Below, piece after piece: positions 1 to 64,000 of a stretch of DNA of 64,000 nucleotides. Numbering within the stretch: the stretch's first letter is position 1; every line of letters starts with the position of its first letter. Origin of the DNA: Capitulum mitella (Eukaryota > Arthropoda > Thecostraca > Pollicipedomorpha > Pollicipedidae); the NCBI GenBank assembly GCA_030062745.1, contig CP099841.1:11102970-11166969 (forward strand). Direction: 5' to 3'. The translations under genes were made by a program, and so were the position numbers. The notes below the pieces were generated by a model. It did no database searches. It had not been told where the DNA came from and saw only the letters and a program-made list of their open reading frames with translations.

Positions 1-346
1 GTTTATATTAAATAATAGTTTATGTTCTGCAAGGAGCAGCACCTTCAACTGGCGTTATTTTTCAAACTTTCACAAGTTACATTCATGTAAAAATTGCATC
101 AGATATGTTTCGGAGCCTTTCCGCGGCACTTTCCTTAGTTTAGATGTACATACATCTACCAAGGGCATCTGGAAGGCACCGTCCGACCTTGTAATGAAAG
201 GAAGCTCTAAATGTATCATCTTCGATGAAGAAGACGTCGTGAAAGGTACTGAAACTTAGCGGCGTGACGTTCGCAGTATTATGATTCAAACACCCCGATA
301 ATAAAATAATTGCAGAAAATGCTGAATCATAAGTGCAAGGATTACG
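1..346. other. unassigned AT-leaning sequence
   Basis: No open frame with coding character, no clear repeat and no RNA-like structure was recognised before the TTAA-flanked element that begins at 347. Confidence 0.5.
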
Positions 347-1562
347 TTAACCCTATTCCCGGAGGGCTAGACGGTATGGTCGATTCCCGGCAGGGGGGGG
401 CGGATTCGGCCCCCCTGAGATCTCAAGAACTACTCGTCCGATTTCATCGCAACAAACGGCAATCGATTTGCCTATGACGTGAACTACATTTTTATAAAAA
501 GAAATTTTCAAAATTTTGAAATGTGTGGATACAGGGGGGCAAAAATGTCAAAATGGGGGGTGCTTTTGGACTTCTTATAACTCCGTTGTTTATCGGCCGG
601 CTTCAGTGAAACTGGCATGAATCGAGAGATTATGAATAGGGCTTTTACCATGGGTACACAAATCTGGAATTTTGGGGAAATTCATGGACGTTCACAGGGT
701 TTCAAAAATAAGAGGATTAGTTTTCTCACAACTGAATGAACAAAAGAGGCAAAAACACTTTTTGGGCTTCTGCTAGTCATTTATGCTGAAGAAGTACAAA
801 CTGCATTACAATGTTTGTATAATGTTAACATAGGCGGTGCCAGGGACATGGAAAGGGGAAACTGTCATGGTCACACGTTCTTCAGATCAGCTGGTGACCT
901 TTGACCTGAAATGACCTCCAGTGACCTTGGAGTTACTTGGAATGATCTCGTGTGCATTCAATATTATCTGTAAACATTTTCAATCATTTGAATTCACTCT
1001 ATTTCAAAAATTTCATTTTATGGCTATTGCGATATAGGGTACGCGCACTGATATTTTAGGTCATAGCTCCGTGACCCGACCTGATATCAAGCTGAATCTT
1101 GGTACACAAGTAGAGGGCACCCTTCTATGTCATATGTATTCCGAGTTTGGCATTTGAGAATACGGCGCCGAAATTATTGCAAAAAAAACAAATTTTGACT
1201 TTTGACCTTGACCTGACCTTGTAAAATGACCTCAGATAAACAAAATTACGTCTGCACATTGCCCAACTATTTAGCTATACCTCCATTTGAAGTTTTAAGT
1301 TGTATCTTAAAAACGTTGTTGTTGGCAAACATTTTCCTTTTACCCTCAACATGGCCAAAAATGACCTGAGGTGCCTCCCAAAAACGTTGCCTGGCTCCGC
1401 CCCTGAGCAAAATAGAATTTTGAAGTTTTGTCGCGGCACGTAGAACGAATACCTAGGAAAAGTCACCAAGTTTCGTGAATCTGCGTTAAAAAGCCTGGAA
1501 TTGGCAAGCAAAAAACCCGAGGGGGGCGGATTCGGCCCCCCCCCTGCCGGGAATAGGGTTAA
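347..1562 (+). mobile_element. TTAA-flanked non-autonomous element, family A copy 1
   Basis: The element is bounded by TTAA at 347-350 and 1559-1562. Inside these are inverted ends CCCTATTCCCGG and CCGGGAATAGGG. Runs of C or G lie just inside each end. The interior has no long coding frame but several TGACCT/AGGTCA stretches around 897-945 and 1200-1235. Related copies lie at 44318-45528 (inverted) and 53060-54167, and they align over the ends and much of the interior. TTAA duplication with CCC-starting ends is the known signature of piggyBac-type elements, so this is inferred to be a piggyBac-like MITE. No transposase is visible. Confidence 0.8.
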
Positions 1563-1958
1563 AGCATCACACGAGGAAAAACGTCTGCACGGTCGAGGTG
1601 CAACCGCACACATTCATCAAACGCCGTCACCTCATTGTCCAGGCTCGGGAGAGCTTGGGCTGCCTTGGTTCTCCCCTGTAGCGGCTTTCCCGGCGTCTGT
1701 CCTCGGAGGAAGCAATCTCTGTCGGTTCCCCTGGAAGGTGTCCAACGCGTCCCGCCGGCGTGCGGCGCGTCCTCAGACTGTGACCTCCTCCAGCTCTCCT
1801 GGAAGGTGTACCGTGTGTCTGTGCCAGTCCGCCGCCGTGTGGTGATTCTTAAGTGCTTGCTACGAAACCACAACCATAACACAGTCATGCGAGGGACCAG
1901 TACCCAAATGTCAGTTGTATTTGTGGTTTTTGTTTTGTTTGTTTTCAAGAGCGGTTCA
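1563..1958. other. GC-rich unassigned segment
   Basis: The stretch from about 1630 to 1850 is CpG-rich and open in more than one frame, but no protein family is recognised. A short direct repeat, CTGGAAGGTG, occurs at 1731 and 1799. It could be an old exon or a repeat fragment. Confidence 0.3.
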
Positions 1959-2279
1959 CTAGGGTGGTCCAAAATGCACGAAGTGTCTCCAGTACAACGG
2001 GAACTGGGTTTTTCTCATGGCCCTTTGTAAGAGCTTTCCAAAATTGGCGCGGTACGACGTATCTTGAGGAACTTTCACTTTGCCGCAAATCAGTTGAAAT
2101 TCTGCTATATTTTTAAGTTCCTGCCGGTGCCATGTTTTCGCACGGGCACGCGTAGAGATCGAGTACATGGGGAACTTATAAACTCATGAAATAATTGCGT
2201 CCTTTCAATCAGGCCGATTCAGATGGCACGTCAGACGTATCCTAATGCTGTTCTAAGGAAAAGGGACGTGAGGTTCCAT

Positions 2280-2850
2280 GGTTTATTTGATGTGAGCTTT
2301 CAAGAAACATAGACACGGTTTCCCCAAACTTCGTCGTCACCGATGCTTCGTCGGTAGTCACAGAAAATGCGTCGCTATACATGAACAGTCTGAACTCCAA
2401 CAGAATCCTTCACTACTTCCACAGCTGTTTTGGCATTCATGCTTCCCATGATTCTTACCATGCCCAAGTTCCGTTATTGGTTTTGTTAGGAACATGAATG
2501 TTCATATGTCGTCTGTTCCTCTAATCAATGCATTCATCAATGGACAACGAAAACCGCTTGCCGATCCTCAGCTGCTCTTTAAACGCCTTGGTACCATCTT
2601 CCTCCACTTAAGTAGCGCACCTTAGCACCAAATGGGTGAGTTTTACGATAACGAAGATCTCGTTCTGCTACGGCAGACCGAATAAAAAACCAAAGCCGTC
2701 TAAAGCCATGAGTTTTGCCCGCATTTCTCCAACTTTTCTTTCCTCAAGAATGCTTCTGTCTTTGGCTGGGTGCTCCTTGTCTTCGCTGTTTTGGAACTTG
2801 GTCCGTGTATGTTTGTATCGTCGATTAGAATGTGAAAGATAATTGTCAAA
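2280..2850 (-). pseudogene. hAT transposase fragment, left arm
   Basis: Read on the minus strand, this arm encodes broken pieces of a hAT transposase. Near 2700-2790 it reads KTAKTRSTQPKTEAFLRKEK. Near 2530-2570 it reads KRFSLSIDE, the family's RFSLTxDEW motif. Near 2300-2370 it reads SVTTDEASVTTKFGE. In hAT proteins the Asp of VTTDGAS is the first catalytic residue, and it is still present here. Frameshifts and stops break the frame, so it cannot make an active enzyme. The zinc-finger region, the rest of the catalytic core and the dimerisation domain are missing. Confidence 0.65.
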
Positions 2851-2907
2851 TGCAGAACGTCACTATAGCACTCTGTTATCATTTGCAGAACAATCATAAG
2901 GTTCAGA

Positions 2908-3510
2908 TCGGTGGCACAGACACATGCGGACCAGGCTCCAAGAAAGCAAAGACAAGTAGCAGCCAGCCAAAGACAAAAGCATTCTTAAGGAAAGAAAAGT
3001 CGGGAAAATGCTGGGAAAATTCGTGGCTTTAGACAACTTTGGTTTTAATGCTGTTACAAACAGTTCCTTTATTCGGTTTGCCGTAGCAGACCGAGGTTTC
3101 GTTATGCCGGAGGATCACGAAACTACGACTCATCTTGTGCTGAAATATGCTGCTGAAGTGAAAGAATACGTTGCAAAGAAGTTGAAAGAGAACATGAGGA
3201 CCGGTAATCGGGTTTCCTTGTCCATTGATGAGCACTAACCAGAGGAACAAACGATATATAAACATTCATGTTCACGAACAGAACCAACAGTGGAACTTGG
3301 GCATGGCAAAAAGCATGGTACGCATGGATGTCAAAACAGCTGTGGGAGCCGAGAATTTCTGTTGTAGCTCAGACTGTCTATGGATAATGACAACGTCCTT
3401 GTGACTGCTGTCGGAGCGTCGGTGATGGCGAAGGCTGGAAAAAACCCTGTCTGTGTTTCTTGGAAAGCTCACTTCAAATAAGCCATGGAAACCTGTATCC
3501 CTTTTTAACA
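2908..3510 (+). pseudogene. hAT transposase fragment, right arm
   Basis: The longest open piece, 3008-3238, includes FAVADRGFVMPEDHETTTHL and ends in NRVSLSIDEH, which follows the hAT pattern of a VDRGFxMP motif and then a RFSLTxDEW motif. Further on, around 3385-3450, a shifted frame reads DNDNVLVTAVGASVMAKAGK. The Asp expected before GAS is replaced by Val, so the first catalytic residue is lost in this arm. Stops and frameshifts occur throughout. This is the mirror partner of the fragment at 2280-2850, and the arms have diverged separately since duplication. Confidence 0.7.
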
Positions 3511-3597
3511 TACTCGTAACTTTAGAATGCGTCTGACGTGTCTCCTGAACCCGGCTGATTGAAAGGATGTAATTATTTTATGAGTTTATGAGTTCTC

Positions 3598-3950
3598 TAC
3601 GTACCCCTCTCTAGCCCTCACCCCGCCTCATCCCCACACCTTAAGGTATGATTTAAAATCTATAATGAACCCCGTTTTATCGATAAATTTATTGATAATC
3701 GATTAATAGGATAAAATTCCACCGTTTGCCGATAAAAAAAAATTATGTCGATTTCTAACCCTAGTACGGCCCCATCTTGATGCAGTTGCGGTGATAATGT
3801 AAGGCCCCGTTCCGGCACGGTCTGCAACTGAGAAGTGAGTTAGCATTACCCTCCTGCTCCGTTGGCGACTCTGTGTTTAGTGCTGATGGCGTGAGTCACA
3901 ACGGCGGCCTCCTGACAGCCAAACCTGACATCTCTGCACAACGACCAATC
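3598..3950. other. segment present only in the right arm of the hAT palindrome
   Basis: The left arm jumps from the sequence matching 3595 to that matching 3955, so these bases were either inserted here or deleted from the left arm. The stretch includes an AT-rich run of TCGATAA/TTATCGA-like words near 3675-3745. No coding frame is recognised. Confidence 0.5.
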
Positions 3951-4124
3951 AGAACATGGCGTTGCAAGCGCGCGAGCGCGAAAACTTGGCGCCGACGGGA
4001 ACTTGGTGAAAGTGTCTCAAACTATGTCGTGCCGCACAATTTTGGAAAGTTCTTGCAAGGGGGAATGAGAAAACCTCGGTTCCCGTTGTACTGGAGTAAC
4101 TTCGTGAATTCCGGACCACGCTAG

Positions 4125-4880
4125 CGGGACGCGTACAAATATAAACACGCCGTACGATGGCAAGACAATGCTCGTTTACGCGATAAGCAGTCTTCTCAGT
4201 TTCCCTCCACGAATTCATCGTAAGCGCATGCCCGATCGACAACGCAGGCAGCTTACGCCCGCTGTTTTCTGGTAATCAGTGTATCCCGCCGCTCCGCATA
4301 ACTGCGCCAAAAGAACATCCTGGCCGGGCCATGATTCGCAGCCAGCTACCAATAATAATCTCCAAAATGTTCTAAAATGGTCTTCAAAAATTATTTTTTA
4401 ATGCATAATCCCCCATAACGTAAGTAGCAGTGACATGAAATTAACCAAACGCAGGTAAAACTAGGTGGACCTATGAATGTGAATTGGATCGTGGAGTCTC
4501 ATGTTACAGGTGAGTAAAAACATGTGGTAATGTGTAAGTGTAAGCGTAATGCCCATGTAATATCCTAAGTGTAATATCTCCAACGGAAGGGCATGCAAGA
4601 TGGGAACGCATTCATTGTTGTATCCCATGAAAGAAATCGAAGGATAGGTTCTGAGGGAAGGGCGGAGCAGCCTTTCGGGTTTTCAATGTTGCGCCGTTGC
4701 GTAATATCTTGTTACTGGTGGTAAAAGGCACCCATGCTGTTGAATGAAATTCTGGTGTCGCTGACCGCCTAGCGTCCGTCTGAAGGCTCTCTGGTGTGGA
4801 CTGTATGTTTTATGGACACTAGAGGTCCGCGGCACGTAAATGGGCTACGCTCGGCTCAGGAGAAAAAGTAAGGAAGAATG
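4125..4880. other. unassigned sequence
   Basis: No gene, RNA or clear repeat was recognised between the hAT palindrome and the hairpin array. Confidence 0.4.
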
Positions 4881-4911
4881 GATGGGAAAATTCAGGGCAA
4901 GCAGGCGCAGA

Positions 4912-5223
4912 ATGCTACAATTCAGCAGCATGAAAGGAAAACCATCCAATTCAAGATGGTGTACGGTCCTAGCTTAGAATGCTACAATTCAGCAGCATAA
5001 AAGGAAAACCATCCAATTCAGGATGGCATACGGTTCCTAACCGAGAATGCTACAGTTCAGCAGCATGAAAGGAAGAACCAGCAAATTCAAGCTGGTATAG
5101 GTGAGGCAGGAACTCCAATTCATGAGCACAAAGAACACTCCAATTCAGGCGCGATGGGGTAGGAATGAACTAATTTCCAGAGTGGCAATTCAGCCAGCAA
5201 AGAGGCCTCCCATTCAAGAGGCC
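4912..5223 (+). repeat. array of short hairpins with a shared AATTCA loop
   Basis: Eight short inverted repeats follow one another, each closing on a loop with AATTCA, AGTTCA or CATTCA. Clear stems: ATGCT/AGCAT at 4912, 4979 and 5047; ACCATC/GATGGT at 4941-4960; CCATCC/GGATGG at 5009-5026; ACCAGC/GCTGGT at 5077-5096; TGGC/GCCA at 5183-5196; GGCCTC/GAGGCC at 5204-5223. The first six fall in three tandem units of about 67 bases. Stem sequences differ while pairing is kept and the loop stays constant. Two more CCAATTCA words (5114, 5140) have weak or no stems. Confidence 0.75.
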
Positions 5224-5485
5224 AAGGAGAGGGTAAAAGGAAACTCCCGAGCCCCGCGGACTATCATTTTTCTGCTATACGTCACTACACATCAATGCAC
5301 TGCCGCACACCATCACTGACAACGAATTTCTGTATTGAGGAGACGTCCGAACTGTTTGAGCGCCAGACAGGAAGAGAGAGAGGACGTGTTTAAGCCAAGC
5401 TTATATAGCGCGAACGAAAGAGGTCATGAGATAAAGGGGAGACATATTTTGGGGACAGAACAAACGGTAAAAGCAAATAGAGGTG

Positions 5486-5720
5486 GCCGGCCGGGTCCGG
5501 CGAGACGCGCGAAACCTCCGGCGAAGGGCGGCCGGCCGGCCGGCCGGGGCGTCGCGGCCCCACGCGGAACAAAGGCGGCGCAAACACAGATGGCCGGTCT
5601 GGTCCGGCGAAGACGTGCCGGACCGCCGGCGCAGGCCGGCCGGACCGGCCGGCTGGGCTTCGCCGCCCCACGCACAGGGCGCTGCACGACCGACGGTAAC
5701 AACTGGGTTCTTCCTCAGAG
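5486..5720. repeat. CpG-dense tandem duplication rich in GGCCGG
   Basis: Two diverged units of roughly 100 bases (from about 5486 and 5590) share GGTCCGGCGA, GGCCGGCCGG and GCCCCACGC. All six frames stay open for 80-130 codons, which reflects the composition and not real genes. The stretch is CpG-rich and may be an unmethylated island. It ends in AT-rich sequence with ATAAATAAATA near 5727. No product is proposed. Confidence 0.55.
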
Positions 5721-6914
5721 ACCCAGATAAATAAATATAAATATTCAAACCGTTCTCATGTTGTACATAATTTCCAGGATTATTTTTCTAACTTCATGAA
5801 TCTTGCGCAAAGATCAGGCCAGCCAAACGTTTTTGTTCACTTTAAGTTGCAAATGCACACCTTTATGCAATTTGCCTGTGGTCGCACTGTTGGCAGTGTC
5901 GTGTGAAGCGCTTTATCATACGACGGTGCTGCACTGCAAAGAAGTAGTTAGTATGCTGCCAAAGACTTAGAGTAAAACCAGTCAGGGCTGCAGGAGTTCC
6001 CAGTGTTCAAGTGAGCCACTGGGTGCGCACCGAGCCCACCCAAAGTACAAAACGTTAACGGAGGCAGCGCACAACGTAACTCAATTCCTTCGCGACCGTT
6101 AAGCGACTAATTACGATACTTGGCAAAGTTTAGAGTATTTGGAGGAGTGCATGCTCGGAGAAAGCCGCAAAAACGAGAAAAAGGACAAAAGTTAGCTGGG
6201 AGAAGGAAACGTTTTTAAAGTCCTAAGTGTAAATGACAAGAAGGAAAGTTTAAATGAAATATTTCACTTCCGTCAAGTTTCATGAAAACTTGGATGGTAT
6301 AAGAAATGTAGCCGAGAACGTCTTCTGTGTTAATTGTTTTTCCTTTCTATTCAACGTCCAGAAGTTTCAGAGAACGGGATTTATTAAAAACTGCAGTCTG
6401 CAGTAATCCGATGATGTGACACAGTACAAAGCTCTGTATGCCAGTGAACGTGAGCGCTCCTTGGCCGGCGTCCGCTTATGACGTCACGCAACAGCTGTAA
6501 ATAAGATGTGTCTGATCAGGACACACAGGAAAAAGATGGAAAATCGCTTCGAAGCTTCTTGAGTGTAGTGTTTTGAGACCATGTGTATTATATGTGTGCG
6601 TATGTATCTCACAACACGGCTACTAGGACGGCGGGCTACAACTGGACTGTCTCAGTCCAAAACAAGAGTCAAAGGGGAACTCAATGGGCAAGGTGGCATT
6701 CATTAAGACCCAGTAAATACTGTTACAAGTTGCCGTTTGAGTAAAGAAGGTACTTCCATCGATGGCACTTCCATCGGTTTTTGTTGTGCGGAAATTAATC
6801 CTCATACCCACGTGCGGAGGAGCCCGGAAGCGCAAACGTCATACATTTCTTCCACAACCCTCTCTGAATGTGCAGCGCTCAAGTCATGCAGCGAAACAAC
6901 AAAGACCTCACACG
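5721..6914. other. unassigned sequence
   Basis: Short frames only, without a recognised family. No tandem repeat or inverted repeat of note was found. Confidence 0.4.
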
Positions 6915-7440
6915 AAACGCCGCACGCCGTGGCGGGACGCCGCCGTCGCGGCCGCCCGCCCGTCACCGGCGCGCGGCCGGCGCGTCACAGGGCGGTCCTG
7001 CTCGCGTCATAACAGAGCCGCCGGCGGCCACTCGCTGTTTACCTGGCGGTGACAGCAGCGCACCGGAGCGACACATTCGCCGTCGGACGGGGCCACGCCC
7101 GGCGCCGGCCGCCGGCCAGCCGCCCGGCCCGGCCGCACGATAATTCAGCTCCGTTGATAAACAAGCAGACGGGCGGCTTTGGCGTTCCGATCGGCGTCGG
7201 CGGCAGCTGCGGCGACACCGGCCGGCCGGCTGCCGCCGACCGTCAGAGGTTAGAACAGGCTGCCGGCCGTCAGAACTCCGAACAGACTGCTGCCGGCCGG
7301 CCGTCAGAGGTCTGTACAGGCTGCCGCCGACCGTCAGAGGTCTGGACAGGCTGTCGGCCGGCAGAACTCCGAGCAGACGGCTGCCGGTCCGAGCAGGCTG
7401 CTGCCGGCCGACCGACAGATCTGACGCGCAAATTGCCTGC
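6915..7440. promoter_or_regulatory. CpG island, possible promoter region
   Basis: About 500 bases are strongly GC- and CpG-rich in an AT-leaning surround, with GGCCGG and GCCGCCG words throughout. It lies 2.4-3 kb upstream of the GPCR coding exon, which has a splice acceptor just before its ATG and so needs an upstream 5' UTR exon. The island is the nearest promoter-like sequence on that side. Assignment to the GPCR is inference; no TATA box or initiator is pinned down. Confidence 0.35.
7236..7420 (+). repeat. GC-rich minisatellite inside the CpG island
   Basis: A degenerate unit of about 30 bases, roughly CTGCCGCCGACCGTCAGAG followed by GTCTGTACAGG, recurs five to six times. GTCAGAGGTCTG occurs near 7304 and 7336, and the related GTCAGAACTCCG near 7269. 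Open frames across it are compositional. Confidence 0.6.
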
Positions 7441-7570
7441 ATCGGGGCCGAGCTGGCGGCTGGCCAGACTGAGATCATAAACCAAAACATGAAATGTAGG
7501 GTTTCCTGCAGCTCGTAGTGTTTCACGCCAGCGACTATGAGCGCTTCGTTGTTCCCAAGGGTAACCGAAC

Positions 7571-8155
7571 CAAGGTTCGGAAGTCGGGTCTTCGTATAGG
7601 AAAAGGTTCGTAGCCAAAGTTTCGTATGCATCATGTGCGTGTGGTAAAAGGTCCGTATTGAAAAAGTTAATTATGGTAAGTTATCTTGTGGTACGTTCGT
7701 TCTGCAGAAGGGTCGCATGGAAAAGATTCTTAGGACAAAGGTGCGTAAGGAAAAAGGTTCGTAACGACAGAGGTTCGTAACCAAAGGTTTGTCAACATAA
7801 GGTTCGTATCGGAAAAGGTTCGTATCAGACGAGATTTGCGTCGGAAAAGGTCCGTTCCGGGTTTGCGACCAGGGCGCGATATTCTTAACTATACTACGAT
7901 ATAGGATGCTAGTGGCCGCAGACCGATAAAGAGCGCGATCGGACTTGGCTTGGTCCAAAAAGAGGTTTGGTTAGGCTACTATTTTAGCCCGTATCTTTCC
8001 CGATACGAACCTTTTCCGATACGAACCAAACAAACCTTTTCCGATACGAACCTTTTCTGATGCAAACCTTTCGCCATACGAACTTTATGCATACGAACCT
8101 TTGGCTACGAACTTCTTCTCATACGAACCCTAGACTTACGAACCTTGATGCCAAA
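7571..8155. repeat. Foldback-like structure made of GGTTCGTA repeats in opposite orientations
   Basis: From 7571 to 7858 about fifteen degenerate copies of AAAAGGTTCGTATCGG run in the plus direction at mostly 14-20 base spacing. After about 140 bases of other sequence, about nine copies run in the opposite direction from 7999 to 8155 (CGATACGAACCTTTTCC and variants). The arms could pair as a long irregular hairpin. Drosophila Foldback elements are known to have long inverted ends made of short tandem repeats; this matches in layout, not in sequence. No transposase is seen in the central part. Confidence 0.7.
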
Positions 8156-8159
8156 CTCG

Positions 8160-9876
8160 TTTCCAAGCAATAGTGCTCGCATTCTTGAGCTGAGTGGGTT
8201 AATGTTTGAAGTCGTATCAATCGACACGCTCATCGATTGGATTTTAATGAGGTGGTGATGCTGATGGTAATGATATCTTTGTTTTGCGTACGCAGGACGT
8301 GATCTAATCCCCGGTCACGTGGCCCGGGAAAATGACTTATTGTTCATCTTATGAGATCACCTCTAATCCCGAACTAATCACAATTGTAAGAAACGTTTTG
8401 AAGAAATATTTCCTTTTCTGCATCGCTCTTTCTGGATGCACTGCATTACGATTGCCGAAGCTGAGCTGGCAAACTGTAGAAAAGTGCCAAAAACGTTAAT
8501 TACTTTTACAGACACAATGGTGATTTACCTTTGAAGGACAAAGGCTAATTACCTTTTTAGAAGAAAATGGCATTTCAGAACTAGTCTATATAAATGAAAT
8601 TCATCATCTTTTGAGTATTGCTGAGAAAACTTAAACCTTGTAAAATTCCTTAGCTGACTGGACGATTTGCCGTGGACAAATGATAAATGACATAACATAT
8701 TAGTTCAACCAATGTAGACAAATGATGACGGAACATATTAGTTTGATAAGAAATGATGATAAGAATCAAACTAGTACTGAAAATGGAAATAATGGCGAAA
8801 AGGAACCTTTCCTTTCCATATTTGCATTTGCTGTCATAGCTCTTTCTTTGCGTGGCAGAATCAATAAAAGGAGATTCAAAGCACAGATGTACTTTTCATG
8901 TTTGTCTTGGCATAGCAATGTTTATGTAATCCATCTATCCAAGTGTAATTTAATGAATGTCACTGATTTAGCTCTGCTACTGTGGCCAAAAAACGCAACA
9001 ATGTTCCCCAAGGAAATCAACAGCTGCATAGCAAAGAAGAACTACATGGTGCTGGCAATATGAAACAGTCGAACAAAACACGCCCGGGGCATCGCCTCGG
9101 AAATAAAAATGCCATCCAACATGCCTCTCAGGAGCCTCTCCTGGACCTTGCCTTGGAAACTACCAACATCAAATTTCCGGACTGCGTGGAAAAACTACGT
9201 AATGAAATACAACGAAGTTTCTAGGTTCTGCTTCAGATCGCTAACAGAGAGCGAGCGATCATAATGGGAGCTTACTAAACCTTGCGCATAACACAAAAAA
9301 GCTGTTAGTAGCAGGATTAGATGCGTAACGAAAACGACTCGAGTAGAACCTTTAAAAGACTTAATTTACACCGCGCCCAAAAGGGTGCAAAAATAAACAA
9401 ACTGATTGCTTTTTGCATCGCAGTGCGCAAAGAAACTACCGCAATATATGAAACAAATGTTATACTTAGGGAAACTAATAAGCCGCCGTTCACATGAGCT
9501 TCGAACAGTCTGCCGTTTTTGGCCGGAAGACATTAGTGGACTGCAGGGCAAATGCTGCCAGTTGCCCGTCTGAGGGACTGATGGGATGCAATGACGTGGT
9601 TCAGTCGCTCTCAAACAGGGCTGTGCTGCAGCGCACTTTTTGTGGTGAGCGCAGGTGGCATTACTATATAATCTTGGGCGTGACGCTCGCCAGACATGAC
9701 GGATAATTTGACTGACATGTCATAAAAAGTGTATCGGAGCAAGATGTGAATAGCGCAAATGTGTAATTTATCGAAATAACTGTCTTTTTTGTGTGTGTAA
9801 AATTGCAGACGTTTTGTTAAAAAGAATCTGACAGACTATTTGCACGGAGGGTATTCATAAATGCTCATCTCCTTGC
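8160..9876. other. unassigned sequence upstream of the GPCR exon
   Basis: Frames at 8722-9063 and 8982-9224 have no recognised domain and no coding-like composition. A donor-like GTGAGCG at about 9643 follows a moderately GC-rich stretch (9490-9642) and could mark a 5' UTR exon, leaving an intron of about 235 bases before the acceptor at 9877. This is speculative. Confidence 0.3.
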
Positions 9877-9878
9877 AG
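9877..9878 (+). other. predicted splice acceptor before the GPCR start codon
   Basis: A pyrimidine-rich tract (CTCATCTCCTTGCAG) ends in AG at 9877-9878, and the ATG begins at 9883. An acceptor this close to the start implies an intron in the 5' UTR with the whole coding region in one downstream exon. Confidence 0.65.
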
Positions 9879-9882
9879 GCAA

Positions 9883-11100
9883 ATGGCTCCGACGGAAGAG
9901 ACCCGATACTCCCTGGAGCAGGTCCCGGGTCAGTTGAACGGCTCCGACGCCAACGCGAGCCTGCTGGCCCAGATCCTGCTGGACAACGACGATCGGCTGC
10001 GGCAGGGCGTGGCGACCGAGGAGCGCCGCCTCATCTACCTGATCTCGGTGCCCATCATGCTGTTCTTCTGCACGGTGGCGACGTCCATCAACCTGAGCAT
10101 CTGCCTGTCGTCGCGGCTCATACGGCGGCCACTCAGCCCGACCATGTGCTTCTCCGTCAGCCTGGCCGGCGCCGACGCCTACGCCGCCGGCATCCTGGGC
10201 CTGGGCCTGCTCTTCAACAGCCTGCTGCCGGTCGGCTTCGGCATAGAGCCGCTGGACGTCTGCTTCTCGCTGGCTTTCGAGGCGCTGCGGCTGGGCGGCG
10301 TCATCTCGACGGCGGCCCACCTGCTGGCGCTGGCACTGAACCACTACATGGGCATCTTGCGGCCCCTGCACTACGCCCGGCTCATCACGCGCGGCCGCGT
10401 CCTCATCTGCATCGTCTTCCTCTGGGTGGTGCCCATCCTCTTCTTCTTCCTGTACTTCCTGGCGGCGGAGGGCTTCCACCCGGACCAGTGTTCGCACACG
10501 TTCTTGTTGTACAGCACCTTCCGCAGCGTGGTGGCCTCGCTGTTCTTCGTGCCGCTGGTGTTCATGGTCTTCACGTACTCGCACATCTTCGTCATTGTGC
10601 GGCAGCACCAGCACGGCGTTCTGCGTAACCAGAACGCCTCGCAGCTCAACAAGAATGTGAAGGCGATCGTGACGACACTGCTCATCCTGGGCACGTACGT
10701 GGGCGGCTGGATGCCCGGCCTGCTCAATTACGTGCTCGTCTGCGCCGACTGCTCATACCGCAGCTCCGACCTCGACCCCAGAGCGTACCTGGCGCTCAAC
10801 ATCTTCGTCAACACGCTCATCATCCTCAAGTGTCTGGTGGACCCGGTCATCTACGCGGCGCGCATGCCGGAGATCAAGCTGGCGCTGCGGCGGCTGGGCG
10901 CACTGCTCTGCTGCCGGCGCGGCTCGCTGGAGGAGCTGGGCCGCACGCAGACGATGCCGATCCTCTCCTTCCGCTACCACTTCAGCAGATCGACCACCTC
11001 TTCTTCCCGGCTCTCGACGCTGCGTCAGAACGGCGACGCCCTTATCCCCCTGCGCGTGCTCAAGGCGGCGCGGGCGGTGGCCGAGCCAGTCGACTGCTGA
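9883..11100 (+). CDS. rhodopsin-family (class A) orphan G protein-coupled receptor
   Basis: A 405-residue plasma-membrane receptor in one uninterrupted exon, with strongly G/C-ending codons. Seven membrane helices can be placed: about 50-78, 87-115, 127-160, 171-195, 208-240, 258-287 and 301-325. Seen landmarks are N70 (TM1), D98 in LAGAD (TM2), C127 and C203 for the usual disulfide, W181 (TM4), P224 and Y232 (TM5), GWMP at 275-278 (TM6), and C343/C344 after helix 8 as likely palmitoylation sites. The N-terminus has sequons at N19 and N24 and no signal peptide. Two core motifs differ from the norm: DRY is NHY (153-155) and NPxxY is DPVIY (320-324). DPxIY recalls the melanocortin/adenosine/cannabinoid-like group, but the ligand is unknown. 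The ATG at 9883 is preferred because it follows a splice acceptor and opens the frame that has all seven helices. Confidence 0.93.
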   Translation: MAPTEETRYSLEQVPGQLNGSDANASLLAQILLDNDDRLRQGVATEERRLIYLISVPIMLFFCTVATSINLSICLSSRLIRRPLSPTMCFSVSLAGADAYAAGILGLGLLFNSLLPVGFGIEPLDVCFSLAFEALRLGGVISTAAHLLALALNHYMGILRPLHYARLITRGRVLICIVFLWVVPILFFFLYFLAAEGFHPDQCSHTFLLYSTFRSVVASLFFVPLVFMVFTYSHIFVIVRQHQHGVLRNQNASQLNKNVKAIVTTLLILGTYVGGWMPGLLNYVLVCADCSYRSSDLDPRAYLALNIFVNTLIILKCLVDPVIYAARMPEIKLALRRLGALLCCRRGSLEELGRTQTMPILSFRYHFSRSTTSSSRLSTLRQNGDALIPLRVLKAARAVAEPVDC

Positions 11101-13003
11101 GGCGCCGGCCGCCGGCAGACGGGACCGCCGTGTTGGCGAACCTGCCGGACCCGCCTACGGACGATCTGACGCGCCGCTCGCCCTGTGGTGAAATGACCCT
11201 GCTCTAGGTGGCGGGCACCTGAACCGACGCAGTCGTGTCGGCAGCGGGGCTGGCGCCAGACGTCGAGTCGGAAGGCTGCGTGTCGCCGGACCGCGGCCGA
11301 AGTGATGGTGATTTGCCGTCGTCTGCGCGGAGAGACTGCCGACCGTGCGAACTGCGGAGGCGATGGACGCGCGTGCGACCCGAGCTAGGCAGTCTGGACT
11401 GTTGCCACTGTCAGCCGGCTGGTGACCTGGTGGCTGGGCCGGGCAGGCGGCCCTGTATGGTCAGCCTCACCATGTGCTCTGCTCCCCATCTTTCCTTCTG
11501 TTTTCCATCGCTCTCTCCTTCTTGCCCTCTCTCTGTCTCTGTCTCTCTGTCTGTCTCCCTCCCTCTCTCTCTCTCTCTCTCTTCCTCCCTCTCTCTTTCC
11601 CTCTTTCCCTCCCTCCCTCTCCCTCTCTCTCTCTCTCTCCCTGCACTAGGGCTCCGCCGTCACGCCCAGGACCGGTGATGATGGAGATCTGAACAGTGCA
11701 CTGCCTGCTGAGGACAGCTGGCTGCCCTGCACCGGCAGCCGACGTATCCATTGCTTACGCGTCGTCGTGTGGAGTCATCATCCACCTAGGCAGCACCAGA
11801 CGTGCGAGGAGTCAGTCGCGTCATTTTCTCAAACTGGGGGAAATTTAGCCGGTGGTCCTGCTGTTGGAGGTAGCTGTCGTGAATGCAGCTCGCCTCCCAG
11901 AAATGAGTGAGGAATAGCCGTGCTGGATGCGTCCCTTTTGTGACGTGTGTGGAAATTTGCATGTCGATACAGCCGGCTGGACGGCAGTGGGGTATTCGCT
12001 GGGATTGAATTATCCGGCGCTCTCCGCGGATTCTGCACATCCAGTCTCTGCCGGTTAGATCACGGTAACGTGTCAGGCCTACAAAACGTTGTGACTCTAG
12101 TGGCCACGCCCCAAACGTGCCGCTGGCCGAACCGAGTTGTCATGCCAGGGATTCGGTACTAGGAGGGTGCCTCATAGCACAGTACCGTAAAATGCCAGTG
12201 TGGTCCTCTCGTGCTACTTGTGCTCTGCTCGCCGTGGCGTTTGTAATGTCATCGATTTATTTGGTTTTGTCTCCTAAAAAACGTCATGATATTAGCAAAT
12301 GAATGAATGTTGTCCGTACTATGTAACGTCCTGCAAATGTGCCACGCATTCTGCTCCATTTGAATTTTCTGAGGATGACAACTGTTCGTCGTTCAGTCCA
12401 CCAGGTGAAAATCATCACGATAAATATTCAAATTTAAATGTGACTAGAATTTTTTTTTCAAAATAACCCATAGGAATAAGCTCTTTGCCGAACTGAGAAC
12501 CATTCTTCGGCTGGGTCCGAGGGCATTATTTAAATGGTATTAACAGAAGTCTCTTTCAAAAGAAACAACACCAGCGTTGCATCGCATCTTCTATAAAGTC
12601 TGGAACGATTTATTTATAACAGTTTGACCAATTATCTAAACAATGTCTGGGAGTAACGTTAAGTGTGTAAGGCTCATTGGATCTGTGCTCAGATTGATCT
12701 TGCCTTTTGGTGTTACTTTTAATACTGGATGAGCTAGTCGTTTATTTCATTGTCAGTCTTACAGGTGAGGACAGACGGCATAAAACAGAAATTTAAGATA
12801 CAAGTCCAAGTTGACCATGCCTAGAGAACCTTCTACCACTAAATGGAATCATGAGGAAAACAACAACATTTTGTACATTATTCATCGTGGACTCTGAACT
12901 TGACATTACGAGTAGCGACATTATGTTGCCTCGCTTCGGGAATTGTCTGGGCCAAGGCAAACGCAGGTTTACATTGAAAACTAATTTCAAAAGACATGGC
13001 ATT
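11101..13003. other. 3' flank of the GPCR, no gene recognised
   Basis: GC-rich to about 11460 and probably 3' UTR at first. Open frames here come from composition and the CT tract. No clear AATAAA was found close to the stop, so the transcript end is unknown. From about 12300 onward the sequence is AT-rich with no recognised feature. Confidence 0.4.
11508..11645 (+). repeat. (CT)n-rich polypyrimidine tract
   Basis: Nearly pure C and T with runs of CTCTCT, CCCTCC and TTCCC. It lies about 400 bases after the GPCR stop codon. Read on the minus strand it gives a false Glu/Arg-rich frame. Confidence 0.9.
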
Positions 13004-13180
13004 GTATACATTCGATGAATAAACTCATTATACCAGGTGACACTGTATTGCTATATAAATCATTTGCAAATCAAAAATGTATACGACTCGAGTCGAATGC
13101 ATTTTTGATTTGTAATTGATTTATATAACAATGCAGTGCCTCCTGGTACAATGAAGGTCGTTAATTCATTGAATGTATAC
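13004..13180. repeat. near-perfect palindrome centred on CGACTCGAGTCG
   Basis: Two arms of about 88 bases are inverted copies with only small differences, meeting at the 12-base palindrome 13084-13095. The outermost words are GTATACATTC at 13004 and GAATGTATAC ending at 13180. The almost absent loop suggests a foldback MITE or a recent inverted duplication. Confidence 0.8.
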
Positions 13181-13189
13181 AGCGTCTAA

Positions 13190-14113
13190 AAACCAGGAAT
13201 ATTTAAAAGCCAAACTTTAAGATATTACAAAAGACATAAGATTATATGGTCTATGGCAGTGATCATGCTCATCACATTTCTCCCGTCATGAATGTTTCAA
13301 GACGAGTGAAGTATTTTCAGCTGTGATGTTTGTGTGCAATGTTCGCGATGTTGACGGTGTCAGATTGTTATATGATACCTGTTCACTGAACAAGTTAATG
13401 TTCTTAGTTCTGAAAGGCTATCTATTTTAAAGATCTTTAGTCGTGTTTTCCAAAGATGCTTGTTCTTTAAATGTGTCCATGTTCCTGCAAATTGGCACGA
13501 CGTATTTATTTTGAATACTGTTTGCATTATTGCGTATCCCTTCCAACATTTGAATTCACTGCTGGTACATGGTTACTTTAATTCCTGTTTCCCTAAGAGT
13601 GAACCGAAACCAGAACCATACGAATTTCGCTTTTACGTGTCTGTACCTGAGAGCAATCAAATACCTTTCCAAAAGCACGCCTGCACATTACACGCAATGC
13701 TTGCTTCACTTGGCCCAGTGTATATGTATGATAAATAAATGTGTAGATGTATGCATTGTGCTTCAACGATCTATTTCCGTGCGTTGCACCCGTTTCAAGG
13801 AAGCAGATCCGGACTTTTTTGGTTCCCAAAGTTGCACAATTTCACGTGCGTTTCGCGAATGGTGCACGGACTATACTTACTGGCACGCATCCGCCGACTC
13901 CAAAATGGAACCACAGTTCTTCCTACCATGGCCGAATATCATGTTTTAAAACAGTACTCTCAGAAGTGCAATTACATCCAAGTCTTAATTAGGTATAGGC
14001 AGCGATTTCAGTCTCGACTCTTTTGAGAGAATCATGAAGTGTAACGAAGCAATTCAAGTTCAATACTTTCCTATAAGACCGCTGGATGAAATTAAGTAAA
14101 TCAGTATCATTAT
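13190..14113. other. unassigned sequence
   Basis: Several overlapping frames between 13460 and 14026 have no recognised family. An AATAAA lies at 13734-13739, but no gene end can be tied to it. Confidence 0.35.
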
Positions 14114-14250
14114 ATAAATGCATTGTATTATATATTATCTGCAGTAAATAATCGTCGTCTTATCCAGTTTTCGTAATTATTGCATAAATGCATTACATTA
14201 TATATTATATGCAGTAAATAATCGTCATTTTATCCAGTTCTAGTGATCAT
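14114..14250 (+). repeat. two-copy tandem repeat, 70-base period
   Basis: The unit starts at 14114 and again at 14184. Both copies share ATAAATGCATT, GCAGTAAATAATCGTC and TTATCCAGTT. Confidence 0.85.
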
Positions 14251-14294
14251 TTTGTTCTGATGCCTGATCTGAGCAACATCTATGAAATGCTTCT

Positions 14295-14296
<2 letters not shown>

Positions 14297-14354
<58 letters not shown>
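14297..14354. repeat. (TA)n microsatellite
   Basis: Uninterrupted TA dinucleotides over 58 bases. Confidence 0.97.
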
Positions 14355-14355
<1 letters not shown>

Positions 14356-15234
14356 GGACATGTGTGGTCCGGATTGGTTGAGACGTCACGGGTCACGTGA
14401 TGTCTAGTCAAGGTCAGGTCGCCGGGTCGCGGGGAGCAGGGAGTGGAAACTGGGTTCGGGCGGCGCGGGCGCAATGTAGTGGGAGCCGCTGTACCATATC
14501 GAGCTGCAATAGAGCTGCATGTGAGGTGTCAATGTGTCAATAAGAAGACCACGCTTGCAGTAATATCCTGATCTAGATAAAAATAGTAAGCGAATGCAGA
14601 GGTCTGCGTGCGATACGAGGCTTCGATTTTGGCCCCAAATTATCTGTGTAACGCGATGCTTTGCCCCGAGTAATAGCAAATTTTCTGTTTTGTTCTACAT
14701 AAAATGTAACAGTTCTGTTTTACCAAAAATGTAGCCCTTGTAAGCTAAAAAAGCAGGTGCCAAAATGCATTCAAAAATAAACTTGTCCATAAAATACTCA
14801 TTTTCAAGCCTCGTCGTGGTTGTTCATTGTCGGCTTCTTGTGCTCACGACATGCTTTTTGGAACTTTGTTGATCATTGGCTTTGTGCTCCAGATAAAGCC
14901 GATTGGAGTTCAAATAATTTATTGTTTTGGGTATAAATGTGCATTTCTTCCAAATACGTATCTCATATTACGCAAGCGACCCAACAAATCATTAAAGATT
15001 GGGCAATGGTGGCCAGTCTGAACGACAACAAATCAGTGATGGGTAAACGTTATCTGGCGTTGATCCAGTGCAGTCTTTAAACACCCCTCAGCTGGCTTCA
15101 GCTGGTCATTATAACTGACAAAACACTGTTCATTTATGCGCCTGAAACAGGACAGAACCCACAATCTCATGTTCGTGGCCAGCGACTCTGGTGACCTCGT
15201 TACGCTCTCTGTTCCACGTTTTCTGCGTCACATC
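14355..15234. other. unassigned sequence
   Basis: A GC-rich patch (14400-14490) follows the microsatellite, then AT-rich sequence. No gene was recognised. Confidence 0.35.
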
Positions 15235-15510
15235 CTTTTTCTGCATCCGCTCCAGTACGGCGGCCGTCTTTCCATGCCGCGGGCGCCGACTGGTCGGTGA
15301 CGGGCTTGGACGTTTACCGGGCGCCGGGCATGTTTACGCGGCGAGTGAATGGCGCGGCTGTGGACAGCGGCCGGGGCGCGTGGGCTGCCACACAGGGGGC
15401 AGACGGCCGCGCCGAATTCGCCGCAGTTCCGCGTACGCGCGTCACGCCGGCGCCGCCGCAGCGCGGAACTGACGCACCGACGGCTGCCGGGAACGGACCG
15501 GCGGGGAAAA
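15235..15510. promoter_or_regulatory. CpG-dense island of unknown role
   Basis: About 275 bases are rich in CpG (GCGGCG, CGCGCG and similar) within AT-leaning sequence. Frames are open on both strands here without a recognised protein. It may be a promoter, an isolated exon or an old GC-rich repeat. Confidence 0.3.
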
Positions 15511-17300
15511 ACGTAGATGGTTTAATTGTTACTGCCTGGCTAGCTTGCACGGCCCACCGCTGGATAAGACACTGCTCGTTTGGAGTTGTCTTCATTCCCC
15601 GTTCATTGATCAGTGAGCTCGCCTGCAGGAGTTCACATATGAACTCAGCTTATTTGATTGATTGATTCATTGATTATTGGGGGCTTGATCGCCCCAGCGT
15701 CACCACGGACGTACAGGTGGCCACAGAAGCAGTGGTAGGTACTAGGGGCCAAATGAAGACGTTAAGTCTCTGTTGTTGATGGAGCTCTAAGGCTGTCATT
15801 TTGCATGCTGCATATTATACAGAGGTTTCATGTCATCCAAATGATATCATTTCCTTACACCAAAAATTTGCATAGAAATTACAGAAACCCTTTATTTGTC
15901 ACGGGGAAGGGGCAAGTCGTCACTTTTCTGTGACGACCTGCTTCACTTCACGTCACTGTGGTGGCCCTCGCCGGTTCGCTGATATCCAGCAGTAGCGTGA
16001 ACGGAGTCCTACGTAGAGGCCAGCAAAGCAAAGACAGGGAGGTGGCATGATCCGAGGATCTGAGCAGCATCGCGAAGCCCCGCCAGCCTCATCGACTGCG
16101 GCCCCGCGGAGCCTGGGTGAAATGGGAGCCCTGCTGGACCGCGTTCGAGAACTGACTGATTTGGCCTGTTGTTCTCAAACGGCGTTTGACAGCAGGACCG
16201 TTTTGAATTCAGAGGCAAACAGAGAACATAGTGTTACTGTAGATCTCTGTTCAGGAGCATAGCGTCGCAGGATAAGTCAGGAACGGCAGTTTTCGAACGA
16301 GGCTCTGATGTAATCGCGTGGATGACCATTGGTCATTGGCCATTGGCGGTTCTTTGCTTTAATTTACGTCAGTGGGAGCTAGCTTTAGAAAAAAGACGAC
16401 GTAAAAGGTACCAACTTAATTTACACTTCCCCGTCATAGCAAACGTCCCGTAGCCCCTAATAGCCTGACGCGGAACAGCTGGTGCTGGTGCAGATTACTT
16501 AACTAAGAGCAGTTTGAACTGCCCTACGACGATCATTGTAAAAGAAGATAAGCTGTTTTCAATCAGTCAAATAGGGGACTGACTATCAGGGCTCCATTCT
16601 CGAAAGTGCCCTTTGGCTCGTCCTCATCCACAAGGACTTTTTCTAGATCCGTTTTTAACTGGTCATAAGTCGCAGGAAGGCCAAGGGCTCAGACGCTGAA
16701 ATGAGACTTATATGGCCTCATTTATCTCCATCAAAAAATAAATTACGTACTTTACTTCCCCATACTTGCTTTTCCTATCCTGGGAGAGCGGTCGAGATGC
16801 TCTGCACGGTAAACTCATTTCGACAAGCGGTTGTAAGATTTACGACCATACGAGTTTACCGCAAAATTGCATACTCTTTGCCTTGTTCGATCACAGCCTT
16901 TTGGGTCGTTGTATTGCAAGTGTATTGCATTTCGACTACCCAATTGTTCGTCGTTTGTCGAATGATCTATGAAGGACTGCTTTGTCGTAATATTTACGAC
17001 TATTTACCATGTGATAGTAACGACATTATCAGTGACATCCATGTACCTGCATAATCCTTACAACGGGACTCTTTGTTCTCGTTTTTGAAAAGCAAGGAAG
17101 ACTCACGTAAGGGTAAGGCCACTTACAACGTACATCCCATACATGTAAATAGTTACAAGGTACAACATCGATGCGTATTACGGGGGTCTCCTTTGTATCG
17201 TAGCCATTTACAACTGTAGTGGTTTTCGTCAGTCTTCTGTTTCATGCGTTCAAAAACACGACAAAAACGATCAAAAGTATATTCTGCAGAGCCGACATGG
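15511..17300. other. unassigned sequence with a TTGA-rich simple repeat
   Basis: At 15652-15680 there is a short (TTGA)n tract followed by GGGGGCTTGATCGCCCC, a small hairpin. Such tails occur at the 3' ends of some LINEs and SINEs, so this may be a retroelement end. The remainder has no recognised gene. Confidence 0.35.
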
Positions 17301-17307
17301 CATCGAA

Positions 17308-17500
17308 CACCAACATCCCGTGAACGATTTTTTTTTTACTAATTAAGCGTATTCCCATAACATAACATAACAAAGTTCCTTATATTTGGCTGCTGAACGA
17401 ACGAACATTGGCCGAACGCCTCATGTCCAACATTCTGAACGATTTTTTTCAAAAATGAAGCGTATAACATAGCTCACGGTCCGCCATATATTTCGTTCGG
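17308..17500 (+). repeat. diverged tandem duplication of about 100 bases
   Basis: The halves share a block of CAACAT, GAACGATTTTTTT and AAGCGTAT followed by ATAACAT, then TATATTT and GGCTGC, in the same order in both. Confidence 0.5.
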
Positions 17501-17711
17501 CTGCAGCAAGGTCGCCAATGGTCAGTCTGCTTCTGCTTCGTCCAGGACCTTGTCATCACCGTGGAAATATCTTTGATAAAGGGCGCGTCCCAGTTGTTTC
17601 GTATTATTTGCACCAAACTGAGCCCGTATCGGTAGGGTTTAAGTGCTGCCGCACAGAGTGCTGGTGTTCGCGAAGTACTCAGTCGGTGGGAGACCTGTGG
17701 GAGTCTGCCAC

Positions 17712-18228
17712 AGAGGTATCAGTCTTAGAGAATTTCCGGGACCGTCGCAGACCGGGGACCAACCATTCCACGGCAAGGTCCGGTCCGCGCCCAACTTTTT
17801 GAGAGGCGCCAGTGGGAATATGGAGCGCTATGGGCAAACTTCCCACAAGCTGCCCGGTTTGGAGCCGGTTGGGCCCATGCCACGTTTTTGGTTGGGCCTG
17901 CCGGGCCCTGGTCTTGACACCACTGCCTCCCAACCACACATAAATATATGTATGGTTAGGTAAGGAAGGGAACGTAGTCACCCACCTGAGTCAAGTGGTC
18001 TACAGGCTACCATAGTGGCGCCAAATCTAGGGCCGGGCAGGCCCAGCCATAAGCCTGGCTTGAGCCTGTCCGGGTCCAAACCAGGTGTTTGTAGGAAATT
18101 TGCTGATATTCCTTCAATTTTCCATTGGCAGCCCCTCCCCCCCAAAAAAAACTGAGTCTAGACCGGGCCTCGTCGTTGGATGGTTGGTTCCCGGTCCCGG
18201 ACATTCTCCAAGACTGACACCTATATGC
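17712..18228. repeat. inverted duplication with an 80-base spacer
   Basis: The segment 17712-17930 matches the reverse complement of 18005-18228. Shared blocks include TCAGTCTTGGAGAAT, GACCAACCAT, TGGGCCTGCCGG and GGCGCCA. Divergence is moderate, so the duplication is old. No coding region is supported. Confidence 0.7.
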
Positions 18229-18407
18229 TGGTACAGTACATACCTGTATGTTTAGCAATTTGCAGAGAACACGGGGTGGGGTAGCTTATGGAAAAATTGG
18301 CGTTACCCGAGGAAAATCTGGCGGTTATTTTGTACGTAAATGAAGTAATGAATTGTCAATAATTGTCTGATTCTGCCTTCCAGTACTTTTCAAAATTGGT
18401 TGCAACA

Positions 18408-18631
18408 CAGGGGTGTCGATCTATATTCTTTTGAGAGGGCCCCGGCCAACCTATGTTGATTTGAGCCCACCCAATGCTGATTTGCCACCCCGTTCGATAT
18501 TTTCTTTCGGTTTTAAAGGGAAATGAGGAATAATAACGAAAAGAATGGCCGTAACAGAATCTAAAAAAGTAAAAGTAAAAGTAGTCGGAAAGTAAGGAAT
18601 AAAGTCGAAAGCGATGCATCTATCTTCCTAT

Positions 18632-18680
<49 letters not shown>

Positions 18681-18949
18681 TATGTGTAACTATATACATG
18701 AGACTATACTATATACGTACAACTAGATACATGTATATAGTACAACAACTACATAACTATATACGTATAACTACATACATGAGAATAGATGCAATTTATA
18801 TTTGATAAATAGCAACAAAAAAGACTTACAAATCTCCGTTAGTCAAAATAAAGTGGGCGAAATCCATTTAGAAACCCACATTTGGGGGAGGTCAAGTTTT
18901 TTGGGCCCTTGGCCCAACCCTCCATCATTTACAGAAATCGACACCCCTG
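18408..18949. mobile_element. hAT-type MITE with CAGGGGTGTCGAT ends
   Basis: The 542-base element begins CAGGGGTGTCGAT and ends ATCGACACCCCTG. The flanking octamers TTGCAACA (18400-18407) and CTGCAATA (18950-18957) match at 6 of 8 bases, consistent with a decayed 8-bp target duplication. CAGGGGTGTC-like ends are known from hAT elements. The interior is non-coding and contains a (TA)n tract at 18634-18679. Confidence 0.75.
18634..18679. repeat. (TA)n microsatellite
   Basis: Uninterrupted TA repeats inside the hAT-type MITE. Confidence 0.95.
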
Positions 18950-18952
18950 CTG

Positions 18953-18954
<2 letters not shown>

Positions 18955-19010
<56 letters not shown>
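18955..19010. repeat. (TA)n microsatellite
   Basis: Fifty-six bases of TA repeats that begin inside the presumed target duplication of the MITE that ends at 18949. Confidence 0.97.
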
Positions 19011-19012
<2 letters not shown>

Positions 19013-20039
19013 GCGTTTATATAACATATAAACGAATAAGGGGAAATTATAGGTTGTGTGCGTTTGTCTACTCTTTACGGTTTCTAACTTTTAAGCAAGA
19101 CGATTACAATTTTTGAAGTCAAGCGTCTTTGGGAACAAGATATGATGAGTTTGAATTTAACAGTCGTGATATGGGGATAGCATTGGTTTAAAGCTGATTA
19201 ATTTGATGCCCCTTGGTAGCGGCGCAAACGAGACAGAACTGAATTCCGTGTAATGCTGTGTGTTGTTTTGTTGTTGCTGATTCCCTCCCATTTTTTGCCG
19301 TAAGTGCGTGGAAGGTCACATGTCGGAAGTTAGCAGGCGTTCAGCAGGGATTCAGCAAAGATTCAGCAGGGATCGACGGCCCCTTAGATTTCGATGAAAT
19401 CTGGTACACTTGTAGAACAAGCAATGCTGATCATGAAAATAATCACCTTTTTAGTGCGCATCCAATACTGCGTCTTATAAAACCCAAACCAGATATGCCC
19501 TCAGGCTACGACCCACGATCATGAAACGAATCGTTAGAACTGTATTAAACGGCATATCAAATGAAACCTCTCGATTCGAAAAGCTCAGTTCTAGCATCAG
19601 TTCAGGCACTACCCTTATAATAAGCAATTTATGGCCAATAAACGACCATTTTCATCCATAAAAAAGTAGACCCCACATTCACACTCTAAAGCAGTCAACA
19701 CGTCACAAGACACACCAAACGAAAGCTTTCTAAAACCCAAACACAGTGTGCTTTCAGACTGAGTGTGGCACATATAGTTTTTGAACTACAGAGAAACCAA
19801 AATTTTGGGTCAATGGGTCGTCCCCACCGATTTCCTGCTAATTTTCCCAAAAGCTGCCCATGAACGAAAGTGAAAATCTGGCTAAAAAAAAGAAACCCCG
19901 GAGGGCATTGATAAACAAGGTCAATAAAACGGCCCCAAATTTAACCTGACTGGGCCAAGGGGTCAAGGTCACCCAGAATAAATTCGTGTCGCATATCAAA
20001 CGAAAACTCTCGAAAGCCTAAACACAATGGTGCTTTCAG
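19011..20039. other. unassigned sequence with a dispersed repeat
   Basis: A block of about 65 bases near 19708-19770 recurs near 19988-20052 (CAAACGAAA, AACACA, GTGCTTTCAGA, GTGTGGC). A poorer copy starts near 19555. No gene was recognised. Confidence 0.45.
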
Positions 20040-20129
20040 ATTCAGTGTGGCGCCCTTCAACGGCTGAGCGAGGAGAGGCAGCAGAAGCGCATCAAGAAGA
20101 AGGTGAACAAGATCAACAAGAAGAACTGA
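20040..20129 (+). CDS. candidate lysine-rich terminal exon
   Basis: After an acceptor-like TGCTTTCAG ending at 20039, an open frame of 29 codons runs to TGA at 20127-20129. It ends KRIKKKVNKINKKN, preceded by LQRLSEERQQ. Nearly every codon from 20055 on ends in C or G, like the GPCR gene and unlike the surrounding DNA, which suggests real coding sequence. I do not recognise the protein. The basic tail could be a nuclear or membrane-proximal C-terminus. The first 13 bases or so belong to a dispersed repeat also found near 19755, so the true exon start could differ, or this could be a captured fragment or retrocopy end. No matching upstream exon was identified. Confidence 0.35.
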   Translation: MQCGALQRLSEERQQKRIKKKVNKINKKN

Positions 20130-21186
20130 TGTTTGGTTGCCCCAGTACGGCCCCCCCCCCCAGATTCCTGTGACGTCCCAGCGTCGAGGATGGTGGACTG
20201 CCACCTGGCTGCCGGGAGCGGACGCTCACCTGAGGAAGAAGTCCGTCCGAAGACGAAGTCCTTCGCTGACCGGCGATGGATGTCTGTCGCTCAGAAGAAG
20301 AACATGTATGTTCGTCACTCAGAAGAGGAGCATATCCGTCCTGAAGTCTCGCTACTCTTGGTTTTTCGATGAAAGCGAGGTACGTTTTCGGGCATAGATT
20401 GTTGTTGGATAAACCAAAGTTTTAAAAATTTTCATACACAAAGCCAGCAGTTAGCCAGACGTTGATTAAAAAAAAAATAGTTCTTCGGTTGGAAGGACTC
20501 GAGTCGCTCCACCGGGTTTCTTAACATGTACACTGCAGTCATGCGCCATCCCTCTTGACTACCTTGAGCATCACCATTCATCATACACTTCGGATGAAAC
20601 TTTGGGAATATTGTGGCCAAAGCAACACATCCCTTCATTACCAAATCACGCCCAATTAATTGCTTCGTTTTTGGTAATGGTTGCTCCTGAGCTCTGGCTT
20701 TTGTTTGCGTGTTCCGATATACATCGTTGCTCATGCGGTTTGGTTCATGTCTGGAACCTGCTTTTTAAAGCCACTGACACGTTTCCAGCTCTGGGTGGAG
20801 TTTTCTCGGGTCCGAGGAAAGGGCGGAGTGGACATCAGGGCGGGATCGTCTACCGAAATGGAGCTTTGCCTGGGAAAAATCAAGGAGAAACTTGAAAAGA
20901 ATCAAAAACAAACTGAACACAGGTGCGGTATATTTTTTTAGACGTGTCATGGATCAGGCACAGTCCTTATCTCAACATTAGTAATTGCAGAATGGCTTAT
21001 GTATAGCTTGATTGCATCTTGGGCTGTATTGAAATTATGGAGGCAATCAATCCTTATCGAAAGTTTCATTGACGTTACGCCATTGCATTGCCTTGTAGAG
21101 GGACGTAATGTCGATTATCTCTCATCAACCAACATTTATTAGATGGCCTGTATTGTGGGGAGAGTGCGGTTCAGAAAAAAAGGAAA
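20130..21186. other. unassigned sequence with a possible exon
   Basis: A frame from 20137 to 20395 is Arg/Ser-rich (LRKKSVRRRSPS) and meets a GT-type donor near 20380. A second stretch, 20789-20922, lies between an acceptor-like GTTTCCAG and a donor-like AGGTGCGG and is open in one frame, ending KIKEKLEKNQKQTEHR. Neither matches a family I know. They may be exons of the gene that includes 20040-20129 or chance. Confidence 0.25.
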
Positions 21187-21576
21187 ATGAATCACAATCG
21201 AAGGTGTGGCGAATGTAAACCTCCTGTCCCTGTTATAAGCAGAACCCTAGTTAACAAACAATTGCATGTTACGGTTGAGGAAACAGTTCGAGCGCTCCTA
21301 GAGGCCCTGGAGTGCTCCTGGGAGCATCTGGAACGCGTTGAAAACGTGGGGGTACGGGACGGCATGCTGATGGTGGAGATCATCACAATCTGCCCTGCCC
21401 CGGACGACTTGGGCCACCGCCTGCTTCTGTGGGCCATCGCCCACAGTATCTTCGCGAAACACGAGGCGCCGAACACCCGAAACCTCCTTATGTTCCTTCA
21501 AAACAAGATGCCAGGTGTGATCGAGGGGCAGATCGGCAAGACATGCCGCAAACAGCTGGAATTTCGTGGTCTGTAA
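21187..21576 (+). CDS. hypothetical protein, 129 residues
   Basis: An intact frame starts at an ATG with A at -3 and ends in TAA at 21574-21576. From residue 35 onward the codons favour C or G in third position (for example GAG ATC ATC and GCC CTG GAG), which is typical of coding sequence here and much less so on the opposite strand. The protein has CGEC near the N-terminus (residues 7-10), a helical stretch around 28-50 (VEETVRALLEALE), a VRDGMLMVEI segment and a C-terminal RKQLEFRGL. No signal peptide or membrane helix is evident. I recognise no domain. It could be a small single-exon gene, one exon of a larger gene, or a fragment of a transposon protein. The opposite strand is also open (21298-21702) but is less convincing. 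Confidence 0.45.
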   Translation: MNHNRRCGECKPPVPVISRTLVNKQLHVTVEETVRALLEALECSWEHLERVENVGVRDGMLMVEIITICPAPDDLGHRLLLWAIAHSIFAKHEAPNTRNLLMFLQNKMPGVIEGQIGKTCRKQLEFRGL

Positions 21577-21716
21577 CGGAACGTAATGTAATTTCTTGAT
21601 CGTAACGAACAGGCGCCGGCCAGTAGCGAGAGGGCGTGTGACGCCCTTCCGTTTCCTGATTACTCCAATGCATGATTTAAGCGATGATTCATGATATGTC
21701 ATCCCGACTAGAGTTG

Positions 21717-21965
21717 CAGTATTTTGGTACCACGGTATACCGGCAGTCTATGCCGGTATATCGACAGCCGGAACTGAAATGGATACTGCTGCACTGGAGC
21801 AGCGCCTGGGGCGGCAATACCGGTACTTTATAAGTAAACGTCGGTTTCATGTAGAGCACCGGCACTGCCGGCCCAGATGCTGCTACGGTACCACAGTATT
21901 CATTTCGTTATCGGCTGCCGGTATGGCGACGTTGGATACCTCTATACCGTGGTACCAAAATATGA
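21717..21965. mobile_element. short MITE with perfect 20-base inverted ends
   Basis: TATTTTGGTACCACGGTATA at 21720-21739 is repeated exactly in inverse at 21943-21962. The interior is rich in CCGGTA and TACCGG words and is partly self-complementary. No clear target duplication was found. The sharp ends suggest a fairly young insertion; a hAT-type origin is possible. Confidence 0.75.
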
Positions 21966-22079
21966 CATTTTTTATTGATGTGTACCAATACAGTTGCTCA
22001 ACTTGTATGTTGGTTTTCAAGGTTTGTGAGTTGTGAGTCCACGTGCAGCATCGTAACGGTGTAAATAAGAACGTTATAA

Positions 22080-22440
22080 GAGATTGTCCTGTACCCGAGA
22101 GGGTTCTTTAGTCCGGGAGCAAAGAACGCTATGGGCTCTTAGAAATAATTTCCTAGCGTAGTTCGGGAATTTCTTAGACCCGACCGGGTTCTTTTAGGTA
22201 TGCGTAAAGAACCCAACCGATTCCTCAACATAAAGTCAGAACTTTGTGCGGCCTTCATTCAAACCAGAGGGGGTTCTTTTGTTATTCTTGTGTCAAACCG
22301 ACAACTCACATGCATTCTTTTGGGATTCTTAATAACGTTCTTCTAGTAAACTCTAAACCTGCTGTTATTCTTCGTGCAGAAGGCTGAGAACGCTATTAGT
22401 TCTTTTGACAACAACGCACGGAGCTCTGTCAACAAGAACC
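22080..22440. repeat. degenerate array of GGGTTCTTTT motifs
   Basis: Words such as GAGGGTTCTTTAG, ACCGGGTTCTTTTAG, GGGGGTTCTTTTG and the inverse AAAGAACCC recur every 30-50 bases. The unit is too diverged to define exactly. It runs directly into the GGGGCC array. Confidence 0.45.
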
Positions 22441-22659
22441 GTGGAGCTTCTGAAAGTTGTGGCCTAATATTCTACCGCACCTTAGTTTAAAGAGCGGCTC
22501 CAGTTCTATTTCCAAGAACGTTTTTGTAAAAGGTTCTTCAAAAGTGTGTTCAGTGATTGTGGCCCATTTGTGGCTCCTCTCGAGGTTGAGAAGGCCACCG
22601 ACGAATCCCCGTTCAGGGGTGCCGTCTGACTGGCCAGGGTTTCCTCATGCCGTTCTAGG

Positions 22660-23620
22660 CACCCTCTTGAGTTCTTTCCGTTTCAGGTGCCTCTCTGGCA
22701 ATTTTAGCGGTCTCATGGACCCTTTGCCGTGTTGAGGCCCCTTATGGTCCAAGGGGCCCTTGAGGGGTTTCAAGGGCCCTTCTTTCCATCTTAGGGGCCA
22801 TCTTGCAGTGTCAGGGTCTCATTAACCCTCCCGGAGGCCCTCTGACTACATCAAGGATCCTCAGCTTTTCACTTACAGGGGCCCCCTGGCGACTCAGTCC
22901 TCATCTTGGCCGTCTCAGGGGCTTTATGAGCCATCTGGCGGTCTCAGAGACACTGCCTTGTTGGGGCCCTGTTGTGGTCTCAGGGGCCCTTTGGGAACTT
23001 CAGGGGCCCTCTAAGCGTCTCAGAGGTCATCTAATCCTCCGGGAGGCCTCCCTGACTGCATCAAGGGGCCGTCAGGTTGTTATAGAGACCCCGTGAAACT
23101 CATACGGGGCACCTTCGGGGCTCCTTTTTAGTCTGAAAGGGGCCCATTCTCAGGCCTCAGGGGAGATGGGGCGATCGCCCCAATTGCTCCCCCTTTGGAT
23201 CCGCGCCTGGCCCTCGTGATCAGTGGGGCCCCATGTGGTTAAAATTACTATCGGTTTGTACAGGGGCCCCGCTCAAGTGTAAAGGGGGCCCATGCTCACC
23301 TGTGAGGACGTGCCTATCGACATGGCGGGTGCCCCTTACAGGTCGGCAGGGACATCTTTACAGGAAAACAGGGGTCCTTGAAGGATCGTTTAGGGGCCCC
23401 TGTTGGCCAGGGCGGCACTGCCTGTCTGTAGAGGGCACCCTATCCGCCTGTAAAGGGCCCCTGTCGACCTCTGGAGGCAGGGGCAGGGGTCTCCTTCATA
23501 GCATTCAGGCCGAAAGGAGGTCCTTTCAGAGACTGAAAGGGGCCCTTTATGGGCCGACAGGGGCCCTCCCCAGACAAGCAGTGAACTCCCCTTCAAGGTA
23601 GCAGGGGGCCCCTAAACGCT
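22660..23620 (+). repeat. degenerate 20-22 base minisatellite with GGGGCCCT core
   Basis: Units of exactly 20 bases are visible around 22960-23020, each starting GGGGCCCT and ending TCA (for example GGGGCCCTCTAAGCGTCTCA). Weaker units extend left to about 22660. From about 23260 to 23620 a related unit of about 22 bases carries GGGGCCCCTGT and CTGTAAAGGGCC. Open frames here are compositional. GGGGCC is a self-complementary-prone and G-rich word, so unusual DNA or RNA structure is possible. Confidence 0.65.
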
Positions 23621-23624
23621 TATT

Positions 23625-24116
23625 CAGACCACGGGCCTCTCTTCATAGCACACCAAGCCTTCTTGTATATTCCGAGCAGGTTTTCTTTAGGTTCGTAAGT
23701 CTTCTTTAAGGCTTAAGATATTCTTATTTTCCTTTAATTGTCCGTTTCGGACAGTGTAAGACGCCCCGTGGGCGCCTCACGGTATCCCAAGAACTTGGGC
23801 CCGCTCGGCCGCCAGGGGACCCCGCTTGGCCTCCAGGGGGAGGGGGACCATGGTCCCTTTGGCCTCCCTTGGCTACGCCGCTGCAATGTTGGCCAATACA
23901 GCTTTCGCGAGACTCGTATCTTGTAACGTCAGTAGTAGGCGCAAACCAGGTTCACATGTTTTTCCATCTCCCAATAAATAAAACACGAAATAACCATACG
24001 CTGGCACTACAGCCTTTTTTAAGGAAAAATGACTTCGGGGGCAATTCTGCGAACGAGGGGCTTTGGCCGAGACTACCCCCCCCCTGCATTTCCGTTTTCC
24101 TTGTTGAATTTTCTCC

Positions 24117-24118
<2 letters not shown>
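23625..24118. other. unassigned sequence
   Basis: A T-rich part (23640-23750) is followed by a GC-rich part with GGCCTCC and CCAGGGG words (23760-23880). No gene was recognised. Confidence 0.35.
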
Positions 24119-24155
<37 letters not shown>

Positions 24156-24215
24156 GCATATACATATATATATACTTTCCTAAGGAAGGGATACATATAT
24201 ATATATACATATATA
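24119..24215. repeat. (TA)n microsatellite with interruptions
   Basis: Pure TA to about 24154, then ATACATATATATATA-type imperfect repeats to about 24215. Confidence 0.9.
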
Positions 24216-24699
24216 TTACGGTGAAGACTTTTTCCAGAGTGCTCTCTCATTGCGTCTTTAGGAGGAAACCATGCGTGCAAAATGTGGCCTTGGTCTGACA
24301 CTCTTAACCGCTGCCACACAAAGATTATATGTCGCTTGTGTTGGGTTTTATTTTTATTTCGATGAAATTCGCGCTGGCTTTTGTGCATTCCAAACCTATT
24401 AAAGTCAAAGAACACTTTTCCATCTAACCCCAGCAAGGACTCATTCTCCGTGGACTAGTGGTCCCTTGGAGATTCGGTCAGGGCGAGATGTTTCTGAAAT
24501 AACCCTACTAAAAGTGTTTTTTTGCTCCAGTTTTTTAAACCAAACGTACGATATACATAAAATGTACATCATAGTACTCCTTTTGACACATTGGGTCAAA
24601 AGATACTTCACGTGCTGTCTCAGGTCATAGGTCACCGACTCTGTCGGCAACAGTGTGGCTTAGGATGGGAATGATACTTAAACCCTCTTTGTGGCCTCG
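24216..24699. other. unassigned sequence
   Basis: AT-leaning sequence; no gene or repeat recognised. Confidence 0.35.
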
Positions 24700-25750
24700 A
24701 AGATGCCATTCAAAGACTTGCAACAGGTACTGCTTTTACCTTTCATCTTTCGTCAGTACCTCGTTGTACGCTTGGATAAGAGTCACAGCTCGTTCGGGAA
24801 AGTCGCTACCTACCCGCGCAAGGCTTTCTTAGCTTTTTTGAAGCTAGATGCTGTCTCTCAATTAGCGGGATCGGCGGCAAAGAAGTCCATGTTGATGCCG
24901 TATGCTTTCAGGTTGCCCACCGACTGCCGTAATGAAGTAGACGATGAACTTCCCGGCGAGAACCTCCTTTGCCGCGAGATCCATCTGCGCTCGTTTGGGC
25001 GGACTCTCCGATCCCTGTTCCCGGAGTGCCGCGACCATCCTCCTCCTCATCTCACAGGGCACGCCCTCGTCGAAGAACGACACACCAGCCAGTTCCTCGT
25101 TGAGATGCGATAATAGGTGACTGGTAGGATAAATATAATGTTTTACGTCGTATATGATGTTATGATAGACCATAAGTGATTGGGGAACTTTTTGGGGATC
25201 GCCTTCGAGATTTCAGCATTCAAATCAGGCTTCGCAGGAAGGCCAGGTCGTGCAAGGGAGCCTTGACCGTCGACGAAGAGCAGAACCATGCACTGACTTA
25301 CAAAAGAACCATGAAAGAGGCGAACTCCCAATTCAATGAGAGTCACGGAGAACTTCTGGAGACGCAAGAAAATCTTGCTCCCGTAGATTATGCGTCCCAC
25401 CCATCTGGTTCGGTGGAGAGCACCTGGTTGGGAATTTCATTCCCCGCGGAGGCTCTTGGCGAAAGACGATGATCGAGACCTTAAAAAAAACTCACGATAA
25501 TCATCGCTTAGCTGGATTTCGGCGAACTTCTCATGACAGAAGGCGACGACATGATCCTTGGAGGGGAGAAACGTCCCGGCCAATGCTGGCTCCAGGTCTT
25601 CACGCATCATGGGTTCAAATTTGTTCCGATCAATGAGCATCCATCTCTTCTTGAAGCACTTGAACAAGGAGATCCCGGTCCCGAGGACGGACCGAAGCGC
25701 GTGGAGAAAGCCGCCTCTTCTCAGTTCGAAGGTATGGTGACGACAAGTTA

Positions 25751-27056
25751 CACGCGCACTTTTTGTGCCCCCCCACCTGTTTTTCTTAAATATCTCGAGA
25801 ACGAATCGGGGCTGGTTGCTGCCATTCTCTGACATTTATGGCAATTGAATAACTCGTCGAATGACGCAGAAAAATCGGAAATCGGCCGGAAATTTTTAAA
25901 GTTTCAAGCATTTGAAGTCAGGCAAGCACAACGAAACCGACGGTTGTCACTAACAAATGGGAACTTCGTGAAAGAACCAGCGTTCTACCTAAGATTACCG
26001 CGTGAGCACAATCACGCGACGTCATTTTGGCATAAATGATGGACGTACCAAGACCAAAGTCAGGGTCAGTAAGGATCAAGGTCACCAAATGTCAATGTCG
26101 AACAGCTTGTGACCTGATCCGGATTTGCTTTGCAACATGTCGGTTTGTATGAAATACACATTCGACGACCCTAATACAAACACGTGTACGCACACTGATA
26201 CGCTTACAAATATCAGGAGCAGTGGAGGTCAAGGCCATTAAAGATCAAGGTCAAATATCTTGTGACCTGGCCCAGATTTGTTTTGCGACATGTCCATTTG
26301 TAGGAATTATGCATTCAAAGACCCTAATAAAAATGCGTGTGCGCACATGGACACCCTTACATATATACCAGGGTCATTTCGGGTCAAGGCCATCAAAGGT
26401 TAAGGGCAACCATTTTGTGACCTGGTCCAGATTTGCTTTGCAATCTGCCAATTTGTATGAAATATGCATTCAAAGACCCCAATAAAATACGTTGACTCAT
26501 TGATACAAGTATATACATGTATACATATATATACATACATAAATAGAAACGCTGGAAATGACCAAATGTATCGATGTTGACCACCTTCACTGAAAATACG
26601 CCAAAAGATCGTGTTTCGCCCTTATTTACACTCAAGCTGACCCGTGCTGCTCGAAATCTGATCTGCAAAAGATGAAAAAATGACGCCATAGGTCAATACC
26701 TGACATGACCCCGATCCGAAATTCTCAGTCAAGACACCAAATCGATGGAAGTTGTCGTATTCCTCGTTTTAACGGCAAAACAAACACCCTGTTCCCGTTT
26801 CGTTTGAAAAGTTGTATGGAATGGCCTGTACTGGCCGAGAAAGTGTCCAAAGTTGACCTTTTTCACCCCATTTGACCTTGAAGATATTAATTTAGGATCA
26901 TAAAAATTGTACACAATGTAAATCATTATAGCCTTACCCTGTCCACAGACTTTCATATCTGTAGTTCTTTCCATTGCTGAGATCAGAAGGCGGGCACTTT
27001 TGACCCCCTCCCCCTTCCAGTGCGCGTTAGCACGAATCCCCCTTCCACTGCGGGTG
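25751..27056. mobile_element. TA-flanked element nested in the transposon-like gene
   Basis: The insertion separates LLHL from TCRHH in the host pseudogene. TA lies on each side (25749-25750, 27057-27058), and joining the host with one TA gives the reading LLHLTCRHH with no gap. The ends are short, imperfect inverted repeats: CACGCGCACT on the left, and CACCCGCAGT as the inverse of the right end. C/G-rich tracts lie just inside both ends. A TA duplication is typical of Tc1/mariner-type elements, so it may be a non-autonomous member. No transposase is visible inside. Confidence 0.7.
26063..26500 (+). repeat. three tandem units of about 155 bases inside the nested element
   Basis: Each unit carries TCAAGGTCA-like words, CTTGTGACCTG, CAGATTTG(C/T)TTTGC, ATTTGTA and ATTCAAAGACCC in the same order. 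They begin near 26063, 26226 and 26375. Confidence 0.65.
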
Positions 27057-28089
27057 TAAGTGAAGAAGCTGTCGCACAAGCTTCTGCTGAAGAAGCGTGG
27101 TTGCTCCCACAGTCTGCCTCGTATTGGTGGAGGTGGTGCCAAAGCTCATCCCAATGAGCTTGTCCGAAACCTCACAGTCTTCCAGACAATGCGTGACAAC
27201 GTCGGCTGGCGCTGCTCCAGCTCCGCTTGCAAACTTCGGAACACCGAGGAACTTGGTGGCACTTCTTGGGCCGGCTAAAATGACGGGTTTAAAATGTTTC
27301 CTTCCCATCGTCAGATAACAGTTTGCCGTCCCAGTGCACCACCAGGTTGGGTGGCGCGGAGAAAGAATGTCAGATTTCGTCCGCAATGACTTTCCTCTGT
27401 GGTCTAAGAGCCCGCCTGCTCCAGCTTCTGTGATCGCCATTTCAGAGGAGCCGTGGCCGAGGGCCAAGGCCGTCGCCGATAGGAAGTGGGTTGCAGAACG
27501 ATCATTGAGCTTCGTCCGATCGAAGGCTGCTGTCAGACCAGGAGTGACGATGTTCTTGGCTCTCCTGTAGGGTCGCTTCGAAGGAGAAGGCATGGCGAAG
27601 GACTGCGGGCCATCCTGATCTGTCAGTTGTGTGTTGTCGGTAGATGAGCATTCCAATTGGGTAGCTTTCTCCTGCTCGGTCTGCTGTTCGGTCTAACGGC
27701 GGGCCCTTTCTTCGGCCTACGTTGTCGTTGAAGAGCTCCTTCCTCCTTCCCAGAAAGAAACTTATCGAATACCACCATGACGCCTCGGCGACCTGGCTCC
27801 CTTTGGTCCTTGACAATGTCTTTGCCCTCTTGGTTTTGGTGATCTTAATGGTGCCGACAAGGGCAAGGTCAAAAATGCTTTTGAGGTTGTCCCTCAATCC
27901 ATACTTCTTGCCAATTTCCGGTAGATCTCCAGTATTTGCCTTTGATGACAGCTGGTACTGGTCAAGCTTCCTGTTTAGCTTCTTTATCACGTTCTGCTCC
28001 ACTGCAGTGAGAATACGGGCATTGTTCCACACCCTCACGACTTCGCGGACGGTCTGTGTTTCTCCCTCTGGGTAAGCCTACCCACACGG

Positions 28090-28784
28090 TGGGGCTGAAA
28101 ATAGTGCCACAACACTTTTCCCCGTGAAGGCAGCTTGGTTCCTGTCGCTGATTCGGCCAGAGCACCGATCAACCAGATCTCGGTTTTTTCCTCGTGGTGC
28201 AGCCACAGTGGCACAGACCTCCGTTATAAAGGGTACTTTCAGCACTGACGCAGGTTGCCGCGGACGGTCCTAAAATATCCCGGCGCCTAAGAACGCGAGA
28301 GAAATTACCAGTCCGGCACCATGGGTTGCCGTGGCATTGCGAGGTATGGTATTCCAAAACTGTTATATATAAGTCACAGTCTGCAAACGATGTCCATGAT
28401 ATTGACGTGATGTCAGGGCAGCTTCGATTCTTCTCTGAATGGGGTAGCCGGTTGCCTGTCCACTATCCCCTGGTTATCAATACAGCTTCTCACCAAATTT
28501 TGGCCAATATGTTTGCAACCCTAAGCAAAAGTGCAAAAGTTCTCCCAACATGCGCAAACCAAACTGCTCCATTTCCAGATTATCGGCACCAACATAAAAA
28601 AACAAAAAAACACCTCAAATTGAAATATTCGCCTTAGCTTCGTCCCAGTGACATATCGTCAACACCTGTCATGACCTGCGGTTTGGGCTAAGCCATGTAG
28701 GTGAAGCAGATGAAACATGCTCATGTGATGCAAAAACGCATGCTCAGGGAGCACCAAGAGTTGACGGTTTTAATATGTGACTGA
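28090..28784. other. unassigned sequence, possibly the 5' region of the pseudogene
   Basis: The minus-strand frame continuing above 28085 is not convincing. No other gene or repeat was recognised up to the next TTAA element. Confidence 0.3.
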
Positions 28785-29998
28785 TTGACCCGTGCACGAC
28801 CGTCGGTCGGTTACGATCACGGCCGACCTGGGGGAGTTGGCCGCCCCCCTCTAACTCACGAACGGTTAGTCGCACGATAAAAATAAGCACACCTTTGGAA
28901 AGCTTGTGATGAGTAGAGCTCGAACCCGGTCTCAGTTTTAGTTTTAGATAATATGTAAGCAATTTACGTCCCATATATGTTTTGTCATATCCGACTGCAT
29001 GAGACCGAGAAACGGCCTGAATCTCAAAGGCTGTGATTAATAACGCATAGGTAAAGGCACCAGCGCACAAGTAAAGGTTCGCAAATGCCGATGCACATCT
29101 AATTTCTCGGATTTGTTCAATATATACGACGGAACGTTGAGTTAAAGACACGGCAATTTTCGCGCCGGCTGTCGGCGTGCTCCGGAGTCGTACGCAGTAA
29201 GAAATTGACGGGAACTAATTTTAGCGTTCCTTTATTCTTGCGAAAAAGCCTATCCATGTAAATTTTATTGATCTCATTGATTCTTGTGATGGTTTTTCAT
29301 GCTTAAATTTTGGAAAAATTCATTAGTTACCAGTCTACACAACTGGCGGAGCTTTATTCGCGAGAGCCTGTTTATTTCCAAAATACGCAATTTCTTAAAG
29401 CTTTTTGAGGTTCCTGGTATTACTCACGTCCGTGCAAGCCAGTTCTGCCATTTTCTATCCATTCTGAGTAATTCATCGGTGATTTTGAGGGTGGTACATT
29501 TTGGATCACAATAGTTATTCGTGGCCTGACCTCAGGTCAACGGCTGGAAGTCATTGATATTTTGCCCAATGATAGTAATTAGATGTCTGCTTCACTCCAC
29601 ATTAAAAATGTTATGAAATATTCCGGCGATTCCCGAAAAACGACCAGATGTCTTAAAAATTGGCTTAACCTTAGGTCAATGGCCCAGAAAATTCCGAAAA
29701 ATCTGAGATGTCAGATTTGTTGCATCGATCAAGATCACTAATCCCTGAAAATATTATTGTGATATCTTGTTTTGCAAAAAAGTTACAGGGCGCTAAACTT
29801 TTTTGGACAGAGGTCCATTTGACCTGATCTAGGTCAGGCACCTGGCCTGACCTGAGGTCAAAACTTTGGCACAAGGTGTAAAAATGATCAAGCAAAAGGT
29901 ACTCCAAGTTTTGTGACTCTGTGTTTGTTCGTTCTCTTGCAATCCCAGAAAAACCTCCGGGGGGCGGTCAACTGCCCTCCCCTAGTCGGGCGGGTTAA
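28785..29998 (+). mobile_element. TTAA-flanked non-autonomous element, family B copy 1
   Basis: The 1,214-base element is bounded by TTGA (a decayed TTAA, 28785-28788) and TTAA (29995-29998), with ends CCCGTGCACGACC and GGGCGGG. Just inside are long C/G tracts. It matches the copy at 40271-41498 in inverted orientation from end to end. The interior is non-coding, with TGACCT and AGGTCA words in the last 500 bases. The same TTAA logic as family A suggests a piggyBac-like origin, but the end sequences differ, so it is a separate family. Confidence 0.75.
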
Positions 29999-31039
29999 TT
30001 TTCTATTTTCCTCGCGTAAAACTCGGGTTAAGCCATCCAGTTAAATGAAGTTCTATCAGTTGCGTACTGGGATTTTAGCAGGGTTTCCGGATCAGGCTGT
30101 TGACCACAGCACTGCTGGACTGTTACTGCATTCATATAAATAATCTGACGATATGATGGGATAAATAATCCCATCATAGCAAAACCGTCCTTACCACCGG
30201 CTCACCCTTCAGTGCTCTTGCGTTTTTTCTGCTTTTTCAGTTTCTTGCATTTCTTGCGTTCAACATGTCAGATATGTCACCTGCCTCATCATCTTTAACT
30301 CCCTTGCAATGCACTGAAACGCCTTGGCCACCCACGAGATAATCGCGGCATCGGGTGCTGGCTTACCAATTACCAAAACACCCTCGCTAACGGTCACTAA
30401 GTATGTCTGCAATACGCATCACAAAGTGATTCTTCTAAGTGTGCTCCCACATAACTTAGTGATTCAAAATATCTTTCATTGATAAGATGCTGTTTCGCGA
30501 TAGACTCGTGCCCAGGGCTTTATGGAATACTCTCCTGGTTACGTCGGACAGCGATTACCGCAGTGGTTGCTCTAATCCTGGCTGCTTTTTTTTGGATGGG
30601 CAAAGGCTCTTGACTGTGGGGGCAAAGTGTAGGACAGAGGGGGCATTTGCCCCCCCCCCCTTCCAGTTAACATGTTAAGATAGGCCCTGGCTGGCACAGT
30701 ACCAGCAATAGGCTCGCCCGGTTGCAGCGCGCGCGACGCTAGCGCCATCTAGTCCGTGGGAGGTCCGTACTTACCGACTTCTAAGCAATATTGCAGGACT
30801 AATAAATACGATAACGCGGTCCGGTTTACGTGGAAAGGAGGGCAAGGAGTTGATTTTTAACCTTAAGTATCATTTACCTGTTTCGCAAACATTATGTGAC
30901 GTCCAGGATCCCAAACATGTGAATTTCGCTTTACGTCAAAGGCTTTTCGGGGGCGGGGCGGGCAATTTCTTTTGAAAATTGAATTTTAAAGGTCACATTT
31001 TGATTCCGCCTATACAAATACATCACTGTAGACCACGCC
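29999..31039. other. unassigned sequence
   Basis: A C-run near 30649-30660 and G-rich patches occur. Short frames have no recognised family. Confidence 0.35.
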
Positions 31040-31545
31040 ACCATGTATTTTCAGAAAAAGTTCAAAAGAGGGCCACCTTAGTGTTTAATGAAACCAACTT
31101 CTTCGCTGCTGAACACATCTTGGCACATTGCATGCTTGCCCCCTCTGTGGCGGCGGCAAAGGGCTGCTGGACGGGGACGTGAACTGAAAACAGTCCGGCA
31201 TACGGGCCCATTTTGATGACAGGGCAAGAAAGAAAGTCAAATACTGTTTGATTAGATGAGCATTCTGGGAAGGACTAAAGAAGTACTGACTTACTTATGT
31301 CCCGACTACCGGGCACCTCGCCTCAGCCGACAGTCTTGGAGCTTCTGTCTCGGCCTCGGCTGTCCCCGAAGGAGCGGGCGCTGATGAGGATGGAGAAATC
31401 TGATATCCTTACCTCATCCCCACCAAAGAGGAGACTGCAGGCGAAGAAGAGGTCGGTTCCTCTACCAAGGCGGGTCAAAAACACAAAGAGCCGGCACCTC
31501 GGCGCATCACACGCAGCACTCCCGCAGACGTGTGTGAAAATGTGA
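31040..31545 (+). pseudogene. C-terminal fragment resembling a pogo/Tigger-type transposase
   Basis: Two open pieces fit the tail of pogo/Tigger-like DDE transposases in the right order. At about 31080-31140 VFNETNFFAAEHILAH resembles the PFNxxxFxxxDFxAAxVT region just after the catalytic core. At 31297-31545 a basic tail reads SPKERALMRMEKSDILTSSP and then PKRRLQAKKRS, like the ILTxTPxKxxLE tail of that group. Codon use in the second piece is coding-like. The catalytic core is absent and at least one stop lies between the pieces. The match is by memory of motifs only, so another DDE transposon class is possible. Confidence 0.4.
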
Positions 31546-32186
31546 ATTCTTTCTCGATTCCTTTACTGTGAGGTTAAAGGAACTGCAGCGAAGTCGAAAT
31601 TACAGTGGCCGCGTTTATACGGGCATTTGGAAAGCTGCTAGATTCCCGGTCAAATTTGCCAGATTGGCCAGCTTTAAAAACATAGCGGATTGGTGTTACA
31701 AGTGATTTTGTAAAACTGTATGTTGATGCTATAGAATGGAATGGCTGGGTTGCGATGCAAATAAACCTGAAACAAAGACAGGAACTATTTTGGCATTGTG
31801 CACTATATGTAATGCGTAGTAATTTCCTCGGGTGTTCTGCGGCCATTTGGTAGCCTTGGGCCAGCCTGGCCGAGTCTCGTCGGTTCGGTCGCCGGCCAAA
31901 TCCAGTGGTTCAAAACCACTATGTACCTTGACAAGGCTGAAAGATTTTGGAACAAAGACGCTGATTGGTCGAATGTTGATGAGCTGGATGTACAGCAGGA
32001 GTGGTAAGGTAGCGAGAAATTCCTTCTCTCCTTGTGTACGAGTATACTCGTATGTAGTCTTTGCCAGTGATCCATTCAGAACAGTATAGTTCTTCACACG
32101 TAAGGGCTGAGGAGCCGACCCCGATCTCACGCCGGGTTTCGACCGGCGATATGTGGGGTCGTCTCGTTAGCCGTAAATAAAGCGTT
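31546..32186. other. unassigned sequence
   Basis: Opposing frames overlap here without coding-like composition. A small hairpin, AGTGGTTCAAAACCACT, lies near 31903-31919. Confidence 0.3.
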
Positions 32187-32326
32187 GAGTAGCGAGGAAG
32201 AACGTGAGCCAACCGGACGAAGGCGTATAATGATGCGGGCTGGACGAGGTGAATATGAACTTCCACTTCCGCCAGAGACTGTAGCTTCTGTTTCAACAAG
32301 TTTGTCATTTTCGAAACCTAAAGAAG
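32187..32326 (+). CDS. candidate internal exon ending at a strong splice donor
   Basis: An open stretch ends at AAGAAG followed by GTAAGTGG, a near-consensus donor at 32327. It reads SSEEEREPTGRRRIM, then RGEYELPLPPETVAS and ends SLSFSKPKE. The mixed acidic, basic and serine composition is protein-like and low-complexity, but no family is recognised and the acceptor is unclear (a TCGTTAG just upstream is one option). The frame continues past the donor into a dispersed repeat, which supports the donor as the real end if this is an exon. Confidence 0.3.
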
Positions 32327-32343
32327 GTAAGTGGCTGGGTGTG

Positions 32344-32480
32344 CGGCATAGGCGCGGGAGCCATGGGGCCAAGGTGGCTTCAGCCCACCCCCGACTTTTT
32401 TTGGAAATGAACATTAACTCCATGCGCGTTGGCTGGAAAGAACTGACCCAAAATGCTTCCCCCAAATGTCCGCATACCCT
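32344..32480 (+). repeat. dispersed repeat, first copy
   Basis: The second part matches 33970-34070 in direct orientation: CTTTTTT, GAAAT, AACATTAAC, CATG/ATGG, AAAGAACTGAC and AAAATG appear in the same order and spacing. Confidence 0.5.
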
Positions 32481-32489
32481 GGTCCCCGG

Positions 32490-33050
32490 TATGCGGACTT
32501 CGTCTGGCAAAATAACCTCACGACAAATTTTAAGCTTTAAGTGACGTTTTAAGTGCCCAATAGATGACGCGCCGACCGCGGCATTTTCGTGCGGCTGCCG
32601 ACCACTATGTAGGATGATGTGATAGCGGTGACGGTGGACGGTGGGGTGGCGTATGGTGGCAACTTTGCTGTGTATATCTGGGCCACTGTGAAGTATGCTG
32701 GTGATCGTCAGCGTTGCCATTGGGAATGGGAAGCAGTGCTCAATCATAGAATGTGGTGTTGTTGAGAGAAGAGAGGAAGAAATGATGATCCTTGTCTTAT
32801 GCGCTCAGACATCGCATCTTCAGCGAAAGCGCAGTGTTATTAGTCAGCAGCCTGTGTTTATTCAATTGCACTAGTCACAACAGGGGTGCTGTTTTGTGTA
32901 AATGATTGGGAGGGCCCAGCCGAGGAGTCCAACAATCAAACACCCCCCGATGTGAATTTGTGAACGGATTTAGGCCACTTTATTTTGACCGACGGTAATT
33001 TTCAACTTCCCTACTTTTTGCACCTATACCCACTTTTAATGTGGAGCATG
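32490..33050. other. unassigned sequence
   Basis: A CAGGGGTGCTG word at 32881 and a nearby GGGAGGGCCCAGCC recall the end of the hAT-type MITE at 18408, so a worn relative may lie around 32880-32960. Nothing else was recognised. Confidence 0.3.

Positions 33051-33052
<2 letters not shown>

Positions 33053-33097
<45 letters not shown>
33053..33097. repeat. (TA)n microsatellite
   Basis: TA repeats to 33086 and an interrupted continuation to about 33097. A short duplication (CTATCTAAACCATATATA) follows. Confidence 0.9.
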
Positions 33098-33166
33098 GAA
33101 ACTGTCTAAACCATATATATACAAACTATCTAAACCATATATATATGTATATATATGGGTAAAACA

Positions 33167-33361
33167 CGACTATTATGATCATATCGACATGTAATGTTTA
33201 GTGATCAATTTGCCAGTATAATACAATCATTGTGCAGCGATATATATGTGTGTGTGTGTATGTGTAAATATACATGTTTGTATATATACCGCCGCACAAT
33301 GATTGTATTATACTGACAAATTGATCATTAAATATTACATGTTGGTATGACCATAATGTGG
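33167..33361. repeat. long hairpin with 77-base arms
   Basis: Arm 33167-33244 and arm 33284-33361 are inverted copies with few differences; shared cores include GCACAATGATTGTATTATAC and AAATTGATCA. The loop carries TG repeats. It is likely a foldback MITE. Confidence 0.8.
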
Positions 33362-36300
33362 AAGGCTCAGATGATTATTGGAGGGGTTCAAAGGAGGATT
33401 GGACTAAAGCAAGGTCTCCAAAAGTATACAGAATGGCAGCCATGAGTTACAACCATCCATTGCAATCTCACTGCCTACAAAAATGGAGCTGGTGCAGGTT
33501 CAGCTGATGTAACCCCTCCATGAATATCACGGGTATTCTGCTACTAATTCATTCCAATTTCACATAAAAAATCCAGCATTTATCACAATTTTCAGGTTTT
33601 TCGGGCATTGATGCATCATGGAACATCACGCTGCAATGTCAGGTTGGTGCAGGAGTACTTAATGCTGTGTGTTAGTAAGGCTGACAGGGAATGATGAAAA
33701 TAAATATTCTATGACCATGAGCAGAAGATTGCGGTTAATTGCCATACGGCACCCTCATGCAAAATCTTATTTAGCATTCGCGAAATGGGTGCTGCAAGAA
33801 AGGAATTGTCTAAAATGCAGTTTTGCATGCAAACATTTTTGTAATCCGTATCGGCTGTCCCAACACTGCATTTCCTTCAGCGGAAGTTTGTGTGTCGGGA
33901 GCAAATGGAAACCCAGCGCTCTATCCTTTCCGTGATAATCTGAGGACGCGGAAAAGGAGGACGGGGTAGCTGTCCCAGCTTTTTTGAAATTTAACATTAA
34001 CCCTATGGATGTTGACTAAAAAGAACTGACTAAAATGATTCTTTGCACCCCTTCTCCCCACATGAGGAGGAGTTCCCGCCTTCCTGCTAACTGCACTGTG
34101 AAACTCAGCAATTTTTGTGGGATTGCGCGCACCAAAGAACTTAGCCTTTGTCCTCGCCTTCCACCGGCAGTGCGTTGCTTCCTAACGTGAAGAATTCAAA
34201 CGAAATACCTACACCCTCTGTTTTAATGCGCCGCTCAGAAGTACGTGTGCTGACCCAGGCGCTGATCATCTCACATAAATAGCTTACGCGGGTGGCCACT
34301 AGAGGCTCCACTTCAACTTAAATCGCGACCTGACGTGAATCAATAATCGAGGCAGTAGAAGAAGGCTGGCCTGAAAATAGGTGTCAAGTACAACAAAGTA
34401 CTATTCGGCACTTCTGTACCTCTTAAGCTGCTATGGTTAACAACAGCTGGAGGGACCATGAAGGAAATACCGAGCCTCGCGGATGATAACTGGTCAAACT
34501 GGCCGGGAATCTGGCAACTTTTCCACTGTCCGTGTAAACGCGGCTAGTTTCACTAGTGTGACTACAAGACGTGGTGCCATGAGGTCTGCTCTATAGCGGG
34601 TCTAGCGCAAAAAGACATGTTTGTGACTTCTGTCACTTGGTGTGCTGCATACCATGGAATGCAGCGCATTTTTGGAGTGGGAAGTCCAGCCGATTACTAA
34701 CAGGATTTTCCATTCAACAGACGTGAGTTTCTTTGCACAGCAAAGTTTGAGGTAGAAATAGTAAACTGCAAGATCAGACTGAGTATGAAGAGGTAGGAAA
34801 TATTTGCGTGTGAGGGAGAGGCTGCCTTGTGTGATTATCTGATGTCATCAGTACGTTTAAGCAATGGGTCGGTTCATTTCCTGGTCGGGTTTTGTTTCTA
34901 AATGTTCATTCATACCTGTAGTTAGAATCATTGGTTAACTTTCTGTGCAAGCACTTGCCATCAGAAAACGTTCTAGGCTTAAAAAATACACTTATCTTTT
35001 TGAGCACTGGGGGTTACGTGGTGAACTGTATTAATTGTATGGATTCGAGGAGCGATGAGAGATGAAGCGATGCGGAGCTGCCCATGCGCCTATGAGAGGG
35101 GAGATCGCCCCTTTTTCTGCAGGTGAAACGTAGAACGTGCAGTCCCTCATTCCTCTTCTTCACGGTGACGTAGGAATTGCCAAGAAGTCCTCCTTGGTCT
35201 CAGGAAAGGTACGTTCCGCTTTTATGTCTCACTGACATCTAGCAAATGGAACAGCACTTGGGGTTTCCTTCTTTTGTTAGCAGTGAGCACGGCCATACTT
35301 CAGCAGGAAGTACATACCGCATTTATGTTATCGATGTGGTGCATTTATATTCCAGTGGTCGCAAATGCAACCTTTAGAAGGGTTCGGAAAAATGCAGATT
35401 GTGAGAAATGCCAGTTAGGGCTCAATATATGGCCGTAATACACCGTTATCATAGCTTTCCAAGTTGCTGCTCCAGGTCGAATTTTCCTTACGGGAGCGCA
35501 TAATGAGTTTCCTTCCCTACTCCGAAAAGGTAGCCAGCATCCCGTGCTTAAATAGTCCGGAGCAAGCGACGCTATTGGTCCACACTTTGAACTAATGTCT
35601 TTGTGTTTCTCGGAACAAGTAATGTGTTGATACTGTCCGATGGATGAGTGAAAAACTGTTTCACGTGACGTTTATCAGGATCAACTGACTGCTAACTGTT
35701 CACATTAGACTTCACAAAAAGGTACCTAAGTTAGTTGTTAATGGGAAGAAAACCAAACGATGTCAGCTCTGTCGGCTGGTTCCAGCAGAGGTCAGTCAGC
35801 CCTGTCAGCTGGTTGCAGCAGACGTCACGGGACTCTCCCGAAACGTCCAGTGGGCCTGGCGGCTGCTGGTTCACGTGCCAGGAACTCCGTTACCGCGCTG
35901 TGAGGCGATTCGGCTCAGTGTCAGCTCGCCGTGCCAGCGTTACCGGCGCGACAGCGACTGCAAATTCGCGGTCGTCGGCGCTGCTAAAAATAGTCGGAGC
36001 CGACTGGACGTGGTGTCGACCAAAGCTTGATAAAGTATTGCAAATGCAAGAGTGGTAGACGGCTCTTCGCGACCTGCGGATGCCTTCGATTTTTGAAATT
36101 CAGTGACCTATTCTGTAATGTGATTAGCGCCACTATTGAACTGGCAGTATCAAGTGGCCAATGCTCGTGGGACCTCTTAGCGTTGTGTTGGCTTTAGAAA
36201 TGTGTCGTTGCGGACTGTTCGTGTTTGATGACTAGAAGTGGATCGACTTGCAAATTAGCAACATTCCCTAAATAGGAAACCAACCACTTTTTTTCGCGCA

Positions 36301-36799
36301 GAAAGCTGACAAATGACGTTCGTCGATGAATGCTTTATCCACACCGTCAGGAAATAAGTTTTACTGTTGAGAACACCTGAAATTTATTTCCAGCGTGTAC
36401 TGACATTGTCAAGAATCAAAACCCAGTAGCGAATTCTGCCCGTGGTACGAACAACACATTACCTTGCCACGAGCGACGCCGTAGACCGAGTGGGTCTTAC
36501 TTCGACCGAAAGTAAAAACCGATTTAAGGGGCCAGCCCGGCCCGGCCATAGCGTTCTCTGTAGGCTAGTAATTTCGCCGTCATGGACACCGGATCATGAA
36601 ACTGTCATCAGAAGATACCCTAATTATTTAATGTTTTTATGTGAATAACATCTGATTTAACACCTACAATTCATCTTGTGACTTTCAAGTCACGCGAAAG
36701 AAGAGTACCTCCATTTTCTGTCTTCGATGTCATCGTAATCGTGGTTTGATGTAATTTTGGCCGGCAAACCATGTTTTCGTAGCAACCCGGTTTTAAAAC
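33362..36799. other. long unassigned stretch
   Basis: No gene was recognised. Frames at 33669-33935, 35735-36058 and 36442-36648 lack known domains. The second copy of the repeat at 32344 lies at 33950-34090. A CpG-richer patch is present at 35860-36010. Most of the stretch looks like old, unannotated repeat DNA. Confidence 0.4.
33950..34090 (+). repeat. dispersed repeat, second copy
   Basis: Direct match to the second part of 32344-32480, including AACATTAAC, AAAAGAACTGAC and AAAATG. Confidence 0.5.
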
Positions 36800-38740
36800 T
36801 GGGCAATCGTTATAGCCATTGATTGGTTTTTCATTAGGGCCATTCTAAGTCAGATCGCACAAAACTGATCCAGCCCCTTTGGATTTTGATAAAATTTGGT
36901 GCCTTCATATTACCTATCAAAAAGTGACCAACCATAACATTTAGCCATGGGTGACTTCTGCGTTACAGGTCACGAAAGGTCACCGATTTTTGCAAACATT
37001 GCATGATTCAAATGTCTTAGCTCGGTGATAGATTGTCGCAGAAGGGTGCGATTAGCGCCATTTGAAAAAGGAATGTTCCAGCTTTCCTAAGCAAGCTCAT
37101 CTTTTTGGTGACCTCGGGATGACCTTTGTCCTGACTAGGTTGACTGCTTTATTTTCGGTTTTAATCATGTTTACCCAGCGCGATTCTTTCAAAAATGTAA
37201 CAAAATATGCCCCCAGATATCTTTATAAGCGTGGCAAAAACATATCTTGGCAAATGAAAACTTGCCCAGATATTCGGAATTTAGTGCTGCCAAGTGGCAT
37301 TTGAGAAATATGCCCTGGGGTTATTTAACGTATATGAATTTATTTCGTGTCTTGCGTTTGTCCGATTGTTCTAAAATTTGGTATGCACGATGTCCTGCGT
37401 ACCTGCTACACATCACTTTAGCTTCAAATAGTTCGACCAGAAACGTCAAAGGTCATGACATCCCGCCACCAATTGACCCCTGCCATTGAAATCTCACATG
37501 TCCGTTTTTCACATTTGCACATAGGTATGTCTATTGGCTGGTCTTAGGCCCTAAAGCCAATTAAAAAATCTTGTGCATTGGGCTCTTAGAAAGGTCAACC
37601 GAGGTCATTGAAATCGGGTGGCCTTGGACTGTTTATTTTGACCTCGGACCATTTATGGATTTTTGGGTATTGATTTCATATTCTCATCCATTTATGTTCA
37701 TTCATTCGCATCTAGTCATTTATGTTCATTCCACGTAATGGATAAAAGCCAATTTTCCGATTTTTTGGCACGTGTGTCAATCATCACTTCTTTCTTCTTC
37801 CATACAAAGTAGTCCTTTCATTTGTAACTATTCTAACATTCATGGGATGACATTATGACAAAACATCAACGGCCCTAGAATCTTGGATACTGGTAAATTC
37901 CGATACGTGAACGATAGATCAACAGGTTATCCAAGGGCTTTCAAGGTCAGCGACCTCGGTTGACGTCCAGAAGGTCCCTATGCTTCATTAAGATTGTTTC
38001 AGTTGGCTTAAAGGTCTACGAACACCCAAAAGACTCACTTTCGTGGAAATGTGAAGAACGGGCATGCCAGATCTGGATAATCGGGGTCGATTGGTGGTGT
38101 GGTGTTATGATTTTTTACCTTTCTTGGCAAGCAGTTTGAAGTTACAAACGAAAGCCAGGAAATCAACCAATATTTGTGAAATAGCCTCAGGACGTGTTTC
38201 TCAAACGCCACTTAGCAACACTAAATTCAAAATATCTGAAAATGTTACAATTTGCTAACAAATGTTTCCCCACGTTAATTGCAGATATTTAGGGACCTAT
38301 TGTGCTACATTTCCGCGAACATGACGCTGGTCAAACATGGTTAAAACCGGAAATTTTCCATTAAGTCTAGTTAGGTACGGGGACATCCCGAGGCCAACAA
38401 AAAATAAACCTATTTATGAAAGCTGAAGCATTTTGCTCTTTCCAATGGCGCTAATCGCATCTTTCTGTGACAATCTGTCACCGAGTTATGGGTATTTGAA
38501 TCATGCAATATCTGTAAAAGTCGATGACCTTTCATAGTCTTTGACTTTGACCTCACCCAGGGCTAAACAATTATTGCTGTTCATTTTTTGATAAATTCTA
38601 TGAGCGTACTCAATTTCATCAAAATCGAAAACTTTTTTACATTCAAATCCAAATTTAAACAAGGTTAGTTCTTTTGCGATTTTACGTGGATGCCAAATCA
38701 GGCCAATGAAAGTTCAAGCATTATCGTCAGCATTTGTTTC
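36800..38740. mobile_element. large foldback element with arms of about 800 bases
   Basis: The left arm (about 36800-37625) and right arm (about 37935-38740) are inverted copies along their whole length. Checkpoints: ATGCGATTAGCGCCATTGG near 38450 against GTGCGATTAGCGCCATTTG near 37050, GCATGATTCAAAT near 37000 against its inverse near 38500, and GGCCTCGGGATG near 38385 against GACCTCGGGATG near 37111. Identity looks like 70-80%. About 310 unpaired bases lie in the middle. The arms are non-coding and carry GGTCA words. No target duplication could be fixed. Confidence 0.75.
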
Positions 38741-39043
38741 GCGCTAGCAGGAAATGATGAGCACGGACTGGAGTTCTGATCATTTAGAAAGGTAAAAAGC
38801 GTTATCAGTGCTGAAATTAGCGGTAAAAATGGCCCTATGACCAGTTCAGTCATTATGACATGAGAGGGTCGACATAAAGTGAGGCCATGAGGTCATGACC
38901 ATATGTTGTCAAGCATGCATCGAATTTTGTATCTCTATTTACACACTTTATGTCAAAAACTGATCCAGATCGTTCTTGTCAGACGCCGAAGGAAGAAACT
39001 ATGATGCAGCACAGATTTATTATAAACGGCTTGCCGACCAGCG

Positions 39044-39103
<60 letters not shown>

Positions 39104-39193
39104 CAGGTCATATAGTAGCAAGTTTTACTGTCATTCTCGCTGGCCGGCTCCAGAGCTCCAGTCCGTGCTCATCATTTCCTGCTAGCGCGAAAC
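38736..39193. repeat. perfect 38-base inverted repeat around a 380-base loop
   Basis: The segment 38736-38773 is the exact inverse of 39156-39193; it includes GCTAGCAGGAAATGATGAGC. Identity is 38 of 38 with further pairing at the outer side. The left copy overlaps the right edge of the foldback element at 36800-38740. The loop contains a (TA)n tract. Confidence 0.9.
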
Positions 39194-39243
39194 AATAACA
39201 ATATGTCAATACCAACAATATGTCAACAATATGTCATGACCTG

Positions 39244-39306
<63 letters not shown>
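39046..39306. repeat. two (TA)n tracts flanking a small inverted-repeat unit
   Basis: TA repeats run at 39046-39102 and 39247-39306. Between them the sequence starts TATCAGGTCAT and ends ATGACCTGATA, an inverted pair, so the unit of about 145 bases plus its TA flanks is palindromic at its edges. It may be a tiny MITE that inserted into, or spread with, a TA tract. Confidence 0.7.
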
Positions 39307-39309
39307 CCG

Positions 39310-40270
39310 TGTGTTCGTTTAATAAGGCAGCATGCTTCTTGAAGATGCTTCATGAAAAACAGCTGCTTGTTTGGCATTTAATAGTCTTTTATTGCTTCTC
39401 TCAAGTTTCCTGGCCTTTTTTAGTAACGATTTTTAAAATAGATATCACATGTACAAAATTATCCATTTATTGACATATCAGCTTTTTTGAGGCACTCATA
39501 TTTCATATTTAGAGTCACGAAAAATTGGCAACAGTGACCACTGGAAAATTATTCACGGTGCTCCAGGTTTAAATGTAACACACACCAACGGTAGGAAAAA
39601 CAAATCGGTGAATAAAAACATTAATCATTGTGTTTCACTTAAGAGTACAGCAAGCAGTCTGAGCACTAAATAAATGGTGGATTTTAAGGAGCAACCGCCC
39701 TGCTCTCACTACCTCTAGAATGATACAAGAATGTAATTGTTCGTTCGGAGCTGGGGAGTCTTCATGAATATACACACATTCCGACATCTCAGGTCATTCC
39801 GTGCCAAGGCATGTGCGTAAGACTTTCACATTGTCCGTCAGTTGTTGTCGCGTTATCCACTCGCTTGATGTGGAATAAGCATATATTTGTCCCATGTGTC
39901 AGGTGCTAGCCCCTGTGCCTCCCATCTCGAAAATGCTTTGGGTTTCTTGGTCTGAATCCATACTCTATGTAAGTCTGGTCCGTATTGTCGCATACTTCTG
40001 TTGGGTGCCAATTTTAACTATCACTGGCACTTTCCTTTCCTGTGCTGTTAACCTCTCTGACTCTTGGCCGTTTGTCAGCAACCTTTTCCTGCAGCTGGCG
40101 GTATAGAATATACCAGTCACTGATATTGCGAAATATTAATACTGGCGTTGGGATGTATCAGACTCATTTCAGCATACGCCCCTCCCGTTTAGTCGTCAGA
40201 CAATTCCGTTTAGTCATCGTCAATGAATATGTCAGCCATCTGAGGATACACAACGCGATTATTGTCTGCC
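39310..40270. other. unassigned sequence
   Basis: AT-rich; no gene or clear repeat recognised. Confidence 0.35.
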
Positions 40271-41498
40271 TTAACCCGTCCCCGACTGGGAGGGGGGCAG
40301 TTGACTGCCCCCCCTGAGGTTTTTCTGGGATTGCGAGAGAACCAACAAACACAAAATCACCAAACTTTGTGTACCTTTTGTTCCATCAATTTTACGTCTC
40401 GTGTCAAAATTTTGACCTCAGGTCACGTCCGGTACCTGGCCTAGGTCAGGTCAAACAGACCTATGTCAAAAAAAGTTTAGCGCCCTCTAACTTTTTCGCA
40501 AAACAAGATATCTCAATAATACTTTCAGGGATTAGTGATCGTGATAGATGTAACAAATCTGCTATCTCAGATTTTTCGGAATTTTCCGGGTCATTGACCT
40601 AAGGTCAAGCCCATTTTTAAGACATATCGCCGTTTTTTCGGAAATTGACGGAATATTCCATAACACTTTTAGTGTGGAATGAAGCAGACATCTAGTTACC
40701 GTCATTGGGCAAAGTATCAGTGACTTCCAGCCATTGACCTGAGGTCAGGTCACGAATAACTGTAGTGGGCCAAAGTGTACCACCGTCAAAATCGACGATG
40801 AATTAGTAAGAATGGGTAGAAAATGGCAGAAATAGCTTGCACAGACGTAATTAATACCAGGAACCTCAAAAAGTCTGAAAAAGTAGCATATTTTGGAAAT
40901 AAACAGGCTCTCGCGAATAAAGCTCCGCCAACTTTGTAGATTGGTAAGTAATCAATTTTTCCAAAATTTAAGCATGAGAAACCATCACAAGAACCACAAA
41001 GATCAATAAAATTGACATAGATCATCTTTTTTCGCGAAAATAAAGGAACGCTAAAATTAGTTCCCGTCAATTTGGTACCGCATACAGCAGCGGCGCACAC
41101 TGACGGCTGACGGGAGAATTACGGTGTCTTTAACTCAATGTTTCCGCGTATATATTGAACAAATCTGAGGAAATTAGACGTGTATCGGCATCCGCGGACA
41201 TTTACCTGTGCGCTGGTGCCTTTACCTATGCGTTATTAGTCACAGCCCTTGAGATTCAGGCCATTTCTCGGTCTCATGCAGTCGGCTATGAGAAAACATA
41301 TATAGGGCGTAAATTGGCTTGCATATTATCTAGAACTAAAAATGAGACCAGTTTCGAGCTCTACTCGTCACAGGCTTTCCAACGGTATGCTTATTTTTAT
41401 CGTGCGACCAACCGTTCATGAGTTAGAGGAGGGCAGTCAACTGCCCCCCCCCCCCAGTCGCCGATGTTCGGGACGGACCGACGGTCGTGCGCGGGTTA
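40271..41498 (-). mobile_element. TTAA-flanked non-autonomous element, family B copy 2
   Basis: TTAA is intact at both ends (40271-40274, 41495-41498). The ends are CCCGTCCCCGACTGGG and, on the other side, a GCGCGGG end preceded by GGACGGACCGACGGTCG. GGCAGTTGACTGCCCCCC near 40309 and GGCAGTCAACTGCCCCCC near 41434 are mirror subterminal blocks that are themselves nearly palindromic. It is inverted relative to 28785-29998 and matches it end to end. TGACCT and AGGTCA words cluster in 40400-40760. No coding region is present. Confidence 0.8.
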
Positions 41499-41660
41499 AT
41501 AAACTTGTTGAACCATATCGCTTCCTTCCTCACATGTCCGGCAGCAGTTGGTTCGCTTTCACAAAATATAGCGCGAAACCTTGTGAGCAGGCCGGAATAG
41601 AATGGGCTGAGTTTCAACGTGGCAAAGGCTTGCTCGTCGTACCTTGTTTTCAGTATAACG

Positions 41661-42385
41661 TTAACTGAGAGCGGCGCTATTCGCCTCTCGAACAGTTGCG
41701 CCCATTTTGAGTTTCGTTGCAGAAGTGCAACGATCGAGCTGATTTTCAGTGCACATACCATTGTCGACGTGGCCCGTAATCCATCCTCCTTCACATTTTG
41801 CCCCAATATATCGCAGGAAATCTGAGATGGCCGACCTCGCCGGATGCATTTCATTATAAGACTGGTTTTGACCTTTTACGTTTCCGAGATCAGTACATAA
41901 GGGATGACGTAAATGAGTTGTGAAATGATTGGATTCTTGGCAGCAGTTATTCTCTGTTTTATGCTTATTGTTCTTTGTGCCCTGCCACATAAAGTCGTTT
42001 TTGCGATGAAGAACTGGATTTAAATTGTCAGCAACACATTTCTGCAATGCATTTAACTAGATACCTAATACCTGTATCTTTGCACATGGGCTCATACCAC
42101 AAATCGATTGCATAGATCCTCTACTTTTACCTAACCAAATGGATTTGGATTCATTTAAATTCAGCTCTAGCTCGGATGCCCCGACAAACTCACTGAGGAC
42201 GTTTGGCAGTTCATCTACTGATTCCCCAACGTTCACAAACGCAGTAGTATCATTTGCATATTGTGATGGTTTTACTGCAGTCCCACTAATGTCGATGCCC
42301 TTTGGACGTATCTTTATTGCTAAACTTTCCACTAATAGACCAAAAAGGCATGCTTGGAATAGGACATTCCCGCATTATTGTTTTT
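41661..42385 (-). pseudogene. LINE reverse transcriptase fragment (middle to C-terminal part)
   Basis: On the minus strand, near 42375, one frame reads RECPIPSMPF (compare RQGCPLSPLLF of LINE reverse transcriptases), then a shifted frame continues LLVESLAIKIRPKG. SQYANDTTAF follows, the YADD catalytic block with one Asp replaced by Asn, then LELNLNESKSIWLG and IQVLGI, all in family order. A further open piece (41661-42047) with NDFMWQGTKN may be the C-terminal FLWxGK region. The style is L1/Tx1-like. Frameshifts and the YAND change show it is dead. The EN domain is absent. Confidence 0.65.
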
Positions 42386-43710
42386 AACCATCCAACTCGC
42401 ATCATATTCACCTCCAATTCTCCCGCTCAGCATATGAATTCTCTCTCTCATTCTCTCACTCTACCATCTGACAGCACAGCCAACAAGGCACGTGCCACAA
42501 CAATTTTCGAAATCAATATTTCGAAATTAAACCAATTATAACGAGACAAAAATCAAGATGTGGATAACTACGCTCATTCAGAACTCACGAGGATGGGCAA
42601 ACAAACATCTGAGCCCTTATCCACAAGCACACGATAATCTCTGCATATCGTGCATGTTTCACAGCACCTTCATCCAATAAACAATCAGTTAAACCAGTAG
42701 TAGGTTCAGGCATTGTCGTTCGCATTGTCAACCGAAAATTGACCTTCGACAGGAAAAAAAAACACGCGCGGTGGAGCTGCAATACCGGGCACCTGTCACA
42801 GCATTACGTCGTTTGCAATGTATCTGACTGTCTACCAATTTACGCTCCCGTCACAAGCAATCATCCCATTTGTCCCAAAGCTTGATCTTAAATTTTCTTA
42901 CTGATCGGCATCTTCTACCTTGTACTGCGATGACTGGGACGATAGCCTTGGCCCCTGAGCGAGGTTGGAAAAGGTGTTGTTTTTTTTTGGTGTTGAAGAA
43001 CACCAGAAAATATGTGCTCCAAAAGCATTTCATATCCCAAATGTCTGATCTTATGCCTCCATCAAAAACCTACATTATAACTACATTATAATTGCCTCCA
43101 TCAAAAAGCTACATTAACAAATCTTTAACTCTGCAACCAAATGATTGTCTCCACTCAGTACGATGCAGGTATGATGCCATACTGACTTACACCAAGAAGG
43201 CCAATGTAAACCAGTATAACTCTTTGCAAAATTTTGTACTCAAAACAAAAATTGTGTTCCGACACCAAGAACAAAAACTAAATTTCCAACCCTGTCCCTA
43301 AGATAATATTGACACGAAACAAAAGCGACAGGGCAACGCCGCGCAGGGCGACCAGCCACCCTCAGCTGTCCTCAACAGCACGGACTACGGTGTCAGGCGT
43401 GTCCCTGCCGGCCGCGCAGAATCTGTTCAGGTAGCGGGAGCGGCGGGATCAGACGGCCCGCCGCGTCCGTCCCTCGCTGCCTGGGAGCGGGGGCCGGCCG
43501 CCGGCAGATCAGCTGCTGCAGCGGCTCCTCGTCCTACACGCGCTGGGTCTGTACTCCATGCTCCAGTTTGCAAAGCACGAATCCACGCCGAGAGAACACG
43601 CTGCGGACTTTTCCGCGCCATTTTCTCGCCTTCTGGAGTCCGGCAGTCCGCTGTACATCCACTGCTTCTCGGATCCTTCTCCGACAAGGATTCGTTCAGG
43701 AACAGGGGAG
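42386..43710. other. unassigned sequence with a GC-rich part
   Basis: AT-rich to about 43310, then CpG-rich from 43320 to 43560 with frames open on both strands. No domain was recognised. It lies between two LINE pieces and may be worn LINE or inserted DNA. Confidence 0.3.
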
Positions 43711-44139
43711 CTATCTATTGTTGGTCCGTTGAACTTGTCTGGTCGTGGTCGGAACCCGCTCAGCGACGGCCGGCCAGTTCGAAGCGCCGCTCGCACAGTA
43801 GGCCATAGACGTCCCTCCGAGCAAACTTGAAATGACTTGATCGTCACTCCGTAGCCTCTGGACGACGTGGAAGTCCTGACTTGAGAGCTGCACGTTTGGG
43901 AATCGTTTTCGCAAGATCTTTGCGGCCTTTCCTTCGACGTTTTCGGACCCAGATCTGGGTCCGAAATCAGACCACGTGAAGATCAGAGAAGATGCTCTGC
44001 GGTTCATGTCCATGCTCTCGAATTGGTCCGTCAGATTCTTGGCCATCCTGTCACTGTACTGTAGACACTCGGCGAGTCGCTTTATTTTTATGTCCTTGTC
44101 TATGCCATCGGACTCTAGGATTGTGATTCTGCGCTGCAT
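43711..44139 (-). pseudogene. LINE ORF1-like fragment
   Basis: A 142-codon minus-strand frame begins with a heptad-rich region (ITILESDGIDKDIKIKRL, NLTDQFESMD) and continues NRRASSLIFTWSDFG, then a stretch with KAAKILRKRF, LSSQDFHVVQRL and DDQVI. This order (coiled coil, ExxSRRxNLIIxG, then DIxxxHRLG) is that of the RNA-binding ORF1 proteins of L1/Tx1-like LINEs, which coat the element's RNA. The C-terminal third has no match. It lies on the same strand as the RT piece at 41661-42385, downstream of it in coordinates, so ORF1 and RT could belong to one minus-strand element. Confidence 0.45.
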
Positions 44140-44317
44140 ATTTTCAAACTGCTTCTCCTGAAAGTTTTTTTTTGTAGTTTCTATTTTAAATTTTACAAAC
44201 TCTACAAACTCTACGAACTCTCAGACTATTTTCAAACTTTATCTACTCTGCTCGGTGGCTTTTCATATGCCAGTTTCAATCATCTTCTGCATTATTTTCA
44301 GAGTCTCAGAGTTGAGG

Positions 44318-45528
44318 TCAACCCAATTCCCGGTAGGGGGGCTGAATTCGTCCCCTCGGGTTTTTTGCTTGCCAATTCCAGGCTTTTTGATGCAGCTTCA
44401 CTAAACTTGGTGACTTTTCCTAGCTATTCTTTCTACGTGCTGTAACAAAATTTCAAAATTCTATTTTGCTGAGGGGCGGAGCCAAGCAACGTTTTTGGGA
44501 GGCACCTCAGGCCATGTTGGCCATGTTGAGGGTAAAAGGAAAATGTCTGCCAAAAACAGTGTTTTTAGGATAGAACTTAAAACTTTGTATGGGTGAATAA
44601 CTAAATAGTTGGGCAATGTGTGGATGTAATTTTGTTTGTCCGAGGTCACTTTACAAGGTCAGGTCAAGGTCAATAGTCAAAATTTGTTTTTGCAATAATT
44701 TTTGCACTGTTTTTTTCAAATACCAAACCCGGAATATATGTGACGTAAAAAGGTGCCCTCTACTTGTGTATCAAGTTTCAGCGTGATATCAGGTCGGGTC
44801 ACGGTGCTATGACCTAAAATGTCAGTGCTTGCACCTATATCGCAAGAGCCATAAGATGAAATTTTTGAAATAGAGTGAATTCAAATCATTGAAAACGTTT
44901 ACAGATAATACTGAACGCACTCGAGATCATTCCAAGTGGCTCCAAGGTCACTGGAGGTTATTTAAGGTCAAAGGTCACAGGCTGATCTGAAGAACGTGTG
45001 ACCATGACAGTTCCCCATTTTTTATGTCCCTGGCACCGCCTTTGCTAGCATTATACGAACATTGTAATGCGATTTGTACTTCTTTAGCATAACATGACTA
45101 GCAGAAGCCAAAAAAGTGTTTTTGCCTTTTTTTGTTCATTCATTTGTTAAAAAACTAATTCTCCTATTTTTGAGACCCTGTGAACGCCAATGAATTTTCC
45201 CAAAATTTGAAATGTGTGTGCCAACAGTAAAAGTCCTATGCATAATCTCTCGATTCATGCCAGTTTCATCGAAATCGGTTCATAAACAACGGAGTTATAA
45301 GGAGTCCAAAAACACCTTCATTTTGACATTTTTGCCCCCTGTATCCACACCTTTTAAAATTTTGAAAGTTTCTTTTTATAAAAATGTACTTCACGTCATG
45401 GCCAATCAATTGCCGTTTGTTGCGATGAAATCGGAGGTGTAGTTCTTGAAATGTCGGGGGGAGCGAATCCGCCCCCCCCCCTTGCCGGGAATCGACCATA
45501 CCGTCTAACCCTCCAGGAATAGGGTTAA
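44318..45528 (-). mobile_element. TTAA-flanked non-autonomous element, family A copy 2
   Basis: Bounded by TCAA (a one-base change from TTAA, 44318-44321) and TTAA (45525-45528), with ends CCCAATTCCCGG and CCAGGAATAGGG. It aligns in inverted orientation to 347-1562 across the whole length, including a subterminal block with GGTCGATTCCCGGCA. It sits within the span between two LINE fragments. Confidence 0.8.
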
Positions 45529-45924
45529 CTCCTTGTGATACATTTGAACTTTCTGGGTGCCGTTCTTCCCGACACTCATCGTTCGCGTCTCTTCTTCTCG
45601 GAAGCTTTCATCGTTTCTGGAGTGGATCCCTGTCGTTTTCTGCCGGTGCTGCTCTGTCGGCTTTGTGATGTCCGATGTCTTCAAATGCCGATTCCAAATC
45701 CTCAGAATCCGTTTCGTTGCATAATTGGGCCACTCAAGTGTTGCGGCTCACAGACCACAATGGTGAAATCCAGACAACATCGGATGCCCGTCCTTAGTGT
45801 TTCACTCGTACCGTCACTTTATTATTGCATGACGGGATCACCGTTCACGTGCCGGCCGGTCCCCGCGCGCTGCGCTCGGCCGACCCGCTGACACATGCCC
45901 TGCCAGGGGCGGGGGAACGAGCAC
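45529..45924. other. unassigned sequence, GC-rich at its right end
   Basis: Open on the plus strand (45535-45891) without a recognised family. A minus-strand frame with KRILRIWNRHLKTSDI and FREEETRTMS looks protein-like but cannot be named. The segment 45850-45925 is CpG-rich. Confidence 0.3.
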
Positions 45925-46607
45925 GGTCACGTCCAGCCAATGCTGGGGCCAGTGGCCGACTGTGACACGCCTGCGTTATACCGCACTCCAGTTTAAACCA
46001 GACAGATGTAAAGCCGTTGTTGGAGATGGCCAACGCAGTGCCGTTGTACTAAATCTGGATCCACCTGATGAATTCTTCACCAGAGATTAATCTCTACAGC
46101 ATGCCGAAAATCAAGTCATGCTCGAGTGAATTAAACGCAGCCTCAAAATCAGGTGCAAAGAAGATACCGCCAGTTTCGTCGACTGCGGCATACTCAATGA
46201 CATTTTTTATAATCCTAGGTTATGTCGGATGTTTTCCTCCATAATGAAGCCGTTTCGATCTAGATTAACAAGCTTCCCTATTACTCGTCCTAATCGAGTG
46301 ACAATAACCCTGGCAATTATTCTATGGACCATGTCGAAAAGGCAGGGCGCCTGTTTTTCAGTTTTTTTTTCTGAACGCCTTTCTTAGGGATTAACGTTAT
46401 TACACCCTGCCTTTGTGTCACGCATAACAAACCAGCGTCATATGAGGGATTAACGTGACCCGTGACAACTTCTTTGAACTCCTCCCAAAAGTACTGAGAA
46501 AACTCTTTCGTAAATCTTGACACAAACGGGGATCTATTGGCTAACATCACCAGTGAAACGAATTTACATTCCTCACAGATGATTCGCCTTACACAATCTA
46601 CATTCAT
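45925..46607 (-). pseudogene. LINE reverse transcriptase fragment (N-terminal to middle part)
   Basis: The minus strand encodes RQGVITLIPKKG (46430-46370), then HRIIARVIVTRLGRVIGKL, DRNGFIMEENIRHNL (46255), IEYAAVDETGG, APDFEAAFNSLEHDLIF (46140), SNNGFTSVWFKLECG and ITQACHSRPLAP (45960). These follow reverse transcriptase blocks 1-4, where DFEKAFD carries a catalytic Asp; here the block is DFEAAFN. A frameshift near 46210 and in-frame stops are present. The piece ends where the fragment at 41661-42385 begins, so it may be the other half of the same element or a second copy. Confidence 0.7.
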
Positions 46608-47017
46608 CCGTCGATAACTTCGGAAGATCTCTACTAGTCTCTTTTTTTGTTTAAAAGGCTAAAAAACTAAAGCTTTTCTCTGGCCAATTACTTACCTTTC
46701 CAGGTACATTGCACTTGTAAGTTACTAAGGAGTATCTCCAGCATCAGCCCTGAAACATTATTATCTTAATCCCTATTCTATTTGAGGCAGAGTGAATCCC
46801 ATTTTTAATGTGACATACCAGTTGATCGTCATTTAGTAGTCCATTTTTTGTCTTCAATTAGCCTGGACCTCGTTTATTGCCTGCGACCTCTATCTTCTGC
46901 ACTATCCCATGTGTCCTATTACTGTTTGATTGTCCGAATTCGAGAAGCCGTTGTTGACTAGCATTTGGCTAATTCGTATTAACTCAGAGTGCAAACTAGT
47001 CCAGTCCGAACAGTGTT
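46608..47017. other. unassigned sequence
   Basis: Could contain worn LINE sequence upstream of the RT fragment, but no endonuclease motif was recognised. Confidence 0.3.
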
Positions 47018-47065
47018 TACACACACACACACACACACAGACACAGACACAGACACAAATATGTA

Positions 47066-47112
<47 letters not shown>
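47018..47112. repeat. compound (CA)n/(TA)n microsatellite
   Basis: CA repeats at 47018-47039, a CAGACA-type interval, then TA repeats to 47112. Confidence 0.95.
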
Positions 47113-47115
<3 letters not shown>

Positions 47116-47202
47116 AAAAGGGTGTAAGGTAACCTGACGATGCAAAGTCAAGATTCTTGATGCAGGCCATTCGTCGGCAGCAAAAAAATCATACGGGGGT
47201 GG

Positions 47203-47380
47203 CAACCACCCCTCATCTGGTGACGGCTGGAGAGAAAGGCGGCATGTCTTGCTCGTCGTGTCCCACAAGGCTTCTTGGCCGTTTAATGTGGCGACCACCC
47301 CTCATCTGGTGACGGTTGAAGAGAAAAGCGGCAGGTCTTGCTCGTCGTGTCCCACAAGGCTTCCTGGCGGTTTAATGTGG
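47203..47380 (+). repeat. two-copy tandem repeat, 89-base period
   Basis: Copies 47203-47291 and 47292-47380 differ at only a handful of positions. Both contain ACCACCCCTCATCTGGTGAC and CTTGCTCGTCGTGTCCCACA. The high identity points to a recent duplication. Confidence 0.9.
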
Positions 47381-48340
47381 CGACCATACTGCAGCGGTCA
47401 GCAGGGTCATCAGGATCGTCGGGAAGCGAAAAGAAGTCAACGGCTCGAATGTGCACTGGAAAAATTGCAGATATAGTCATTCAAGCTCAGGCGATGGGAA
47501 CATAGCGATAAAAATGTCTCAGTCAAGTCCGCAGCAGTGTCGCCGCGCGGGCCCGGCCACACTTTTTTTTGGCGTGCCATTTCCCTAGATACCGCGTTTC
47601 GCTTGTTTTCATACCCAAATGTTGTAAAAATACTGCTTTTACAATATTGTGATAATTATAATTTAGATTTGGACATTATCATTATAGATAGAGTTTAGTT
47701 ATACCATAATGATAACATATATATAAAGCAAGTGGTATATAGTATATGCAGCAATATATTCTGGTATTTATAATATGTTATATATAGCATGTATAAAGTA
47801 ATTATAGTACATATGAAGTAAGTTATAGCGGAAATTTGCTGCCAGTTGATGACGCCATTACTCAGGCAGGGGCAAAAGCAAAGTTTTCAACACTTGTCTG
47901 AAGGTACCGTTTTTTCTTTTTTGTGAAAATAGTGATATGAATTAGGTATACACAGCCGAGAAATTTCCCCAGATGATGAATTCCCTAAAGAAGGAGATTT
48001 CCCCAGATGTGGCCACACTGGTCCGTAGACCTCATGACCTTCACGGCCAAGGTGCACTAGCAGTGTGGTCTCCACTGACTTCACTACTTGAATTTCTGTT
48101 AAAATGTTGTCGCACTGTGGCATCTGAAGATAAACCACGTCGTAAATCTACACACTTAACCACGCCGTAAATCGAATTCGGCTGCCAATAACCAAAGTCG
48201 CGTTCAAACACAGTTTATGTCAATTATCTGCCGGGCTTTCAGCAGCGTCGTGGCATGCTAAGTTTCCCTATCGAGATTCCATTCAGCTGCAATGACGTCT
48301 GGCTCTAATCAAGCGTCAATGCATCGTGTGCCTCCCCCGG
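47381..48340. other. unassigned sequence with an AT-rich core
   Basis: 47640-47820 is AT-rich with many TATA words. No gene was recognised. Confidence 0.35.
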
Positions 48341-48344
48341 TCGG

Positions 48345-48770
48345 CATGTGCGTCATTTCCGACTTGATCGCCAGTGGCTGATAACCGCCGTCTTCGAACG
48401 TCGTTCGCCGTCGGCCGCAGATGATCGGGACATCTCGAGTCGCAGGCAGTATCGTGGTGCTTCACAGGCCGGTCGATTTCGCGCTCCGATCCGAGGCAGC
48501 CGGAAGCGGGTGGACATGCCGCGCGATCAGCTGCGGGACTGAGGACGGAACCAGGTGCCCACCGAGGACACCAGGACCATTTGCAGGCGCCGACATAATG
48601 GCCGCGATAATCTAGTCTTTGGCAAAGCATAAAATAACGCAAAGCTAGCACGAGTATTGCCAAATTTATTATATTTACTTTTATCAATTTAATTTTAATT
48701 TATTTAATTTATTAATATCGTTTTATTTAATTTATCATACTGCCATAAAGTTAAGGCGCATAGTATTTAG
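48345..48770. other. CpG-rich patch next to an AT-rich patch
   Basis: 48345-48600 is CpG-rich with overlapping open frames and no recognised domain. 48655-48735 is almost pure A/T (ATTTAATTTATTAATATCG type). The sharp composition change suggests unrelated insertions. Confidence 0.35.
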
Positions 48771-51700
48771 CGGAGTATATCGGACAGAGAAAAAAATGCG
48801 TCATTCCGTAAGGTATCCCTGAGGATCTCCCACTAATAGTTTGAAAACGGTGGGAGATAAACGATGAATCGGTTTAAGCATTTTGCACAAGAGACCAAAT
48901 TTACACCCTCTGTATCATTGTTACGATCGCAAACTTTCCATGCATCTAGGCGTAGGAGTGAAGAAGACGCAGGAAAAGGTCCAAAACAATCGCCTGCCGC
49001 TTGTTGCGCCCACGTTCTTTATGGCGTACGGCGGTCATATTGCAGTTGCTTGAGCACTGCCTTCCTTATATCATCCGGCTCACGTTGTTCGACGTTCCTC
49101 CAGAATGGCGTGACGGGCGATTGTATCCGGCTCGCAATAATCGCAATGCACACAATACTGAACTGTCCTGCAATGGTCCACGTGACCCGCCGCTGCTCCA
49201 CTGTTAGAACCGGCACCTCCTCTGGCACCGAATTATTGGGTTCACTTCCAGTGTTCTACCTGCCGTTTACACCACGACGGGAGTTTTGGACTACAGTTCC
49301 GCCCTGTATTCAGAAGAGAAGTCCATGCTGCAAGAAACAGCGACCAGCAGGACGCATTCGATGATTACGCACGAGCTAGTCCAGGTCGGTCGAGCCTGTA
49401 TTGAGCGTGCTGCGGTGCGGTGAGTTACGTTATGAAATATCTTATATGTGGCAGAATAAAGCTGGCACGGGCATCTAAGAAATGGGGACAGGCATTTTTC
49501 ACGTTGGATATTAATTCCATGATAGACTTTTCTATACCTCTGTACTAGAGATGTCTGGGACTCCGTTGATTTTTCTTTTTTCCTATTGTTCCTGGAGACT
49601 GGCTTCATCCGTTTCCTTCCCATGCGCACGGAATAAACGCGTGAGGTTATTGCACGCTGTTCTCTTGTTCTCCAAGACAAGCCGTACCGACAGGACCCTT
49701 GGTCCTTTGGTCTTTAACTAAATTAGTCTACATGTTTTTTACACGATATGTTTTTGCTGAGCCATGAAACCTGGTTGTTGTCCCGTTTTCTACTCGCAGT
49801 AATGAGAAGCTGCCGATGGTAGCCTTCAGACCCGAATTTCAGAACCGTTGAAAACTTTACTGGTGGCAGTTTTAATGGCCATGGAAAACATAACGTCGAT
49901 CAAATCGCACTTACGACGTGTACCCGACGCCTCAGACTTCTTTGGACTTCGGCACGGTCCGAAAGAGATGTTGACAGGAGTGACTGAGTATAGAGAGTAA
50001 AACGCTCTCATTTCTTTTTTTATTAATTCATCTGCTAATCAAACATACTAATTCTCACATTTTTTCTCGCCTTCCTGTACTTAACGGCAGGCGTTACCAT
50101 ACTAGTAGACATCGCACTTCAACTGTCAGCGTAGAACTTCCACAGTAGCAGGTATACTTGTTAAAGGCCAGTATAATCATAGGTCAACCCAACCCAGATC
50201 AGATTATGAAGCGACCGAAGACCTGACAGGCTTGTCAGGTCACAGAAACATGGATCATTTGCAAGGCCGTGTTCCATGATATCGCCGTTTTCGAACAAAC
50301 CAACGAATTCTTTGTTCAGCAAGATGTCAGCGCTTTACGTCAACCTGACCAGTGGTATTCCTACAGGTATCATGAAATCTGCGACCTTTCAGAAGCCGAT
50401 TATTCCGCGACCGCCCTGGAACTTAAAAGTACCCCCGCCCCCGCTTCGTTTTCCGGCAGTTGCGTCCCAACCGTAAATGACAAGATCACCAATATTTCTG
50501 CACCTGTCATTTGGCCAATATGACACATTTTAACGGAAACATTTCTCACACGGATTGCATTTTACGGAAATTAGGAAGAAAATAGTATCATAACATGGGT
50601 CGATCTGCGGCCGCGCATCGGCAGGCGTGCAATGAGCTTTTATTTGGCTATGTAGCTATGCCTCCAATAGAAACATGAACAAATGCACATCATCCTATAG
50701 TGGATCTGACAGGCAGTTTAATAACGTCATTGCTTTGTCTTTTAGATCATCAGGTTTTGCAATACAAGGCTAATAAGTTCAAATATGTTACGAGTTTTGA
50801 AAGTCAAATCACAACAGAGATCCATTGGACTCATAGACCTTGATTATTCGCGCAACATAACATTATGGGCCACTTCTGCATCCAACGGTAGCAAGACTGC
50901 CACTTCAACACACACTGTCGTGTCCAGGGCGCAGCAGACGTCAGACCGACTGGCACGCGGGGCATCGTCGGCTGGGTCGCCTGCCGCCGGGCACTTGTGG
51001 CAGGCGCCGGCCGAGCGCTGCTGCTGTTCGCCAAACTAATAGCGATATGAGATATAGGGATCATGTGGCACGATGTGCGTGTGAGCGTAAATTGAAGCAG
51101 CCCAAGGAGAGAGGGAATGAGCCGAACCTGAGTAGGAAAGAGCGGCCAGAATTACGGTAGCATTCACATCGTCTGGCCATCGCTACTACTCATTTGTTCG
51201 TAACTCCACAACAGGAAGTTTCTACTCTTCTAGGCTTCTCCAGGATAGCTTTTGCCGTACTTTTTACCTCAGATCAAATACGCAAACTGTGAGCTTTCTT
51301 TGAATATGAATTTTGAAGTTGTCACTTATCGTTTACACTTGCCAGACCTTGTTGAAAGCATCGCACATCTTTTCGGCCTCAAATTCCGACGTTTTATTGA
51401 TCCATGACTACACTGGTCAACACAAGAGTACTTTCAGTACTTTCACACCCTGAAATGAGGACGCGCCCTGTTGAGTGCCGTTGAAACCACGTAAATCGAC
51501 TTTTAGTTCCTGAGATACGAGTTGGTATGGGGGGCGGAAGATCTCAGGTGGTGCCGGGTTAAGTTGGGTGACCTAGTTTGACCTTTTGAAATTCGAGCGA
51601 TTTTAATGCTATGGAGGCAATACAAACAGCATAAACGTTCGCTGAAAAGTGCCGTAAAATTAGTTTTCATCAGTTCGAAACAAAAAATTGTGATTTTTTA

Positions 51701-53059
51701 CCATTTCCCACCTATCGGTCAACCAAACGTAGGCCCATTCTACAGCTGACTTATGAGATTTATTTGACCTGAACTAGGGTCACAGCGAGCCTAAAATGAG
51801 CGTTAGTATCCTAGAAGCACGATAAAGGTAATGCAGAACGTGCACACATCAACGATGATGGGTTGTGGCCAATCTGAGAAGCAAAGAGAAGCAAAGCAAA
51901 GATCATTCTGACCGCACTGGTCCACCTTGACCCGGAGTCCAAAGTAACCGCACAAGCTGCATACAATTCCCGGAACATTTGGTGAAGAAAAAAGGGCAGG
52001 CTATCACATGGCGTTGGCCACAATACTCTTACTCTCTTAGTTTTCAGCGAATGGAGGGGTAGAATTGGCCCTTGTCTTGTGATTTCCCACAGAGTGAGGC
52101 TTGATTAACCCGGTTGGTGCAATTTCTTTTTTAGTCATGTAATATATATATTGATATTGATATTAGCATTATATATTCTTACACACAGCGATTTCAATAT
52201 GCCTTTCGTTACTGTGGCGTCCTGGCGTGGAGTGAGTTTAGTAAGATGCGGAAGCCGACGCCTCGCATTTTCTACAGTACTGGGTAATGTTCATCCCTAC
52301 CGCGCTGTCCAATGGGACAGCGGGACCCCATGGGACCCATCATTGCGCATACCCTTTGGGAAATCTCACACGACCCGGGTGCATGTCGTGGATCACATCG
52401 CGCTCCACATGCGAGCGTGAATTGCATAAAATGCCACGTCCTGTTCCAGGGGTACAGCGACGAGTTACCAGATGGCATATTACGCATCGGTCGTGCCGCC
52501 CTGGCCGCAGACGTGACAAAAAGTCTGTGACGCACCACAATATGCAGTAGGCAGCTGGACAAAATTCACGGATGCCGACGCCTGTTTACCTACATTAAAT
52601 TTCAGCTCATTGTTGCACATGGCACATACCTCTAGGCTTTCCATCCAGCTTTCCCTGTTAAGTGTTGACGTAAAATATTTACTGAAATCACCAGAAAAAA
52701 ACAACACGTTAAACGGTGTTTTTGTGATGTATCCGGTCCTCTAAAGGAATGGAAGGACTAGCAACAGATAATGCGAATACATAATTATGGTTTAGACGAG
52801 AGAGCAACTTTGCCACCAAAAAATACCGTGTATATGCATCGCGTGCGTACCATACATATCCAAAAATACGTTTTGAAATCTTTCTTAACGTGCCAGCGAC
52901 ATGGGTTGCCTCCAAGGTCCATACCAGTCGGATCGCGTTCCAAGAAACGTGCCTTACCTCTCCTGATCTCTTTGAAAGGAATTCTTTAGCTCAGCGAAGC
53001 TAAAAATGCAAACTATTTCCGGCGTATGTGTATGGCATTGACGTGCGGAACAATGTCTT
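48771..53059. other. long unassigned stretch
   Basis: A plus-strand frame of 166 codons at 48864-49364 and opposing minus-strand frames have no recognised family and no clear codon bias. CCGGGTTAA at 51554-51562 and TTAACCCGG at 52107-52115 resemble the ends of TTAA-type elements in this window but lack clear partners, so they may be solo ends. AT-rich at 52140-52180. No RNA gene was recognised. Confidence 0.35.
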
Positions 53060-54167
53060 CTAACCCTTTTCCCGTAACCATAACGCTAGGACGCATTATC
53101 GTATGGAGGCTTTTTCGTCCCACCCCCAAACCTCGAGAGACATCCTTCCGATTTGATCACAAGGAACTGCTATGGATTCCCATGATGTGATCCACATTTT
53201 CACAGAAAAAGTTTCGAAAATCGGACAATGAACGTATACAAGAAGAAAGAAGGGGAGGGGGAGTTTGGACATATTTGCCTGCGATGTGTTTGCCCGATTT
53301 TTGCAAATCGCGTGAATCGAGATCTAATCGATAGGTTTGGTTGGTATAGATAGATAGGTTCCTTTGGACCAAACATTTATACTTTTGGGAAATTGATACG
53401 CGTTCAAAGGGCTTGAAAAATGGAGGAATATTTTTTAAACTTGATTAACATAAAATTTTAAGTTTTTTACCTTATACTAGTCATTTTATGCTTAAGAAAT
53501 ACAGTTTGTATTACACCGTTCTTATGGTATTGACAAAGGCAGCGCCATAGCAAGAAAAATATCATGATCGCATGTTCATCAGGTCAGCTGGCGACGTTTG
53601 ACCTCAAATGATCTAATATGACCTTACATTTACATGGAATGGCTTCGGGCTCATGCATTAGTGTTTCAAAGCTGTGCCAATCATTTGAATTGAATATATT
53701 TCTTATGTCCTGTTCATGACCGCCCTGATGTAGGGTACGCGCGGACATTTTAGGTCATAGCTCCTTGACCCGACCGGATGTCGACCTGAAACTCGGAACA
53801 GAAGTCAATGACGCAGTTCTAAGTCATACGTGTCCCAGATAGCTAATTCTGATTGTAAGTGTCAAAAGGATTTGCAAAGGACCAAACTTTGACCTTGACC
53901 TGACCTTATGAAGTGACTTCAGATCAACAACGCTGTTTTTGGCAGCCACTCAATAGTGCCAAGCATGTCATGAGATGCCTCCCAAAAACTTGGTCTGGCA
54001 CCATCCCTGGGGAAAACAGAGTTATGACATTGGACATAATACGTAGAAAAAAGCAGATAAGAAGAGTGCCCGTGTTTCGTGAGACTGTTTCAAAAACCTT
54101 GGAAATGGCAAGCAAAAAAAAAACAGGGGGCTTCTGAAGCCCCTCCCCCATGTAGGAATAGGGTTAA
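53060..54167 (+). mobile_element. TTAA-flanked non-autonomous element, family A copy 3 (diverged)
   Basis: Left end CTAACCCTTTTCCCG (53060) and right end AGGAATAGGGTTAA (to 54167) match the family A ends. The interior follows copies 1 and 2, with CCGATTTGATC near the left and the TGACCTTGACCTGACCTTA block near 53892. It is shorter and more diverged, so it is the oldest of the three. Confidence 0.75.
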
Positions 54168-54386
54168 AACAAACTGAAGTGTGTGTTTCATCATCAGGCA
54201 TAACTACACAAGCTGGGTTCCTATTGTATGACCTGAAAATAAACTCAGCTACGCTTAACTCTTTCTTGGAGTGGAAATCGATAGGGAAATAAGTCAGATT
54301 ACGTCCTGTTCGTAAATGCGTCCTCCCCTTGTCTCGTAATTACACATGGTCCCTTACAAGGTCTGAGGGGAAATATAATGGAGCGC
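54168..54386. other. unassigned sequence
   Basis: Short gap between two elements; nothing recognised. Confidence 0.3.
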
Positions 54387-54667
54387 ACGTAGCCAAGGGA
54401 GGCCATGGGAGCCATACCCTCCCACCCATCCTGAACCGAGTGGTTTACGCTAAATATTACCCAATTTTGCGGGAGTATGAAATAGTTATCATATATGTAT
54501 TTCATGCAAGAGCAAACATGTTATGCTTTTCCTATGCGTTAAATATGAGCTCTGTTACATCACATCGTTGCTCTTCCCTACTCGTATCAGTTTTGTTATA
54601 TGCCAGCGGCATATGACAAAATTTCACATTTGCCCCCTCCCCATCCTGAGGAAAATCCTGGCTGCGT
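54387..54667 (+). mobile_element. short MITE with ACGTAGCCA-type ends, copy 1
   Basis: The ends are ACGTAGCCAAGGG and, inverted, ACGCAGCCAGGAT. The interior shares AAATTTCACATTTGCCCC and GCATATGACAAAATTT with the inverted copy at 55775-56029. No coding region is present. Confidence 0.65.
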
Positions 54668-55774
54668 ACCCCCATAGAGGAGAATATAATGCATCACGTC
54701 GATCATATTGCACCTTGCCATGATCATGAGCAGTTTCAATCATAGCGAGGTTAACGTCGTCCGAGATTTTAGAAACATGGGCGAAATGCTGGGAAGTTGT
54801 GGTTATTTGACAATGTATATTTTCCTTCAATGAAATCTTTGACGCAATTCCGACCGCATCCCAGACAGACGGGATAAAAAGTATGTTTACGAAAAATTTC
54901 TAGGCGTTTTTCTGAAGGTTTGATTGATACAAAGAACATGTTATATACATCATGATTAAGTAATGTTTGACATAATGATACATGATTAAGTGAATCATTA
55001 TTGTATATATACAGATACATACAAATACATGGTTTAAAAAATGCGTACATAATAGCTGAGTGCAAATATGCTCAGTTCCGAATTTTTCTCCGGACACTGT
55101 CTTTACTCTCTTTTTTATTTTTCCCACGCAAGTTAGATGTGTTCAATCAGATCAAGAAAAATTCGGCGCAGACATTTAATAGAATCCGGCGATGTTGGTG
55201 CAGTGCATCGGTCTCTATAGAAAACCGACGCATGGGGTGAGCATGCTGAAAGCGATTAGCGAACAGTCCACGTTTTGTTCCCGTCCACTGCTGATCGGTG
55301 CGTATTGAGCGATTCGTTATGCAGTGCAATTAGTATACAACCAGGAATAACGTGGGGTCAGTGACAAACTTTCTTCCTGGTCCAGGAACTGCACCGAACT
55401 GAGCAACAATAACCGAAAGGTAATGTAGCACAACATTGATTTACAGCTTGCAATGTTCCCCGGCAGCCGGCGGGCCTAGTTGCCTGGCGGCGTTGACGCC
55501 GCCAGTGAGCGACATTGGGCGCCAGAGCCATCTAGGTTACTTTTTAGGAACCTAAGGTCGTGGATACTGCTATTGGTCACTAGATGGAGTATGCTGTACG
55601 TCAGTTTGCCAACTTGTTTGACTTGAGTTTTGATTTTTCCATTTTTCTGAGATGCTGCCGCAGATTCCTAATGGACCATCAACAGCAAAATTTGCTCGTG
55701 TGAAGCAAGATGATATACTGAAGGGAAGTTGGATCGCACAATTTTCATTTAATTTCATATACTACGGGTGCAGG
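54668..55774. other. unassigned sequence
   Basis: AT-leaning to about 55100. A GC-richer piece at 55455-55530 is not assigned. No gene was recognised. Confidence 0.35.
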
Positions 55775-56029
55775 CATGTAGTCAGGATCTTCCTTACGGG
55801 GTGGGGCAAATGTCAAATTTTGTCATATGCCACTGACAGATGACGAGATTTAAAGGAAAAGGCAGCAATTTTATGTAACTGATATGATATTTAACGCACA
55901 ACAAAATATATAATGTTTGCTTTTGTAACATTTATACGATCATTATTCCGTATTCCCGCAAAATCGCTATGTATCTAGTGTACACCGCTTGGTCCCGGGA
56001 GGCATGGCCCCCATGGCCCCTGGCTACGT
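55775..56029 (-). mobile_element. short MITE with ACGTAGCCA-type ends, copy 2
   Basis: Inverted relative to 54387-54667. It begins ATGTAGTCAGGAT and ends CCCCTGGCTACGT. GGGGCAAATGTCAAATTTTG and GTCATATGCC match the inverse of copy 1. Confidence 0.65.
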
Positions 56030-57839
56030 CCCTGTACGGATGAGCATCCTCAGGGAACCGGGGCTATGACGCACACAAAAAATCCCATGATGGCAAAAAA
56101 GGAAATCATCAGCACCATGAAAGTGGTATCGGGAATCAGGACTTGGCATTGGGATGGGATAAGGGATGGGGATATGACGGCAGGTACCCAGCCGTTCACT
56201 GCATTCGGTGAGGTGCCCTCTCAGACTTGCAACACCTGCTGAAAGGAAGGCAAGGGCAAAGACACGATAAAAAGTATAGCGCAGTTTCAATGCGCCCGTT
56301 TCAGGCTTTGTTTGATGCAAAGATTCGTACTGAAGGGTACAGGGCAAAGGACTGTGAAAGGAAGGAAAAGGTTAGACACACAAATGGAGTACGAAGGAAG
56401 GAACGCGTAAATGGGACTTTGATAACAAGAGATTTCCAGCTCGATTCGGTCATTCAGAGCACGAAGATATGTTCATGACGTCATTCGTTTTATGCCTTGT
56501 GTGCAGCGTCTGCTAATGTCTTGCCAACTGCGTCTAATCTTGTGCTCTTTTCGGGTGCAAAAGTGCTGTACCGTGTTTAAAAACAGCATTTAAGGATATC
56601 GAAATAAAGGTGCTCCAGCCCCCTAAGGCACGAAATTGGGGGAAAATTACTTCGGGCATTTGCTTCGCTTTATGTCGACGGATTTTCATGCTCCATTACC
56701 CAAAACGTCCAGATCATCGTCTAGCTTTAACTAAAATTTCCAACCAGAAATACACCTATTTTTAATTCTGTTAACTTCGGTGACTGTTGGTAAGGATCTG
56801 ATGCCTGCCATGTTTGGTCATGATGTTCTGGCTCTGGCACTGCAGCTACAGAGCGTATGCCACAGTGGCCCACCATGCCCAAAAATGTGATATTATGTCA
56901 CTGTTCACAAAACGGCTCTACATCAGTCCGCAACAAACGTTTTTTTGTGCCAGTGCGATCTACTCCCTTAAAGTTTTTATTCAGACGTCTCCTCACTCTG
57001 GAAAGACGTGTTTCTCCCGTAAGTTGCCCTTCTGTTGGAAATATCGTCGCTCACGGCCGCCGCTTTCTCCAAAAATATTCGGCCGCTCGCAGCAGACCAG
57101 TCTTTAACTGTATGTAAGGAACATGGATATTCGAAAGCAAGGCAGATAAAAACATGACACTCTGCTGTGAAAAGTAGGACGTGGTGTTAACCATCAATAG
57201 CATTATAGGGTAGCTGCCGGTGTCCGATGCTCATAACACAGACGAGCTGTTTTATAATCTCTGGATAAAATCGTCGAGTTATTTAGTGTCTTTACCCGTT
57301 GACTCTAAGCCATACCTGTGGAAAAGGAACAATATTCCTATGTTTTATAACCAAATCAGAGCCGCAGTCAGGCCAGGTAACTGTTGTCTCCTTAAGCCAT
57401 CAGGCAACAGAATGGGTAGACAAGCGGAGATCCGACCGTGACCAGATCAAAATCTCCAGTCTCTCGGCCTGCTGGTGGTGCTCCGTCCCCGATCAAGGTG
57501 TCTGATCTCTCGGTTTCGCGGTCTCCCGTCAACGCTGTTCTCTCAGTCTCTGTTGTCTCTGCGTCTCCTGATTTTTCCTCACCGCTTAGTCCCAGTCACC
57601 CCCTACCGGGGCCGTCTGATCTCTCGGTCTCTTAGTATCTGGGTCTTGCTGTCTGGATAACGGTGTCCCCACGGAGAAGCTTGTCCACATTCAGTTGTTG
57701 AGCTCGCTTGCTGGCAGACGCCGTTACTTGCCCTTTGAAAGTAGACGCCCATGTATGATACCATGTATACCATCCCATCATATGCCAACGTATGATACCA
57801 TGATACCATCTTCGGTTCGTCTGAAAACAATGCCTCAGA
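56030..57839. other. unassigned sequence
   Basis: A T/C-rich stretch with recurrent TCTGATCTCTCGGT words lies at 57490-57640. Short ATGATACCATG repeats lie at 57750-57810. Frames at 56814-57117 and 57220-57660 have no recognised domain. Confidence 0.35.
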
Positions 57840-58170
57840 TCTGAACTGCGCTCGATTCCACGGAAATCAAAATCGGCTCCAGGATCGATTCCATTCCGGC
57901 CGGAGCCGAAATCGGAATCGGTTCCACTGATCAGTGTCGGAATCAGATTCAGAGTTAAATCTTAAATCTCACTTACCTATGCGATTAGAGCTGGAATTGA
58001 TTCCAGTGGCTTCATCTCATCCAAAGAATCTTAGTGAAACTGACTCCGGAATCGACTCATTTCATTTTGAATCGGAATCGTTTCAGCCAAAAAAACTGCG
58101 TTGAATCGGAAAAGAATCGATTCAGCAAGTCATGACTTGGATTCGGAATCGATTCCCCGTAGTGGAATCA
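57840..58170. repeat. degenerate array of the palindromic word GGAATCGATTCC
   Basis: Words such as GGATCGATTCCATTCC, CGGAATCGGTTCC, TGGAATTGATTCC, CGGAATCGACTC, AAGAATCGATTC and CGGAATCGATTCC recur at irregular 10-50 base spacing. Because the unit is its own complement, the array is structure-prone on both strands. Confidence 0.65.
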
Positions 58171-59723
58171 ACCATCAGTCTATCTCCAATAACCCCTGAC
58201 CAGCAACGCGCAGCTCTGACGTCTTCGCCTTGTGTTCCCACGGGAAAGTCGCCATGGTTCGGCCGTGGCCTTTTGTGAAAGCCCACTCGATTTCAGTCTG
58301 ATAGCTGCGGCAAGTGCAATGAAGCGGCATTAAATTTGGGCTGCTGCAGCGGCAACAAAACACTGGCCACAGCAGCGATTGCAATCGCCAGAGAGCCGTC
58401 TGCTGGCCACAAAAGTGTGTGTTTCTACACCTTTCTGGCACCGTTTAGCATGCGAACATATCACTTGATCTCTCAGGTGAGTGTGACTGGTGCCGAGGTC
58501 CGGGATAATTTTTGTTGTTTTTGCCTGCTCGCTGCTATCGCAGGGCCATATGGAACGCTGATAAAGTGGACAGTCGTAGTGACATTTGATTTTAATAAAA
58601 CTGGTCGTCAAAAACCTAGCTTCTTACTTTGAAGAGCGTGACAAATGTAGACAATGACGCCCCATGGTGCGCTGAATGACTTTTAAACTTAGACTCAAGA
58701 AAGGTTTTGAGTGGTGTGGCGATATTGCCGTTCAGTAGGCTTTTGTTGTTCCCCTCTGTTGCTGTCACATCAGTTTATCCTCTTTTTGGTTTCACTATAG
58801 AATTCATCGATAGATGTCACTCCGTCCTTAGTTGTGTTGAATTATTTCATTCGTTTTGGAACATTTTCTAAATGCTGTCTTTCTTAACACTTCGCGGAGA
58901 CATTGCTAAGTTCTCAGTGATGTTACGAAGTAGTTTGCTAGTTTCAGTCGATGTCTTACAATGGTCCGAGAGACTAAATTACACGATGCTGATGTCATAT
59001 TCATGGTGCGGTAACGGGCATGCTGTTTACAAGCTACACTCCCTGAAGTCACCAAATTGTGGCCTGTCACCAACTGGATGGAACTCTGACAACGAAAGCC
59101 ACCAATTTAATTTTAAGTTACAACTAGGCCGATTATAACGTGTTTGTGAGATGTATTTCTCATGAACACAAATGTAATTTTCAATGTATACCAAGGCGAA
59201 GAACACGCACTCACACTCAATGCTCAGCAGTCTGAAAATCATGCATTATCAATGAATACCGAAATTAGAGTATGCCTGATAAAGGCTAGACGGCAGTTTC
59301 TAATTTCTGAGCACCATTACGGACGTAATGTGGCTTACCGTGCTGCTTTGGTGTCATTGTTTTCACTTCATCACCATGGACGAGATCTCTTTCAGGCCAA
59401 TAAAATATGCTGTAAAGGTCCATGTTTTGCAATGAAACAAAAGCACATATCGGCTGTCCGGAACGCTTTACACAAACTCAAAGAACAATGGAGACCACTG
59501 TCATTTACATCGGTTGTCGTAATACAGGATTGGGCATAATGGTCAGCCGCGCATAAGACCTCGTCCGAATAGTTCCTAATATATACCCGAAAACAGGAAC
59601 CATTAAAGCACCGACAGTGGACACCCGTCCGCCTTTCGGACGTCCCACTCCGAGGTCTATCCAAACAGGGGACCGCAACTTCAGGCGGTGCAAATCTGTC
59701 ATTGAGATTTTCTGACGCATGGG
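58171..59723. other. unassigned sequence
   Basis: Frames at 58336-58632, 58872-59138 and 59162-59539 have no recognised family. No repeat of note was found. Confidence 0.35.
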
Positions 59724-60095
59724 TTGAGACGCAAACAGGAGACTTCCTGTCCTCACGGGAATGTGTTGCATTCACATCTTCCTTGCCATCTTCCCACAGC
59801 GCTGTTTCTCCAAAATCGTTTGAGCCAGAGTGAGAGCTCCTCCAGCTGTAGTTTTATCAGACACAAGACGTACAACAGGCACACGCGACAGGATGATCAG
59901 CTTTGAATCCAGCGGTCTCGCACGGAGATGGCTAGGAGGCGGTTCTGCTGGCGGACGGCCGCCCTTTACGGTGAAGTGCCGTCCGAGCTGTTGGAGCTGC
60001 CAGTTTCATCTTTCAACCGCCATCTGGTGAACCAGCTGCGCCGCTCACCTGACTGGCCAGCGCCAACGTATGCACGAGAGAGCGTGGCCGTGTGA
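59724..60095 (+). pseudogene. C-terminal end of a LINE ORF2 protein
   Basis: One frame reads TYNRHTRQDDQL, a TGA stop at 59904, then RSRTEMARRRFCWRTAALYG, VPSELLELPVSSFNRHL and a tail ending in VAV before TGA at 60093-60095. This is the typical C-terminus after the reverse transcriptase of CR1/Jockey-type LINEs: YNTRxxxxLxxPRxRT, then RSFxYRxxxLWNSLP, then SLxxFKxxL. Only one stop interrupts about 120 codons, so the piece is fairly young, and its third positions favour C or G. The EN and RT core domains are missing, consistent with the 5' truncation usual for LINE insertions, although the 5' edge is not defined. Confidence 0.65.
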
Positions 60096-60235
60096 CTGTT
60101 TTCTTTTGCTTTTACCTGACTTGATCTTTTCTGGTTCGTGTCGTTCTAGTTACCGACGAGAGGTCTGAATGGCCACCGTGTGTAGTGGACGACCTTAATA
60201 AATGTCTGAGTCCGAGTCTGAGTATCAGCGCAACA
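60096..60235 (+). other. 3' tail of the LINE fragment
   Basis: Follows the LINE stop codon and contains AATAAA at 60197-60202, then GTCTGAGTCCGAGTCTGAGT, a short TCTGAG-like simple repeat of the sort that ends CR1- and RTE-like LINEs. Confidence 0.45.
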
Positions 60236-62053
60236 GACCGAAGGATTCCTTAAACGGCTTTTGGATGATGCCAGCTACCATATCTGGGTAGACAGAACAC
60301 GCTACCACTTCCAGCTCGACAAAATTCCCGTCTGTTTTTTTTCGCGTCTCACATCAACTGAATAATTGTCAACCGCTGACTCATGGAATTTTTTGGCTTG
60401 TTGGACCGGTTTAAGGTGGCCAGTGTGCACTGACGTCCGCCAGTGCTATGAGTGTTTTACAGAGACTATGAGGATATGAACTGATGTCCATACCTACACT
60501 ATTTTCCGCATTATGCCACGCGTTTTCCGAATATTTAGCCCCTCATTAACTAAAAGGAAAAAAAATACTACCCCATGACCAGTTATCATGTTATATCATT
60601 TAGAGACAGGGTAAAGGGTCGACCACATGAAACTCCTTTTCTGTCATCAAAAAATACACACTTCAGTATAACACTGATGTCAAGGTCATCCAAGTTCACA
60701 TCAAAATAACGTCAATAAAACGACGATGTTTACGAGTTTGTCGTCCAATTCGAATTCACTTCACTTTTTGCCAATTCAAATGAGCTGCACGATGATGGTA
60801 TGCTGCGATGCACGTCACTGTGTTATACGAGATAAACGTATCACGCCCTTGACCTCATATTAGGTTATTGGACTTAAACTATTTTTGGTGGCATATTCAT
60901 GGCGGTATGCTTCTGATGTTATCTGGATTGGACCTGCTACTTTTTTCTTGACACAACGCGTGCATTTTTCGATATCGTGAAATACAGGGACATTGCCTGA
61001 TGCTCGATTAAATTAAATCGGTCCATTAGTTTATGAGATGCTGCACCGTAAGGTATTAACCTCATCCATCTCATATCATCATGGCATGTGATGGTGATGT
61101 ATATATATACGCATATATATATATATACATATGTATACCATGACGTGTGTCCTGAATCCAAATAATTATTGGTAATATGGATGTGCCCGCCATGCGTGAA
61201 GCGTTAAATCATGTTCGACAGGGTACGGTGGCTCCCTCGCGTATGTTTGTGTTAGTGTGGTCCGTTTTCCAAAAGAGCTCCTGGGATTCTGAATCCGATG
61301 CCCGGCAGTCAGCTCCGACGTCGCTGCGTGTCGCTGCGTGCAGCGCCACGCCGACGTCCGGTATCAGGCGCCGGCGTCCACCGCTGTCCCAGTGTAATCA
61401 GGCACGTGATGTTTACCTGTCCATGGCGTCGGTGATCCCTGCAGCTGCACCGAGTCCCTGTCCGGTGTGCGATCGGACGAGCGGAGCAACGACAATCAGA
61501 GTCTGCGCGTGCACTGAGGCGTGCTGAGGAATTCTGGCCTGAACTAACGTACCGCTTTTCAGCAGGCCAAAGCGGACTCGTGCTGGACGGCCCCTGTGTC
61601 CCTGCTACCACCTGCCGTCATCGTCGCCTCTGTCCCCCTGCCCCCCCCCCCATCCGCCGGCCATTCGGAGCCGCGCTGTACACGACAGGGGCGGAGGTGG
61701 CCGAGGTCTAACCCGCCCACATCCTGTGCCAGACCACCGGCCGAGCAGGCTCGGTTTCCAACGTAACGTGGAAGTGAGCTTGAGCACTGATGGCGACGCA
61801 CTGAAAGCGCGCCTGTGGGTCCTCGCTGCTGCGGTGGAAAGGGCAACTGCTTTATACACAGCCCCATGATGGTAGCTGGTCTGCTTTCTACACTGGGTGA
61901 GCCAAATGAGAGAAGATTTTTATGTTCTCCCTCCTAAGGAGCCCAAGGAATAAAAAACGAACTTTTCGAACATTTATTTGGATACAGAAAGTGTAATGGA
62001 AAGTGACTGCATTGCCTTAGCACATATCATGTTAGGTGTGTATAAAGTTTTAG
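60236..62053. other. unassigned sequence with a CpG-rich part
   Basis: An imperfect (TA)n tract lies at 61098-61135. 61290-61760 is CpG-rich. A plus-strand frame there (61177-61527) ends SPCPVCDRTSGATTIRVCAC then TEAC, whose Cys pattern loosely recalls cadherin or other extracellular repeats, but it is too short to assign. A C-run lies at 61645-61656. Confidence 0.3.
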
Positions 62054-63330
62054 TTATTCGGTACACCGCCACCAGGCCTGGGGGGTGTCAAATATGGCCC
62101 CTCTCGGTTTTTCTTGAATAAGTTCTGAACCGTTTGAGCGAGACCAGCCAAATTTTGCATACCTCTCCATCAATCAATTTTACTCATTCCAAAAGCAAAA
62201 CCATTTCCATGCTGGGTCAGATCATGGAGATATAGCGTCATAAGTGAACCCTCACATGCATGTTTTCGCCTCTTTGGGCTGTGGCGTGAACATGCTTAGT
62301 TTTTTTATAATGTTCGCGAATATAATGCATGGATTATTTTAATTTACGTAGGACACGGTACTAAAAAGGACGCACAACCTTGACACATTAGAGGTTATGC
62401 TAGGCCACATGCATGGCGAAAATTGGACTTCTTTGCATTGTATGTGATAGAAGTGGATGCTGCTGACCTTCCCCACCGTCAAGCCAGACGAGCAAATCTA
62501 CATGCGCCTCTTGGCAAGGTTCACCAAATGCAACGTGAGGTCATGCCAGGGCACGTCATTGGTAGATGTCAAAACGGAATGAAACACATCATTGTCTGTG
62601 GAAGGTCGTTCAGTAGCAGTAGAGAACAATTATTGTTCCTAGTTGGGGAAAAAAGATGGCTATCTCATCTGACCTGACTTGGCCCTTGACCCGGTAAAGA
62701 GCAGACAGAGCAGATTAAATTATCGCGAGATGCCATTTCAGTTTTGTTCTTGACGGAATTAAAAATTCCAGCCAGTAATATTGCTCTTTGTCAGGAAGAG
62801 TAATGCAACCTTATCTGACGTCACCTAGACTGACCTTGACTGGATGAACAGCAGTTAATGCAAAACTGATGATCAGGTTTTACTTCAGTCCTTTTTGTCA
62901 CGTAGATCGAAACGGCTGCGAGTAGGTATCGATCTTTGACATGTGAAGCAAGACCATTATTTCACCCGACCTTGGTTGACCTTGACCCGACATTTTCTAA
63001 CATTCTGGCATGATTCTGATGCAGAAGATCGCGGCCTTTCGTTTTGATATGCAGTCGAAGGCTCTAAGACCAGTATTGTCGATAATATGACGTACGAATC
63101 AGTGTCAGTTTTGCCGACGTCGTGCTACGCGTTTCACGTGACCTGTGACGTCATCAGCAGCGTAACCAGGGCTGATATAACATTTCCTGAATCGCAAGAC
63201 TCAGGGCTATCGATTGGTGATAGACCAATTTAGAGCCGACAGTTAGATCCTGAGATAATGTGTGTGTGTGCTCTTTTTGATAGCCAAAGCGGTCATTGGT
63301 ACAAAAACACGCCAGGCGGTGCCGGGTTAA
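62054..63330. mobile_element. possible TTAA-type element, family C
   Basis: The right end is GGCGGTGCCGGGTTAA (TTAA at 63327-63330). A similar inverted end lies at 62054 (TTATTCGGTACACCGCCA, with TTAT in place of TTAA). The 1,277-base length matches families A and B. The interior is non-coding with TGACCTTGACC-like words near 62820 and 62970. The ends are less exact, so this is tentative. Confidence 0.45.
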
Positions 63331-63769
63331 TTTGGCAAATTCCCCTTGGACAGTCCTCCCCCAAAACCGTTCGGACGGAACCGTCAGACATACAGTGCAT
63401 ACGACACGCGTTTCATGAGACAGAACCTGAGCTGTAGCGTCAGAACCCGCAGTAACTAAAGACCGCAGATTTAATGGAGCTGTGCTGGCAAGGAAGTTCG
63501 ACGCCGACAAGAAACACTGAAAGTGGTGCTGCTTTCGTAAATGTCTACCATCTACGGGCGGCTAATGGCAGCGAAATGTGCAAGCGGGCAGTCAAGCTAT
63601 TTCACCAGCGCAAACAGTCAAAACGCTTGCTAACCCTCACCATTCATGAGTCAATATCGGTTGCGCGGTCAGTTCATTTGCAAATAACAAATAAGCCGAA
63701 CGTTTTCTCATGGACTTCGATTTCTGGGCTGGACTGCAACAAGCACAAAGTGAAGTTCTGAGCCGAACT
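63331..63769. other. unassigned sequence
   Basis: A plus-strand frame at 63474-63761 has no recognised domain. The segment leads into the CpG island at the window end. Confidence 0.35.
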
Positions 63770-63869
63770 GTCCGCCTGCGCAGGCCGGCGCCCGGGCCTG
63801 ACCCTCCCAAGTCGAGCCGTGAATAATTGAAGTCGGCCGCGCGTCGCTGTACACTCGCTCATTCCGGTA
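63770..63869 (+). promoter_or_regulatory. CpG island and possible promoter/5' UTR of the gene at the right edge
   Basis: CpG density rises sharply from about 63770. GCCTGCGCAGGC at 63774-63785 is a perfect 12-base palindrome containing the TGCGCA core also found in NRF1-type sites. The start codon at 63870 follows within 100 bases. No TATA box was seen. Confidence 0.45.
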
Positions 63870-64000
63870 ATGGCGGCGCCGCCGGCGCCGGGTGACCGGG
63901 CCGCGGTATCATTCACGGTGACGGATTGCGGTTTGATGCCGCCCGACGGGGCTGGCCCCTCCGACCTGCCGTCGCGGAAGGATCTGGTTCCGGTTACGAA
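63870..64000 (+). CDS. start of a protein-coding gene, cut by the window edge
   Basis: ATG at 63870-63872 has G at -3 and G at +4, a strong start context. The frame is open for all 43 complete codons to the window end and begins MAAPPAPGDRAAVSFTVTD, continuing CGLMPPDGAGPSDLPSRKDL. Codons are mostly C/G-ending in a CpG island, like the GPCR gene. The Ala/Pro-rich N-terminus has no signal peptide. No domain is visible yet, so no function is proposed. The exon may continue or splice outside the window. A chance frame in GC-rich DNA is the alternative. Confidence 0.5.
   Translation, partial: MAAPPAPGDRAAVSFTVTDCGLMPPDGAGPSDLPSRKDLVPVT

Follow-up and report, generated by a model that had tools for sequence, protein, structure and literature searches.

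A solo long terminal repeat (LTR) of an old BEL/Pao-type retrotransposon, identified by its anatomy at positions 4756-5701 of a 64,000-nucleotide stretch of DNA from Capitulum mitella (contig CP099841.1; this whole stretch is referred to below as the window), carries on its sense strand, the minus strand, a string of ten hairpins at 4912-5223 that all present one loop. The loop is the hexamer TGAATT on that strand, and the stems below it, of seven pairs or fewer, vary in sequence yet stay paired while the loop remains constant. That the string of hairpins with a common loop is real is confirmed by several controls. In the RNA of a complete element the array would lie in the leader, where it may well be a multivalent recognition site read by Gag/nucleocapsid, by loop-loop kissing or by both, for packaging or dimerisation; this function is proposed by analogy, and our judgement of it is evenly balanced.

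The hairpin array

Eleven AATTCA-like loops, as they read on the plus strand, are present within 4889-5216, and on the minus strand ten of them have at least five of seven possible pairs around a loop of 6 nt; the eleventh such core, at 4889, has two of seven and is an unpaired site. In sense orientation, and so with falling coordinates, the hairpins are F (5204-5223, loop 5211-5216, 7/7 pairs), E (5180-5199, loop 5187-5192, 5/7), D (5135-5154, loop 5142-5147, 5/7), C (5110-5129, loop 5117-5122, 5/7), B3 (5077-5096, loop 5084-5089, 6/7), A3 (5047-5066, loop 5054-5059, 7/7), B2 (5008-5027, loop 5015-5020, 7/7), A2 (4979-4998, loop 4986-4991, 7/7), B1 (4941-4960, loop 4948-4953, 7/7) and A1 (4912-4931, loop 4919-4924, 7/7). 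The loop is exact in eight of the ten, the others being TGAACT at 5054 and TGAATG at 5211. The A- and B-type hairpins belong to a 67-bp tandem repeat of 2.8 copies (4909-5099, minus strand) that has one of each type per copy. A first-pass annotation made from the letters alone had described at least eight hairpins with a constant AATTCA loop and quoted five pairs of stem sequences; all five are present, and its coordinates are exact for stems of seven positions, while the strand on which it read them, the plus strand, is the one that folds less well.

Between units the loops are 93% identical, the stems 41-47% and the flanks 45-47%. The four columns that are invariant over all ten units spell UGAA, and the AAUU palindrome is not fully invariant. 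The linkers between the hairpins are U- and C-rich on the sense strand.

Within 4880-5240 there are nine exact TGAATT sequences, eight of them in hairpins, and 5000 dinucleotide shuffles of that region gave a mean of 0.034 such hairpins and a maximum of two, so the shuffled-sequence control that the first-pass annotation had proposed bears out its claim. Elsewhere in the window 8 of 54 exact TGAATT or AATTCA sites have at least five of seven pairs, against the eight of nine inside the array. When arms were permuted among the 11 units, none of 20000 permutations reached the observed 65 pairs out of 77 (permuted mean 42.7), and again none of 20000 reached the observed pairing after removal of two near-identical units. 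A covariation analysis of the ten units found 90% of cells paired versus 58.8% when shuffled, and a score of 0.860 versus 0.292, neither being reached in 500 shuffles. Pairs in which both partners have changed number six versus 4.8 in shuffles, a count that 118 of the 500 reached and that is not unusual. Within the 67-bp tandem repeats only one double compensation is clear, T-A to G-C (unit 4948 versus unit 5084); two one-sided changes keep pairing and one further change loses a wobble pair. With these two cautions the earlier description, of stems that change yet pair around a constant loop, is correct.

A model built from all ten hairpins, run across the window, returned six of the array hairpins and two other places (E 0.05 and 1). 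One built from just the six tandem-repeat hairpins recovered four of its own six in the 64 kb, and its next-best places there were two of the four other hairpins, at 5199-5227 (E 0.05) and 5130-5157 (E 0.54); the remaining two gave short partial matches only, with one place outside the array scoring slightly above.

Both folding and wobble pairing distinguish the strands. The fold z-score is -2.23 for the plus strand and -3.88 for the minus strand and, unit by unit, the minus strand is the more stable in all ten paired hairpins, the exception being the unpaired site at 4889. The window copy has nine wobble pairs, every one of them G-U when read on the minus (sense) strand and none on the plus strand. 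Permuted units already give 75-78% G-U, and so base composition accounts for much of this bias; arm permutations without A-C and with at least the observed G-U number 104 in 20000, or 483 in 20000 with redundant units removed. The bias is thus only suggestive of RNA made from the sense strand. That the minus strand is the sense strand follows from the anatomy of the element, independently of folding and of G-U pairs. A different kind of role, in which the array acts as DNA or during reverse transcription or integration, as a cruciform, a strand-transfer landmark or a target of host silencing, would suit its location inside an LTR and its consequent presence twice in the DNA copy of an element. 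The nine wobble pairs tell against it to the modest extent that composition allows, and we consider its prospects slight.

The host element

A search of the 477-Mb, 16-contig genome with the array found 136 candidates, of which 40 were scored, counting the window copy. Identity to the window array is 89-93% in the other 39, and together with it they occupy 15 of the 16 contigs. Among 29 other copies the limits of likeness coincide, with the start at most 7 bp from 4756 in 24 and the end at most 11 bp from 5701 in 27, and these shared boundaries, with their TG..CA ends, define an LTR of 946 bp (4756-5701, minus strand, TGTTAC...GCGACA). The bases on either side of the window LTR, TCTGG at 4751-4755 on the left and ACTGG at 5702-5706 on the right, agree at four of five positions and are the remnant of a target-site duplication. 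Both ends were available in 26 of 30 copies; a perfect 5-bp duplication was found in 13 of the 26 and agreement at four of five bases in 7, the window copy among these 7, while three of the rest adjoin a purine-tract-like flank (C-rich on the plus strand) and three show neither. A further LTR copy (L015, 229-1438) is interrupted, at the position matching window 4837-4839, by some 1.2 kb of inserted sequence.

One copy, L040, retains two direct LTRs, at 473-1399 and 8101-9046, which are 6.7 kb apart and 91.4% identical to each other and bear 10 and 9 hairpins with at least five of seven pairs and at most one loop change. The longest frames of its interior, of 857 and 416 aa, are both in the minus sense of the LTR. 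Domain matches are to Peptidase_A17 (PF05380, 3.4e-47), Integrase_H2C2 (PF17921, 4.4e-9) and DUF1759 (6.6e-11), with RT_RNaseH_2 at 0.0016, which is under its curated cut-off; a reverse transcriptase domain gave zero matches at E 0.01 in the seven stop-to-stop frames of this one old copy. A purine tract precedes the 3′ LTR. Inspection by eye of the same single copy found no TGG-starting primer-binding site after the 5′ LTR. A single CCHC zinc-knuckle motif occurs, not in the DUF1759 frame proper, but in a 146-aa frame (5867-6307) overlapping its end.

From the dispersed copies, the target duplications and the L040 LTR pair with its Pao domains, the window copy is assigned as a BEL/Pao-type solo LTR. 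With BEL/Pao LTR retrotransposons the array family has in common the LTR pair, TG..CA ends, 5-bp duplications, peptidase A17, the integrase zinc domain and DUF1759; what sets it apart is an LTR with ten hairpins that share a single hexaloop, an array seen in none of the 2.5-2.6-kb stretches after pol in four distant relatives of the same genome. The first-pass annotation had stated that it knew no element class of this design and, as far as the host element is concerned, that was mistaken.

The same evidence bears on whether the array might instead belong to a stand-alone host noncoding RNA, or to the leader of a gene, unconnected with mobile elements. The TATA box described below would accord with such an origin, as would the absence of any minus-strand frame longer than 73 aa in 4201-5380. 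Dispersed copies, target duplications and an LTR pair enclosing Pao domains are not what it would leave behind, and the dispersed LTR copies rule it out as the primary nature of the sequence, whether as an independent gene for a noncoding RNA or as the leader of a gene on the minus strand; we find the idea barely credible. Protein coding by the array was likewise rejected, its repeat period of 67-68 not being a multiple of three and minus frames there being limited as just described. No tRNA was found in the window.

The predicted RNA leader

A TATA box, TATATAAG, is present at 5400-5407 on the minus strand, and either TATATAAG or TATATAAA is found at the equivalent position in 22 of 30 copies. 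Upstream of it, in U3, is a GC-rich 108-bp repeat of 1.9 copies (5473-5673, minus strand). Downstream, at 5331-5336 on the same strand, AATACA followed by a GT-rich stretch is a candidate variant poly(A) signal. It occurs at the equivalent place in 20 of 30 copies, and AATAAA and ATTAAA are absent in all 30 from the 500 bases from the array onward. The order in the sense direction is then U3, TATA box, AATACA, the ten hairpins and a final stretch of about 155 bases, an order that places the array between the TATA box and the coding interior. With initiation about 30 bases past the TATA box, at approximately 5377, the array would span leader positions from about +155 to about +465. If AATACA does end R, the array would be in U5 and hence at the 5′ end only of the genomic RNA. 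With the predicted start site there would be several stem-loops in the 5′ leader upstream of gag, the arrangement by which packaging or dimerisation signals are recognised.

CpG is unevenly distributed along the LTR, with observed/expected ratios of 0.43 and 0.32 in two 150-base bins inside the array (4951-5250), of 1.39 and 1.17 in two U3 bins (5401-5700) and, for comparison, of 0.95 over the whole window. Elsewhere in the window, 24 bases at 1333-1356 match the sense LTR just before the array at 88% and can pair with 5220-5243; they may be a fragment or be due to chance.

Conservation among copies

The arrays of 44 copies were aligned, 38 chosen by likeness to the window array (which is itself included) and 6 by a three-loop pattern, a choice that favours intact arrays. 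Depending on the hairpin, 35 to 44 of these 44 have at least five of seven pairs. Other copies that lack the pairing, an outcome that the first-pass annotation had named as fatal to its proposal, are therefore not what was found; the selection of copies by likeness is to be kept in mind here also. Divergence among copies is only slightly lower in the loop (0.048) than in the linkers (0.065). Within the loop it ranges from 0.018 to 0.050 over positions 1-4 and rises to 0.108 at position 5, where it exceeds that of the linkers and the change is often to TGAACT.

Covariation across this alignment is weak, with 87.9% of cells paired versus 87.6% in shuffles (reached by 7 of 500), a score reached by 57 of 500 and nine double-change cells versus 4.4 (reached by 5 of 500). 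When the pairing partner was slid as a control, double-change cells numbered 7 to 20 and in most cases equalled or exceeded those of the real pairing. This is to be expected of dead copies decaying after insertion, yet it lends no support to the structure. Two copies (L076 and L077) have in common some 82 additional bases, composed of AAGTTA-like repeats, between hairpins D and C and represent a subfamily with an altered array.

A second LTR family and distant relatives

Scanning the genome for three TGAATT spaced as in the array yielded 418 matches versus 121 for the reversed pattern, and among the matches listed many overlap or come from the first family. The scan also led to a second, old LTR family that is 49-52% identical to the first in a forced alignment. 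Its other places are 65-80% identical to the reference copy (L074), save for one short piece at 89%, and its members end alike (GTCCGCAACA); the reference copy has, by eye, GTTTT on both sides if its start is taken as TATTGC. The second family retains a TATA-like box and a TGAATT array, the stems of which are mostly CTCT/AGAG. In its eleven arrays 25 of 41 exact loops have at least five of seven pairs (23 of 34 in ten arrays and 2 of 7 in L075) versus a background of 8.9%. The arms there are alike and so pairing with the own arm is not clearly above that given by swaps, which reached it in 2694, 814 and 1060 of 5000 for three arrays. Four L040 frames gave zero matches in the second-family loci L073-L075 and in two first-family LTR neighbourhoods (L041 and L042).

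No recurrent-loop array was detected in the 2.5-2.6 kb after pol of four distant BEL relatives (pol identity 37-41%), stretches that may not contain the LTR; they give no backing to the array being a general BEL/Pao feature. The sequence after pol of a 63% relative (L091) matches the LTR over its first 421 bases but stops short of the array, and so is uninformative about it.

Two diverged families with one loop have a bearing on whether the stems need reflect function at all. Tandem duplication combined with template-switch (quasi-palindrome) repair might make and mend stems with no functional selection, and template switching can produce both hairpins and compensatory changes (PMC8794818); that the array is in part a 67-bp tandem repeat is in keeping with this. 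Such a process gives no reason for the constancy of one loop beside diverging stems and flanks, or for the recurrence of the loop array in a family that is only some 50% identical. In PMC8794818, loops of six bases are under-represented in the class of instantaneous compensations (5.22% versus 9.88%). As a complete account it seems improbable to us. Template switching may nevertheless be the source of the stems, with the constancy of the loop left unexplained. Between selection on structure and a copying mechanism, the two explanations that the first-pass annotation had offered, selection is the better supported since loops are kept and stems are free to differ but paired; copying fares as a possible origin of stems and not as the reason for the constant loop.

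Proposed function

To our knowledge, little has been learned of the means by which BEL/Pao elements select their own RNA. On the reading preferred here, as a packaging or dimerisation signal, the TATA box in the LTR of a complete element would start an RNA with ten UGAAUU-loop hairpins in its leader, and the repeated exposed loop would be a multivalent site aiding packaging of that RNA. The reader of the loops could be the element's own Gag/nucleocapsid, for which the CCHC motif of L040 is a candidate. Alternatively, the AAUU in UGAAUU is a 4-base palindrome and kissing loops could pair two genomes, and binding by Gag/nucleocapsid could operate together with kissing. The stems would merely present the loop and would be free to change provided they remained paired, with the loop fixed. 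The frequent TGAACT variant speaks against a strict need for the AAUU palindrome, and the invariant UGAA columns fit reading by a protein.

Precedents are known from other retroelements. In the leaders of gammaretroviruses (PMC3265304), two stem-loops present an identical GACG loop and kiss, by way of a palindrome of 2 bases, close to the packaging signal. What they share with the present case is that unlike hairpins in a 5′ leader present one loop, and that this loop contains a palindrome able to kiss; the difference is that the two GACG hairpins are between the primer site and gag, whereas here there are ten hexaloops inside the LTR, with a role that we infer. Ty1, also an LTR retrotransposon with leader hairpins, is proposed to use kissing hairpins there for packaging or dimerisation (PMC5454406), though with two hairpins bearing complementary loop motifs rather than a single repeated loop.

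The protein that reads the loops could also be one of the host. The same leader array would then serve a host RNA-binding protein that acts on the export, the stability or the translation of the element's RNA, as a multi-site platform in the manner of iron-responsive element or Roquin stem-loops. Six cooperating stem-loops in Nfkbid (PMC6145892), the XIST A-repeats with their U-rich linkers (PMC10870365) and the roXbox stem-loops (PMC4719309) are precedents, and the U/C-rich linkers of the array and the invariance of UGAA rather than of the palindrome are compatible with such a reader. The likeness to the XIST A-repeat, which belongs to a host noncoding RNA, extends to repeated hairpin units, variable sequence and U-rich linkers. 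Neither of the two host motifs tested fits. With the Roquin ADE and iron-responsive elements the resemblance is that of a hexaloop on a variable stem. The ADE requires a GUUYUA-like hexaloop with U at positions 2 and 3 (PMC11609897), which UGAAUU and AAUUCA lack, and the iron-responsive element needs a bulged C five pairs below a loop with an AGU apex (PMC8466369), features absent from the UGAAUU hairpins. No Rfam 15 family was found at gathering score in the 64 kb; a low-score search of 3900-5800 gave three matches far below gathering scores, two of them over the array. The leader ahead of the coding interior is, moreover, where retroelements hold packaging structures (PMC3265304, PMC5454406). 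Reading by a host protein is accordingly a less likely explanation, though the main rival to the preferred one.

Returning to packaging or dimerisation of the element's own RNA, it is conceivable, and somewhat short of an even call, that a retrotransposon lineage built a leader signal of about ten hairpins with one hexaloop that has outlasted the alignability of its LTRs, a natural counterpart of MS2-type arrays, with Gag or kissing as its reader, in which copy number and stems evolve and the loop is fixed. The host element and leader hairpins are of kinds already known. A ten-unit constant-hexaloop array in a BEL/Pao LTR is named in the title or the opening of the abstract by none of the 20 papers listed, of 525, on Bel-Pao LTRs and packaging, and neither UGAAUU nor AAUUCA was met as a loop word, with most subscription papers outside the scope of both searches; the part of PMC3286476 at hand discusses tandem repeats in LTR elements and does not extend to hairpins. 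The array had no match in phage records. Two 18-base patterns gave 5 and 4 stretches in viral contigs; none of these is an array and no strand of them has more than two exact-loop hairpins, which by estimate is about chance level, and one 20-base pattern gave zero matches in bacterial and archaeal genome contigs. A ten-site array with a fixed loop is an object of defined sequence on which multivalent recognition and dimerisation of RNA can be tested in the BEL/Pao superfamily, two diverged LTR families with the same loop are available for comparison, and constant-loop hairpins can mark functional leader RNA within dead genome copies.

Other features of the window

Several further features of the window are outside the LTR. 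A large diverged foldback at 1936-4147 has nested inverted arms that are 73-93% complementary around a 71-base centre (2831-2901), and is a possible source of long hairpin RNA. At 383-1554 an 18-bp perfect inverted repeat (383-400 and 1537-1554) resembles the ends of a small terminal-inverted-repeat element, and a 21-base near-palindrome at 395-415 of this putative element recurs at 1521-1541. Repeats of 16 bases (AAGGTTCGTATCGGAA) at 7571-8147 are in head-to-head arrays and form inverted arms. A long open frame at 9832-11100 matches the rhodopsin-family receptors (Pfam 7tm_1, 2e-19), and by sequence its best solved chain is lysophosphatidic acid receptor 1.
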